Source: Entophlyctis helioformis
Taxonomy: Eukaryota; Chytridiomycota; Chytridiomycetes; Chytridiales; Chytriomycetaceae
Assembly (NCBI GenBank): GCA_025526915.1
Contig: JAHLKH010000005.1
Coordinates: forward strand, 62,001 to 126,000
DNA length: 64,000 nucleotides
Direction: 5' to 3'
Shown: piece by piece, positions 1 through 64,000 of the stretch
How positions within the stretch are numbered: position 1 is the first letter of the stretch
How the letters are laid out: each line of letters begins with the position of its first letter
Program-made: the position numbers and the translations under genes
The notes under the pieces: model-generated
Database searches by the model: none
Told to the model about the DNA's origin: nothing
The model's input: the letters and a program-made list of their open reading frames with translations, nothing else

Positions 1-1130
1 CTGCTGATGATGATGGCGGTGGTGTTGCGACTCCAATGGATACGGAGACGTGCGTTTCAAGCGTTTCCTGTGCTGGTTGGTGTCATGCAGATCTTGATCG
101 TGCGGTTGGTTGCTGCCATTGCTGGCACTGCCATCGCTGCCTTGTGCACTCGCCTCCATACGCACGTTGTTGTTGTTGTCGGTCGTGTTTGACGGGCTGA
201 CGTGCCAAACGTCTGTCTGGTTGGCAAAGAACGCGCTCGCAGAGAACGGCTGCAATCCCTGGTTGGCTGTAAAGTCCTGTATATTGAGAACCGTCAGCGC
301 TTGGCCCAAGTGCACTGATGAGAAAGCAGCACGGCACGCACCTCTGACGCGCGCTTGTTGTTCCGGTTGATGATGGGCAGTGGTGCGGCAGAGGCGGACC
401 CGCCTGTTGTGCCACTTGTGATGAACAGCTCTGGGACAGGGGCGGGAATGCTGAGACGCAGGCCGTCTATCTGGTTGGCTGCTGAAGACGATTCCGCAAT
501 AGGAGAAGACTGTCGACCATCAACCTGTCAGCGGATCGAGCTCTGCAGTATCGCAGTGATATGCATCTTACCCTGAAGTCTTCTGGCGATCCAGGCCCAG
601 AGTCGTCGTCGTCGGCTTCGATGCCCTTGAGAGACTCGTACTGGTTTTGGATGCGAGCAGGTAATCAGCGCAAGCGGTGGCGCAGATCATGGTTGTACCC
701 GGCACTTACGTCCTTGTTTGTCCTGATCTCGTGGTGCCCATCAAACTGCCAATAGAGTGCCAGTGTCAGTACCAGTCCCAGGGTCATGGTCAGTGCCAGT
801 GCAGGTGACAGACAGCGATCGCAGGCAGTGCACGAATGCATGCCTGCCCCACCTCGGTGTACTTGAGCAAGAGCCGATCCATGTCGTGGCTCGAGTACTC
901 GACCATTTTGTGTCGACTGAAGATGATGACGCCGATTTCGCATCCACAGAGCACGCTCAGCTCATAGGCTTTCTTGAGCAGGCCGTTCTTGCGCTTGTTG
1001 AAGGTGGCCTGTCGCGGACATGCATCGGGAGAGTAAGCGGGCGATCGCAGCCAGTAGAGACGGAGTCTGTGCCTACATGGCGGCTGCGGTCCTGCTCGAT
1101 GTAGCTGATCTTGACTCGTTTGCGGCCCAT
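1..1130 (-). CDS. MEF2-like MADS-box transcription factor (3' end off window)
   Basis: Encodes a nuclear DNA-binding factor of the MEF2 (type II) MADS class. Six exons read on the minus strand: 1077-1130, 853-1008, 710-745, 572-640, 342-470 and 1-276 (continuing off the left edge). Exon 1 starts [14 protein letters not shown]. Exon 2 gives [18 protein letters not shown] and [18 protein letters not shown], the DNA-binding helix and beta strands. The exon 2/3 junction gives [19 protein letters not shown], which matches the MEF2 domain that follows the MADS box in animals (YTEYNEPHESRTN). The rest is low-complexity Ser/Asn/Gln/His-rich sequence, as expected of an activation region. All six junctions keep frame. 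MEF2-type rather than SRF-type is inferred from the start at MGRKR and the MEF2-like extension. The C-terminus is not visible. Confidence 0.9.
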
Positions 1131-1602
1131 GGCGTGCTTGCGGTCTGCAGAGGGAACGGCAGGGAACGGTAGGGAGTGAGTTGATGCAGATGGATGGTGC
1201 GGGATGCTGAGCCACCAGAGCAGTGCACAGACATGGGTACAGTGTCTGGCCAAGCGAGGAAGTGATCCGAGTTATGTATGCAGGCAGTGGGATGGGCAGA
1301 TGGTGCAGCCTTGTGCGATGTAGCCCTTGCGTGTGTGTGCAGGCGTTACTGGAGTGGCGTGGCGTTACGTGGCGGGTGTTGCGCAAGTGGCGAAGAAAAG
1401 GTTGATCCACGCCTGCAAGGGCGGCGTGGCGTGGCAGACGCATCCACGCGATAGTGGCCTGGGCAGCCACCTGCAGCCACCTGTAGCGCGCGCACACACA
1501 CGCACACACGCACGCAAGAAAGCGATCAGGACACGGTTACCGCTTCCACACAGCAACAACAACAACGACGCGAACAAACACGACCAACCGACCAACCGAC
1601 CG

Positions 1603-4600
1603 ATGGCGCTGTATCTGAAGGACGTCTGGTTCGACTCGGCGCTGCTGCCGTTCCCCGAGGACGCCGCCTTTGACTACAACGCTCTGTGCGAGCTGGCCAA
1701 CGACATCTCGCTGCTGCCGCCCGCCGCCGGCCCGTCTGCGAGCAGCACGGCAGCCCACCAACCGCCGCAGCATCGTGTGGTGGCACCGCTGACGCTCGAC
1801 ACTTGGACGGCCCTGGCGGCCCGGCGGCTCGGGCTGTCGCCTGCGCAGGCGCTCGTCTACTACGAAACCTTTGCGCTGCTGCTGCGTCCGCTCGCCCCTC
1901 CGGCCCCTCCCGCACCTGCAGCCGTCCCTGGCCACGGCTCTGCGCCAGATGCACCGGCCTCCGCCAGCACACAACAAGCTTCTGTTTCCGATCCCGCCAC
2001 GACCGCCGCGACCATCGCACGGCCGACACACACGCAGGCATCGACAGCAACAACAGCAACAGCTACAGCAACTGCAACAGCTGCAACGCCGCATTCAGGG
2101 TCGCATGCTGCCAGCCTGCCGTCGGTCCACTTTCTGCTGCTGCTGTTCAACCAGCTGCACAGACGCCCGTTCGTCAGAGACCAGATCCTCAAGGGCGACG
2201 AGTATCCGCGTCGGATCCACCACGCACACCACCCGCTGGGCCACCTGCACCACCGACGCCCGCTGTTTTCGAAGCGCTCGGCTTCGAGCGACGAGTGGGA
2301 CGTGCTGGTCGGCGGCGGCGGCGGCACGCCGGGCGAGTCTGCGGCCTCCGTGTCTACGCCCATTGTCACAGTGACGCACTCTCCATCCACGGCCACGCCT
2401 GGTGTTCAGCATGCCGGCCTGCCATCGACCTCGGCCTCTTCCTCCTTGTCGTCGTCGTCGTCATCGTCCCTGTCTAGCTCACTGGACCAGCCACACGCGA
2501 CGTTTTTGGGTCTGCACGCGTTCCCTCCAACACATGGCACCACTTCGCTTGCGACTGCTGCGGCTGCCACGGCGGCGGCGGCGGCCCGCTTCCCGACGCA
2601 TGTGACAGAGGGCCGGCACCATCTGGCCAGCTACTGGCGGTCGTCTGGCAAGAGGTGGCTGCATCTCATCTACATTGCGTACAACGGCCGTCAGATTGAC
2701 AAGGCTCATGCCACAGCAGACGGCGAGCATGCTGCGTCTGCTGCCACAAGCCCCAACATGGCATCCGGTCACGGGGCCCAGCTGCCTCGGCATGGACTCG
2801 CAGAGACGCTCGAGCTCGACATTGACTGGCTGTCCATTTTCGACTTTCTGTTCACGGCCATATGCACGCCGCATGCATCCCTGCGCGCCAAGCTAAAGCA
2901 GCTCTTTGTTGACTGGGTCCTCAACGACCGCGATGTCGAGCTGGACCTGGAAGACGTGGACGCTTTTGTCAACCAGCACGCGTCTCCATCGACCCAGGCG
3001 TCGCCCCACCCGACCGTGTTTGCCACCGAGCCCGCGATGGACGTGTTTACAGACTTTTGCAGCGGGCTGCCGGCGTTTGCGGGCAAGGCTGTGCAGTCTG
3101 TTCCGATCGACCTCATCAACCAGTGGATTGTGTGGGCGGTCATGGAACGGCCACTGTCGCTGCGTCTGCTCAAGATGTCCGAGAATGGCGTTGTCTATGG
3201 ATACGAAGACACACGTTCGTGGTTCCATGACGAGAAGGCGACGCCACAAGGTTCGTCTTCTTGCTTGCATGCGACTGGCAGCTGTTTGACATGGCGGCTG
3301 ACGCACAGTGCTCACACTTGCGCTGCTACCAGTGCTCATCTCGCGCAAGCGCAACCAGTTTGTTGTGGCACATGCGGCCTACATCTATGGCGCCAATGTG
3401 TTTATCCACCGGTGCCACGATGCACACATTTACATCATGGGCCCCGTTCGCTCGCTGTCCGTGTCGCGATGCCGCAACACGACCATCACGGTCGGCGCTG
3501 TCGCCAAAGACCTCACAATTGTCCAGTGCGAGCGTCTGACCGTGTCTGCTGTGTGCGGCCAGCTGCGCGTGTCGTCTTCGTCTGTCGGCCCGTCGCTGGA
3601 GCTGCAGCCAGGCTCGAGTGCCGGCGCGTTTGGCGGTCCTGGATCCGACAGCATTGTTGCCTATGTGCATACAACCGCACGGCCCATCGTATCCTGCGGC
3701 AGTGGCGACAGCGGCAATGGCGTCCCCATGTGCTCGACGAGCAGCGCATCCAGCAACAGTGGCGGCGTTGGCACCGGCGGCGAGGACCAGGAGATGCCGA
3801 GTGTTCATGGCGAGCTGGACTCGGCTGGGCTGCGCGGCGTTGTGCTGGCGCCGTGCAACGCGTTCTATGACGGCATGCTGGACGATGTGCGTGCGGCGGG
3901 CCTGGATCTGCAAACGCCAAACCAGTGGGACCAGGTCGTTGGCGCGTGGGACCGTGTGCGTCCAAGCTCGTCGTGCAGCGTGGCCACGATGGACAACGCC
4001 TTCCACGGGCCCGTTGCGCCGTATGCTGCGTCTGCTGGCCCTGTTCTCGGCGTGGCGGGACTTGACACGCCAAACCATGCTGCAGGTACTCCCGTCTCGC
4101 TGCTGCCGCCATCCATGTTCTTTTTGTCGCCCGTGCCCTTTGACCGCGTCTCGCCGTCGCCTGCCCAGCTGTCGTTGGCATTGGCATCGGCGCACCTGGC
4201 CGGTCACAGCGCTTCGGTGCCCATGGATGTGGAGATGCAGGACGACCAGCGCGCGACGCTGCCAGCAGCCACACGGTCTGCCCTGTCGCCGCTGTTCAAG
4301 CACGCCCCAACAGCACGCGCGGACTCTGCCGCCACGCTCAATGAGATCATTGACGATGTCGAGCAGCCGAGCACCGTGTCGGCAGCCACGCCGTCGGCGT
4401 TGTCGAAGCTGTCCATGGAGACCCTGTCGACAGCCATCAAGGCAGCACACAACACAAGCACGTCCACATCCACGTCCACGAGTGCAAGTGCGGCAGACAG
4501 CCTGGCCGACCACCACGCTGTCGCGCGAGCCAGGGGGCCGCCACAGCCGGAGCGCGACGCTGTCATGGCATGCCTGCCGGACGCCTATCGTGCATGGCTG

Positions 4601-4975
4601 CTCTCGCTGGACCCCCTCGTTGCCAAGGCGCGGTCGATCATGGAGAGCGTGACCGCGCCGGCAGACGTGCGCCAGCGCTTCCAGGCCATGGTCGAGTCCG
4701 AGTTTCAGGCGTGGCTCAAGAAGACGGGCCGCGTGTCACATCTCGTCGGACTGCTTGGCGTTGACCGTGACATGGACCGTCTGCACCGCGCGTGGCCGTC
4801 GGCAGTGGTTGGTGCGAGTGCGAGTGCGAGTGTGGGCACGGGCGGCAACGCAGGTGGACGTTTTGACAAGAGCGAGAGCGAGGATGCAGGGTTGATGGCT
4901 GACCGTGGCGATGGCGGTGATCGCGGGTCTGGACGTGTTGGAGGAGCACTGACGCCCTCGCAGATGGCTGTCTGA
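1603..4975 (+). CDS. TBCCD1: TBCC domain-containing protein 1 (TBCCD1-like)
   Basis: Two exons, 1603-3250 and about 3333-4975, joined in frame (CAAG|TGCTC); about 1096 residues. TBCCD1 is related to tubulin cofactor C and RP2; in animals and algae it acts at the centrosome or basal body and in organelle positioning. The N-terminal half has the family-specific region (RRPFVRDQILKGDEYPR, SGKRWLHLIYIAYNGRQ, DIDWLSIFDFLFTAICTP, IDLINQWIVWAVMERPLSL). After the intron comes the beta-helical C-CAP/cofactor C-like domain (FVVAHAAYIYGANVFIHRC, SLSVSRCRNTTITVGAVAK). The protein is about twice the length of the human one because of Ser/Ala/Thr-rich insertions, including a long tail after the beta-helix. 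An acceptor 24 bases upstream (after 3308) would give the same frame. Fits a flagellated organism. Confidence 0.88.
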
Positions 4976-5104
4976 GTGACCAAGTACGGGGACTCGTTGG
5001 GCGGCAGGGCAGGAGAATGGCGGGCAATGCGATGAGACCGTGCGAATGCGAATGAAGCAGACCAACAAGAAGGCGATCATGGTTTCCCAACAAACATCCA
5101 GTGC

Positions 5105-5110
5105 TTTATT
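5105..5110 (-). terminator. Polyadenylation signal of PCNA
   Basis: AATAAA on the minus strand, 99 bases past the PCNA stop codon. Confidence 0.6.
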
Positions 5111-5208
5111 GGGGAGGGATTGTGGTGCGTGTGAGATGTGACACGGTTCATGGTGATGTGCAGTCGGGGAAGGGGGGCGTCTGTGGGTAGCGTTGCGCAG
5201 GCAAGAGG

Positions 5209-6345
5209 TTAGGCAGTGTCGTCCATCTTGGGAGCGAGGTAGTAGCGGATGTAGCCAATGTCGTTGACGCGGTACTCGACCAAGAGCGGGAACTCGCCCG
5301 ACATGCTCAGGGTGACGGTCTTGGCGAGCGGCGTGGCCTTTGCAAAGTTGTTGAGGTACTTGAGCGAGAAGTTGAGGTGGCAGGCCTGGTTGAGCTCGAT
5401 GGTCGTGGCCGTGTCGTCCTCGTCGTCGACGGACATGCCGGGCTTGAGCGTGATGGCGCCGGAGCCAATGTCGCCCTCGGCGTAGAACTTGACGCCGTCC
5501 TTTGTGCAGTTGATCGAGAGCGACTCGCTCAGCACGCCCATGTCGCGGCAGATGCGCTGGAACTCGACCGACGACATCTTGACGACGGCGTCGTACGTGG
5601 TCTCTGGGATGCCAAGGTGCTCCGAGTCGATGTCCATGAGCTTGATGTCGAACTCGCTGGTGCGGTCCGAGTCTGGGCGGGCCGCGAGAGTGTGAGCAGG
5701 CGTTCATGTGTCAGCAAGCGGATGTGTTCGGACAGACATTCGGACACTGCTGGAGCGGCCGCTGTTGCCGCTGTCGAAGCTGGACGGCGACAGCGAAGCA
5801 CAGACGGCGGCGAGGTGTGCGGCACTCGCAGGCTCGCTGGGCCATGTCCGACAGCCAGATGCACAACGGCCAGATGCACAACGGCACGACAGCCAGAACG
5901 ACGGACAGACTCCGACGACGCAGCGCTCAATGCAGAGCAGGGCGGCAGCACGAGCATGGACACACACACGCACACAGAGCAACAGAGCAGGCACGACAAG
6001 CAGTCAGGACGCAGCGGCAGACTCACTCTTGGACTCGAACAGCAGCGTCAGCACATCGGCGTTCTCGTTGGCGCGCAGCGTGAGCACGTCGTCGTTGCCA
6101 GCGCACTTGAGGATCTTGCCGAGGGACGTCAGCGAGATGCCCAGGTTGGCGTTGCGGTCGCAGCGGTAGTGGTCGAAGCCCGAGGAGCGCAGCAGCAGCG
6201 CAACGAGCGAGATGTGCGACGAGTCCATGGCCTGCAGGGCGATGCCGGTGTCGTTGCACTCAAAGTTTGCGTCGGTGACGAGCTCCTTGACGGCATCGAG
6301 GAGCTTCTTGAGCGTGGCGGCTTGCAGGAGTCGTGCTTCGAGCAT
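5209..6345 (-). CDS. PCNA: Proliferating cell nuclear antigen (PCNA)
   Basis: Sliding DNA clamp for replicative polymerases and repair enzymes; acts as a nuclear homotrimer. Exon 1 is 6027-6345 and exon 2 is 5209-5672; together they code for 260 residues, the usual PCNA length. Exon 1 starts [20 protein letters not shown] and contains [20 protein letters not shown]. The junction AAGA|ACTCG gives [20 protein letters not shown], followed by the interdomain region. The C-terminus has [21 protein letters not shown], a close match to the conserved end of PCNA. An AATAAA signal lies about 100 bases downstream. Divergent from the NUDT19-like gene. Confidence 0.97.
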
Positions 6346-6678
6346 CGTGTGTGTGGCGGGTGTGCGGTGGAAGGGGCTACCGTGTGGTGCGGTGCCGTGC
6401 CGTGCGGTGTCGTAGTGGGAAAGGCCGGCAGACAGTCAGCAGCAGATCAAGCAGCAGAAGCAGCAGCAGCAGTCGGACACGGTCGGACACGGTCGGACAG
6501 ACGTCGTGTGCACAGCGCACTTGCCTGTTGTTGCGTTGCGGGCTGAGATCGAAAGCCCGCTGCTGAACGATGCCGCCGGACATCCTGCGTGACCCCGCGT
6601 GACCTCACGTGGGCTGCCTGCCGTTGCCTGTGTGGCCTCACGTGGCCCTCGGCTGTCCTCCACAGTCCACACATACGA
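6346..6678. promoter_or_regulatory. Divergent PCNA / NUDT19-like intergenic region
   Basis: A 333-base region between two start codons that point away from each other, so it must hold both promoters. It contains two CACGTG E-box cores (near 6606 and 6638, both as CCTCACGTGG) and repeated GCGTGACC-like words just before them. A tandem CGGTCGGACA element lies near 6476-6500. No ACGCGT (MCB) site was found by eye. Assignment of the E-boxes to either gene is inference. Confidence 0.45.
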
Positions 6679-7870
6679 ATGAGCGCAGCCGCCAAGCCCG
6701 TGCGCACCGCTGCCAGCCTGGTGCTCTGTGCACGCTCGCCCATCTCGCCCATCTCGCCCGCCTCGCCGCGCACCCAGGACTTCCGCGTGCTGCTCCTCAA
6801 GCGGTTCGTCTCGCTTGCCTTGTGCCCCTTCCTCGGCGGCCCCGCCTGCTCACCGACCGCATCGCCGTGGCAGGAACGCTCGTGGCACCTTTGGCGGCCT
6901 CACCGTCTTCCCCGGCGGCGCTGCCGATCCGCACGATGCCGACCCAGACTGGGCCGCCCGCTTCCCGCGCAGCCCCATCCCGCCGCCCCTTGCCCGCGCC
7001 GGCCCGCATCTGGGCATCACCGCCCTCCGCGAGACCTTTGAGGAGTGCGGCATCCTCCTCCTCGCCTCCGACCAAGCATCGGCGTCTCCATCTGCGTCTA
7101 CATCGGCGTCGGCGTCCGCGTCAGCGTTGGGCAGCAGACTGTCGCTCAAGGAGAACCGCGACTGGCGCCAGCGCGTGTACAACGACCCGGCACAGTACCT
7201 GGCTCTCCACAAGCACCTGGCTGCCGCGCCGCCGCTGTCGCGTCTGGTGTACTGGGCCAACTGGATCACGCCAGTCGTTGAACGCAGCCGCTTCAACACG
7301 CATTTCTTTCTGACCGTCGTTGACGGCGAGGTGGCTGGCCTTGGCGCAGATGCTGCTGGTGCCGGTTCAGACGCCAGTGCTGGCATTGTCGAGGCCGATG
7401 GCAGCGAGACGCTGTCGCTGGCATGGATGACGCCGTCAGAGGCACTGGACGCGTTCAAGCGTCAGGGTATGGCCCCCAGCTCGCCCACTCCCATGGCATG
7501 TACAGACCTGCTCTTGTCGACACTGACTCGCACCCCCCAACCGTGGCCCCGCTGGACAGAGATCAGCATGTTTCCGCCCCAGTTCTTTATTCTGAGCGAG
7601 CTGGCTGCCATGACGTTTGACCAGCTGGAGCACATGGTAAACTCGTCAGCAACACTCGATCGCCATGTCGTGCCTTTCCAGCCCGAGCTCGTCGGCATGT
7701 CGCCCAACAAGAACCCCGTCATGGCCCTGCCGGGCGACGAGAAGCATTCGTCAGCCGCTGGCCAGTCGGACACAAAGGGCCGCCGCAACCGCATCGAAAT
7801 GGTGCGTCGCGAGGGCCGCGTTGTGGACCTGATTGTGGACAAGAGCGAGCCCGCCAAAAGCAAGCTGTAA
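6679..7870 (+). CDS. Nudix hydrolase, NUDT19-like
   Basis: Two exons, 6679-6803 and 6874-7870, joined as CG|GAACGCT; 373 residues, close to mammalian NUDT19 (a peroxisomal CoA/acyl-CoA diphosphatase). The start MSAAAKPVRTAASLVL leads into the Nudix fold. The exon junction gives LLLKRNARGTFGGLTVFPGG. The Nudix helix is read as GITALRETFEECGILLL (the REUXEEXGU core); as in NUDT19/RP2-type proteins, a long insertion separates the FPGG part from the REXXEE part. Further family-like stretches are YWANWITPVVERSRFNTHFF and the C-terminal NSSATLDRHVVPFQPELV region. No clear C-terminal SKL-type peroxisomal signal: the protein ends AKSKL, which is close to PTS1 and could function as one. Confidence 0.88.
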
Positions 7871-8222
7871 AACCACTCTCCCTTCCCCAACAACAACAGC
7901 ATGCCTGTGTGCATTAATGCATGCAATAATGAAGAGACTGCATCCTGCAAAAATCCTCTCGACAGATCAAGAGTCTTATCTGCCTCAGCTGATAAGCAGC
8001 AGCACCCATGCAGTATCTACGACAGCTTCCACAACGGCACTTTCATTAAAACAGGCAGTGCACAAGCCAGAAAGACGTAACGAAACGAACGAACGGAAAA
8101 AAAGTAGGTACAGGAGAGTGAAGGAGGGCATCGTCATCGCGGGAGAGAGACAGCCAGACAGACAGCCAGAGAGACAGCCTACGAGCCAGCCAAAAACGCA
8201 AAAGAAACCACGAGCGCGCTGC
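7871..8222. other. Convergent 3' intergenic region
   Basis: A 352-base stretch between the stop codons of the NUDT19-like gene (plus) and the Sds3-like gene (minus). It holds AT-richer 3' UTR sequence near 7900-8050 and an imperfect CAGACAGACAGCCAGAGAGACAGCC repeat near 8150-8175. No gene seen. Confidence 0.6.
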
Positions 8223-11200
8223 TCAGGCTGTTGCAAGAACAGGCCTGGGCTGCAGCTGCACACGGCCATCTGCGAGAAAGGCGACCGGCAGCCGTGTCTT
8301 GGAGCCGTCCGTGCGCTGCACAATGAGCTCGGCGTCGCCAATCGAGACAAGCGTGACTGTGAACCGGGCGCCATTGTCGTACAGGTCTGCGCGGTCGTCA
8401 ATCTTGAACACATGCCCATGCATAAAGAGCCGGCCGGCCTTGGTGGACACGTCGACAAACGGCGGCTGCGCTGCATGCAGAACCGGCGGCTGGATACGCT
8501 GTCCATTCTGAGCCTGGGTGCTGTCAATCGGGTCGAGTGGATGCTGCGACAATGGCGCATCGTTCGGACGAGATAGCATGGGCGAGGCTTGCTGGACGTG
8601 CTCCTTCAGAGGCATGCGGGTCTGCATGGCTTGAGCGCCAGACACATTGGATGCGGGGGCTGTTGGGTGGGGCGGGGCGAGAGGTGCTGACGGTGGAGGT
8701 GCAACGGGTGCGCTAGGAAGACGCGACGCGCTGGTCTGTCGCCGCAGACTGCTGGTGACGGTAGCTCGCTTGTAAGGACGGTTGGCAGGAGTCGTGCTGG
8801 ACGGAGGGGCTGTGGCAGGGATCGGCACAGGGGCAGAGCCTGGTGCGACAAGAGCTGAGATGGCAGGAATGCCGTCGCTCGATTGTGGCCTGGTCATCTG
8901 CTGCGACAGCGACGACTGAAGCGGTTGCGGTGCTGGCATGGACATGGACGAGTGTGTAGGAGGCTTGGATGAAGAAACGGGTGTGGCATCCACCATCTTG
9001 CCGATGGCAGACGAGCTTGTCGACAAAAGTGCCTGGACGGGTTGGACGGGTTGGACGGGCAGCGGCGGCGTGGGGACCTCTGCAGCCGGCAAAGGCACGG
9101 GCACAGGCGGCCGCAAGCCAAGCGCGCGCAGATCGTCGTCGACCTCGTGCAGCGAGAGGCCGTAGACGGACGACGACGGGAAGGCGTGGTACGTGGACAC
9201 GAGCGGGCTCCATTCGCTGATGTCGGCCTTCATGATGCGGCGCCGCTTGGCCAGGGTCTCTCGGTCGGGTACGTGCGACGGCCGGCGCGGGAGGGTCTCG
9301 CCTGTCGAGGCTGCAAGGATGGATGAGACAGATGGATGAGTGGATGAGACAGATGGATGAGTGGATGAGTGGATGCACGTGCATGAGGCAATATCCACAT
9401 GCAGAGCAGCACGCGGCCCATGTCCAGCACGGCGCGCTTACGCTTGGGGTCTTTGGCCATCTGGTCCCACTCGCGCTTGAGCTGCCACTCGCCGCGGCCG
9501 ACCTTGGCCAGCATCGCCTGGCGCAGCGCGCGCTTCTTGGTCAGAAACTCGGCGTTGGCCTGCTGCACCGCTGCGTCGTACGTGGCTCTGCACCGCTGCT
9601 CGAGCTGCCGCCGGTAGGCTGCCGTGGTGCTGTGTCGCGCCTTGAACTTGGCATCGAGCTCGCCAAGCTGCTTGACCAGCTGCGGGTGCGAGCCTGCCTC
9701 GCCGCGCAACCCCGCCCGTGCATTGGGTCAGCCAGCACGTTCAAGTCTGTCTCGTGCGTGGAGGGGCATGTGTGGCGTGCAAGCGTCGACTCACCGTTGC
9801 GGACCGACTCGATCTCGTGCTTAACCGCTTGCGCCTGTCCACAGTACCATCTGATTTGACGGGACAGTGCCGGTCAGCAACAGCACAACAGGCACGCCAC
9901 AGCGGACGGCAGCCAGCCAGCGTATGAGCAGGACTAACCGCTGCGTGATCTTTGCCATGTATGTCTCGATGTGCGTGAGAGCAACCACCGCATCCTTGCG
10001 GGACGCCTCTCGGATAGCGGCACCTGCACACGGCCACAAGCACAAGGTTGATCAACACGTGGGCAGGTCAGCGTCATGGTCTGCCGAGGCCGTCCAAGCC
10101 ATCGAGGTCGACATGAGAGAGAGAGAGAGAGACCAAGACTTACGCTTGCTGTTCAGCATCTTGACCCGCAGCCGCTCTTGGCGTTGTGCTTCAAGAGCCG
10201 CAAGCTGCTCAGACGGCGGCTGCTCCACCTTGCCAAGATCTGCCGGATCGGCGGCTCGTCCAAGAGCAGGCGTCGAGGCAAGAATCGGCTGGACGGCCTG
10301 TGCAAGTGCAGACGTCGGTGCGCCCTGGGATGGGGGGCCCGACGGAGAGCTTGGTGCAGGAGGCGTCGCAGGTGTGGGGGCAGATGGAGAGACTTGCTCG
10401 TGCTCGGCAGGAACGTCAAGCGTGTCGATGGGCACGTCCATGACCACATCCCCGTCGTTGCGGTCGTTGCGGTCGTTGTGGTCGTTGTGGTCGTTGTGGT
10501 CGTTGTGGTCGTTGTGCGTTGGGCTGGTATAGGCGCCAGTGCTGAAGCTCGTGAGGCTGCTGACGCTGCTGCTGTGATGGTCGCTGTGGCTGGCCGGGCT
10601 GCCGTGGTGGCTGGCGTAGGCGCCTGTGCTGAAGCTCGTCAAGCTGCTCGCGCTGCTGCTGGTGCTTCTCCGGCGGCGGGTGTGGCGGGCAGCGTCCGAG
10701 TCGTCATCGAGCGGTGCTCGTCGCTTGCGAGGCGACACCGACGTGACAGATGGCTGCTGGTCGAGCGCAGGCATGTCGGCGTCCGCATCGTTGTGCAGCG
10801 TGGTGGCAGCGTCCATCTCAACGTCACCGTCGGCATCGGCGTCGGACTCTGCGGCGTTGGACGTTGTGCTGATGCAAGCGCCAGCTGTGGAGAGGGTATG
10901 GGTGGCATTGACGTGTGCGCTGTCAAGGCGGGATGCAGCAGCAGGTGCGGCGGCAGATGCAGCAGCAGGCGACGACGAGGAGGATGCGGACGATGTCGTG
11001 GACGACGCAGAGGATATGGAGGAATGTGTTGTTTCTGCGAGCAGCTGGGCCGAGAAGGCGCCAGGAAGGTGGTGGCCGTCGTTGTCATGGTCGTGGACGT
11101 CAAAGGCGTTGGTGGTCGTGGTGGTGGTGGTGGTGTCGGACGGCAGCATGCCCACGGCGACAGACGGGGTGGCATCAACATGGGTATCAGCGCCTCTTCC

Positions 11201-12142
11201 GCCACCTGGCCCTGTGAGAGCGTGATCTGTCGCACCATACGCATCGCCGGCATTGGCGGAAGCGGCCTCGGGCTGTTTCTTGAACGGAAGCTTGTCGTCT
11301 GGCTGGCGGGCCGCCGACGGGATGCTGCTGCGTCGGGAGCTGCTGCTTCTGGAGCTGCTGCTACGGACGGCGGCATTGGCGGGTGTGGGGGCGGGGGCGG
11401 CATGGCTGGCGGGAGAGACGGGCTGGGATGCTGTGCTCGCCGAGGCTTGCCGTGCGGCAGGAGATGCAGGCCGTGCCGCAGCTTGTGCCGGCAGACGTTG
11501 TTGTTTGTTGTCCACCTCAGGCGCAGCAGACAGCACAGACGCAGACGAAGCCGTCGGCTGCGAAGATGCCGTTGCGGATGCAGGCGTTGTGCTGGATGGC
11601 AGGGCCGCTGCGGCAGGAGCTGTTTGCGACAGCGCTGTGTGTGTGGCCGTGGGCGCCGTCGTGCTGGCCTCTGCGAGTGACGCAGCGACGCCTGCGGATG
11701 CAGCAGCAGCAGCACCGACGAGGCTGGGCTTCGAAGACGTGGGCGGCAGGCTCGAGATGCCACTGGCGGCGGAGGTCTGCGATGTGCTGGCGCTGCGTGT
11801 TCTGGCGCTGGACGCTCTGCCCGTGGGCGTGGCCGTGGCCGTGGCCGTGGTGCTTGTGGTCGCTGAGTCGGACGTGGCGATGGTGGCGGGCGCCGTGCCA
11901 GCAGGAGTGCCTGTCGCATGCGCCGTCGTGGGTCTGGTCTTTCTGCCACTGGCGCTGGCCGGTGCCGAAGACGGTGTGGTGGCAGCAGCAGGCGGGGCGG
12001 CCAGGCAGGATGCGGAGCCGGCTGCAAACGTCGCAGGCACGGACGCTGGCGCTGACGAGGATGCGGCGGAGCGGGCGGCTGCAGCACCGGCACTGGACGC
12101 TGCTGCGGCTGCACCGGATGCTCCAGCCACGGCGGTTGTCAT
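8223..12142 (-). CDS. Sds3/BRMS1-like subunit of an Rpd3/Sin3 histone deacetylase complex
   Basis: At least six exons on the minus strand: 10144-12142, 9938-10023, 9795-9850, about 9311-9693 and 8223-9310, the last junction (near 9310-9420) being uncertain. Exon 1 codes for about 660 residues of Ala/Ser/Thr-rich low-complexity sequence with a Asn-Asp-His repeat. The Sds3-like core then runs across the small exons: LNSKRAAIREASRKDAVVAL, ETYMAKITQRWYCGQAQAVK, HEIESVRNGSHPQLVKQLGE, ending in the coiled region LTKKRALRQAMLAKVGRGEW. The C-terminus (DNGARFTVTLVSIGDAELIV, QRTDGSKTRLPVAF) resembles the small C-terminal domain of SUDS3/BRMS1. Family role: scaffolding and dimerising the Sin3-HDAC co-repressor. 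The exceptionally long N-terminus is unusual for the family. Confidence 0.8.
9321..9375. repeat. 21-bp intronic minisatellite
   Basis: Two perfect 21-bp copies (GGATGAGACAGATGGATGAGT at 9321-9341 and 9342-9362) followed by a partial GGATGAGTGGATG copy. Lies in or at the edge of the last intron of the Sds3-like gene. Confidence 0.8.
10454..10516. repeat. 9-bp coding repeat (Asn-Asp-His/Arg)
   Basis: Seven tandem copies of GTCGTTGYG, which read on the minus strand as a run of Asn-Asp-His with Asn-Asp-Arg variants inside exon 1 of the Sds3-like gene. Confidence 0.9.
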
Positions 12143-12518
12143 GTGTGTGGTGGGTTCTGGCGGGGTGAGGTTGTTGTCGTGTGCTGAGCAGCTCGCCAAC
12201 GCCCTCTGGGTTTCGAGGGAAGCCAAAAATGGGCCGATTGCAGCACGAGAGCGCCTGCCACACGCCCGGCTTGCCGGCTGCATGCTTGCACCGAGGCCGG
12301 ACCCTGCACGCGGCCGGCGGTCTCACATGAACAAGCGGGTGCTCCTCTGCGCCGCCTCTGCGATGGCATCGCCGCATCGAGGCCGCCTCACCGTGCCGCT
12401 CTCACCACCAGCGCTTTCGCCACGGCAGAGGCCACAGGGCGTCCTGCCAGATCCGCGCTGTCGCCATTTTCAAAGTCACAAAATCTCGGCCATTCGGAGC
12501 CATTCCAAAAACAAAAAA
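12143..12518. promoter_or_regulatory. Divergent Sds3-like / Nop12-like intergenic region
   Basis: 376 bases between two start codons facing away from each other. It contains CCAAAAATGG-like and GCCATTTTC-like AT-rich words near 12222-12235 and 12460-12475, but no TATA box or recognised site that I can assign with confidence. Confidence 0.4.
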
Positions 12519-14231
12519 ATGGCCAAGGGCAGCAAGTCCAAGTCGGTCGATGCCGTCACAGAGGTGGCCGTCAAGGCTGCGCCAGAGGCCGCAGCTGCAC
12601 AAGTAGAGGCTGCTGCTGCTGTGGCCGATTCGCCTGCACCTGCCAAGAAGGACAAGAAAGACAAGAAGGACAAGAAGGACAAGAAGGACAAGACCGCCAG
12701 CGCCGACGAGAATGCAGAGAATGCAGAGAAGGCAGACGCCGATGCTGCATCTGCGACAGCAGCTGCACCTGTGCCATCGGGTCCGCTGCTCGGATCCGTT
12801 GCCAACATCGACCCAGCGCTCGCACTGCTCTTCTCGACGCCCGTTCCGACCGTCACCGTCGGCCAGCCGCTGCTCAAGCTCAATGCTGTTCGGTCAGCAG
12901 AGGCCGACGCCAGCATTGCCAAGCGACGCAAGACGGTCAACAACGACAACAACAACAACGACGACGACGACGATGTTGTCATGGATGACGGCCAGGCCGA
13001 CGACAATGCTGACGGCAATGCCGAAGACACCAAGACGCGCCGCGAGAAGCTGCGCGAGCTCATTGCGCGCAATGCCCGCACCGCCTTTGTCGGCAACCTG
13101 TCTGTCGCAGTGACCAAGAAGGTGCGCATCTGTCGTCGCTCCTCCTGCGCGCACATGCAGATCGGATCGTTGCGGCTGACCAACTGCATATGCTCTGACG
13201 GTTAGGAGCATCTCCGCGAGTTCAAGACTCTGTTTGGCCAGTTTGGCAAGATCGAGAGCATCCGTTTCCGCTCCATCGTACGTATCGCTTTTGCCATTGT
13301 GCAGCGTCGTGCGCAGTCGTTGGTCTCGTGCCTGTGTGCTTCTGCTGACACTTGAACGGTCGGCATCCAGGCGTTCAACTCGAAGCTGCCGCGCAAGCTG
13401 GCCTTTATCACCCAGCAGTTCCATGACAAGCGTGATACCATGAACGCGTATATTGTCTACGAGGCCCCCGAGTCGGTTGGAAAGGCGCTGTCGCTCAACA
13501 GCACGGTGTTCCTGGAGAAGCATATCCGTGTCGATCAGGTCGAGAAGAAGGAGAGCAAGAAGCACGACTACAAGCGCTCCATCTTCATTGGAAACATGCC
13601 CTTTGACGTCTCGGACGAGGAGCTCTGGACATTCTTTGCAGACTGCGGCGACATTGGTGTGTGATGCCGCAAGCCGTCCGTCTGCTTCTTTGAACTGCCT
13701 CGTGTCTGTTGTGCATGGCCGGTCGCTGACGCTGCACATCTACGCGTGACAGAGCATGTTCGCATCATTCGTGATCGCTCAACCAACGTCGGCAAGGGCA
13801 TTGGCTACGTCCAGTTTGCCGACCGTGCTGCTGTTGCTCTTGCACTCAAGCTGCACGACACCGTCATGGCTGGCCGCAAGGTGCGCATCACGCGCAGCAA
13901 CCCCACGCTTGCAGACAAGTCTGCGACAGAGGGCATCAAGGGAGCCCCCGGCACACCCACCGCCATCACCACGTCCAAGTCCAAGATCAGGGCACGCACC
14001 CGCGCCGTCGAGGGCACCCGTGCATCCCGCTTCGACAAGATCAAGCCCAACGTTACCCGTGTGTCCAAAAAGTCGGCTCCTGGCGCAAAGAAGGGCGGTG
14101 CGGCTGCCGGCGGTCCCAAGCTCTCCAAGGCAGCCAAGGTCGAGAAGAAGATCAAGCATGCTGTCGTCAAGGCCACAAAGAAGGCCAAGTCTGCCACTGC
14201 GGCTCTTGCCTCGCTCAGCAAGAAGAAATAA
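12519..14231 (+). CDS. RNA-binding ribosome-biogenesis protein (Nop12/RBM34-like)
   Basis: Four exons: 12519-13121, 13206-13277, 13371-13656 and 13753-14231; the lengths add to exactly 480 codons (479 residues). Family role: nucleolar factor in pre-60S maturation. Residues 40-70 are a Lys-Asp-Lys repeat. The first RRM starts NARTAFVGNLSVAVTKK, split by the first intron, continuing EHLREFKTLFGQFGKIESIR. The second RRM has KRSIFIGNMPFDVSDEELW (RNP2), then EHVRIIRDRSTNVGKGIGYV (RNP1 region). The tail is Lys/Arg/Ala-rich and basic, as in RBM34 and Nop12. An AATAAA signal overlaps the stop codon. Confidence 0.9.
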
Positions 14232-14232
14232 A
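14227..14232 (+). terminator. Polyadenylation signal overlapping the Nop12-like stop codon
   Basis: AATAAA in which the TAA stop codon (14229-14231) is embedded. Confidence 0.5.
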
Positions 14233-14326
14233 TCCAGCGGCTCTGGCTTCTGTCATTGTTGTCCTTGAACGCGTCTTGGGGCCAGTCTTTCCGCCGAGAT
14301 CTGATTGATTGACTGGACAAGGCGAG

Positions 14327-15078
14327 ATGGCCACGAGACCAGCAACCACAAAGGACACGGAACGCAGCCAGGCACTGCTTAAGAAGATTAAGCGAGGCAA
14401 GTCGGCAACTTCTCCTCCTCTTTGTAGCCTGCGGTTCCACGCTCACACAATGTCTGCTTCTGGTTTGCGATACCAACAGCCTTTGAGACATTCGACCTCC
14501 AGAACAACAACACCGTTGATGGTTCGTGACACCGCCTCTGCTGATGGACAGAGCCCTGCCACTCACGCCGCGCCGCATTGAAAATGCTGACTCGTCGGCA
14601 CTGCAGTCCGCGAGGTCGGCACAATCATTCGGTCGCTCAACATCTACCCGTCCGAAGAGCAACTCCACGGCTGGATCAAAGAGGCATGTTCACACAAGAC
14701 AGAAGACGATCAGGATGTTTGTGTGTGACAGCCAACCTAACACCACCAACTGCACACACATACACATACACACATACACAGATGGAGGAGGACGAGCCGA
14801 CCGGCTACGTCACGTTCGCACGCTTCTCCAAGACAGTGATGGCGCTGATCCTGTCCAACCTGCACACACGCGACGACGACGAGAAACTGTTTCGCGCGTT
14901 CCAGGCACTGGATACAGAGAAACGCGGGTTCCTGCTGCCCGACGAACTGCGCCAGGTCATGACGACGCAGGGCGAGGCGTTCACGCACGAGGAGATTGAG
15001 GAGATGATCACGGCGTGCACGGATCCTGCCGAAAACAAGGTGTACTACGAGGACTATGTCGCGATCCTTGGCCAGTAA
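14327..15078 (+). CDS. DRC8: Dynein regulatory complex subunit 8 (DRC8/EFCAB2-like EF-hand protein)
   Basis: Four exons: 14327-14396, 14480-14521, 14607-14683 and 14782-15078; 161 residues, close to human EFCAB2. Calmodulin-like axonemal protein of the nexin-dynein regulatory complex in motile flagella. Exon 2 gives FETFDLQNNNTVD, exon 3 REVGTIIRSLNIYPSEEQL, and exon 4 MEEDEPTGYVTFARFSKTVM and LDTEKRGFLLPDELRQVM, all close to EFCAB2. The EF-hand loops are poor (few acidic ligands), so calcium binding may be weak. Intron 1 (GAG|GCAAGT) and probably intron 3 (GAG|GCATGT) use GC donors. Only 43 bases separate it from the Nop12-like stop-side UTR, and it converges on the Nup155 gene. Confidence 0.88.
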
Positions 15079-15116
15079 GTGGGCGAGAAAGTGAGAAAGT
15101 GGGGGATGGCTCGGGA

Positions 15117-15122
15117 AATAAA
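15117..15122 (+). terminator. Polyadenylation signal of DRC8
   Basis: AATAAA 38 bases past the DRC8 stop codon. Confidence 0.65.
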
Positions 15123-15149
15123 CACTCGTGACGGCAGGCGACGGCGTTG

Positions 15150-15155
15150 TTTATT
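15150..15155 (-). terminator. Polyadenylation signal of the Nup155 gene
   Basis: AATAAA on the minus strand, about 190 bases past the Nup155 stop codon and only 28 bases from the DRC8 signal, so the convergent transcripts probably overlap slightly. Confidence 0.5.
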
Positions 15156-15344
15156 GGCGGGCTGTTGGACTGCGGTGCGTGTTCCGGCCAGTCTCGTCAA
15201 CCCGAGACGGCGAGCCGGTATCATGGGATAGAGGGGGAGGGGCAGTCCCAGAGCATCAAACGAGAGAATGGGAGTGGGAGGGAAAGAGAGAGAGAGGGAG
15301 AGAGAGGGAAACTGGAAGAGGGAAACTGGGAGCCAGAGTGATAT

Positions 15345-18300
15345 CAGAAGGAACGACGCAGACGCGCCTGGATCTGGTGGAGGGCAGCCACAAGCTGCGT
15401 CTCGTCCTCGCGGATGGTGACCAGGTACTTGCTGATGGCCTCGTCGACCGTGCGCGCAGGGAACTCCTCACTGTCAATGGGAAGCGATCCCGTTCAGAGG
15501 AGAGTGGTGCATGAGTTGGTCGTCCTGTCCATCAGCACAGCCCATCATTGGCGAGACTCACCGCTCGTTGGCAGTCGCGGCAAGCGATCCCACATGCTCG
15601 AGCCACTTGGTCAGGAGCACTTGAATGTCGCGCACAAGGAACAACAGAGCATCGTTGGACGACCACGGCGGCAACTGCATCGCTCATCAGTGCACCTTGT
15701 CAGATGCATGCACAAAGACCATTTGCATGCACTGCGCGTCGTACCTTGGTCTCAAACAGCTCGTGGAACGTCTGGAAAATGACCGGGAATGGCACGCCGA
15801 AGCCACGCAGCGTATCCACCACCCATCCGCGATCCGGCGCAAAGGCACGCTCGCCGTATGCAAAGCTCTCGTACTCGAGCTTGTTGACCAGGAATCCTGA
15901 GCACACCAGAAAGTCCAGTCAGATGTTCGTTGCATTGATGCGTCCAGATCGAGGATGCGCTTACTGAGAGGGAAGACATTTTCGTTGGTGGAGAACCGGC
16001 GACCGAGCTCCTTGATCTTGTCACTCAAAGCCTCAAACGGCGAGCGGTTGCTGCGGAGTGCCTCTTCCTTGGCTGGTAGGTGCATTGCATAGACAAGCAA
16101 CCAGCCAGCCAGCCAGCCGGCCGGTCAGTCAGCTGGTTTTGGGGCTATGACCATGGCAGCGAGGATAACATACTGTTGAGCATGATGGCCGACAGCGCAT
16201 TCTCGGCAATCGGACGCGACTGGACGCCCTGGTCAGACGTGTAGAGGATGGACAGAATGACATCGTGCATCTGAAAGGGCTTGGCAAAGGCATGGAACAG
16301 CTGTATCAACCCGCATCACGGCACCAGTCAGCCGTCGGAATCGTGCCAACAGTATTGCCGACTGTGCCATGCATACCCTCGTGACATCCAAGAGTCCGCT
16401 GTTGAGCTCGTCCAGATAGTCGTCAACATCAACCATGGACTGGAGACGCTGGTAGATCTCAAGCTGGACGCGGGCCACCTGGATATCGAGGACCGGGGGC
16501 GAAGCAGGATGATCGGCGCGTCAGTCGAGCCACAAGGATAGACAGCCGCCACAGAGTAGGCATTGATCACTTGCATCGAGCTCATCGGTGAGCTGGCTGA
16601 GGAGCTCCTGGTTGCCGGCATACTCGAAGCCACTGGAGCTTTTGGCATTGGTGACTGCCTTTGTGAGGTACTCGAGGCGGCGAACAAGGGGCAGGCTGCA
16701 TAGAGTGCAGCGCGAGTTGTGCAATCACACTCATGTGAGCCGATATTGCGCGCAGGCAATGCAGATCCTTCCAAGGACGGTTGCCAGCTTACCTCGGGAG
16801 CTGCGACATGTCCGAGAGCACGCGAGCAGCATCGCCAAAGCGGCTGTTGCGCACATAAAACTGCCAGAGCAGCTCAAGACGGACAAGATCGTCAGGGACC
16901 TCGCTCAGGTACGCCTCCAGGAACTGCGACTGGATCTGGAGCAGCTGGTCGTTGAGGCCCTTGCCAATGAACCAGCTGTAGAGCTGCTGGTGGAAGGCCC
17001 GATCGGTGGACTGGAGAGCGCGGGCCAGCACCTGGCTCTGCACGGCATGTGCCTCTTCGATCGAGAGACGCGGCTTGCCGGCCATGCTCTGCATGAGAAG
17101 TCCCTCCATGTTGCCGAGCATGTTGAAAATGAGCTGGTAGCACTCCTGGCGACGGATGAACGCGGTCGAGGACAGAACGTTGGGGTCCAGAGACACCTCG
17201 GCCGGCTCGAGGATGGCAGCATAGGCAAGAGCGAGATCAATGACGCCGTTGAAGAAACGCAGGCTCTTGAAGTGCTCGACAATCTCGCGCAGCTTCTCAA
17301 AGTTCATCGTCTTGACGACCGTCAGGAACATGCTATTGGCGCACACGGATTGGGTTAGTGGGAAGGATCGCATCCTCGGCCAGCCACCTGCATGGCGAAT
17401 GCCCCTCTAATGGTATTCTTACTGCAACGCTTCGCCGAGAATCGCCTGCTGGTCGTTGGGGTTGGCCGACTGTCTGGCATGCTGGATAAACTCCATGCCC
17501 TATCGAAGCCAATCGCATCGGCAGCAGCAGTAAGCACGTGTTCACTGAGCCCTTGGCAGCGAACTGCGTACTTACCCGGTAAAGGACAACATCGTTGTTC
17601 TGGCAGATGGACGGACAACGCTGCTGCAGGGCCTTGGTGATCGTCTCGACGCCTGCATCCTTTTCAATCTGCTTGTTGACGAGCGACGCCATCAGGATCT
17701 TGCTGACGTCGCGGCCCTTGGTGGTCGACACGAGCGACTCGAAGGTGAAGCCCTGTAACTCGCGCTTCTCGGCATCTGTCAGGCTGCCATCGTCAAGGTT
17801 GAATGTTGGCGTGTCAGTAAGCATGGGCGAGTACTGCTCGAGCGTGGCAATATCCAGCAAGGCATGCCCTCACCCTTCAACGATCGTTGAGAACTGGTGG
17901 TCGATGAGCAGAAGCACAAACGCGATCGTCTCGAGCGTCTGGCGAATCAGACTGTGCGCATTGGCAAGCGTCTCCTGCTCCGTCTGTCACACGCAATCCA
18001 CACACGTCAGTCATGCAAAGACAGGCTTCCATAGGCAAACACAGACGTTCACCTTCCATGCATTAAAGTCGAGCTGAGGCGGGCACGAGTCGGGCGTTGG
18101 GGGAGCAGAGAACACGGGGTATCTGCAGAGGGAGACATGTGGCAACCTGGTCAACACACAAGGATCTTGGCTGTGAGCAATCCAGCAAGGGGCTTGTGAG
18201 ACACTCACTGGATCAAGAAGCGCTGAAGTGAGATCAGATGCGTCTGCACTTCAAGCAGATCTTCAACGGCTAAAGCCGTCTCGAACTTTTCGACACCATC

Positions 18301-21189
18301 CGCCGTCTTCCTGCAGTTGCCGTGAATGGTCGTGTAAGCCGGAGCACAAGCATTAAACAGCCATGCTTCACAGCCGCACTTTTTTCTAATGAGAGGCGTC
18401 TTCCAAATGGGCTTGAGGATGCGACCGAGGTAAAGCATAAATCCTTGCTGCTTGTCGCTGTTGCGGATCTGGAAGGCCGACACAGGAACGCCAAGTGCAC
18501 CGCCTGTTTGCAGAGCATCCAGCCGGTCAGCGATACCAAGCATGTAAGGAGCTGCGAGCCCGCACCAACCTCCAGACTGGACAGGCTGGCTTTGGTCGAC
18601 GATAGGCTTGCCGCCCAGATTGAAAAAGGCCGTGACGGCAATGTTGACGGCGTCGTGCGTAATCAGGTCTATGCAATGTACGAGTGAGTTGGCATCGCGC
18701 TTTACAATGCAGTCGAATCAAAGGCACCATACCAGCGGGCCCAGACTTGATCGATCTGTTCATCGTGTACAACACAGGGCCGGGTGAGATGGCTGTTCTC
18801 TGTCAACTTGGACGATAGCGCGGACAACTTACGAATGGCCACATGCAATGGCAAGGCACATGGCGCAGCTCTGGTCCCTGCCAAAGACGTTGAAGAAGTC
18901 GTCGATCGCACGAAGACCATCGCTGCGGGACTGTGCGATGACCTGGATCAGCAGATCCACAGGGCGAAGCTTGGTGATGGTTGACAGGCCTGCCGAAAGG
19001 AAGCAGTGTTAGTTTGAAGCGTGCCAGTAAGGCATGGCCTGGTGTGCAATCGCATCGTACCTGTGTTGGTGAGCAAAAAGAACTTGCGGGCAGGGTATTC
19101 AAACTGCGTGGCGAGCTCGTTGAGAAGGCCAGAAGCGCCAGCCAGTCTCTTGGCGGCCGCATTCGCAAACTTGGTCGGTGCTTCGGCAATGGCCCAGGTC
19201 TTGCCATCAATGTCGACCGAGCTGCTGATTTCTGAGAAATGCATCGACGTGGTTTGCTGTCGCCGGAATGGCTAGTCAGTGGGATGACCTTGCGTCGCAG
19301 CACGGATGCATTCGCAAGAGGCTTACTTTGCTGATGAGACCAACATTGAGCGTTGCGCCAATGATGCGGTCGACTTCGTCTGTAAAAGCCTGCGCAGCAA
19401 TGGTGAGGCCGTTGGCATAGAACGCCTCGTGGATCTTGGCGCTGCCGACCATGTTGTATTGCGACAGGCCCTGCGAGAAAAAGGGAGGCCCACGAGCAAA
19501 CACCAGACGGGGAGCTGCGAGGCCAGAAGGCGCCGACTGCGGCTGCGACGCATAGCGGTCGGGCTGTGCAGTGGTTGAAAAGTACAGACGGATGCCTAGA
19601 CACAGACATGCATGTCAGCAAAGAATCGCCGGCGGATTGATTGCATGAGATGAACTGCCTACCCGTGGCCGTGATGGCCACCAGGTTGATGACGGTGGAT
19701 TCGGAGCGCGGCACGGCGTGAAGCGAGACAATCTCAAAAGTGCGATCGTCCAGTGCACTCTGGGGAATCAGCGTGGAGAAGCGGTTGACCTGGTTGAGCA
19801 GATCGGTCATTTTGGCAACCTCCTTGAGCGTGCGCTGGCCACCAAGTGAATAGACGGTGACGACATTCGCAGGCGAGACCGTGTACAAGGCGTTGAGCCG
19901 GTTGTCGATCGCGATCAGCTTGATGGCGTTTTCGTGTCGGAACGGTATGATTGGTGAGACCAAAGCATAAAGTGCGTTGGCGGTGTGGTTGATCTTGCGG
20001 ATCTTGGACGTGAACCAGCCCTCCTGGGCATCGTACACGATTTCGTAGAGCTGGCCATTGTTGCCTCGCATGAAGATGCGGCCGTCGCTGTGCCACTAAT
20101 GCTGGTCATGTTGACGCCGTCCGAGGCAATGGACATTTCAGTGCGGTAGATGGCCATGTCGCCGCGCGGCTTGTTGCCCTGGGCCTTTTGGGAGAATGCG
20201 ACACCGAGGAGAATGATCTCCAGAGGCGTGGCAACGACAAGGACATACTCGATCTGCTCGAGGAACACGCCTGGCCCGAGATCGCGGTTAGCGCGTGTGT
20301 GCGGTGCAGACACAGGATGCAGACACAGGCCAGAGCAACTGCAAGCGAGTGCGAACCTGGAACGGGCCTGACAAGAGCAGCAGCGATGATAATCTGCTCC
20401 TGATCATCAAAGGTGTTGATGGGCTGTTCGCCAATGTCTTCGTAGTTCCACAGATACAGACGGTTGTCGATGCTGATCCAGACACGGTTGACTTCAGGGA
20501 AGATGCCCATGAACGAGCGACTCTGGACGGCTGCATGCCGATCGTGGCAGACGTCGAGTCAATCAACATGGCGGAACAGCACGGATCGGTTGCAGTGGAG
20601 ACTCGTGCATATACAGAGAGATGTGCACATACAGTCGTACTGCTGGAAGATAAACTCTGGCAGCGACAGGAAAGCATCCTTGCGCAGAAAGTTGAATGAC
20701 GCCGAAGCATCGGCGTCTGCTGGCGACGCCTGTCCGCGTTGCAGAGCCTCGAGCCTGTCTGTAGTCGAACAGACACACCCACCGTCAGACATACAGGCGG
20801 ACAAGCAGACAGGCGGACAGACAAACAGATGGCGAAAGAGAGCGTGGGATGGAGCGACCGCCAAGGCAGGTCGGACAGCAAGCGTTCAGATGCCCGTCCA
20901 GCTGTGCAAAGCGAGCCGGCCGCCCAGCCCGCCAGCCAGCCAGCCAGCCGTGCAGCACTCACTCCTGCACAGGTCGTTCAAGTCGGGGATCCTGCGCAGA
21001 ACGAGCCAAGCTGTGTGAGCGACAGACGCGGACGCCAACAAGGCGGCAGAGGGCGGCGTGGACTCACACGTCCTTGCGCAGACGCTCGTCGAGCTGCGAT
21101 GAGGCCTCGCGCAGAGCATCGAGCTTGAGGCTCTGCGCAGACGCTCCTGCACCGCCTGCTGTTGGTGGTCCGTCGAGAGGTCCTGCCAT
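15345..21189 (-). CDS. NUP155: Nucleoporin Nup155/Nup170
   Basis: Inner-ring scaffold nucleoporin. A many-exon gene on the minus strand, from MAGPLDGPPTAGG at 21189 to the stop at 15345. The N-terminal non-repetitive domain is clear: GIFPEVNRVWISIDNRLYLW (near 20500), YEIVYDAQEGWFTSKIRKIN (near 20050), then VSPIIPFRHENAIKLIAIDN. The propeller continues through DRTFEIVSLHAVPRSESTVI (near 19730). The C-terminal alpha-solenoid is seen as MNFEKLREIVEHFKSLRFFN, SRFGDAARVLSDMSQLP and, at the end, a helix finishing QIQARLRRSF. Introns are frequent (more than fifteen), so most single reading frames are short. The first exons (about 20600-21189) are the least certain. Head-to-head with DRC4, 94 bases apart. 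Confidence 0.88.
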
Positions 21190-21283
21190 GATCGTGGAGT
21201 TTGTCGTTAAAACCGCGCGCAAAACCTTGCCTGAGAACTGACTCGACCGCGAAACCGCCTGAAACGCCTGCGCACGCCTGACG

Positions 21284-23341
21284 ATGGTGAGTCTGCTGCG
21301 GGAGGCGTGTGTTTGGCTGCTGAGAGCCGCCGACTGACCAAGCAGCGGTGTCTGGCGGCCGTGCTTCTGACACACCGCTGTGGCATGGCAACGCACGCAG
21401 TCCGCATCGGCCAAGAAGCTGTCGTCCACGTCTGGATCAAAGGCCGCGCTGACCGCGTCCAAAAAGGATCTCAAGAAGGGCAAGAGCAACCAGTCGATAG
21501 CCGCGGATGCAGCACAGACTCCGGGCGGCGCAGATGCGAGCGAGGAGCTCAAGAAGCTCAGCGAGGAGCTGAACCAAGAGCGCCAGGAGCGAAGCTACTT
21601 CCAGCTTGAGCGAGTACGTTGTCTGCGTTGGTGTCTGTTCATTGCTCGCGGCATCGTTGGAGCGTGTCTCGCGCATTTCGCGTCGCCTTCTTGCGTGGTG
21701 CCGTGTGTGACAGCATCGCACACGAATTGCCCGGAGCTCACCCCTTGGCGTATAACCGGGCATTGCGCCAACCTTGGCACAACAGGACAAGATCAACAAC
21801 TTCTGGGACATTACCAAGAATGAGCTGCAGTCGGCAAAGGCGGAGCTTCAAAACAAGGACCGCGAGCTTGAGGAGCTTGAAGAAAAGCATCAAGTCGAGA
21901 TCAAGGTGCGACGACATGTGGCTCTGGCTTGTTCGCAGGGCGGTGCAGTGTTGCATCCCTCACACATGGCGCTGTATGTTTGCGTCTCTTGCAGGTTTAC
22001 AAGCAAAAGGTCAAGCACCTGCTGTACGAGTACCAAAACAATGTAGCACATCTGCAAGCCGACTCGGAGCGAGCACTGCAGCTTGATCAGGAAGAGCATC
22101 TGTCACGCGAGCAGCAGCTCAAAAAGGACAAGCGAGCGCTCAAACTGGAGCTCAAGGAGTTTGAGCTGTCCCACGAGGACATTATCAAGAACCTCAAGCA
22201 GCGCCATGATCAGGAGACGACAAATCTGCGCAACGACTTTGAGCGGCAGGCAAAGGAGCTGCATGCCAAGTACGAAAAGAAGATGAAGGTCATTCGCGAC
22301 GAGCTGGAGCTCAAGCGCAAAAACGAGATCCACGAGATTGAGGAGCGAAAGAATGGCCAGATCAATGCCCTCATGAAGAATCACGACAAGGCCTTTACCG
22401 AGATCAAGAACTACTACAATGACATTACGCTAAACAATCTGGCGCTCATCAACTCGCTCAAGGTGAGTGGAGGGCCAACGTGCATGATGCGCTGTGGCAC
22501 TCTGCCCAGCACGACTCACCAATGCGTGCTGGGACTGCGGCATGGCAGGAACAAGTCGAGGAGATGAAGAAAAAGGAGGAGCGCAACGAGAAGCAAATGG
22601 CCGACATCATGGCAGAAAACAAGCGTCTTTCCGAACCGCTGCAGGTTGCGCTGGCAGAGGGCGATTCTCTCAAACGCGAGCTGGCGCACTATGAAAAGGA
22701 CAAAATGTCGCTGCAAAACGCCAAGGCGCGACTCAAAGTGCTCGAAGAAAAGTTCAAGCAGCTTACGTGGGAGCACGAGGTTCTTGAGCAGCGGTTTGCG
22801 CAGGTCCAGAAGGAGCGCGACGAGCTGTACGAGAACTTTGTCGACCGCATCATCAGCGTCCAGCAAAAGACTGGCTTCAAGAACATTGTGCGTACAGTGC
22901 CATCTGCTCTACCCTGCTCTGCCCACTTGGCTAAGCTGGATCGCCATCACTCACTCACTCACTCACTCGTCCACTCCATGGCACACGGCCGCTTCCGTTT
23001 TGCGAGAGTAGATCCTCGAGAAAAAGGTCGAGTCGCTCAAGGAGAATCTCGAAAAGAAGGAGCTCCAGGTCAATGAGATTCTCAAGGCCACCAACCTTGA
23101 CCCAACGGCCCTTGCCAACCTCACTCGGCGTCTCGAAGACGTGCTCAATGCCAAGAACCAGCAGATCAAGGAGCTGCAGTACGATCTGGCCAAGGTCACC
23201 AAGGCACACAATGACATGATCCGTGTCTACGAAGCCAAGCTCACAGAGTTTTCCATTCCGATCGAGGAGCTTGGGTTCAAGCCACTCATGGTTGCCACCA
23301 AGACGGCACCCAACCCTGCCGGCCTCGTGGTGTCGCAGTAG
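21284..23341 (+). CDS. GAS8: Dynein regulatory complex subunit 4 (DRC4/GAS8)
   Basis: Coiled-coil core subunit of the nexin-dynein regulatory complex, needed for axonemal motility. Exon 1 appears to be only the start codon ATG (21284-21286) followed directly by GTGAGT; exon 2 begins at 21401 (TCCGCATCG), giving [20 protein letters not shown]. Later exons carry the long coiled coil with the diagnostic GAS8 stretches [60 protein letters not shown] (before the intron near 22460), and [20 protein letters not shown] near the end. The C-terminus [14 protein letters not shown] is also GAS8-like. Lies 6 kb from DRC8, a subunit of the same complex. Confidence 0.95.
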
Positions 23342-23425
23342 ACGATGCACACTGACACATTCGGCGATTGTACGAGCTCGCATCGTGGTCTGAAATGAAA
23401 ACAAACACGGCTGTTCATTGCTGCA

Positions 23426-26243
23426 TCAGCGCGGAAACAGACTGGCCGTCAGAATCTCGTATGCAATCCGCTGGCGCAACACTGGCATGTGCTTTTGTGA
23501 AAACGTAAACGGCGCTTCCCGTGCAATGTGCTCCATAAACATGCACGTGAACACTCCGCAGTCGAAGCCGTTTTGCTGTGCGGGAATGTCCTGTGATGTG
23601 TTCGTGTCTTGAGGTCAGCATGTGTGACAAGAGAAGGATGCACGCACACATATCGTAGGACGCACCTTGGGCATGTAATCTTCCCACTCGTCTAAATCCA
23701 TCGCCGTCTTCTTCTTGTCGACGCTTTCTTGGGCAATGTATGAGCGAAGCAGCTACGAGACAAGACAAGCCATGTCAGTTGTGTCTTGCTTTGCTGTGTT
23801 AGCACGGCCCATTTCGGCAAGAGCACACCTCAAGACACAGCTCGTTGTCGCCATGCAGCGAGTCGTAGTACTCGAACCGTTTGTGTTTGAGACTGATCGC
23901 AGCACAGGTCCAGTGAGCGCCAAGGTGCACAGGCACAATCACATAGTCTTTGGAGAACAGGTCGATCTGTGCAGCCCATTTGGCGCGTGTCAGCAGCCAA
24001 GACGCCAAAATGCCAAGACTCCAAGATTCCAGGCATCGTCGTTTGTTGCAATTGACGAGCTGCTTACCCTGCGAGTCCATCGGCGCACAGAGTTGAAGCC
24101 CTGTGTCCTCAACTTCTCGTAAAAGAATGTGTTGAAGATGTGGATCTTTGGGAACAAGTCTGGGCTTTCGTTCGCGCGGCGCATGCACAGCTCGGCATAA
24201 AAGTTGATGACCTGTACATGTGGCATGATTGCTGGAGGTCAGCACAAGCTGGCAACTGCATGTATGCGCGGGCCGATCGCGGATATCCCACCTCGTCATT
24301 GAGCCACGATGACCCTTTGAGCGTCTGAATGTCTTTTGCCTTGATGCTCATGTTGAATGCATCCACAACCGTCCCGGCGCTGGCCATTGCTTCCTTGACC
24401 TATTGCAGCCGAGATAACGTTCAGCACTTTGGTTGTGCGATTGACGTGACGGCACAACTCACTCGTTGAAGTTGCTCGGCCGACAGGGCCGGAATGTCAG
24501 CCTCTGGCACTTGGCGTAACTGGAGATTCTTGATCTTGACAATGGAATGCCAGCGAGGCAGTCGTGCGATGAGACTCTGCCATCATTCATGCTCCTTGGC
24601 ATGCAGAGAAGCAATACGCGACTCACATTTTCTCCAAGGACAGAATCTTTGGAGAGCAGCTCTTCGTAGAGGGGAGTGTTTGCAGACGGCCACTCCTTTG
24701 ATGAGGGACTGTCGACAACGCAAGAGTGTCAGCTTATACGGAAAGCGTGCAGGTGTATCCATCTTGGCACATTGCATATGCTGCAGCTACCTCTTGAGAG
24801 CATTGTCGATCTTGTCTCGGAGAGTGCGAATCCACTCGTCTTCCTGAAGAGGCGTCAGTGAAGCCTTCCTGTTGCGCGTGATATCACTCTGTCAGAACCT
24901 GCCCGTGCTGATTAAGAACTCTCGGCAATGGTGGTCGCAAAGACAGGCTCACTCTAGCGGCCTTGCAGTCCTTGGTGTTGCAGAAAAGGAGACGGGTCTT
25001 GTCTTTACAGGCGTCGAAGCTGAACTTTGCTGCTGCTGCTTGGGTTTGATGCCTAGCTGCTGTGCTTCCTTTGTGTGCTGGATCTCGATGCGCTTAACCT
25101 GGTGCATGTAAGTCGCCAGCGACTCGTAGTCTTGATGTGAGCCGCCAAAGCCTAAACCAAAGAAGCAAACAACGCGATATGGTGAGTAGAGTTCCAGAGT
25201 CAGCATGTAGAAAGAGCGCGCACCTTTCCGCGTAACCTCGTAGTAAGTCGGCATGTAGGACATCATCAGATTCGAAAGCGCCTTGTCCACGTTGCGAGCC
25301 CTCTGTCATGCAACCGGCAGGGATGGTATCAGTACGAGTGCATTGCGCATCCATCAGGCAAGCAGTAGATGGGCCAGGCATGATAGAACGCGATCTGATA
25401 CGATACGATGTGGAAGTAACTGACCATCTTGTTGACCAAGCTGTACTGCGATTGTTTCTTGGCGGTGCCATACTTCTTGCTGACATTATACGACGATGTT
25501 GACGCAGACGACAAGTGGGAGGCAGGGCTTGCACGAGAAGATATGGAGGATGAGCGAGGCGACTGTACAGGCGATCGGTGGCTGGCAAAGGACTGAAGCT
25601 GAGCAGGCGTTCGGCCGTAAGACAGCGATCTGGGCGAGGGTGACTGATGGCGTCTTGCCCCAAACGCCGGTCTCTGGGAGCTGCGCTTGTTGTTGTTGTT
25701 GCTGCTGCTGCTGGCAGACAGCGCCGGAGATTTGATGCTTGGGTCTGCTCCGCTCGGCGTCTGCTCGAACAGAGCGTTGCCTTGCATGCCAGGCTGGTTG
25801 TGTTCATGGGCAGCCGACGACGGATGCCTGAAAGCTGCGTCGCTACTGCCGTTGGTGCCGTTGCCGTTCATGGCGAATGTGGGTGGTGCATTGTCCAGCA
25901 ACGACGGAGAAGGGCCGCGGACTGGGCGAGACAGCGGAGTGGGGCTGGGCTCTGGACGACCAGGCCGACTGTCGCCGTCGCTGTCGCTGTCTGCGGTGTC
26001 TGCGGTGTTGGCGGCTGCCGCCCAGCTCGTCCGACTGGACGACGACAACGACGACAGAGGCTGCGGAGGCTGCGGCCGCGGCGAGAACCAGCTCCACCAC
26101 GACGCCGAAGCCGGGGATGCGGCCAAAGGCGGGCTGTGCGCAGGCCGCAGACGCTTCTGCGGCCGGCTGTGCTGATGCGGCTCGGCTGACATGTTGGTGG
26201 CAGCAGGCGCACGAGACTCGCAGGCGTCGCGATCGTCGGCCAT
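23426..26243 (-). CDS. Ulp1/SENP-type SUMO protease
   Basis: C48 cysteine protease that matures SUMO and removes it from substrates. The first exon starts MADDRDACESRAPAATN and codes for about 270 residues of Ser/Pro/Gln-rich sequence. The catalytic domain is spread over the exons below 24500: LRTQGFNSVRRWTRR, then DYVIVPVHLGAHWTCAAISL (catalytic His followed by Trp), FEYYDSLHG (Asp) and IPAQQNGFDCGVFTCMFM (the Gln and nucleophilic Cys). The protein ends ILTASLFPR. All three catalytic residues and the Gln of the oxyanion hole are readable, so the enzyme should be active. Exon boundaries in the middle (24400-25400) are less sure. Confidence 0.9.
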
Positions 26244-26282
26244 TGCACGACGAGCTTGCCGAGTGCCTTTGGTGGATTATCT

Positions 26283-26363
26283 CTGATTGGCCGGTTTGGT
26301 GGATGTGCGCTGATTGGCTGGATTGAGAATCGTGCGCTGATTGGTGGACTTACTTGACAAGCT
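26283..26363. promoter_or_regulatory. Three 27-bp repeats carrying CCAAT boxes, upstream of the SUMO protease gene
   Basis: CTGATTGG occurs at 26283, 26310 and 26337, exactly 27 bases apart. On the strand of the SUMO protease gene this is CCAATCAG three times, starting 40 bases before its ATG. Copies 1 and 2 also share the ending GTGCG. The third copy runs into the Ty3 integrase relic. CCAAT boxes are bound by the Hap/NF-Y complex; the function here is inferred from sequence and position. Confidence 0.6.
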
Positions 26364-26800
26364 TTGTCAGGCGATCCACAATCACAAACAGAGCGTCGTT
26401 GCCCTCGTCCGACATGGGCATGAACGCAATGTCGCACGCCACAGACTGGAAGCGGTCCGCAGGGATGGGTAGCGGGTGCAGCAGACCGGCAGGCGCCTGC
26501 GTCGACGAGTCGAACCGCTGGCAGGCGTCGCACGAGCCCACAAAGCGGCCGACCGACGCAGCCATGTCCGGCCAGTAGTAGTGCGCACGCAGACGGCAAG
26601 CAGTGCGTGCTTGTCCCTGGTGGCCAGCATGAGGCGGCTCATGGGCCAGGGTGAGCAGGTTGGTGCGCACTTGACCCTCTGGGATGTACATGCGGCCCTC
26701 GTAGAACCACAGGCCGTCGACCAACTCGAGCTTGGCTGCCAACTGACGCTAGTGTGCAGCAGCATCAGCAGGATCGGCCTTCCAGCGAGCGACGTTGAGC
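26350..26800 (-). mobile_element. Ty3/gypsy retrotransposon relic (integrase fragment)
   Basis: The minus strand reads the linker and N-terminal part of a Ty3/gypsy integrase: IRPLLAADPFLLNVARWKAD, a TAG stop, then LELVDGLWFYEGRMYIPEGQ and the HHCC zinc motif (HEPPHAGHQG, AHYYWPDM, CDACQRF). The first catalytic-core Asp is in SVACDIAFMP. The frame ends shortly after IVDRLTKLVK, before the second Asp and the Glu of the DDE triad. An in-frame stop plus truncation at both ends make it a dead fragment. No LTR was recognised. Confidence 0.85.
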
Positions 26801-28113
26801 AGGAACGGGTCGGCAGCAAGCAGCGGACGGATGCGAGCAGCAATGCCAGAGGTGACCGTCGTCAAGGCCGACACATCCACCGTCGAGCGGCAGCAGCAGC
26901 AGGTCTGGCAGCATGACGGTGCTGGATCTCATCGTCAAGCCGCCCTTTCATGGTCGCTGTGGACTGTGCCATGCGACGGTTGCGATGCAGTGGCCAGCTT
27001 GGAGAGATCGAGTCGATGGGACTCGTGCTGTCCTTCTCAACCTGGCACACCAGCAACATCGCACAGTCTGCATGAGCAGTATGGAACCACTGGCCAAAGA
27101 GCACTCACAGCGACCGCAGGGATGGCGAGAGAGGACGCCATCTCAACCAGATCAGCTCGCTGGTCAGCATTGGAGCCTTTGACGATGCTGTGGATGGCTG
27201 GCATGGCTGCTCTGCGAGTGGCGTGTAGTCTGGACAAGTGGTCGAGTGCAAGCATGAGCAGCGCCATCAGCAGAGCGACCGTCTTTGCTGTTGCGTCTTG
27301 GTGGGATAGAGGATCGCAGCGATCAATGAAGTGCTGGTTGAGCGATACGCTGCACTCACAGACACGCCTGGATGCAGCCTGGTGCACCGAGACTGAGCGA
27401 GCACACGCCGCCATGGTTGTCTACTGTTGGCTGTGGTCGAGTGACTGGCTGCCACTGCAACGCAAAGGTGATCCACAGGGATGCTGTTTCCCACACGCGC
27501 AGCCAGGCATTCATCCAGCGACGCCATGCCGCTGGCTGGCACACACTGCCAGCGAGTGCAGCCTGTGTGTGCCTTGGCGTTCATCTGCCAGTCCATCCAT
27601 GCTCTGTCGATGCTCAGTCGACGCTGGAGGTCTTGAGCGGTGCACCGCCAGCCACTATTTGCACGGGATTGTTTGTCCGCGGATGCGGTGCAGTGCGACG
27701 CTGGCAGGCGTACCCAGGCCAACCGTCGTTGATGGCGTTGTTGATGGCGTTAGCACCGCCTCAACCAAACAGCCGATGTTTGTGTCCCCTGCCACATGCG
27801 ACCTGCCTCGTCAGCCCATCACTGCGGCCATCTTTGAGCAAATCTGCACTCGACTTTGCAGGAGCGGCAACGGCGACAGCTGCTGTTGCAGTGAGCGAAC
27901 GACTACCATGAGACACTGTCCAGCTCATACAGACAGAGCACTGCTTCGCAGCAAGCCAAACACTCCCATGTGCATGCACGTTGCCTTCTGTCTGCAGCCT
28001 TGAACACCGCATCCAATATCGCGCGTTTTGGATGATAACGCCTCCACATACGATGGCGATGATGCGCGGATGAACTCTGATGACGATGGCGAAGCAAATG
28101 TGCAGGGCTCTGC
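26801..28113. other. Gene-poor region next to the retrotransposon relic
   Basis: About 1.3 kb with no recognisable gene. Both strands have long open stretches (the longest about 400 codons on the plus strand from 26795), but none shows a known domain, and the composition (Cys, Trp and Met-rich translations) is not that of the neighbouring proteins. A short GTTGATGGCGTT duplication lies at 27728-27750. It may be decayed retroelement sequence; that is a guess from position. Confidence 0.4.
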
Positions 28114-28218
28114 GTGCGGCAGCCTGCACAGCGGCGTTTCCCTTCAAAAGGCGACCAGTTCCCCGCTCGCTTTCCCACGCCATCCACCTCAAGCGAACCA
28201 AAGGATCCCCTCGACGGC

Positions 28219-30315
28219 ATGTCTGAACTTTCGCTTCTCGACCAAGACTGCGCTGTCCTGCAGAAGCTCTGGCCAGTCTCGTACCCCGTTGGCAGTAACT
28301 GCTGCGAGCTCGAAACCTTTCCAGATACCTGCAACAACGGACGCATTGCAAAGATGTACGTCGTTGCTCACCCACTGTGCTGTGTGCTGCACCAGACCAG
28401 TTGACGCCGCTCTCTCTGCCTTCCATGCTCTGCTCACTCGCTTGCTTCTACCTTGCTTTCACTGCGACCCACCTCCGCATTCCAAACGCCGTCGTCGTCA
28501 TCATCGCCGGTTATCGCTCGTCGCCTTGTGCACCATCCTCCATGGCCCGTCAACGCCATTGCCCATATCAACCATACCCCTCCACAACAACAGCGACCTG
28601 ACTGACGGTGAAGGCAAGACCAAGGACAGCGCATTCCCCAAGGAGCTCGCTGCCCTCACTGGTCTGCAATTCATGTAAGCGCTGTTACCCGCAAAAAACA
28701 AGTGAAATCGCCCTTGCTCACTCTTCAAGCCATGCCCATGCCATGACCCACTGTGAACAGCATTCTTTCCAACAACGACTACACGTCGATCCCTGACGGT
28801 GTCTTTGACAATCTGAGTGTGCTTGAAACGCTGTAAGTTCTGTGCTCTGTTGGCGTCCCGTTGAGCTTGCTTTGGGATCGCACTGACATGAATCTCCACT
28901 TCGCTTCCCTCCACATCCCATAGTGACTTATCCAACAACAAGTTTGCCGACAAGCCCATCCCGTCGTCGATTGGCAACCTGTCGAGTCTCACCGCTCTGT
29001 AAGTCGCAGTGAGCTGGCTTTGATGGTGCTTCGAATGTCCAAGATTGCTAATGCATCTTCCATCCGTGAAACACGCTTGCATTGATATGTCACCAAAGGA
29101 CACTCTCTGGGTCTGGCTTTGGTGGTGAGATCCCCACCGGTCTCGAGAAGCTTACCAGCCTTGAGCAACTGTAAGTCACATGCATTGCATGCTGCGCTTG
29201 AACGCATGCCATGGCTTCACTTGCTGACACTCTTGTGTACAGCTGGCTCTATGACAACAATCTCAGCGGCTCTCTGCCATCATGGATCAGCAACCTCCAG
29301 AGTCTGAAATCTTTGTACGTCTTTCTCTCAATGGTCGCTGCCGTTCATACGTGCACTCGACTGACACGATCGGACTCTTTACACTCCAATCCTCCAGTGA
29401 TTTCTTCAACAACCCACTGCTGGAAGGACCGCTTCCGGATCTTGCTGAAAGCGTACAGAGTTGCACTGGTACCGACACGGATGTTTGCATTCCCGACGGA
29501 CATAAGGGCATCGACTGTGGCATCACCGACAACCCCTGTAAGTCATGCTTCATGTCATGCAGTGGTTGGTCTGTGCAGCAACTGACGCGCGTTTCTGGGC
29601 TGCTGCTGAAGGCTTTGTGCCAACGACCATCACGACTGAGACTTCCACCACCACGACCACTGAGTCTTCCACGACTGAGTCTGCCACTGCGACTGATACT
29701 GCTCCAACCGACTCCGAGTCTACCACCACGACTGAGACGACCACGACGACCATGACGACCGACGCTGCTCCTACCAACTCCGCGACTGCGACTGCAACCA
29801 CCACCGAGTCTGCCACTATTGCCGCAACGACTACGACCACCGCGTCCGAGGCTGTTGCTCCTTCCGCGACCGCATCTGTGGCTGCATCCGCGACCACTGG
29901 CGTGTCTGTTGCTGTTCCTGTGACGACCACGACCGCGTCTGCTGCCTCAACCACAGCTGCTCCTGCTTCTGCCTCGACCACCACGACTGTCGTGCCTGTC
30001 GTTGTTGCTCCCACCACGACCGCCTCTGCTGCCGCTGTTGTCATCACGACCACCGTCGCACCTCCTGTCGTTGTTGTTCCTGGTGCCACAACGACCGTTG
30101 CTGCTGTGTACGGCCAGCCGTCCGCCGCTCCGTCGCCCTCTCCCTCTGGCGGTGCCTCCATCTACGGCACCGGCGACCTGCCTGCTGGCGAGATCTACAC
30201 CAAGCACCCACAGCCTGGCACTGGCGAGGAGCCCATCCTCAGCGGTGCTGCTGCCATGGCTGCCTCGGTCGTGTCGGTTGTTGCTGCTCTCCTCGCTCCT
30301 CTCGCCCTCTTCTGA
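28219..30315 (+). CDS. Secreted, GPI-anchored leucine-rich repeat protein
   Basis: Eight exons (28219-28355, 28594-28674, 28761-28832, 28924-28998, 29099-29170, 29243-29314, 29398-29537, 29612-30315) that sum to exactly 451 codons. The N-terminus has an LRRNT-like Cys segment (DQDCAVLQKLWPVSYP, GSNCCELETFPDTC). Five or six plant-type LRRs follow, such as LSNNKFADKPIPSSIGNLSS and YDNNLSGSLPSWISNLQS. Then come a short Cys cap (TDVCIPDGHKGIDCG), about 190 residues of Thr/Ser/Ala repeats (stalk, probably O-glycosylated), and a hydrophobic C-terminus (SVVSVVAALLAPLALF) typical of a GPI anchor signal. Every intron from 1 to 6 is phase 2 at the same place in the repeat. No signal peptide follows the chosen ATG, so an upstream first exon is probably missing from this model. 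Confidence 0.82.
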
Positions 30316-30465
30316 TCTGCTTTGTGATGCGTCTGCAAAGCGCGATCTGTCCGTCTCCTTTCTTCTCATGCTCCCATCCACCAACAACCAAGCCACACAG
30401 GATGGCACTCTCATCCACCAAGACTGCAACAACAGCAGCAGCTACACAAGACTGACACAACCGCC

Positions 30466-30471
30466 AATAAA
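30466..30471 (+). terminator. Polyadenylation signal of the LRR gene
   Basis: AATAAA 150 bases past the stop codon of the LRR gene. Confidence 0.55.
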
Positions 30472-30918
30472 CCCGGATGGTCTCCATCCACAAAACCCAC
30501 ACACACCGACTTGCTTCTGGGTCTCGCAGCCCCCAGTCCACAAGCGATCCCTCAACGACTTGCTCACCAGCACCTTGTCCTCACAACGCGTCATCTGAAG
30601 ACTGTCCATGAGGCTGCGAGCGTCGTCCGTGCTGTCCGTGCCGCCGCTGTGAGGTTCTGGTGCTGCCAGTGCCAACAAGAACTGCAGCAGCAGTAGCAGC
30701 ACTATGGCGGTTACGGTGGACGGTGAGTTGACTGAAGGAAAGCCAACACCATCTCCTCGCGTCTCATATTCATCCATCACTGCTGCCCGCCACGCGATCC
30801 AAAACCCATTGGCTCGACTCATACTTGACTGGTTCTACACATCAGCCGCGTCATCGGGATCCTCCATCGTCCCATCATTAGCGGAGTGGCGACAGGCATG
30901 GCCGGCATGGGCGGGCAT

Positions 30919-30924
30919 TTTATT
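30919..30924 (-). terminator. Polyadenylation signal of VTA1
   Basis: AATAAA on the minus strand, 36 bases past the VTA1 stop codon. Confidence 0.6.
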
Positions 30925-30960
30925 GGACAGAGCATTGGCAGAGAGCAAGACAGGCAGCGC

Positions 30961-32480
30961 CTATTTGCGAGAGTTGGCGTACGGCTGCAGCATGGCAAGA
31001 GCCTTTTGGAGATTGTCGATCGCAGTGGGCACGTCCTCGTACTGCAGTGCGCTGACGGCGAACTTGGCATGCTTCTGAGCCTGAGTCATGACCTGCAGCG
31101 CGCGTTCGTCAATGGCGGCCGGATTGCCGTAGTCGGGTGCACTGGGCGAGTAGACGGGTACGGACGGCGGCGGCGCGATCGGGTGTCCATACTGCGGCAC
31201 GGGCGGCTGTCTCAGATGCGGCAGGTTGGCATAGTGTCCTGGAGGCGGAAAGTGGACCGGCGGTGTGGGCATCTCGAGCGACGACGGCCCACTGTCTAAG
31301 GCGGCTGCTGGTGGCTGCTGATGCTGCTGATGCTGCTGATTGAACCCGGGCTCAAGGTGTGGCTGTGCAAGCGGCGTTTGCGCGGCGGCAGTGGCTGGCA
31401 GGAAGCGGGGGTCGATTGGGATCGACGGATCTTCGAGCTGCTGTGTCTGCATCGGCGACATTGGGCCTGGCGCGCTGGATGCTGCAGCCGCACCAACGTT
31501 GGTCTGGTCTGCTGGATCGCCGCCAGGCGGGCCAGGTGTTGGCGTTCGTCCCTCTTTCAGAGCCTTGATAATGTCTGCAGCCTTGAACTTGGCATACTTG
31601 ATCTTTTGCTGGATCTAGGCTCGGGCCAAGCATGGCATGCGCATGGTGGTGTTAGTTGGAAACACGCAGCATGGCGTGGCTGATCTGCAGGCAGACGCCG
31701 TCAACATTACAATCAGCTAACCTCGGGATCCAGCTCGCCGAATGTCTTGAGCAGCTCGAGGAAGATGGACGCAGCCAGAAAGGTTTTGGCAGTCTTCCTA
31801 CATGGACAGACCAGGATGGGTGAGTTTCGGGTTTAGCAGCAAGTCGAGCATGTCTCGGCCCTTACTTGCTTGCCATGCCGTTGCGGTCTTCGTTGTCTGC
31901 ATTGATGAAGACCTTGAGGGCAAAGTTCTCAATGTGCGCATATCCAACCACGTCGTTGGCGATCGCCTCGTTGCCAGCCAAGTTCTTCTTGTCCTGGCGT
32001 GTCAGGTTGGCATTGGCCGTCAGACGGGTCAGGCGGGTTGGGCAAGCGGGTTGGGCAAGCGGGTTGGGCAAGCAGATGAGCTGGCCTCACCTGTTCAAGC
32101 GCGTCCAGGAGCGAGAGCAGGAACATCTGGCTGTCCTTGCTTGTGGAGCCCTTCTCGATGGCTTGCTTGGCAGCATAGTAGTTGCCTGCCCTCGCAGACA
32201 GTGTCATGTCAGTCCAGTCCAGCCCAGTCCACGCCGTATCGGATGCCATGTTCAACAGGTATGAGCCAGACAGGCAGCAGACCCTTGCTGCGAGCTTGTC
32301 CAGACTCGTCGGCTCGTCGCCGGCTCGCCATGCACGGATACATCCAGGCACAGGGCAGGATGGCCAGCACAACTCACAGTAGTAGGCCACAATGGGCTCG
32401 CGGGTCTGCAGCTCCTTGGCACGCTGCAGGTATGTGCCGATGAACTTGAGGTCTTCGGGCGGTTCTGGCAACGAAGCCAT
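30961..32480 (-). CDS. VTA1: VTA1/LIP5, activator of the ESCRT ATPase Vps4
   Basis: Cofactor that stimulates Vps4 in multivesicular-body sorting and ESCRT-III recycling; cytosolic and endosomal. Multi-exon on the minus strand, starting MASLPEPPEDLKFIGTYLQR. The N-terminal tandem MIT-like region is seen as RAKELQTREPIVAYYC, NYYAAKQAIEKGSTSKDSQM, NDVVGYAHIENFALKVFINA and KTFLAASIFLELLKTFGELD. A Pro/Gln-rich linker follows (from IKALKEGRTPTPGPPGGDP). The last 40 residues are the Vta1 C-terminal dimerisation/Vps4-binding helices (AQKHAKFAVSALQYEDVPTA, DNLQKALAMLQPY). One intron carries a 13-bp tandem repeat. Head-to-head with the PCGF-like gene. Confidence 0.92.
32035..32073. repeat. 13-bp intronic tandem repeat
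   Basis: Three perfect copies of GGGTTGGGCAAGC in an intron of VTA1. Confidence 0.85.
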
Positions 32481-32693
32481 CTGAGTTGATGTCTGAGAGG
32501 GTTTCCAAGATCTGGCAAAACATGAAGGGTCTTGGCATTGGCATCGTCACAAGGCGAACGGGCACTGCGGATGCCAGCGAGGTGCGATGCGCAATGCCTG
32601 CTGCTATGCATGCGCGATGGAGCAGCAGCCACATGCTCACCGGCAGCATCCTGTCCTGTCGCCACGGGCAGGAAGACGCGAGTGGCAAACGCC

Positions 32694-33983
32694 ATGCAGA
32701 ACTTGATGCAGAGCTTGATGCCGACTCTGATGGGGACGTTGGCGAGGTCCAAGATCCAGCAGACTCGTACATTGCGCCGATTGTCGATGGTCGAGAGGTA
32801 AGCAGGGTCTGCCTTGAACGCCTCTCTGATGCTAGAAATCGGCCCTGCTGACGACAATGTGCCATGCTCAAGGTCACATTCATGGTGAGATGCAACGGGC
32901 GACTCCGCTTGCTGCATCAGTATGTAGGCAGATGGGTGGCTGAACTGACGCATCGCTGGCTGCCACTAGGCGCGCACGCTCAATAGGCAAGCACCAGGCC
33001 GCCAAAGCAACGCGATCGCGCGACTCATGGTTTGCCTGACTCGCCAGCTGACATGATCTGCCACGTGGAATGCTACTTTCTTGCAATCTAGATTTACAGT
33101 CTGCGGAATATGCCACGGCATCATCATCGACGCCGCCACCATCAACGAATGTCTGCATTCGTTCTGCAAGGCATGTATATACAAGCACTGCGGCAGTCCA
33201 AACGCAGAGTGTCCAACGTGCAGCATCAGCCTGGGAGCACAACCGTTGGAGATGGTGCGGCTCGACCCGACACTGCAAAGCATCATTAACAAAGTCACGC
33301 CAAACTTGGAAGAGCGGATCAAGGGACAGCGTCTCGAGTTTGAGGGTGCTTTATCGCCCGTGATGCTGCAGTCACAGCCAGGAAGTGCGCCAGGATCGCC
33401 CACGCGGCAAACACGGTCACCACAAGTGCATGCTCCTGGATCACCTCGCTCGCCACGGTCGTCCAAGCGGCAGGCGCATTCGCATCCCCTTGAAAGCCCT
33501 GGATCGTCACCCACAGCTCAGTCGCGATCGCCGACACAAGGATCGCCCAAGCGACTAAAGATGGATGCCTCGCCAAGACCGTCAAGCCAAGCTGACAGCC
33601 AGCCTGACGGCATCATTGTGTTCCTTGTTGAGCCAGACACAGAGTGAGTGCATATTGTCAAATGGCAGTAGCAATGTCGATGTGATGGCAAAGCTGATCA
33701 CAACGGCATACTTTCCAGGTGGGCAAGCGAGCAACGCTTGCCTGCCAACCTGCCCGTCATCACCATAACTGCATTCAAATGCAAGAGCCACAGCAGCATC
33801 AAAACCATCAAACGCCACCTGGTTCGGAAACTGAGCAAGCCAAGCCAGCCCAACCTTCAACTGGATCTGGTCTATCATAACAAGATCCTTGGCGAAGAAT
33901 GGACAATCGAGTACGTGTCGCGCACGCTATGGGCCGACAAGACACGCCCCATGACGTTCAAGTATCGCGTCCGATTAGAGTGA
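32694..33983 (+). CDS. Polycomb-group RING finger protein (PCGF-like, RING plus RAWUL)
   Basis: Three exons, 32694-32797, 33092-33643 and 33719-33983, which sum to 307 codons. Family role: PCGF subunit that pairs with RING1/2 in PRC1 to ubiquitinate H2A. The RING is FTVCGICHGIIIDAATINEC then LHSFCKACIYKHCG and CPTCSI, with the DAATINECLHSFC signature of BMI1/PCGF proteins. The middle is a Ser/Pro/Gln-rich linker. The third exon is the RAWUL ubiquitin-like domain (LQLDLVYHNKILGEEWTIEY, WADKTRPMTFKYRVRLE). The start is the least certain part: exon 1 (RTLRRLSMVER before the RING) is chosen because its AG|A junction keeps frame; an upstream in-frame start is possible. Confidence 0.88.
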
Positions 33984-34257
33984 TGGGTGCGAGTTGAAGC
34001 GGACTGGGCTGGGCTGGGCTGGACTAGATGATGACGATGCAAGTGAGCAAGCCGGATTTCAGGTGTACTGAGTGGCTGCACGTATGGGTCGTTGGGCATT
34101 GGGGCAATGAACGCCACAGCTGGACTTCATTCGAGTAGGCATTGATGGCAGAGGATATGTGCAGAAAGAGAAAGAGGTAGGGGCTAGTTATGTGTGTGTC
34201 GGTATGTAATGCAAGCGGCAACCCCCACGGACGCTGGTGCCATAAATCGCCATGGCG

Positions 34258-35878
34258 CTACTTTGCAAGATACCGGCGACGAGCTGTGGGACGGCAGAGT
34301 CAAAGCGGGTCAGCCGACAGTCGATCGCGCGAACATCAAAGGATGGCCACGCACCATTGATGAACCAGTTGTTCAGCTGTACAATGGTGAGATTAGTGCG
34401 CTTGCATAACTCTGTTTTGGCCTGCTCGCTCGGGTAAGGGTGCGACTTGTGCGCGTCCAGCCATTGGCGCAAGATCACCAAAACCTCTTCGCTGTAGTTG
34501 GGCCGGCGTCCGTATCCCGACCGCAACAGCTTGGCTGCATCATCAGATTGAGCGCCGTCGTTTGACATTGTGCTGCGACGGGCTGATGGTGTGGATGAGG
34601 ACGAGGATGGTGGAGCAGCGGCGGTCTGATCGCTGGCTGATCGATGCTTCCTGTTCCGAGACGACGACGATCCCGATGTTGATGCAGCGGACGGTGCTGT
34701 TGGCGCAACTTTCTTTCGGGTGCCGTACAGGGACACTGGATTGTAATCTTGATCCTCCCTTTCGTCGCTTTGACCGTCGTCGCCGTCGTCCATGCCATGA
34801 TCATCAGGCTGATGATTGCTGTGCATGAGAAACGCATTTGAAGAGTGCCGGCCGGCTGGGTCTGGCTGTGCGTGAAGGCTGGAGTCGAGTCCCATGCCTG
34901 GGGATGGCTGAATGCGTTGGCCGCGACTGTGGTTGTGTTGGCATGGCCGGCATGGCTGGCATGGCCGAGACTGTGGCTGTCCATGCGGCTGACATCGTAG
35001 CGGTGGTGCTGCGAACTTGGGCCAGCAACCCATTGTGAGGGAAGCGTCGACGGAGGCTGGCCTGATCTCGGAAGCAGCGTGTGGCCAGTGCTGCTGGATC
35101 TCGCTGCGGCGGCAACTGAGCCAGAGAAGGGATGCATGCCACCGGTAAGATCCATAGCGGGGCGATCCGAGTAGGCTGTGGAGAGACTGGAGGAAGTGGT
35201 TGCAACAGAAGCGGCAGTCGTGGCAACGGTCGAGGCGCTGAGCATGGCCGTGTCGTCGTCCTCGCTGTTGACCACTGCATAGTCGCATCGGTTGTGGTTT
35301 TTGGAGATGGGCTTGGATCGGCTCTGGACTTTGTATGGCGCCAGCTGTGAGAACTCCGAGTCGGCATCAAACGAGTCGAGCTGCCGTTTGGCGGCATCGA
35401 GCGTGATGGCTCGGGACTGGCAGGTCTCGAGGATCTGGCCTGCCAAAGCGACAATGGTCGAGAGCATGAGCCGCTCAGCATCGTTGGGGCCGTCCATGGC
35501 AACCGTGTCCGTGGTCCCAAGTCCGACCGCGGCGAATCCCGACGCCGATGTTGACGCCGGACGCGTCCCGCTGGACGAGAAAGCCGAGGCGGCTGAGTTT
35601 GAATCGCCTGCACGGCCTCCAAACAGCGCCGCAGATGCCGAAGCTGTGGACAGGCCGTACTCGTCAAACAGCTCGTTGACCAGGTGAATGGTCGTGCGCA
35701 GACTCTCTGGATCGGTTGTGCATTCGGCCTCGTCACGAAGCTCCCATAACTCGAGGATAAATGGATAGTGAGGATGGGCAGCAAGCTGCGGGTTGTCAAA
35801 GACCAGAGATGCTGCAGACGGCGGCTGCGCTGAGGGCAGGAGTGGCATAGCCGCCTGGAAAGAAAAGGCGGTGTTCAT
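34258..35878 (-). CDS. TALE-class homeodomain transcription factor with a MEINOX-like N-terminus
   Basis: Minus strand from MNTAFSFQAAMPLLPS at 35878. The last intron is 34284-34354 (AATG|GTGCGT ... CACAG|CTCGT), which restores the end of homeodomain helix 3 as NNWFINARRRYLAK followed by a stop. The homeodomain (NYSEEVLVILRQWLDAHKSH, PYPSEQAKTELCKRTNLTIV) has the three-residue TALE extension and a PYP motif. An N-terminal segment, QLAAHPHYPFILELWELRD with a following HLVNELFDEYG, resembles the start of MEIS/KNOX (MEINOX) domains. A middle intron near 34917-35040 (phase 1) is needed to keep frame. The homeodomain lies at the very C-terminus. Divergent from a second homeodomain gene 1.1 kb away. 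Confidence 0.88.
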
Positions 35879-37011
35879 GGCCAATGACAGCGGTCGAGTC
35901 TATATGCGGAGTGGCAAGTTGACAGTTGGTGGGTGACGGGCACCAGTTCTTCCAGTCAGCAAGCGAGTCTGCTTTGGAGGCAGGCAGCAGGCAGAAGCCA
36001 AACGGAGACAGCTGTCAGACGGCAGACAGCTAGGTCACAACAGCCACTCACAGATGGGTCAAGCGGCGTGCCAGATATTGCTGAGCCGAGTGACAGCCAG
36101 AGGATGGCGTGAAGGGTTGACGTGCAAGCAAGGGAGAGGGCGTCGCCAGGCAGATGAAAGCGCACAGTAAGGCTGCAGAAAGGCTGTCAAGCAGAAGGCG
36201 GTGGAACGGCGCCGAGTTGCTAAAAGGGATTCTGCCTCGGCTCTGCGTTGCGGTGCTTTTATGGATTGACTGACTGAACGCACAAAGACTGATTGGGCTG
36301 CCGCTTCAGCTCTCACTGCGCAATGGCTCTGGCGGCACAGCGGCTGGAGAAGCGCAGACTTGAAAAGGGAAGCAGACGCCTGCCGCTGAGCAACGCAACG
36401 ACGAGCAAGAAACACGCCTTTCAGTGTCCGCCAGGCTGGGTGGCTGCCTACACAACGGCTCTTTCAACGACGGAGAGAGCGTGAGAGCGCGGAGCGGCGG
36501 ATGCGGGCGGCCGAGAAGCAACTGCCGCTGAGAGTCGTTGCTGCAAAAGATGATGCACACAGCCGGGCTCTGCGGGCTCGTTCCGCAGATTCACCTCCAC
36601 CGCGACTCCACCGCGACTCCACCGCGTGAACTTCGTGCAAAAAAGTCGCGATATCACGTGACGACGACTGGTCATCGAACCACTCGACGCGATCATCTCG
36701 TTCAGACCGGACGGCCCGGGTCATTCAACAAGACTGGACGGCCTGCTTGATGGGTTGCTTGATTTGTGCATGCCGAGTTGCTTGCTTTCCCGCCAGCTTG
36801 GCTTATCGCGCCTTTCAGTCTCGCTCGTGAGTCACCTGCAGGGCGAGATCCAGGCAAGACGTGGACTGGATGGGGTGACTTAATGACAGCTGAGCACAAC
36901 CGCATCGATCACCGCACTCAAATACATGGCATGGACAGGCCATCCAATCCTCACACTCTGTCCATCCCCGTGCTCTCCCCGTGCTCATTGCTTTGACGCC
37001 AGACAACCAAC
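35879..37011. promoter_or_regulatory. Shared upstream region of the two divergent homeodomain genes
   Basis: 1133 bases between the start codons of the TALE gene and the atypical homeodomain gene. It holds a 12-bp repeat (three copies of CTCCACCGCGA-like sequence, 36594-36632) and a TCACGTGA palindrome near 36653. It has several short open frames on both strands (for example 36059-36415 minus), none with a recognisable domain. It must contain both promoters, and probably a bidirectional control region. Confidence 0.5.
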
Positions 37012-38664
37012 ATGGCTGCATTCACTTCCATTGGATCGTCGCCCCAGTCACTGGCGACCGTGACAACCATCTGCTCGCCATCCGTCCAGCTGCAGACAGC
37101 CATTGCATCCCTGCAGCGTCGTCTCAATGCTCTGCCCATAAGCCGCCCAGAGGCACAACAGACACTGCTGCATGATCGCTCGGGATACCGTTCAAGTCTG
37201 CTCAGTCTCGCCTCCTGCGGTGCCATGAATGCCGCTAGCGTTGTCCGATCCCATGAGCAGTTCAGACATATGCTGCTGACCAACCCCGTCATGCGCCACT
37301 TGATCGAGCCACTTCCCCAGTCCGAGACTGGCGCATTCTCTCGTTCACAGCCAACGCCTTCTGCCTCGTCACAGACATCCGCATCAGCTAATGACAGCAC
37401 AAGCAACACCAACTGTCATGGCAGCATGCACGATCCGCTGGCCGGCGGGACCAACGCCAGCACCAGTGACAACCTCTCGGCGTCCAGCACGCCATCGTCC
37501 AACGCACCTGCATTCCAGTTTTCCCAGATCGTCCATCGCGACTGGGACGACCGCAAGCGAGACAAGCTGCTCATTGTGCGCCACGTCTACATTGCCCACC
37601 GCGAGGCTCTCATTGCCTGCCTCCTCGACAAATGGAGCCGCATGCGCTCCGTGTTTGTGCGCCACGACTCGGTCCTCCCCATTGCCGAAACCAGCATCTC
37701 CCTCCTCGACGACAACATGTCCAAGTTCATCTCGCGCCAGATCCTCTGGCTCCAGTACCGCGCTCTCGAGCAGGCGTTCCAGATTTCAGGCGTTGCTCTC
37801 CCGCGCGAGTACGCCATCTCGCCAGAGCAGCAGAGTCTGGACGTCGTGATCAGCAAGGGCATCGCGGCTGCCAACTGTCTTGCGGGCCAGCACTTGACGC
37901 TCAATGGCGCTCAGGTGCTTGCCCTGGAGTCTTGCTTTGCGCAAAGCCAGATCTGCTCCAAGCTGGAAAAGAAGCGGCTGGCTGCACGGACGTCGCTTGA
38001 ACTGAGCCAGATCGACCACTGGTGAGCCGTCCCTGCGTCATGGCTGTGTGTGCTCATCTACTTGGATGCTTCTGATCACCAACATGCGTCTGGCAGGTTC
38101 GCCATGCGGCGCTCGACTGCTGCTCTGGGATACATGTACCGCGTCGAGGCTATTTCAAGCGCGACCGAGATCCGCCCGCATCTGCAGCCGCAGTCGTCTG
38201 GAGTCAGTCTCGATGCCCTCATGTACGGATCGCAGTCGCAGACCAACTTCCTCAATGGAGACATGTCGCCGTTTCCAGACCTCCCGCCATCCAATATCCC
38301 AATGCCCAACCCGTTCTTTATCCCGTCGCAGCAGCTGGTGCAACCACAGGGACAGCAGCCGGAGATGCAGCTGCAAATGCAGATGCCTGTGCTTGCTCCC
38401 GACGGCCAGCAACAGCAGCAACAACAACAGCAGCAGGGCTTCTTTGGACAGACATCTGCCAACAACGCGGCATCCTTGATCCTGCCGCACGGAGTAATGT
38501 CTGCACAGCCGCAGGGATTGGAGGGGATCCAGGGACTGCAGACGATGAGCAACGGTGCAGCTCAGCTGCACATGCCGACCCTGCATCCCATGCAGATCCC
38601 AACCACGCTCTCTGCTGAGCTCGAAGCATCCATCATCAACTGGACAGGTGCCACCGGCGAATAA
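37012..38664 (+). CDS. Atypical homeodomain protein, divergent partner of the TALE gene
   Basis: Two exons, 37012-38021 and 38097-38664, joined as TG|GTTC; 525 residues. A 60-residue homeodomain fits residues about 290-349: LALESCF gives L16, E17 and F20; KKRLAARTSLELSQIDHWF gives L34, A35, L40, Q44, W48 and F49; then AMRR gives R52 and R53. Position 51, normally an invariant DNA-contacting Asn, is Met. The intron interrupts the W48 codon, within helix 3. The N-terminal 120 residues are helical by composition (LQTAIASLQRRLNALPI) and could be a pairing region. The C-terminal third is Gln/Met/Pro-rich. AATAAA overlaps the stop codon. Calling it a homeodomain rests on spacing of the hydrophobic core residues; overall identity is low. 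Confidence 0.65.
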
Positions 38665-38665
38665 A
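38660..38665 (+). terminator. Polyadenylation signal overlapping the stop codon of the atypical homeodomain gene
   Basis: AATAAA with the TAA stop embedded. Confidence 0.45.
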
Positions 38666-38752
38666 CGCCATGTTGTGCCCGTGATGGACGCTGATGTATT
38701 GGAGGTGTGTGACAAGGAGACAAGGGTTGGGACGGAGCGGTCCGAGTGATCA

Positions 38753-40849
38753 TTAGAGAGACACACACGAATCGAACACGCCGAGAGGATTGCCCTGTGT
38801 CAGCATAAAGCGCTTGGCAACAAGCTTGTCCGAGATGTCTGCGGGAGAGCAACAGGGAATGAGTGAATGTGCGACAGGGGCGGAGCGGATCTCCATGCAG
38901 TACGAGACTCACCGCTGAAGAGAACTTGATTGTCCTTGTAAAACTCGAGGGCTTTGGCAACCTCGTCTTTGGTGTAAGGGGGCACAACAAAGCGCGAGAG
39001 ATGCTTGGGCGGGTTCTTGTTGCTCTTGGAGAACGCGTCCGAATGTGTGGGGTCGAGGTACTCGGGCAGGATGACGCCAAACTCGTCGCGAGAGGCAAGA
39101 TCAAGAGTGCCGACCTGCGAGAGCAACAGACCGTGCGACTGGTTCATGGGCGACATGTTCTTGAGTGCGTACTTGAAGTACCGAGACGACACAAGCGACT
39201 CGGTTCTGTCAACAGCGCCAACAATGGCTGTGCGCGACTGACCGAGAGTGGCTAGTGTCTTGTGGATGAGAGCGGGCAGGGCAAACTGGTCGGCGGTCAG
39301 GGGCTTGGACTCGGACGAGAAGTACGACGTTGTGCGGTAGATGGCGCCGATCTGGTCCAGAGCAAGCAGAACCGGGGCTCTGCTTGGTTGTCGGTGCACA
39401 TGCATGACGGGCACTCAATAATTCGTCCCATGCACCAAATAGTCCCTGCAGAACTCTGCCACCGCTGGCAACCGCTCACCTGTCCTTGGCAGCAAACAAA
39501 GCGCTGAAGACGGTCTCAACAGCAGTCTGCGCCGTGTCGATCTTGGCAATGCCGGCAAGGGCAACGTCGGCAATGGTCTGCTTGGAGCCGTTTCCGGCAG
39601 GGATTTTGGCAAATGCTGCTGCGTTCCAGTCCATCATCAGCTGCAAGAACTTTGCTGCAAGCACGGGCTGCACGTAGAGATCGCCAGACGCGGCCTTTTC
39701 GTATGGCTCAACACCGCTCGTCCACTGCGACACTGTCCATGCCAAGCAAGTGTTTTGTTAGGTCGTCGCTCTTGTAGACCGCGATGCCGGCTGCCAAGCT
39801 TACTCCTGGGCACGAGAATGACGATCCAGCCCTTTGACTTGAGCAGGCTGGATGTTTGCAGAAGCGTGCTGCTTTTACCGCTTCCACGACTGCCATCTGT
39901 CCGATTCGCCGTAATCCAGTCAGCAAACAGTCATCCCAGCCAGACGCCGGCAGCGATTCATGCAGCTGACGCCGCACCTAGAATGAATGATGTCGTGCAC
40001 GCCTCCTTTGCACCCTCAGCCTCGACTCGCTGGACGAGATCCAAAGTCGACTCGCGAAGCATCAGCGACGGGCTTCCAGCGAGCTTGAACTGCATCCGTG
40101 CATTCGTTCGTCAGCCTTGGACAATCGATCCTAAAAGTTGCTGGACACACATACCTGCAGGCTGACGTTGGGCGAGAGACCAGCCAGCTTGGCCATGAAC
40201 GAGTCGGGCAGCTTGAAGAAGCGACCGAGGTTCTTCTTGACGGCAGTGCGCTGTGACGATTGGGATCCAGAGTCAGCAGCTGGATGGCACACATGCGGAC
40301 GCCAGCACAACGGCACCCACCGGCGACCATTCCTCCAAGGTCATGTCGTGCTGCACGGCCGGCTCCTCTGCCGGGGCAGCGTTGGAGGCGACAGCAGGGG
40401 CTGCTGCAGCAGGCTTCACAGCAGCAGCCTTGGTCTGTTGTCAAGCCAGTTCAGCCCAGAATCACGCCAGTCGGTCAGTGCACCGTACATACGAATGCAG
40501 ACATGGAGCAGCTGGACGGCCGTCTCTGGCCAGTCCTCTGTGCATGCGTACCTGTGCAGGTGCAGCAGCGGTGCTCGCAGGAGCGGCAGGAGCCAGGGCC
40601 AGGAGCAGGAGCCTTTGTCTTGGGGACAGAGGCGGCTGTCGCAGCAGATCCGGCAGCCTTCTTGGGAGAAGCAGCAGCGTTGTTTCTGCCTGAGCCGGAG
40701 TCGGCACCAGAACGAGAGCCTGAGCCCGAGCCCGAGCCCGAGTCAGCAGGGCCGCTCGTGGACATGGCGCGCCAGACGGCAGGGCGAGCGAGCGCCTGCG
40801 ACCGACGGGCCGTCGACAGAGAAGCCGCCCGTGCAAGAGTGATCAGCAT
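38753..40849 (-). CDS. DAP3: Mitochondrial small-subunit ribosomal protein mS29 (DAP3)
   Basis: GTP-binding protein of the mitochondrial ribosome. Multi-exon on the minus strand, starting MLITLARAASLSTARRSQAL, a plausible mitochondrial presequence (Arg, Ala, Ser, Leu-rich, no acid). A Gly/Ser/Ala/Pro-rich stretch follows. Central motifs: RFFKLPDSFMAKLAGLSPNV, the Walker A region GSRGSGKSSTLLQTSSLLKS, then KGWIVILVPR. Later exons carry the P-loop ATPase fold (WTSGVEPYEKAASGDLYVQP, VLLALDQIGAIYRTTSYFSS for the Walker B strand) and end in NPLGVFDSCVSL. The mid-gene exon order was read by frame; the overall identity is secure from Walker A and B plus the typical YVQP stretch. Confidence 0.88.
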
Positions 40850-41108
40850 GTTTGTGAGCGAGAGCGAAAGGCGCGCGTGCGACCTGAGCATTTCGACAAC
40901 ACCAACGTTTCGCTTCATCCCAACAACAAACATCGGCGATGGCGACTGGCGGCATGGCCGGAGGCATGATGCCACACGCATCCTTCTTTGGGTTGGTGTG
41001 CTCGGGCCAGATAGAGTCTGCCTATGTGCGTCAAAGCCGCTTGCAAGCAGCCCTCTGTTTGGGCATGCTCTGACATCTGCAACGCGGCTCCGTGTCCGGC
41101 ATGAACGC

Positions 41109-41906
41109 ATGGCTCAGTTTCCCGAGTTTGACAACCTGTACTGCAAGTTCTCGTTCTTGCATGGCCCCGACTGGTCTGTCCTGTCTGTAAGTCGACCTTG
41201 CGCTGTCTGCCTCCCCACAAGTCACGTCGCTGCCAACATGCATTGCTCACCAGCACGCGACGCGACTTGACACACAAAGGGTCTTGAAGAAGGCATCTCG
41301 CAGTTTGCAAGAGGAAAGCAGGCGGCCACATTCACTGATGGTGGACAGCTCATCAAGCCGTGTGTATGGAACTTTCCTGTAGACATTGCGTTCAAGTCCA
41401 CCAACCCATTTGGTAAGCATACGAGGTTTGGTTTCAGCCGTGGCGTGGGCCGTGGATGGTTATGCCAACCGTCTGCATGGTCCTTTGCTTGGACAGGATG
41501 GCCTCAGCTGCTTGTGACTGTGTATGGGCTGGATGCCTTGGGACGCGACGTCATTCGCGGATACGGCACGGTGCGTCTGCCAGTCAGTCCCGGACAACAC
41601 ACGCTGTACATGCCCATGTTCGTGCCCATCGCCACATCGCCGTTCCACCAGACACTGTCTTGGCTCGTGGCCGTCCACCAGAGTTTTTGGATCCAAAGTT
41701 TGCCGGCAAGAGCCGTGGCAGAGAAAGTATGTTCGTGCCGTCATGCGTCTATTGATCACCCGTGTAATGCTGACAGTCTTGGCCCATTGCCAGTCACACG
41801 AGTACGAAGCCAGGGCACGGTCAAGATACAGCTGAGCATCATTACCAAAGATCTCGAGCTGTTTGGCTACCGTTCATTGCGTCAATCCAACACAGCAAAC
41901 AAGTAG
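41109..41906 (+). CDS. B9D1: B9 domain-containing protein 1 (ciliary transition zone), apparent 1-bp frameshift
   Basis: MKS/B9 complex component of the ciliary transition zone. Four exons: 41109-41186, 41280-41412, 41497-41726 and 41794-41906. Readable family stretches: [74 protein letters not shown] and VKIQLSIITKDLELFGYRS. The four exons total 554 bases, one short of a whole number of codons. The frame changes between FHQTLSW and RGRPPEF at about 41665, where adding one base would restore the reading. No intron fits there. Either the gene is recently broken or there is a 1-bp sequence error. Human B9D1 is about 20 residues longer. Confidence 0.87.
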
Positions 41907-41916
41907 CGCCAGATGA

Positions 41917-43355
41917 TCAGATCTCGCCCTCCTCGGATCCTCCGCCACTGCCCTTGTCGTCATCAACTCCTTCGCCAACCTCTACAGAATTCAGCTCGCC
42001 ATCCTCCTCATCGTCTACTTGGTCGCCGTCGCCGTCGTCATCATCGCTCAAATCGGCACTGAGATGGGCGATTTCTTCCATGAGTGACTTGCGCGTGACG
42101 GGCTCTGCAACCTTGGCGGTGCCGTCTTGTGTTGGCGGCGTGACAAAAAAGTTGTTCTCTACAATAAACCTGATACATTGCAACAAGGCATTCTTGTCCT
42201 TCTTGAGATCCGTGTCAAGGAGCTGCACACACAAACACATTCAACACGCATTAGCAAGTCGGCAACACAGTTGCATCTCATGCGCGATCAGAGACTTGCC
42301 AAGTTGAGAAGAGGCCTGCGATTTGCTCCATGCATCGCCGCACGTGTTGGATCAAGCGGTGGCGCTCGTTTTGGCTTGCCTGGCAAGGCGTTTGCGTTGC
42401 CGCTATCTGCCGCGGCCTCGGATCTATTGGCAGGTGTCGACCTTGCGTTTTTCTTTGCAGACGAGTCGTGGCTGAACTGACAGCGGTCGCCATAGCCGCA
42501 TCTGCCACGCATGAAGAACTTGCACAGTCGCTTGGGACCGTCCGGATTAGTAGATCCAGGTGCGGATGCTGCATTGACGGCATTTCCATCAGCGCGATTG
42601 GCTGCAGCTGGATCAGTCCCTTGCTCTCCAGACTGCTCTATTCTGCGGCGCTCTTGATGCTTGGATCCCTTCAGATGCTTGCCGTGGACATCAATGACAT
42701 CGCCACGCTTGAGTCGCTTGGCGTCTTGCTCCTCCTAGCCATCCATAGCGTGCAAAGCGACACGCGCCAACTGTCAATATCCATGCCAAGAATCAAGCAT
42801 ACATCTGCCAGACACAAGTGGCGTACCTTTTTCAGGATGTTGGCTTGAGTGGGAAACTTGCGCTTGCGGTCAGCAATCCAATTGGCGATATCTTCAGGCG
42901 TGTCGAGCTTGAAAGGGAAGAGGATCGGTGCACTGTGGCCATGTGCGGCGTTAGGCACGCTTGGGATTGCAGTCCAGAATGCACGCATCTAGCCATCCAG
43001 GCCCACTGGGCCATCCCATGCTTTACCTGGACTCTTCTGGCTCGCCATGCGCGTCGTCCATGTGCTGCTTGAGGATCTTGGACGTGGCTTCAAAGTCGCA
43101 CTGCGAGCACTTTCGGTGCGACTGCATGTGTGCAGCGTACTGACCAGCCTGCAGGAACGTCTTGTCGCAGTTGTTGCACCTCTCCTGCTTCGCTTCGACA
43201 GGTGCCAATGCTGCTGATACTGCCGACGCTTCCGATGCCTCCAAGGGCTCTGTTCCAGCGATGGGCTTGTGAGCGTGAGGAGACCGATCGCTGCCTTGTG
43301 CATGTGGCTGCGCATGAGCCTGTCCATGACCCTGCAAAGACTGCTCTGGATGATG

Positions 43356-43391
<36 letters not shown>

Positions 43392-43907
43392 TTGTTGTTG
43401 CTTGCGAGCTTTCATAGACTGCCGACGTCGAGCAGTCTTGGAAAGCGGCGGCTGTTCTGACGGCGGTTGCTGCTGCTGCTGCTGCTGCTGCAATGCATTC
43501 ACTGGCACTGGCACTGGCATGGGCATGTGCATTGGCATGCTTTGCTGCTGCTGCTGCATGACATGCGGCTGTGCGTATGGGTACGGATATGGATATGGAT
43601 ACAGCTGGCCTTGGCCGTAGGACGCTGCGTACGAGTAGTAGTAGTTCATGGCGGCCCACTTTGCCATGTCTGCCTGCTGCGGGCCGGCTGCGGGCCATGG
43701 GGCTTGCGTGAATGCGTGTGGATACGGTGCCTGCTGCGGTGCCTGCTGCGGTGCCTGCTGCGGTGCCTGCTGGCCGCCCGTGTGTCCAGCGGCCGCTGCG
43801 GAAGCCGCTGCAGCGGGCGATGGTCCAGGTGGTGGTCCTGGTGGTGGCCCTGGTGGTGGAGGTGGGCGGCTGTACGTCGGAGGGGTCAGATCGCTGGTGC
43901 GCTGCAT
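41917..43907 (-). CDS. NUFIP1-like box C/D snoRNP assembly factor with C2H2 and CCCH fingers
   Basis: Minus strand from MQRTSDLTPPTYSRPPPPPG. The N-terminal 230 residues are Pro/Gln/Ala/Tyr-rich, with polyglutamine tracts. Then come a C2H2 finger (CNNCDKTFLQAGQYAAHMQS) and a second CxxC...H pair (CSQCDFEATSKILKQHMDDA). The next exon has the NUFIP1 motif FKLDTPEDIANWIADRKRKF, PTQANILKK, which is highly diagnostic. A further exon has a CCCH finger (RGRCGYGDRCQFSHDSS). The C-terminus has a helical segment (NALLQCIRFIVENNFF) and ends in a long acidic tail. Family role: bridges the R2TP chaperone and snoRNP proteins. The CCCH finger is present in plant and some fungal relatives. Confidence 0.88.
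43356..43403. repeat. CAG/CAA-type polyglutamine tract
   Basis: An almost pure (CTG)n then (TTG)n run on the plus strand, coding for polyglutamine on the minus strand in the NUFIP1-like gene. A second tract lies near 43467-43492. Confidence 0.9.
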
Positions 43908-43939
43908 GGCGGCTTTGACGGCGACTCGTAAAGCTTGGA

Positions 43940-45143
43940 ATGCTGGCTGCACGACCGCAGCGTCTGGACGCAGACAAGGAGAACAGCACGGCAAGCAGCG
44001 GCAAGGCGGGCCACGGCCTGCTGCCGGGCTCGGTCGGCCACGGCAAGGCGCTTCCCGGCAAGAAGCCCTTTGGCGCCGTCGCCACGCCTGGCCAGCAAGG
44101 TGCGTCTGCTGCCCGACACGTCCGAACAGTGGCTGCCCATGCACTGACAAGTCTGTGCTGGCCAGGCATGCTGGCAGACAAGTCCAACACCGCCAGAAAG
44201 CTGCTTCCGGGGACAGGCGCTGCAAAGAAGCCGGCCGCAGACAAGGACGCTCCAGCAGCGACAGCCACGGCACCTCTGGTTGCGGGCCTCCCAAACGCAC
44301 GCGTGCGAGCGCTGCGCGACATCACCAACAAGACACCTGGAAGTGCATCGACGGGACGCATGGGCAACCATCTGGCAGGCAAGGACCCCCAGTCGGCTGT
44401 AAAGAGACTTGTGCCAGCACCGGCGTCAGTAAAGACCGCAGCAAAGCCGCCGCCGCCAGCGACAACAGCAAAGGCATCCACCTCGCTGCGGATCTGGGCT
44501 GATCAGGCAGCACCAGCGTCTGCTGGAGGTTCAGCCAAACGCCGAGCTGCCCAAACGCCACGCGCTCCTGCTGTTGCTGCGCGACAGGCGCAAAGCGCTG
44601 CTGTGACACCAGTCATGCAGCACTCGTTTGAGCCTGGATCTGGATCTGGATCTGGAACTGGATCGGAGCCTGCCTCGGAGTCAGTCACGCCACTGGCATC
44701 TGTCCAGAAGCATCACGACCAAGTTGATGTCGACACGCAGCCCGCCGTCCAGCTGGCCGAAGAAACTCCAGAGGCAGACGACGAGAGTGACTGGGAGATT
44801 GAGTACATGCCGCCATCCACATACAATCTGCGTGAGTTTGGAGACAACCATTTGCGTTGAAAGCGGCATGCTGTTGGTACCAATGGTCAGTCTAACCCCC
44901 AGGATTGCAGCATACAGGTTTCCGGACGATCTCGATATTGACGTTGGGCAGCTGATGAAGCCTCCCGTTTTCGAGTTTGTGCGACCCAGCACCCTCAAGA
45001 CTCTGGAGCAGTCCAAACGGCTCTTTCTGGACGACCCGCTGCCCACCTTCCAACCACAGCATCTCCCTCCACTGGATGATGCCCTTGAAAGCGACTTTGA
45101 TACCCCTTTGTTTGCCTTTGATTCCTCTGCTCTGATCATCTAG
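43940..45143 (+). CDS. Securin-like protein (PTTG1/Pds1/Cut2 type)
   Basis: Three exons (43940-44099, 44178-44831, 44911-45143) sum to exactly 349 codons. Features of securin, the separase inhibitor destroyed by the APC/C at anaphase: a KEN box near the N-terminus (RLDADKENSTASS); a destruction-box-like RALRDITN; a long, basic, Lys/Ala/Pro-rich disordered middle; and an acidic C-terminal third. In this third, DWEIEYMPPS lines up with the EIEKFFPF of animal securin, and QSKRLFLDDPLP lines up with its ELEKLFQLGPPSP. Overall similarity is low, as is usual for securins, so the call rests on motif order. Its ATG is only 32 bases from that of the divergent NUFIP1-like gene. Confidence 0.62.
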
Positions 45144-45292
45144 TTGGCCAGTCCTGCGTACCTTGTCCCGTCTCTTTGGCTACCCATCCACTTGCATCCA
45201 CTCTTTCCAACAAGATCACAGCGTCAACAACCAACTGATAGCGTTTACAAGCACATTGATTGCCAATCCAAAAGACACATCGCCCGGCGAGG

Positions 45293-46875
45293 TCAGCGGG
45301 CGAGTCCATGGACACGAATACGGTCCTTGAAGTCATCCCAGTCCACATAGGCACCCTTGAGATGGCGCGCACCAGACGCGGCGTCAAACGCGTTACGGCC
45401 GTGCAGCACACGACGGTTGGCAAACACCACACAGTCGCCAGGCTGTAGCAGCGTCGTGTACACGAGGTCCTCCCGTGCCACCAGATCATCAAACGCCTTA
45501 AAGGCCGCATAGAACGCGTCGACTTGGTTGGGCTCCATCTCAAGCGGGCCCTGGAACGGCGGTGCATAAAACACCTGCAGCCCGTCGTTTGGAGAGTCGG
45601 GGATGATTGTCGGCCTGCGGAAGTGCATGTGGTGGCCGTCGTTGATGTAGTGGAACGTGACCGGCACTTGGGTGAGTGTCTGGTAGTGGTCTGGGTGGTA
45701 CATTTTGAGCATCTCGACTACGCGGAACGAGTCGAGGAAAATAGACTCGCCACCCGTCACCGAGTTTTGCAAGCTGTGGAGGAACTGGAGGCCTGGCGGT
45801 GCCTCAAAGTACCTATGGGATCGCATCATAGGTGCACCGCACTTGCACGGTCAGCAGGTGCATGGCACGTTCACGGGCCGCACTTCAAGGCAACGGCTAC
45901 TCACATCAGATCCATGTGCAGACCAAGATACAGGGACGTGTACGCAATGTTCTTGGCCTCTGGGATGCTCTTGACGTCCCAGCTGGTCCCATAAAACGTC
46001 TCGCGGATCGACCCAAACCGCTTGGCAACGTCTTCCACCTGCCTATGATTGTCGACTGGCACGCCTCGAATGAAGCATAGTCCGAAATCCCGCAGCTCCT
46101 TGAGGGCTGCCCGCAGGCCACTGCTTGAGCTTGTCGACACGAGGTCGCTGTACTGGACGTCGCGGCGTGCACCAGTGTAAGAGTCCCTGTCCCAGATGAC
46201 GGGCCGGATTGCTGGCCGCGGCTGGATCTTGGAGTAGTTGTAGCGCTGGAGCCATGCCTGGTCGTACTCGCTCGTGTGCTTGGCCGTGGAGGCTGGCGAG
46301 GTCGGCGTGCGGATGCTGGCTGCTGGCCATTCGATGCGCAGCTTGGGCGTGCTGCCGGCATTGCCATCCTCGCCCGGGTTGACGACTCTGATGCTTTCTG
46401 GCTGCAGATTGGCACGGACGTCGGCGGACGAATGCAGCTTCTGGCGGTTGCTGGGGTGCACGCACTCGGGGCATGGACAGTTGTCGCGCAGCCATGCATA
46501 GTGGAAGAGGCCGGCTGTTGGGGCTGCATCTTTGCTGCTGGCAGCAGCATCCTGCAGCGGGCTTTGGGCAGGCGCAGACTCGCTCCAGCGCAGCTCGACG
46601 GCCGACGGGCTCTGGCTGACAATCGCCATTGTGGACGGCGATTTCCACGTGCGGCGCGATGCCGGGAACGGACTGCAGCCGGCAGCTGCCGCCGATGTGT
46701 GCAGAGGCGCACAAGAGCGGCGTATGGCGCAAGAGGCACGGCTGCTGATTCTGTGCGGAGCGAGGGCGACGCTGGCCGTGCCAAGGCTGGCATGTCTTGC
46801 CGCTGCAGATGCTGCAGTGACGCCGAGGTGCAAAGCAGGACGCACGGGCAATCGGCGCGCTGCAAGCTGAAGCAT
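45293..46875 (-). CDS. Gamma-butyrobetaine / trimethyllysine dioxygenase (carnitine synthesis)
   Basis: Fe(II)/2-oxoglutarate oxygenase of the BBOX1/TMLHE family. Two exons: 45905-46875 and 45293-45812, joined AT|GTAC; 496 residues. The N-terminus (MLQLAARRLPVRPALH) looks like a mitochondrial presequence. The DUF971-type zinc-binding domain is seen as FHYAWLRDNCPCPECVHPSN. The catalytic core has IRGVPVDNHRQVEDVAKRFG, YLGLHMDLMYFEAPPGLQFL (the HxD iron ligands), YINDGHHMHFRRPTI and DCVVFANRRVLHGRNAF (distal His and the 2-oxoglutarate Arg). It cannot be assigned to BBOX1 or TMLHE by motif alone; both steps exist in fungi that make carnitine. Confidence 0.9.
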
Positions 46876-46970
46876 TGTTGGTCGAGAAGGAGTGGGGGGT
46901 AATTGATTTCGTTTGGTATGGATCCCCACACGCCCCTTCAAGCCACCATTCCTCAAGCACATTGGGATGG

Positions 46971-49900
46971 TCATTCTGCAAGCATGTCGGTAACTTGGGC
47001 TATAAGCGAGGCCTTGAGACGGCCATGGATCTGCATGTTTTGCGACTGCAAGAACTGCGTGAGCTGTGCAACGGTCATCTTGGACAGCTGCAGAGGCGTG
47101 GTGAGCTCAAGAAAGTCTGGGACGTGATCCACATCAGATCGTGTTTGCAGCCTCTGCAAAGCCCCCACCTGTCCGTTCTGAGCTTGCTGGCGCACATACT
47201 CAAGCGTTGGCACACCAGCCGCTGCGGGATTCGCGGCTGTCCTCGCGCGTTTCGCCGTTGGTGCCGAAGAGCCAGCATTGGCTTGCTCATCATCACCGCC
47301 ACCGCCATTGTCATCCACAGCCTATGATCGAGTGAATGTGAGACGGCATCACAGCATGCACTTGGAAGGCGATCAGCATACCCGTGCTCTCCTTCCTGCA
47401 GCCGGGGCTGCGGTTGCGACGGGTGATGCCACACCGTCATCACACATGGCTTGGAATTGAAGGAGCAACTCGCCGACTTGATTGTGGATTTCCTCATCGT
47501 TTGGCAGGGTGCGATCCACTGGCTCTTGGATCACATCACGGCCAAGAGCCAGTGCTTCAAGTGTGGCCTGGTGCTTCTCAATCACTGTCGGTGTGATCAA
47601 AGGTTAGAAGAGACGCGATCAAGCCGTTTCGCCTGCGTTGTTCACACCTGGGTTGGGTACATCATGGAGCTGGAATGGGTGGTCTGCGTCGAGCACTTGA
47701 CGCAAAATCTGGTTGAAGCTGTCCAGAAGGCCAGACGGAGCTACGAGAAAGGCATTGGCATGTTTAAGCACAGATACACGCTCACACAACAACATGAGTG
47801 CCATAACGGTTTCCCACCTGCGTCGCCCGTGAATGTGCTTGATCGGATGTCGTCGCCAAACGGCAGCACAATCATGTTAAAGCCATAGTGCTGGGCATAT
47901 CCAAATGGATCAATGCCAGCAGCCTGCGGCACAAGAGCCACCATGCGTGGCGCGGTGCCTTTGCGCGAGATGAGTCGGCATATAGCCATCTTCTTGCGGT
48001 CAAGCATCCGCTTGTGCAAGTGCGCAAACAGCGACGAGCTGCCTATGTATTGCTGAAGAGTGACGTAAGCAGTCGCGCAGCCATCCCAAAGTTAGCCCAA
48101 ATGAAGCGCCGGCTTGCATGGCAATGCGACAGGGCGGCATGGCGTACACTTTCGTCTGGAACCACAAACAGAGATGGCTTGAGGTTGTGTTTTGGCTTCA
48201 GGTCTGACACGTCCTGGAAGCCAAACAGCAGCATGCCTGGCGTTCCAAACGTCTTGATTGCTGCAACTTCGTCCTTGGTGAACACAGCCTAGCAGCAATA
48301 GTGGCGCAGTCAGACAAGATCAGTACAAACAGCCGATACTCGGCCAAGCACCAAACGCACCTTGGTTCCACCAAGCTCGTAGTAGTACTTGAGATCGGCA
48401 GGAAGGAGCATCTGGCCAGTTACCTGATTCGTAATGGCCACGTGTCAGTGACAAAGCAAAACACAATAGGCGGCGGGCAGTTGGGCCAGATCCCAAAAGA
48501 TCAAGGCATGCCACTCACCGAGCACACAAGCGACGTCTGAGACTCGACTTCGCGGTTGGTTCGACTGTCCAGCTTGACAGGCGTGGGCTTTTTGGCCTCC
48601 ATGAGCACGTAGTACGCCTTGATGCCAATTTCGAGATCGTTGCCAAAGCAAAAGGGGACTCGGAATGCTGTTCTCTTTCTAAACTCCTTGAGCTGCACTC
48701 TGCTGTGCAGCTCCTTGAAGTTTTCTTCGGCAGGGATGGCCTTGATGTCAGGGCCAGCGTCCAGGATCAGGTTTGCAACTTTGAAGTAGAAGCGGCCAAA
48801 GTCGAAGCGCTCGGTTCTTGACTTGTCAATGGCAAACACGTCCACTTCAACATGGACGTTTCTGAGATCCTATTGTGCAGCCGTTGGGCAAGAGTTGGTT
48901 CAAGGCATACTGCTGAGAAGGATGAACACAGACTGCGCGGTGCGTGCCTACCTGGAGTCTTGTGCGTGTCGCTACAAGCTGCATCTTGTCTTCAATCGCG
49001 GGATTGTCTCGCAGGCAAACGGGATTGTCGTTGTTCGTGATCAGAAAGAGGCGCTTGCGGGCCAGTCTCGGAGCGCTGCAAAGCAAGAGGCTGTCAGAAC
49101 TGAACGGCTTGGCGGATCCATCGAATGCCCACTGACCCCTTTGCAAACATGGTCGACGCGATCCAAAAGACTTCGTTGAAGGCGCACTGTTGGCGGGCAG
49201 AGCCGATTTCAGTGCCAAACGTGGACTCTTCAGAGGCGAAGCTCTCGATCTTGAGAATGCGGTGCACATCAGGCGTGTCCAGCTCAAAGAGCACATGAAC
49301 AGCCGCGGCGTCAATGCTGTTCTTCTTGTCTCGCTGCCATGAAGACGCATGGCGGGAGTGGCAGACGCATGGTGGTTAGACGCATTTGGCTTTGGGCCAG
49401 ATGGACAGACTGGAAACAGCACAACACTTACTGTGTTGTAGAGCAGGACGCCGACCGTGTCGGAATCGTTCTGCAGGATCTTGGAGCGCATAAAGCCGGC
49501 AATGGAGCTCATTGCAACACGGAAAGCCGACATGGAGCTGCCAAGAGGCGTCTTGTGCATGTCAGACGAGGCATCGACGACAAACAGGTCGCAGCCCTTG
49601 TCGACAACGCGCGGCTGGAATCGGACGTGCACACGGTGTTGTCCAGACGACCAAGCCCGCAAGTGGTCAGCAGCAGACCTCGCATACAACCAGGCCGTGC
49701 GTGGCGCGCATCAGCAGACCAGACCCATAAGGCATGGCCGGCACACGAGGCACCGTAGGCGGGGGCAGCTCACCCTGGACTGTCCGTCTGCGTCGTCGTC
49801 GTCATCGCCACCATAGTCGCCATCGTCCAAGTCAAAGAGCGTGCGAGTGGCTGCCAGCGAGGCCGTGTCCGAAGCGGCCTGGCCACCCGTGCCCGACGCA

Positions 49901-50031
49901 GGCGTGAAGCTGGACGGCCCCGACGGCCTCAGCAGCCGCGACACCTCGGACCCGCCGCTGCTGGCCAGGCTGGCGGTCTGCCGTGTCGTCTGTGACGAGC
50001 CTGTTCCGGCTGTGGCGGCAACCGACGACAT
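46971..50031 (-). CDS. XRCC6: Ku70 (XRCC6), non-homologous end-joining DNA end-binding subunit
   Basis: Minus strand from MSSVAATAGTGSSQTTRQTA. The N-terminal von Willebrand-like domain is visible: KGCDLFVVDASSDMHKTPLG, RSKILQNDSDTVGVLLYNT, then HVLFELDTPDVHRILKIE. The Ku core has ELHSRVQLKEFRKRTAFRVP and KPTPVKLDSRTNREVESQTS. Next come VAAIKTFGTPGMLLFGFQDV, the GIDPFGYAQHYGFNMIVLPF strand, and then FGDDIR. The C-terminal SAP domain is LQLSKMTVAQLTQFLQSQNM. A SAP domain at the C-terminus identifies Ku70 rather than Ku80. There is an acidic Asp/Gly stretch before the vWA-like domain. Head-to-head with TAF1. Confidence 0.94.
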
Positions 50032-50079
50032 GCCGCGAGTGTGCGATCTTCCCTGCAACCACGCAACCGAGCACCGGCC
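50032..50079. promoter_or_regulatory. 48-bp divergent gap between Ku70 and TAF1
   Basis: Only 48 bases separate the two opposing start codons, so promoter and 5' UTR sequence of each gene must overlap the other's transcription unit. Confidence 0.5.
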
Positions 50080-53000
50080 ATGGCGTCGACCTTTCTGTTT
50101 GGCAACGTCGACAAGGCCGGCCGTCTAGAGCAGGGCGGGCTGGACGAGGTGCGTCTCTGCCTCTGCCTGCCATGATGCCCTCGCCTGCACATGCCTCTCT
50201 CTGCGTCTCTCTCTGCGTGTGTGTGTGTCAGCGGGCCTGTTCAGCAGCTCGCGAGCCACAAGCTGACTGCTGCAACGACCACGACGACCACAACGACCAC
50301 AACGGCAACTGCGCTGCAGGACCTGCGCGAGACCATCAACTCGGCAGAGACGGCAGAGTACCTCGACCACATCCTGTCCACTCAGCTCGGCTTCGACTCC
50401 AAAGACACCTCGGCCCAGGATGCCACCTTCCAGATGCAGCACGCGGAAACTGCCGTTGACTACTACGACGCAAAGGAGCTTGCCGAAGACCTGGACCCGC
50501 CGCCGCCCGGCCAGCTGCCTGCTCCTATGCTGCAGTGGCAGCAGCAGCAGCCGTCGTTTGTGCCGGCCGCCTTTCCAGCGCCGTTCGCCTTCCAGCCGTT
50601 CAACCAGTTCCAGCCCGTCATGGCTTCGCAGCAGCAGCCGCAGCAGCAATCGACAGAAGATGACTATGACGAAGACGATGGCGACGACAATGCCGCTGCT
50701 GCTGCCGCCGCTGCGGCTGCTGCTACGCTCGCCAACGTTGGCGCCGATCATGCGTTGGACGCAGCCGGCGCATCTGGTGCATTCGGAACGATGGCCATGC
50801 CGCAGCCCAATGCCGGGCTGGATATGTTCCAGCAGCAGCTTCAGCTCCAGCAGCAGTTCCAGTTCATGATGCCAGGCTTCCCGGGTGCTGGCTCCCAGCA
50901 GGCCATCATGCCACAGATTCAGATCCAGCTTCCCGTGCCAGCTGCCCAGCCATCTCAGTCGCAGGTCCCGCAGCCAATGCCGCTCAAGGTGTTTGACAAG
51001 GAGCGCTTGGCCGAGCTCTTCCCAGGCTTAGATCGCGGTCGACTCCGTTTCTCGGAGCTGTTTGCTGCGCGTATCCTCAAGCGGCCGGTGCACCTGCGTG
51101 TGGATCTGCCAAAGAAACTGCGCAAGGACCAGTACTATGAAGTTGCACGCGACGACCGCGAGCAGTTCCGCAAAGCACTGCCCTCCCGATATCCCATCAC
51201 AGCAGAACCGGCGCCATCGTCGGAGCAAGACTCGCTTGCTGCTGCACGCTTGCTGCCTCAACAGCTGCCGACATCTACACACGAGATCCCTGAACCTACT
51301 TCTGCACTGGCAGAGCCGTTGCCATTACCATCGTCGCTGTCCACAGAGGCAGTCACAAGCACAAGCGGTCCATTGGCCATGGCGTCTGTCTCAATGCCGG
51401 ACATCCGCCATACGTTGCACGACTCGGATCTGGCGCCGATTGTTCTCGATGCATGGGAAGACAAGATTGTCTGGGACATGGACGCGAGTGAGCAGGTTGA
51501 GCAGTTGGAGCAGCCAGCAAAGAAGTCGTAAGTGAGCCGAGCACATGGCAATGGCTAGTGGAGCGGCTAACACGCGTGTGGATTCACCTCTTGGCAGGAG
51601 CAAAACACTGGCGCATTTCCGCAATACGTACCTGGACAAGGATGATTGGCTTGATGCTGTTGTCTTTGACGACGAGGCACGGCCCCAAATGGTCCCTTTC
51701 CATTTGGACGATCCCAAGCTTGTGTTGTCAGAACAGACACTGGCGGAAGCCACTCGGCGCAACGAGACCAAGGCCACAACGAAGCTGTCCTTTTACAAGA
51801 AGCGCGTAGGTTCCCAATGCGTCGACTCTGCTGCATGCATGCGGCTTTCTGCCGTGTGCTGTTGCTCATCGTGTGATGCTATGACGCAGCCGGACGGCAA
51901 GCCCATCGACCGGTTCAACATCTCCGAAGACTGGCTCTATGAGATCGGAAGACAGCGAATGGCAAGAGTGCGCCAGACGGTTGGCCAGACCAGTTTGCAG
52001 CACTCTCTGCCTGCTGTCAAGCTTCATCCACAATATGTAAGCTCGTCTGCTGCGCACATGCCCAAGCACTTGATGAAACCCAAACATGCTCACACGATGG
52101 ACCGACAACATAGGCCAAACCTCTGCTTTTGCTGAGAGAGCTGCGCTCCTTTCATCGCCCTGCGATCAAGATGCCCATCAGCCAAGACATTACGTTCTCG
52201 CGTGTCAAGGCCATCAAGAAGCGGCCAAAGGACATGGATCCATCGGATCTCATGAAAACACCCAAGGACATCAGTCTCAGAGACACATCCAAGTACATTC
52301 TCATGGAATACTCGGCAAGTGCTCTTGGGCGGCAGACTTTAGTTTTCTTTGTGTTTGGTGCTAACATGCCAAGCCGCTGGTTGCAGGAGGAGTATCCCCT
52401 GGTGATGCAGAACATTGGCATGGCCAGCATCATTTACAACTACTACAGGAAAAAGGACGAAAAGGACACGTTTATTCCAAAGGTTCGCATGCATGCATTC
52501 ATTTCCAGCAAGCCAGACGATCATCAGCTCACATGAACATCTTGCTGTGAATCGGTCGGCGTGCAGATGCAGAATGGCGGCGCATACATCCTCGAGTCCG
52601 TCGACGCATCTCCCTTTTTTGGGTTTGGCGATGTCCGGCCAGGCCAGTCGATGCAGGTGCTCTACAACAACCTGTTCCGCGCACCCATCTTCCTGCAGAC
52701 CATTCCCCAGACAGACTTTTTGTTCATTCGGTAAGCCCTGCTGTGACCAATGCCAAGATGCATGCTTGGGATGCACTGCCGCCAGCACTAATCATCAATG
52801 GACATGATCAAGGCACTCGTTCCAAGGCAAGGTCAAGTACTTTTTGCGCGACATTCCGACCATTTATGTGGTTGGCCAGATGTATCCCACCCAAGAGGTT
52901 CCGCGGCCACAAGCCCGCAAGATTACGCAGTCTCTCAAGGCACGCTTGCAGGTTGTGTCCTACCGCCTGATGTGGAAGGACCCATACAAGCGTCTGCGAT

Positions 53001-55652
53001 ACGACAAGCTCAAGAAGGCATTCCCCATGTTTTCGGATCTCCAGATTCGCCAAAAGCTCAAGGCAAGCGGATGATGGCCGGTGTGGCATTGCTGCTGTCG
53101 GATGCTTACCGGGCTGACACGCTCACTGGCCCATTCAACAGGAATTCGCGCAGTATCTGAAAAAGGGCGAGAACACGGGCTGGTGGAAGCTCAAGGCAGG
53201 CATCCAACTGCCCAGTGAAGAGGGCATCCGCAAGATCATCACGCCAGAACAGGTAAGACTGGATGACGCCCTCGTTGTGGCACTTTGTCTCGAAGTGGAT
53301 CCATGGATGCAAGGATGGCCTTGACACTGTGCATGCTTGTCATAGGTCTGTCTGTACCAGAGCACGCTTGTGGGCCAGCAGCGTCTTCGCGATGCAGGTT
53401 ACGGCAGCGAGTTTTTCAAGGACGTGACGAACGAGGAGGAAGAGTCGTCTGCAGACATTGAAGTCCAGCTCGCCCCGTGGGTGACGACCAAGAACTTTGT
53501 TGCGGCCGCACAAGGCAAGGGCATGGTCAAGCTGTTTGGTCCTGGCGATCCGACAGGCTGTGGCGAGGGCTTCAGTTTTATTCGCGCTTCCATGAAGGAG
53601 ATGTTCTTCAAGTCTGGATTATCGCAGGAGGTGCAGCGAGGTGAGGTTTAGCACGTGGCTCGTCAAGGCAGGCAGGCATGCTGACGAGGTGCTGTTTGTT
53701 GTCCCCGATGCCAGCCTTTATTGACATCAAGTCCAAGACAACGTACCACAAGTACTCCATCGTCGAGCAGCAGAAGGAGTACAAGGAGGAGATTGAGAAG
53801 ATCTGGACTGGCCAGCTGCGGTCTCTGAGTTCCACCAAGCCAATCGAGGAGAACGAGGCTGCCGATGCTGAACTTGAGAAGCTGCGTTCCAGGAAGCGGG
53901 TATGGCTTGCATGACTGCTCGCATGACTTGGGAACTGCTGGCGCTGTTGATCCAGCTGGATTGGGCATCGCGCTGACAATCGTTGCAGCAACTGGAGTTT
54001 GAGGAAGAAAAGGACCGTCGGACGCAGCTTGGATACAGCGGCGCTTCGTCTCCCACGCCCATGTCTCCGCCTGCCATGGGCAATGGTGGCGACGGAGAGT
54101 TTTCAGATGCGGAAGACGAGGCGACATCCAACCACGGCAGCACGTTGGCCAACAAGAACAAGCTGCTTGTCATTAACCGCCTGGTAAGACTACCGCCAGT
54201 ATGCTGCCGGTTCTTGGCAGCCATGGCCTCTTGATGCGCAGCGGGCTGACGTTGCTTGATCAGGTGCGCGACGAGAAGGGCGTGCCTACATGGAAGTCGG
54301 AAGTGATCACCGATGGACGCGTGGTCAATGCATACCTGCGACACCGCAAGCTGATTGAGCGGTACAATCCCGACGAGTGCGTGGTTTCTTACTTGTCTCG
54401 ATGGCACTTGCCTGGCTTTTGACTGACGCTGTTCATCCATCCAACGGCGGTTATCCACCACCAGTCTGGCAAACGTTGCAGAAAAGGACGTGCTGGCCAT
54501 CCGCCAGCGACGAACACGAGAGCACGTTGCGCGTTTGCAGATCAAGAACGGCAAGAAGCCCACATACGAGAACTTGCTGGATCCCGAAGAGGTCATGATG
54601 GCGTCTGTCCCCAAGCAGCGCAGCCGCGAGCGAGATGGAACGCCAGAGGCCGATGTCATGCGAACACTGCCGCCGATGGTTGTCAAGCTGTCGGCCAATG
54701 CAGGAAATCTGGCGCAGGGTGGTCCTGGACAGTCAGCGGCAACGGCAGCCCTCCAGTCGCGCAAGCGTCGCGGCACGGATCCGGCTGCGGATGCGAGTGG
54801 CGGTGCAGGCCAGGGCTCAAACCGACAGCGACGCAAGGGGGGCCGCGAGGCAGACTTGGCAGCCATTTTGGAGACGATTTTGGGGCAGCTCATGGACCAG
54901 CCCGAGGCGGCCAGTTTCTGCCGGCCTTACTTTCAAACGGCGCATCCGGACTATGCGGCAACCGGCAAGTATCCCATGACGCTTGACCAGATCCGCGACG
55001 AGGTGCGCGCGTTCAAGTACCAGAACAAGGACCAGTTCCTGGACGACATTCAGCTTCTTGTCAACAACTGCCAAGGATACTTTGGATCGCTGCATCCCCT
55101 GGTGGGCACAGCAGCCGTCATGTTTGCCAGGGCCAATGACTATGTCGGCGAGGTGGGGGCTGCACAGGCTTGCTGTATGCTGGTCAGAGTATGTGGCACG
55201 CTATGACGCTGACACGCCAACTGCTGCCATGCATGCTGCAGCATTACAATGAGTTTGCACACATTGCGAGCGACAGCATGGCGTCGGGCAACAGTCTCAT
55301 GGACAGCAGCATGGTCGACACATCTGCCTCGAACGACATGTACTCGATGCAGTACGGCATGCAGCCGCCGCCACAGGAGTCGTACCAGCCGTACCAGCAG
55401 CCAGGCATGATGCCCATGATGATGGGCAATTCCATGCCGATGCAAATGACCATGGAGCAGATGCAGCAGATGCAGCAGATGGCCATGAGCATGGGTATGC
55501 AGATGCCGATGCAGATGCAGATGCCCATGCAAATGGTCAACATGATGCCCATGGCCGGCATGATGCAGCAGCAGCAGCAGCCGTCGATGCAGTCCATGGG
55601 AAGCTACGGCAGTGGCGCGGCAGATCAGGATGACGACTATGACAATGTATAG
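50080..55652 (+). CDS. TAF1: TFIID subunit TAF1, with a C-terminal bromodomain
   Basis: Largest TFIID subunit. About fourteen exons. Exon 1 (50080-50148) reads [20 protein letters not shown]. The TBP-binding region is low-complexity ([15 protein letters not shown], Gln/Ala-rich). Then: [60 protein letters not shown] and [20 protein letters not shown]. The DUF3591 core has [20 protein letters not shown] and [20 protein letters not shown]. Later: [36 protein letters not shown] and [20 protein letters not shown]. One bromodomain follows ([38 protein letters not shown]), then a Met/Gln-rich tail. No TAF1 zinc knuckle was seen after the region containing [20 protein letters not shown]. Exact exon ends were checked only at several junctions. 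Confidence 0.95.
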
Positions 55653-55793
55653 TCCCGCTGGATTGCAAACCAATGAACATAGCCATTGCATGCTTTTGGA
55701 CAAGACTCTGTTTATGGCACCGATCGACGTTTACCGTGGCAGGCAGAGTGAGCGACGGGAGGGGGGAGGGGGCTGGCGGCGTCCTTGCCGCTG

Positions 55794-56818
55794 TCAGTGC
55801 ATCTCGGCTGTTGCCTTTGAAATGACGCGCAAGTTCTCTTCAAACAGCTCGTGGAACGCATTGGCGACGTAGTAGAACGGAGCCTCGACGTCCGTGTTGG
55901 TTGCCTGTGAGCGCGTCGCCATTGGAAACAGCAGTCAGACAAGGGAGGTAGGTGGATGGGTGGGAGTGCCCTCCTTGATCATGGCAAGGCGTGTGCGGGG
56001 GCTCCACTTACAGCCGAGCATTCAAAAAAGACGAGATTGTGTTGCTTGGCAAACTCTTCGCCCTGCTGGGTGGGCACGGCGCGACGGAAGGACTGGTCTG
56101 TCTTGGTAGCCACCAACACACCTACACGCGGCGGCGTTCTGTCAGACAAGGATGACACCACGCACGATGGGCAGAGAGGGACACGTCGCACCTCGGCATC
56201 CGTGGCGAAGATCCTTGATCTGTCTGATAAACTGGATCCACTTGGGCAGTGCCTTGAACGAGTCTGCGTTTGTGGTGTCGTACACGAGAATGAATGAGCT
56301 GGCTGACTTGCACTGTTGCCAACCACCGTCGGCCGACCAGTCGACCAGTCAGTCTTGATGCACACCGGCATGAGCATGAGAACGAGCATGAGCACGAATG
56401 GACAGCTGATGCGAGCCAACGCACGTATTTGGAGAGATACTCTTGGAACACATCGTGGCCGGCGAGGTCAAAGATGAACATTTCGATCGTGACGTTGGTG
56501 TCTGGGATGTTGACGGGCTTGACACAGACGTCTGCGTGGATGGTCTGTAGGCGGCATGACACCACGAGCAGCATGTAAGCCGTTGGAGTGAATGCATGGA
56601 ACGGGCAAGGCTGCACACCATGCCATATGTCTTGGGATACTGTGTGCCGTCGCTGTGGAAAGTCTGGACGAGCGCAGTCTTGCCGACCGTCGCGTTGCCT
56701 GTAGACCGATGCGCGCGTGAGCGACAGCCTGCTCGCCCCGACATGCACGGCATGCATGGCATGGCAGTCACGCACCAAAGATGAGACACTTGTTGCGGAG
56801 GACGAGCTTCGAGGTCAT
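55794..56818 (-). CDS. IFT27: Intraflagellar transport protein 27 (IFT27, Rab-like GTPase)
   Basis: Small Rab-like GTPase of the IFT-B complex. Multi-exon on the minus strand, MTSKLVLRNKCLIFG followed, after an intron within the P-loop, by NATVGKTALVQTFHSDG and TQYPKTYGM. Next: VNIPDTNVTIEMFIFDLAGH (the switch II Gly), SFILVYDTTNADSFKALPKW, GVLVATKTDQSFRRAVPTQQ (TKTD replaces the usual NKxD), and NLVFFECSA. It ends with a helix containing YYVANAFHELFEENLRV. The HSDGTQYPKTYGM segment is strongly IFT27-like, which distinguishes it from Rab28 and RabL2. No C-terminal prenylation Cys, as in IFT27. Confidence 0.93.
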
Positions 56819-56948
56819 GGCGCAAGGCTGTTGTTGTCAGTTGCTCGGCAAGGCGCGTCTCGCCCACAAACAAACACGACATGCCCCGTCGCGACAGTTG
56901 TTTCCGCGAAACCCACCAACCGCCGTCCATCCCTCGAACAACACTGGC

Positions 56949-57520
56949 ATGTCCGTTGCAGTGGCACCCGACGCACACACGGTCGGACCAGGCGGTCAGG
57001 CCGGCGGCAACATCACGCAAACCACCAGCTGCGAGGAGTGGCTCATGCTCCGTGTCGGCTCTGTGCCACGCAACTCGCTCGGCTGGTTCCGCTGCGGCGT
57101 GGGCTTCTACAACAAGAAAGAGTTTACAAAGGCCATCGAGTGCTTTGAAAAAAGCGTGCAGCTGGACCCTATGAACGTAAGCCACGTTCTGGAGCCATGT
57201 CGCTTGCTGTCTGTCCTGCAGAGTGCCGCCACCCCCCGCCTGCTGGTGTCTGGAACACGCTTTCGCTCGACGGTGGTCGCTAACCACACCAACAGTACAA
57301 TGCGTATCAGATCATGGCACGCGCGTGCATCGCCGTCAACCGTATGTCTCCATCTTTGGCTCTGCTGTGCTGTCGACGAGCGACATCCGTGGCTAACCCA
57401 CCTTGCGGATGGCCGGATGCAGGCAAGGACGATGCCATCAATGCACTGAAGCAGTCGGTCTCGCTCGACAACCCATCCGACTGGCAGCTGCTGGTCGAGC
57501 TCACCTCCAACAAGGAATAG
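56949..57520 (+). CDS. Small TPR protein of unknown function
   Basis: Three exons, 56949-57176, 57296-57341 and 57423-57520, totalling 124 codons (123 residues). After a 25-residue Gly/Thr-rich start comes EEWLMLRVGSVPRNSLGWFR, then a TPR (RCGVGFYNKKEFTKAIECFE, KSVQLDPMNYNAYQIMARAC) and a second half (DDAINALKQSVSLDNPSDWQ). I do not recognise the family. The position head-to-head with IFT27 (130 bases between ATGs) could hint at a flagellar role, but that is only an inference. AATAAA lies 52 bases past the stop. Confidence 0.75.
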
Positions 57521-57847
57521 CCCCTGCGCATCCACATCCGCATCCGTGACCGTGACCCACCACCAGACTGCAATAAACCGTCCAATGCAAGAGTGTATAC
57601 ATATTTATGGGTCAATAGGGGTTGTATCGCGCCGGCGCTGATTGCCCCGACGGATCCTGCCCGCCGTGCCCTTGCCGGCGGCGTATCAAAGTGGGATTGA
57701 ACTGGTGGCCCGATATTCATACAATTACCAAGAATTTTGGAATTAAATTCGACCCGATGCAAGCCCACATATCACGTGATTGAAGGTTCGAGTCAGCAAC
57801 GAGCATGCGACGACAGGCGGGCGAGGCACATCCAACAAGCATCTCAC
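57521..57847. other. Intergenic sequence holding the probable 3' end of the Fanzor element
   Basis: 327 bases between the TPR stop codon and the structured segment after the Fanzor gene. It contains an AT-rich patch at 57715-57750 with an imperfect palindrome (CCAAGAATTTTGG) and a TCACGTGA E-box near 57772. If the Fanzor model is right, the element boundary should lie close to 57847, but no terminal repeat or target-site duplication could be defined by eye. Confidence 0.4.
57572..57577 (+). terminator. Polyadenylation signal of the small TPR gene
   Basis: AATAAA 52 bases past the stop codon at 57520. Confidence 0.6.
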
Positions 57848-57916
57848 CTTCTATTGAAGTGACCCGTTAGGTCGATCGGGAGGTTCCCCGATTCAAAAAG
57901 TTGGTAGACGTAGAAG
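57848..57916 (-). ncRNA. Candidate omega-RNA (guide RNA scaffold) of the Fanzor system
   Basis: Starts at the base immediately after the Fanzor TGA stop (57917-57919) on the minus strand. The first six bases, CTTCTA (57911-57916), pair perfectly with TAGAAG (57848-57853). Inside this outer helix are hairpin A, ATCGGG-GAACCT-CCCGAT (57875-57892, 6-bp stem), and hairpin B, GACC-TAACG-GGTC (57861-57873, 4-bp stem), one base apart. An alternative CTTC-AATA-GAAG hairpin (57848-57859) competes with the outer helix. Known Fanzor and TnpB omega-RNAs come from the 3' end of the nuclease gene, with the guide beyond the structured scaffold at the element boundary. The fold was derived by hand. Confidence 0.55.
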
Positions 57917-60900
57917 TCAGAGTGCCAAAGGCTTGTCATGCGAGACAACACATGGCTGGCAACCAGGCTTGGGCACGACACTTGCACGCTGCTGGATGGA
58001 TCGATGCATTGCCTTGATGTCTGCAAGGTGCACTGGCGTGGCTGGATCGTCACTGGCTGGCGTGTGCGTCAAGTAGAGCGGCCGGTGTCCATAGAGCAGA
58101 TGCCACAGTGCGACCATCCCGATGTTAGTGGCTCCAAGCACATCACGGTGGTAGACGGTCTTGCATGGTATGCACTCGTAGCGTCGCAGGTTGGTGCGGT
58201 TCTTGTCTGGGATCCGCTGCTTGCACTGCGGGCACATCTGGCTGGTCAGGTTCTCGTTGCAGCGGTAGATCTGTGTGTGTGAGTGTGTCAGTTGGTGCAC
58301 AGATGGATGGATGGATGGCATGGCATATCAGACGCACATAGGCATATCCAGACGACCGCAGATGCCTGATGAGAAACTTCTCAAACACAGCGTGCCGGCC
58401 ACCTTGGCCTGTAAAGTCGATGCCAAATGCCCAACAACGGGAATGTCCTTCTCTGTTGGCTTGTCACAGCGGCCTTGAGACGCAGCAGATGCGCGCTTTC
58501 CAGTGGTCGAGCCTGCCAGCTTCATGATGCCCTCAAGAGCGTTTCCGCGAATAGACGTGCTGTTGCTGCGCATGGTGAACCGCTTGGCCTTGACCTTCTG
58601 TGGAATGCCATGCCATGCCATGCCGTCCAGTGTGATCAGCAGGCAATCAAGCAGCTTGGCGGCCGTGTCAATGGGCATCCAGAAACAGAGAAACGTACCC
58701 GTGCATTCAGGAATGGCGAGCAGTACGCACGGCAGCGCAGATCCCAAAAGGCTCTCTCGCCAGGCTTGACGTTTGGATCGGCATGCTTTGCTGTCTTGAA
58801 TGCAATGGCCGCCTGGATGTCAGCTGCCTTGGCAAGTCGATCAGCAAACCTGGCACAAGAGACAGGCACTGTGAGTTGATCTGGTCAAGAGTGCGCGTGG
58901 CAGAGTCATTGCATGCATACCAGTCCTGAAAGATACGCTCAGCATGTGCCATGCCAGAGGAGAGCACGTAGTTGGCCTCGAGCGTATACGAAAAGTCCCT
59001 AAGGTCGACCAACATGCTGGACGCGCCATACATGTACCGCTGGCCCCAATCAATGCCGACAATCCGCACAAACCGGTAGCCCTTGTTGGTGAACAACTTG
59101 TTGGCTTTGACAATGTTGAGCAATCGCTGCGAGGCATAAAAGTTGCGCTGGGCCTGTCGTGCCATGGCATGAGTGAGGAATGTGCAATGCAAGTGCACCA
59201 AAGTGCGAGTTTAGCATGCAAGTGGCTTACAGGATTGGTCGCTTTTGGCTTGGTGGCTGTGGATGGCATGTCAGTCGGTGCTGGTGCCAAGTGTGCGTCA
59301 TAATGGCACAGCAACTCACATGTGCCATCCATGTGATCATGCCCATCATGCCCATCATCATCATCATCAGAATCATCATCATCATCAACCCACGGCTGCT
59401 GGCCTGAAGACACCAGATTGGAGCATGCAGATCAAGGCGGCAGTCAGAATCAATGTGTGCACCATCGCATCCAAGCACGCCACATACAGCAAGGTGACTC
59501 TGGACGGTCTGTGCGGCCATTGAGAGCCAGTTGAAAGATGCTGTTTCCATCCGTCCTGATGCTGCCTGTCAGGATTGCCTTGGTCCGTTTTGCTGGACGC
59601 ACAGCATCAATTGCAGCCTTGATATGCTCCTCGCGCTCCTTGCCAACCAGACCCTGCTCGTCAGCCTCTTGCGTCGCCTTGGCTGTGGCCTTGGCAACCG
59701 CGTCCATCTCATCTTTGGCTTGTGCAGGTGTCTGGAAGCGACCTTTCTCAGGGCGGAGGCCGGGAAGCAGGACGTCGAGAACACAGAGCTCTTGGCTTGC
59801 GCTGAATGCGTCTTATCTTGCTATTGGGCGTTAAGCCCAAGTCTTCTTTTGTAGTCTTGGACAAAAGTGCAGTGTCAGCATCAAATCATACAAGCATGGC
59901 ATAAACAAGTGCGACCTACTGAGTGCATCCAGAAGCTCCAGTCGCAATGTCTGCAAAGCATCACTCTGCTTGCCATTCTTGTGCTCATCCTGGTCCCCAT
60001 TACCGCCCAAAAGAGGGTGGCCTCGGTAATGAGGATGAACGGGTCGCGGCTCGCCGCCTCAGGGCACAACTTGATTGTTGTGCCAACAGCAAGCTTGCGC
60101 AGCTCGTAAAAGATCCTGATCTCGGAGAGTGACGCATTGCTCAAGATCGGCACAAGCACATGCAATGCTTGCGGGATTGTATCAAGACCGCCGTTGTCTG
60201 TGGCTGGCAGCGTGCTGGGTGTCGCGGCCGGGTGGTGGCCTTGTCCTTCCTGCCCGTTGCCTCTTGGGTTTGGCGCTGTTGGTGGCTGATGAAGAGGTGG
60301 ACCGGTCATGCTTGAGACCCGAGGCAGGAGGGGCAGCGTCTTGAGCAGCGTGTAGTGAGGCGTCCTCAGTGGCCGGTGGTGTGGTTGATGCTGGCCCTTT
60401 GCGCCTTTGTTTCTTGCGTGTCGGTGGGCTTGGTGTGGCGACCTCGGCAGCAGTGCGTTTGGCATCCTTGGCGGCGGCATGCTTGGCATCCTCAGCGTCT
60501 TCTTAATGATCCCGATCCACCTGTCAACATCCTTGGCAGACGCACCCTGCACCAGGCTGTGAGCTGCATCAACCAACAGCTTGGACTGGTTGGTCATAAA
60601 ATGGGTGGCCAGCATGCGGCCGACGTCGCGTGCAAGGTTGTTGTAGATGTCGTGCCTTGCTTTTGCACAAAGGCTGCTATCAAGCCTGTAGGGCAGGACA
60701 GCCTCCATAGTGTCCGTGTGCACAGCGTCTGCCGTCGGTGCACTCTTCTGCATCAAGGCAGACAGATCTGCATTTGCCTGCTCCACAGTTGACTTGAACT
60801 CATTGGCCTTGGTTGTCGCTGTCTGCTGCACGCGTGCTGTCCGTGAGATTGACTTCCGTGTGCCTGCTTTCCACGTCGCTGCTTGCCGTGTGGTTTTCTG

Positions 60901-61672
60901 TGCTGCAGATGCCTGCTGTGTCGCGTCCACCTGCCCCTCCTTCCGTCTCCATGTCCGATGTATGATCAGCTGCATCACGGTGACTATCCAGCAGTGGACA
61001 GGGTACTTGATCGCATGCGGCTGGACCATCTTATCATCCGCCATGATGTATCCAATGTGATATAGCAGCATGTCCAAAGCACCCTCGCCACCAGACGTGC
61101 TGCTGGTGAGCGCCGTGAGCAGCTCATTTGCAGTTGGGACTGCTGGCGGCTGGGCGGCTGGCAATGGTGCACCGGCGCTGCTGGCTGCTGTTGCTGCTGT
61201 TGCTGCCACAGTCTGCGATGCATTTGCAAAGGTGCAGATCTCAAGCACCGTGTCACGCTCGAGAGGCACCAAACTGCCATAGCGAGGGATCTTCGTGTGC
61301 TGCTATGTGGTCCTGTGCCATACATCAGCCATGCATCAATGCGCTCTTGGAGGATGCACCTGCCCGTTGTCTGCATCGTGCCCTTGCCCTCGCCGAGGTC
61401 GTCTGGGTTGATGTAGTAGTATGTTTTCACACTGCCACTAGTGACTTGCATCACGCAGTAGTCAAGTGGCAGTGGGCGTCTGGGCTGAGCTTGACAAGAA
61501 CCTCGACTATCGCGCCGATCAACGCGAGGACAGCACACAAGAGGCCGGCTGTGTAATCGTACACCGTCAGGAGGGCGTCCTTTCTGACCGAAATGGCCGT
61601 CTGCTTGGCCAGTGGTGTCTTGGTATGGGTCCCGAAATACTTTGTATACTCTGGCTTGTTTGACAGCATCTT
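57917..61672 (-). CDS. Fanzor-type RNA-guided nuclease (eukaryotic TnpB homologue), one apparent frameshift
   Basis: Minus-strand exons read by frame: 61539-61672, 61324-61437, 60004-61273 (about 420 codons), an uncertain patch 59790-60003, then about 59488-59750, 59231-59403, 58921-59153, 58699-58849, 58338-58597 and 57917-58270. The WED-like region has AILTGSIRTDGNSIFQLALN. RuvC-I is RFVRIVGIDWGQRYMYG. The block before the zinc ribbon is AFGIDFTGQGGRHAVFEKFL. The glutamate, in the position typical of Fanzors, is in YRCNENLTSQMCPQC, followed by YECIPC (zinc ribbon) and RuvC-III YHRDVLGATNIGM. So Asp, Glu, Asp and four Cys are kept. The frame shifts at the GGG run 58430-58432, between KDIPVV and GAFGID, where one more G would restore it. 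Family role: cuts DNA guided by an omega-RNA; usually carried by transposons. Confidence 0.85.
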
Positions 61673-61782
61673 CTGCTCATTTCACGAGTGCACCAGTCAG
61701 CCTCACAACACCAAGCATCCAGAGCAACATGGCAACCAAACCCCATACCGCCAGATCCACAATCATAACACGGCTGTTATGC

Positions 61783-64000
61783 TGTGCCTCATCCTCATCC
61801 CTTGCCCTTGCTCTTGCCTTGCCTTGCTCTTGCTCTTGCTCTTGCTCTTGCTGTTGATCTTGTCCTCATCCTTGTACTTTGGTGCTTTGCGATGATGCTG
61901 CACGTTTTTCCGACTGTCTGGTGTTTTGACTTTGAGGACCCCATTGACTGTCTGGACTGGCCCTGATGTCACGCAGCAATTGCCCGCAACATCCAGATGT
62001 GTCGCCCGTCTCTCATGATATTCGTGTCTACCAGCAGAATCCATGTCAGCAAGCACAATCAGGGCTCGCAGCATGCCATCTGCCACTTACGTGCTTGTCG
62101 TTGTTGGAGATGGGGCCTTCCGGTGGCGTCGCCCTGACTTCTTCTTGTTTTTCTTGATGGTATTCTCGGTCGTAGCCTTCTCAGCTCGCTCGGCATTCTC
62201 CTTTGCATGTGCAGCCTCTGTCTCCTCAGAGAATTGGAATGGCGCCTGCCGTGGTTGGATGCAGCATCAGGCATCCCTTCCTTGTGCACGCAACACAGTC
62301 ACAATCACCAACGGTGCCCTGTAACCTACCGTCGTATTAGTGTCATCGAGTACACCAATGAGAAGTTTCTTGCGGTGTGCTTGTTCAGGGCGATCGTTGT
62401 CAGATGACTTGGGCAGCGGTGGAGGAGGACCAGCCTGGGAGTAGAATGGTCAGCAATCGTGCCAAATCAGTACAGGCACACACTGTCAGTGGAAGATGAG
62501 ACGCACGGCGGCTTGCTCAATGACTTTCTGCAGCAGGGCAATGGCCATTTGACGCTGATTGACGAGTGTGATTGAATTGCCCTTGCTGATACGTCGATTC
62601 TTGAGGCCATTCAAGTCATTCAGCAGGTTTGTGGCCTCATCATGGATAACTGCAAACGTGTCTGCCGGCGCCACTCTTGTGCTGATCCGTCCGTGGTACT
62701 CGGTCTTCTTCTTGCCTGTATCTGCAATAGCACATTCAACAAAAACGGCACTGTGAGTGGATTGCATCAACCATTTCAATGCAAGCAGAATATACTTGGA
62801 GTGGCTGTATGCCGGAAGGGGGCATTTTGTGGATGCACGATCTCATCCAGCTGCGTCTTCATTCTTGGAGCAACAGTCTGTCCAGGAGCAATAGATCGAG
62901 TCAGTCACATTCAAGATCAACAACCGTGTGTGGTGCAAGAGCAACGGCATGCATCCAAGCCGTGCAGCAACTTACAAAAGCATGCCAAATCATCTGATCC
63001 GCCTTACTGAGCACCATGTAATCATCTGGCTCGATGGACTGCTCGCGCACAATCTGCAGCAACTGTGCACTAGCCGCCCTGCAGATGGCTGCGAGGATGT
63101 CACGGCTAGTGACTCCATCATACTTGCTTGCAAGGAGATCAACTGTTTGCTCTATGATGGCGTCCAATGCCACGTGGCAGCCATTGACCTCCTTGAATGC
63201 CACATCCAGCCGCCTGCTGGCAACAATGCCATTGGCAAGCTGTTTGACGCGATCGCTCGTCAAGTGGACAGGTGGGACGCCAGTCTTGGCTTGCTGCTGC
63301 TGCTGCTGCGCGGTATGGATCAAACAGCAACCAGGCGATGAGCACCTGCACAATAACAAGATCGCAGCATCAGAAACAGGAAAGCCATGTCAGTTTTCCA
63401 GAAACACCACAGATGGCATGCATGCATACTTGGCTCCAGCCGAGGCTGTCACGTTGACATACATGTGGTTGGCATTGCCTTGTTGAGGCCCAGATCTGTG
63501 CAAGGCATGCAATCGTGTCAATGCCAATATGTCCATAATATCCTTCAAGAATAGACTTGCCTCGCGACAATCGGGGCTGCAGTCGTGCCAACTGGCGCTT
63601 TGGGCTCGATTCGGTCGACAAAGACTGAGAATGCGTTCTTGAACATTGGTATGAGGCTCTTGTCATGACTCTTGGCCAAGTCCTTGATGTACGCATCCCT
63701 GAGGTCATACATGAACACCTTGGCCTCTTCAGGAGTCTCGAGTTTTCTATAGAGCTCGGCCTCCTTGCCATCCAACTTGGCCGCCTTGCGATCGAACCAC
63801 GCGTTAATGAACTTGGCAGCGGCCGCAATCCCTGAAGGCAATACAAGCAGAATTGCCATGAAGACAACAAATGGCATGTGAGTCATGACAGACAACAAAA
63901 CAGGCGCAGCAACTCACCATGGCGATTGCGGCCAAAAAAGTCTGTATGAGAAAACGCTGCAACACCCTGACATGCACCGCGAAAATCCCGCACGCCCAAT
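61783..64000 (-). CDS. Upstream exons of unknown protein, probably the N-terminal part of the Fanzor gene (5' end off window)
   Basis: A chain of exons on the minus strand that splice in frame: 63918-64000 (continuing), 63561-63831, 63430-63495, 62977-63345, 62796-62877, 62507-62721, 62330-62434 and 62091-62245. Typical stretches: HTDFFGRNRHGIAAAAKFIN, EEAKVFMYDLRDAYIKDLAK, RLDVAFKEVNGCHVALDAII, EYHGRISTRVAPADTFAVIH, KENAERAEKATTENTIKKNK. The 63561/63495 intron uses a GC donor (GAG|GCAAGT) and gives a phase match that a GT donor at the same place would not. A Lys/Ser/Gln/Glu repeat region (61783-61962) follows, and contains a stop codon in the frame that best matches the upstream donor. I recognise no domain and no transposase. 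It may be one gene with the Fanzor or a separate upstream gene of the same element. Confidence 0.5.

Follow-up and report, generated by a model that had tools for sequence, protein, structure and literature searches.

The 64,000-nucleotide stretch of DNA analysed here (the window, G000:C5:62001–126000) probably contains a Fanzor1-like gene in decayed form, carried as cargo by an inverted-repeat DNA element of 8.8–9.5 kb and belonging to a family for which we infer an RNA-guided role. Fanzors are related to TnpB, from which Cas12 descends, and occur in eukaryotes; the reason why transposons retain them is treated as an open question in the parts of PMC10432273 and PMC10711439 that deal with it. 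The gene occupies 57917..61669 on the minus strand, in agreement with the 57917–61672 given in a first-pass annotation, and its eight exons, disrupted in the window copy, were placed with a model derived from sibling copies together with the deposited model of the window copy itself (P0002, contig C5). The genome is almost certainly that of the chytrid Entophlyctis helioformis, and the related deposited proteins (P0001–P0008, the first of which maps to contig C214 at 98–99%) all come from this species, which bears out the chytrid origin proposed for the Fanzor.

The exon model was drawn from an alignment of nine elements, the window's included. Along the minus strand, exon 1 (59920..61669) encodes the N-terminal region and has six single-base deletions in the window copy, exon 2 (59488..59855) carries the SIRTDG block and two 2-base deletions, exon 3 (59320..59403) is an Asp-rich linker of variable length, and exon 4 lies at 59231..59256. 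The RuvC-I aspartate falls within VGIDWG in exon 5 (58921..59153). Exon 6 (58699..58849) is followed by exon 7 (58338..58597), with a single-base deletion after 58434, and by exon 8 (57917..58270), which holds the relocated glutamate (NENLTS), the C4 zinc ribbon and the RuvC-III HRD. The conserved blocks were found on the minus strand in the order first described, with SIRTDG at ~59.55k, VGIDWG at ~59.06k, and then NENLTSQMCPQC, YECIPC and HRDVLGATN within 58270–57917. The model holds because one sibling copy, C138, is in frame throughout the gene. Its seven GT-AG introns measure 62–102 bases each, and 1,076 residues are read ahead of the first stop, with SVRTDG at residue 686, VGIDWG at 780, NENLTSQ at 971, YECTDC at 997 and HRDVLG at 1007; ~780 residues precede RuvC-I in this protein. 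The junctions from exon 2 to exon 8 are identical in the sibling-derived model and in P0002, a prediction deposited for the same assembly.

The splice junctions had been described as keeping the frame; the seven GT-AG introns do fit, but in comparison with the siblings the frame is broken inside the exons. Nine frame-breaking exon deletions were seen in the window copy relative to five sibling copies. Single bases are missing after 61476, 61299, 60498, 60254, 60231, 59991 and 58434. The base is present in all five siblings at five of these seven gaps, in four of the five at 60498, and at 58434 in all three siblings that cover the site. Two bases are missing after 59847 and again after 59815, both filled in every one of the five siblings, and exon 8 has two extra bases (57981 and 57980) that are absent from C138, C219 and C6. 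The deletion at 58434 sits between RuvC-I and the zinc ribbon; among 38 distinct contexts around it, the base was found in 34, three (L006, L049 and L059) were not comparable, and the sole gap was that of the window copy itself (L009). P0002 loses the frame at this point (...PVVGHLASTLQAK...), meets a stop eight residues into exon 8 and is without the ribbon and RuvC-III. The exon deletions and the truncated P0002 rule out a copy that is intact as assembled, and the earlier picture of a catalytically intact gene and good candidate for activity gives way to one broken at nine or more points. Judged from the alignments, then, the exon model holds and the "intact, active" reading of the window copy does not. 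The window copy looks young: relative to five siblings, it has few substitutions of its own, 39 over 9,164 alignment columns.

The damage was judged from one assembly, which leaves mutation and assembly error to be weighed against each other. We consider it unlikely, while giving it some weight, that the frame breaks are uncorrected single-base deletions in an assembled repeat and that the window copy is truly intact. In a tally of changes found in a single copy out of the six aligned, the window copy had eight single-base deletions and no single-base insertions; at least two of these deletions (65832 and 65802, in continued window coordinates) fall in a part with no codon signal, and sibling C219 likewise has seven private single-base deletions. 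However, the same assembly shows one such deletion in sibling C6 and none in C102, and the deposited gene model is truncated in the same way, though it was built on that assembly.

Seven elements span the gene (C5a, which is the window's, C138, C219, C6, C198, C5b and C67), and C9 and C102 are partial. Read-through of the gene was found in one of the seven, C138. In C67, exons 5 to 8 are in frame from RuvC-I to RuvC-III, and inserted stretches with stops lie in exons 1 and 2; the remaining five, the window's included, are frameshifted. Exon 2 of C219 and C6 contains extra stretches of 113 and 124 bases, respectively, that are absent from the window copy. In the left 1.45 kb of the element (~65.04k–66.5k, in continued window coordinates), identity between subfamilies, C67/C198 versus the window element, is 93%, while their other aligned parts are mostly 72–84% identical and the right end 90–91%. 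The likeness of the left 1.45 kb suggests that the subfamilies have exchanged sequence.

The profile search that the first-pass annotation had proposed as a check returned a significant match, so one of the contrary outcomes that it had named, a lack of any significant hit, did not arise. The zinc-ribbon exon of the window scored 39.4 bits against Pfam PF07282 (E 7e-10), and because this exceeds the cut-off of 26.3, the ribbon match is beyond chance; in a genome search with the same profile, all 150 scored candidates, out of 205, matched. The TnpB/Fanzor superfamily pattern is given in PMC3627910 as D-X(125,275)-[TS]-[TS]-X-X-C4 ribbon-X(5,50)-RD. The in-frame C138 protein has this D...[TS][TS]..C4...RD arrangement, with spacing inside the published range, and the Fanzor-like relocated glutamate (ExxxxxxC) stands six residues ahead of the first Cys of the ribbon. 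Together with the PF07282 match, these features uphold the call of a Fanzor/TnpB-type nuclease. The host element is probably a non-IS607 eukaryotic transposon, the setting expected of Fanzor1, as judged by its inverted ends and target duplications. As described in the relevant part of PMC10711439, the relocated glutamate together with DPG in RuvC-I is the Fanzor fingerprint, DPG being near-exclusive to Fanzors. On sequence grounds the family is a Fanzor1-like variant and not a certified Fanzor1 member; we use only the label Fanzor1-like because it fits the PMC3627910 motif and has the relocated glutamate but lacks DPG.

Searches beyond the ribbon gave little. No solved Fanzor chain matched P0001 at E 1 or 492 residues of C138 at E 10. 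The best PDB matches of the C138 piece were calcineurin chains (E 0.025), followed by two RNA-guided nucleases over the ribbon (E 0.39 and 0.63), and AlphaFold models had mean pLDDT of 40.7 and 44.9, values too low to support a fold search. When residues 560–1055 of the sibling protein served as a protein query, 7,992 candidates were scored and not one reached E 0.001, and two further protein searches returned E. helioformis proteins only, one and eight of them. A literature search, in which few subscription papers were covered, found no paper joining Fanzor and Entophlyctis.

RuvC-I reads DWG instead of DPG at all 35 fetched sites, which raises the alternative that the family lies outside the Fanzor lineage and stems from a separate capture of a TnpB with a relocated glutamate and a D-hydrophobic-G RuvC-I. 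A TnpB clade with this combination is described in section 23 of PMC10711439, and the NCBIfam matches, confined to the ribbon and below cut-off, were to TnpB models (best NF040570, E 1.8e-6). We regard a separate capture as quite improbable, as the introns, the long region before RuvC-I and the eukaryotic inverted-repeat element all fit Fanzor1, and the DWG-to-Glu spacing of 186 is outside the 120–160 that the pattern search in PMC10711439 used for RuvC-I to Glu.

A stand-alone gene was ruled out, as the gene ends inside a larger repeat. The element of the window copy is 8,825 bp long; its inverted ends are imperfect, and short target duplications flank it. Its part inside the window is 57707..64000 on the minus strand, and its far end lies 2,531 bp past the window. 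The boundaries of the copies are sharp and shared, on the right at window position 57707 and on the left at G000:C5:128531. The right inverted end (GGCCCGATATTCATACAATTACC, 57707..57729, no strand assigned) is where the homology of the copies stops, and two bases from it is the right copy of a 9-bp target duplication, ATTGAACTG (57696..57704, no strand assigned), the other copy of which follows the left end outside the window. Exact direct repeats of 7–11 bases, lying no more than two bases away from each end, were found in six of the eight two-ended elements, with lengths of 9, 8, 11, 9 and 9 bases, and 7 in a 988-bp derivative. The script found no direct repeat for C198 and C67; C67 has eight of nine bases matching by eye. 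The target duplications start with CA (coding strand) in C5a, C138, C219 and C67, and not in C6 or C5b; CA is also the pair that adjoins the left end of SPu-1 in the description of that end in PMC10432273.

Just past the right end, window positions 56300–57520 contain, by eye, reading frames of two protein-like kinds, which we take to resemble a TPR protein and an IFT27-like small GTPase, and the element seems to lie between genes. The left end had 82 genome matches at up to two mismatches (control 0). Merged lists put Fanzor loci at no fewer than 193 on at least 149 contigs, a rough lower bound for a genome of 29.57 Mb in 482 contigs, and 3' marks outnumber 5' marks (186 hairpin blocks vs 82 left ends). 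Copy numbers of this order have precedents: PMC3627910 reports ~150 copies for CMe-1A and 150 loci for CRe-1. Two places with a left end and no listed Fanzor had no right end or hairpin block in the 1,089 and 3,000 bases read. No transposase was recognised in the pieces of the element that were scanned; in the genome, the MULE transposase profile (PF10551) gave no candidate, with the control positive in three of 14 genomes, and no Merlin-type transposase was found. Some copies have ~47 extra bases past GGGCC (ATTTGCCGGCGGTTTGCCGGCATTC...CCCCT), giving two kinds of right end; the longer kind was seen in L001, L004, L005, L006, L008 and L013 and at 53 genome places. The longer right end, with its extra 47 bp, makes Helitron2-like ends a possible reading. 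C198 and C348 have a common extra sequence ahead of the left end.

Between the stop codon and the right end lies a 32-base block of two hairpins (57859..57890, minus strand). This block, just 3' of the stop codon, had 186 genome matches at up to three mismatches (control 0), with no mismatch in the block at any place among the matches listed. We aligned 34 copies whose right end could be recognised (34 of 35 hits, with one duplicate removed). Both hairpins are kept in all 34 copies, with one compensatory change, and mean pairwise identity was 96.6% in the block, 94% in the ribbon core, 69% in the stretch from core to block and 84–92% in the rest of the right end. Over the putative right-end RNA, one of 31 pairs had a compensatory change, and no convincing covariation was seen in the rest of the right end in these copies. 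Four pieces folded at best mildly better than their shuffles (z –1.18, –1.92, –0.59 and –0.67), and Rfam gave nothing above the gathering score over 57000–64000 (best sR2, E 0.073). The S. punctatus guide RNA, as described in PMC10432273, covers the block from the stop to the right end plus 14–15 bases of variable sequence beyond, and by analogy with it we take the two-hairpin block as a candidate guide-RNA scaffold. Just after the hairpin block (window 57843–57850), most of the 34 copies in the alignment have a splice-donor-like AAGGTGAG or AAGGTAAG, with TGCTGAC further on; no clear acceptor was seen inside the element.

The hairpin block lies near the end of the transposon, and six of the seven gene-spanning elements, the window's among them, have no read-through of the gene. 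Both facts would suit a drifting or domesticated passenger gene with no RNA-guided function, next to a hairpin block that serves transposition or RNA processing. We hold this to be a rather remote prospect, given the state of the ribbon exons: among those fetched, the glutamate is present in 36 of 37 (Lys in one) and the four Cys and HRD in all 37, and third codon positions of the ribbon are more variable than first and second positions (91% vs 96% identity).

Upstream of the Fanzor on the same strand is a spliced gene that resembles XPG/FEN nucleases; its window part extends over approximately 61766..64000 (minus strand), and its best-conserved exons lie beyond the window. At least 88 of 128 such loci have a same-strand Fanzor downstream, at 5.1–13.1 kb (median 5.9 kb). 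Among the loci listed, the other pairs within 15 kb comprise one on the same strand and five on opposite strands, and contig ends and incomplete locus lists may account for the remaining 40 of 128. In all four aligned, hand-spliced copies the D of [VI]D, FHVDG, EAD.CIAR and NDSD are invariant, an order of acidic residues that is FEN-like, and a diverged copy begins with MGITGF, a start resembling that of FEN-type nucleases. XPG_I_2 (best E 0.0035) and 5_3_exonuc_N (best E 0.0029) each matched two of three members, both below cut-off, and one member gave an IclR_C match of similar E (0.0038). The diverged member gave no such profile match, and the gene product matched no PDB nuclease at E 10. 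Position relative to the Fanzor is a stronger fact about this gene than its profile support. No paper pairing a Fanzor with XPG was found in the literature search.

The order along the element is XPG-like gene, Fanzor, two-hairpin block and right end. If the Fanzor1-like gene is RNA-guided, the nuclease made by intact siblings would bind a transcript of the right end, with the two hairpins as part of the scaffold of that RNA and the host DNA just past the right end as the guide. Once this nuclease had cut an empty target site, repair from the filled chromosome would restore the element; flap trimming during excision or repair may fall to the XPG-like protein. The most that the broken window copy could contribute is guide RNA in trans. 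We put forward tentatively, as possible and still doubtful, that this is a two-nuclease mobile system, in which a DWG-type Fanzor cuts empty sites and the element's own XPG/FEN-like nuclease processes the ends. The family offers natural replicates, with 186 near-frozen hairpin blocks, a drifting adjoining stretch, variable host flanks and a fixed partner gene, which are suited to asking whether the guide RNAs match empty sites and whether the partner nuclease is needed. Inclusion of the DWG type would also broaden the definition of Fanzor.

Among known systems, SPu-1 of Spizellomyces punctatus, which encodes the Fanzor1 protein SpuFz1 (PMC3627910, PMC10432273), shares with the E. helioformis element a chytrid host, an inverted-repeat element, a C4 ribbon with relocated glutamate and, in the interval from the stop codon to the right end, a conserved block; the sections on SPu-1 in these papers likewise report no transposase between its ends. 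SPu-1 is ~2.1 kb long, with one 633-aa open reading frame, 33-bp inverted repeats and putative TA duplications, whereas the E. helioformis element has 8.8–9.5 kb, eight exons, ~1,076 aa, mostly 8–9-bp duplications, DWG and an extra XPG-like gene. The Chlamydomonas elements CRe-1/2/3 (PMC3627910) also encode multi-exon Fanzor1 proteins (in 5 or 10 exons), and CRe-1 is similar in its ~150 loci and its excess of 3' over 5' ends. The account given there places them in Helitron2, with a hairpin on the 5' side and targets rich in T, in contrast to the inverted ends and short duplications of complete E. helioformis copies. ROr-4, PBl-3 and MCi-4, fungal Fanzor1 elements of MuDR type in PMC3627910, resemble the present family in their 9-bp duplications and, as that account has it, in having no internal MuDR transposase. 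They were assigned to MuDR through inverted repeats common to MuDR elements, whereas in E. helioformis the MULE profile matched nothing in the genome. The TnpBs with relocated glutamate and D-hydrophobic-G described in PMC10711439 have the same combination of RuvC-I and RuvC-II signatures; they sit in the TnpB tree in that description, whereas the E. helioformis family is spliced, eukaryotic and longer in its spacing from RuvC-I to the glutamate.
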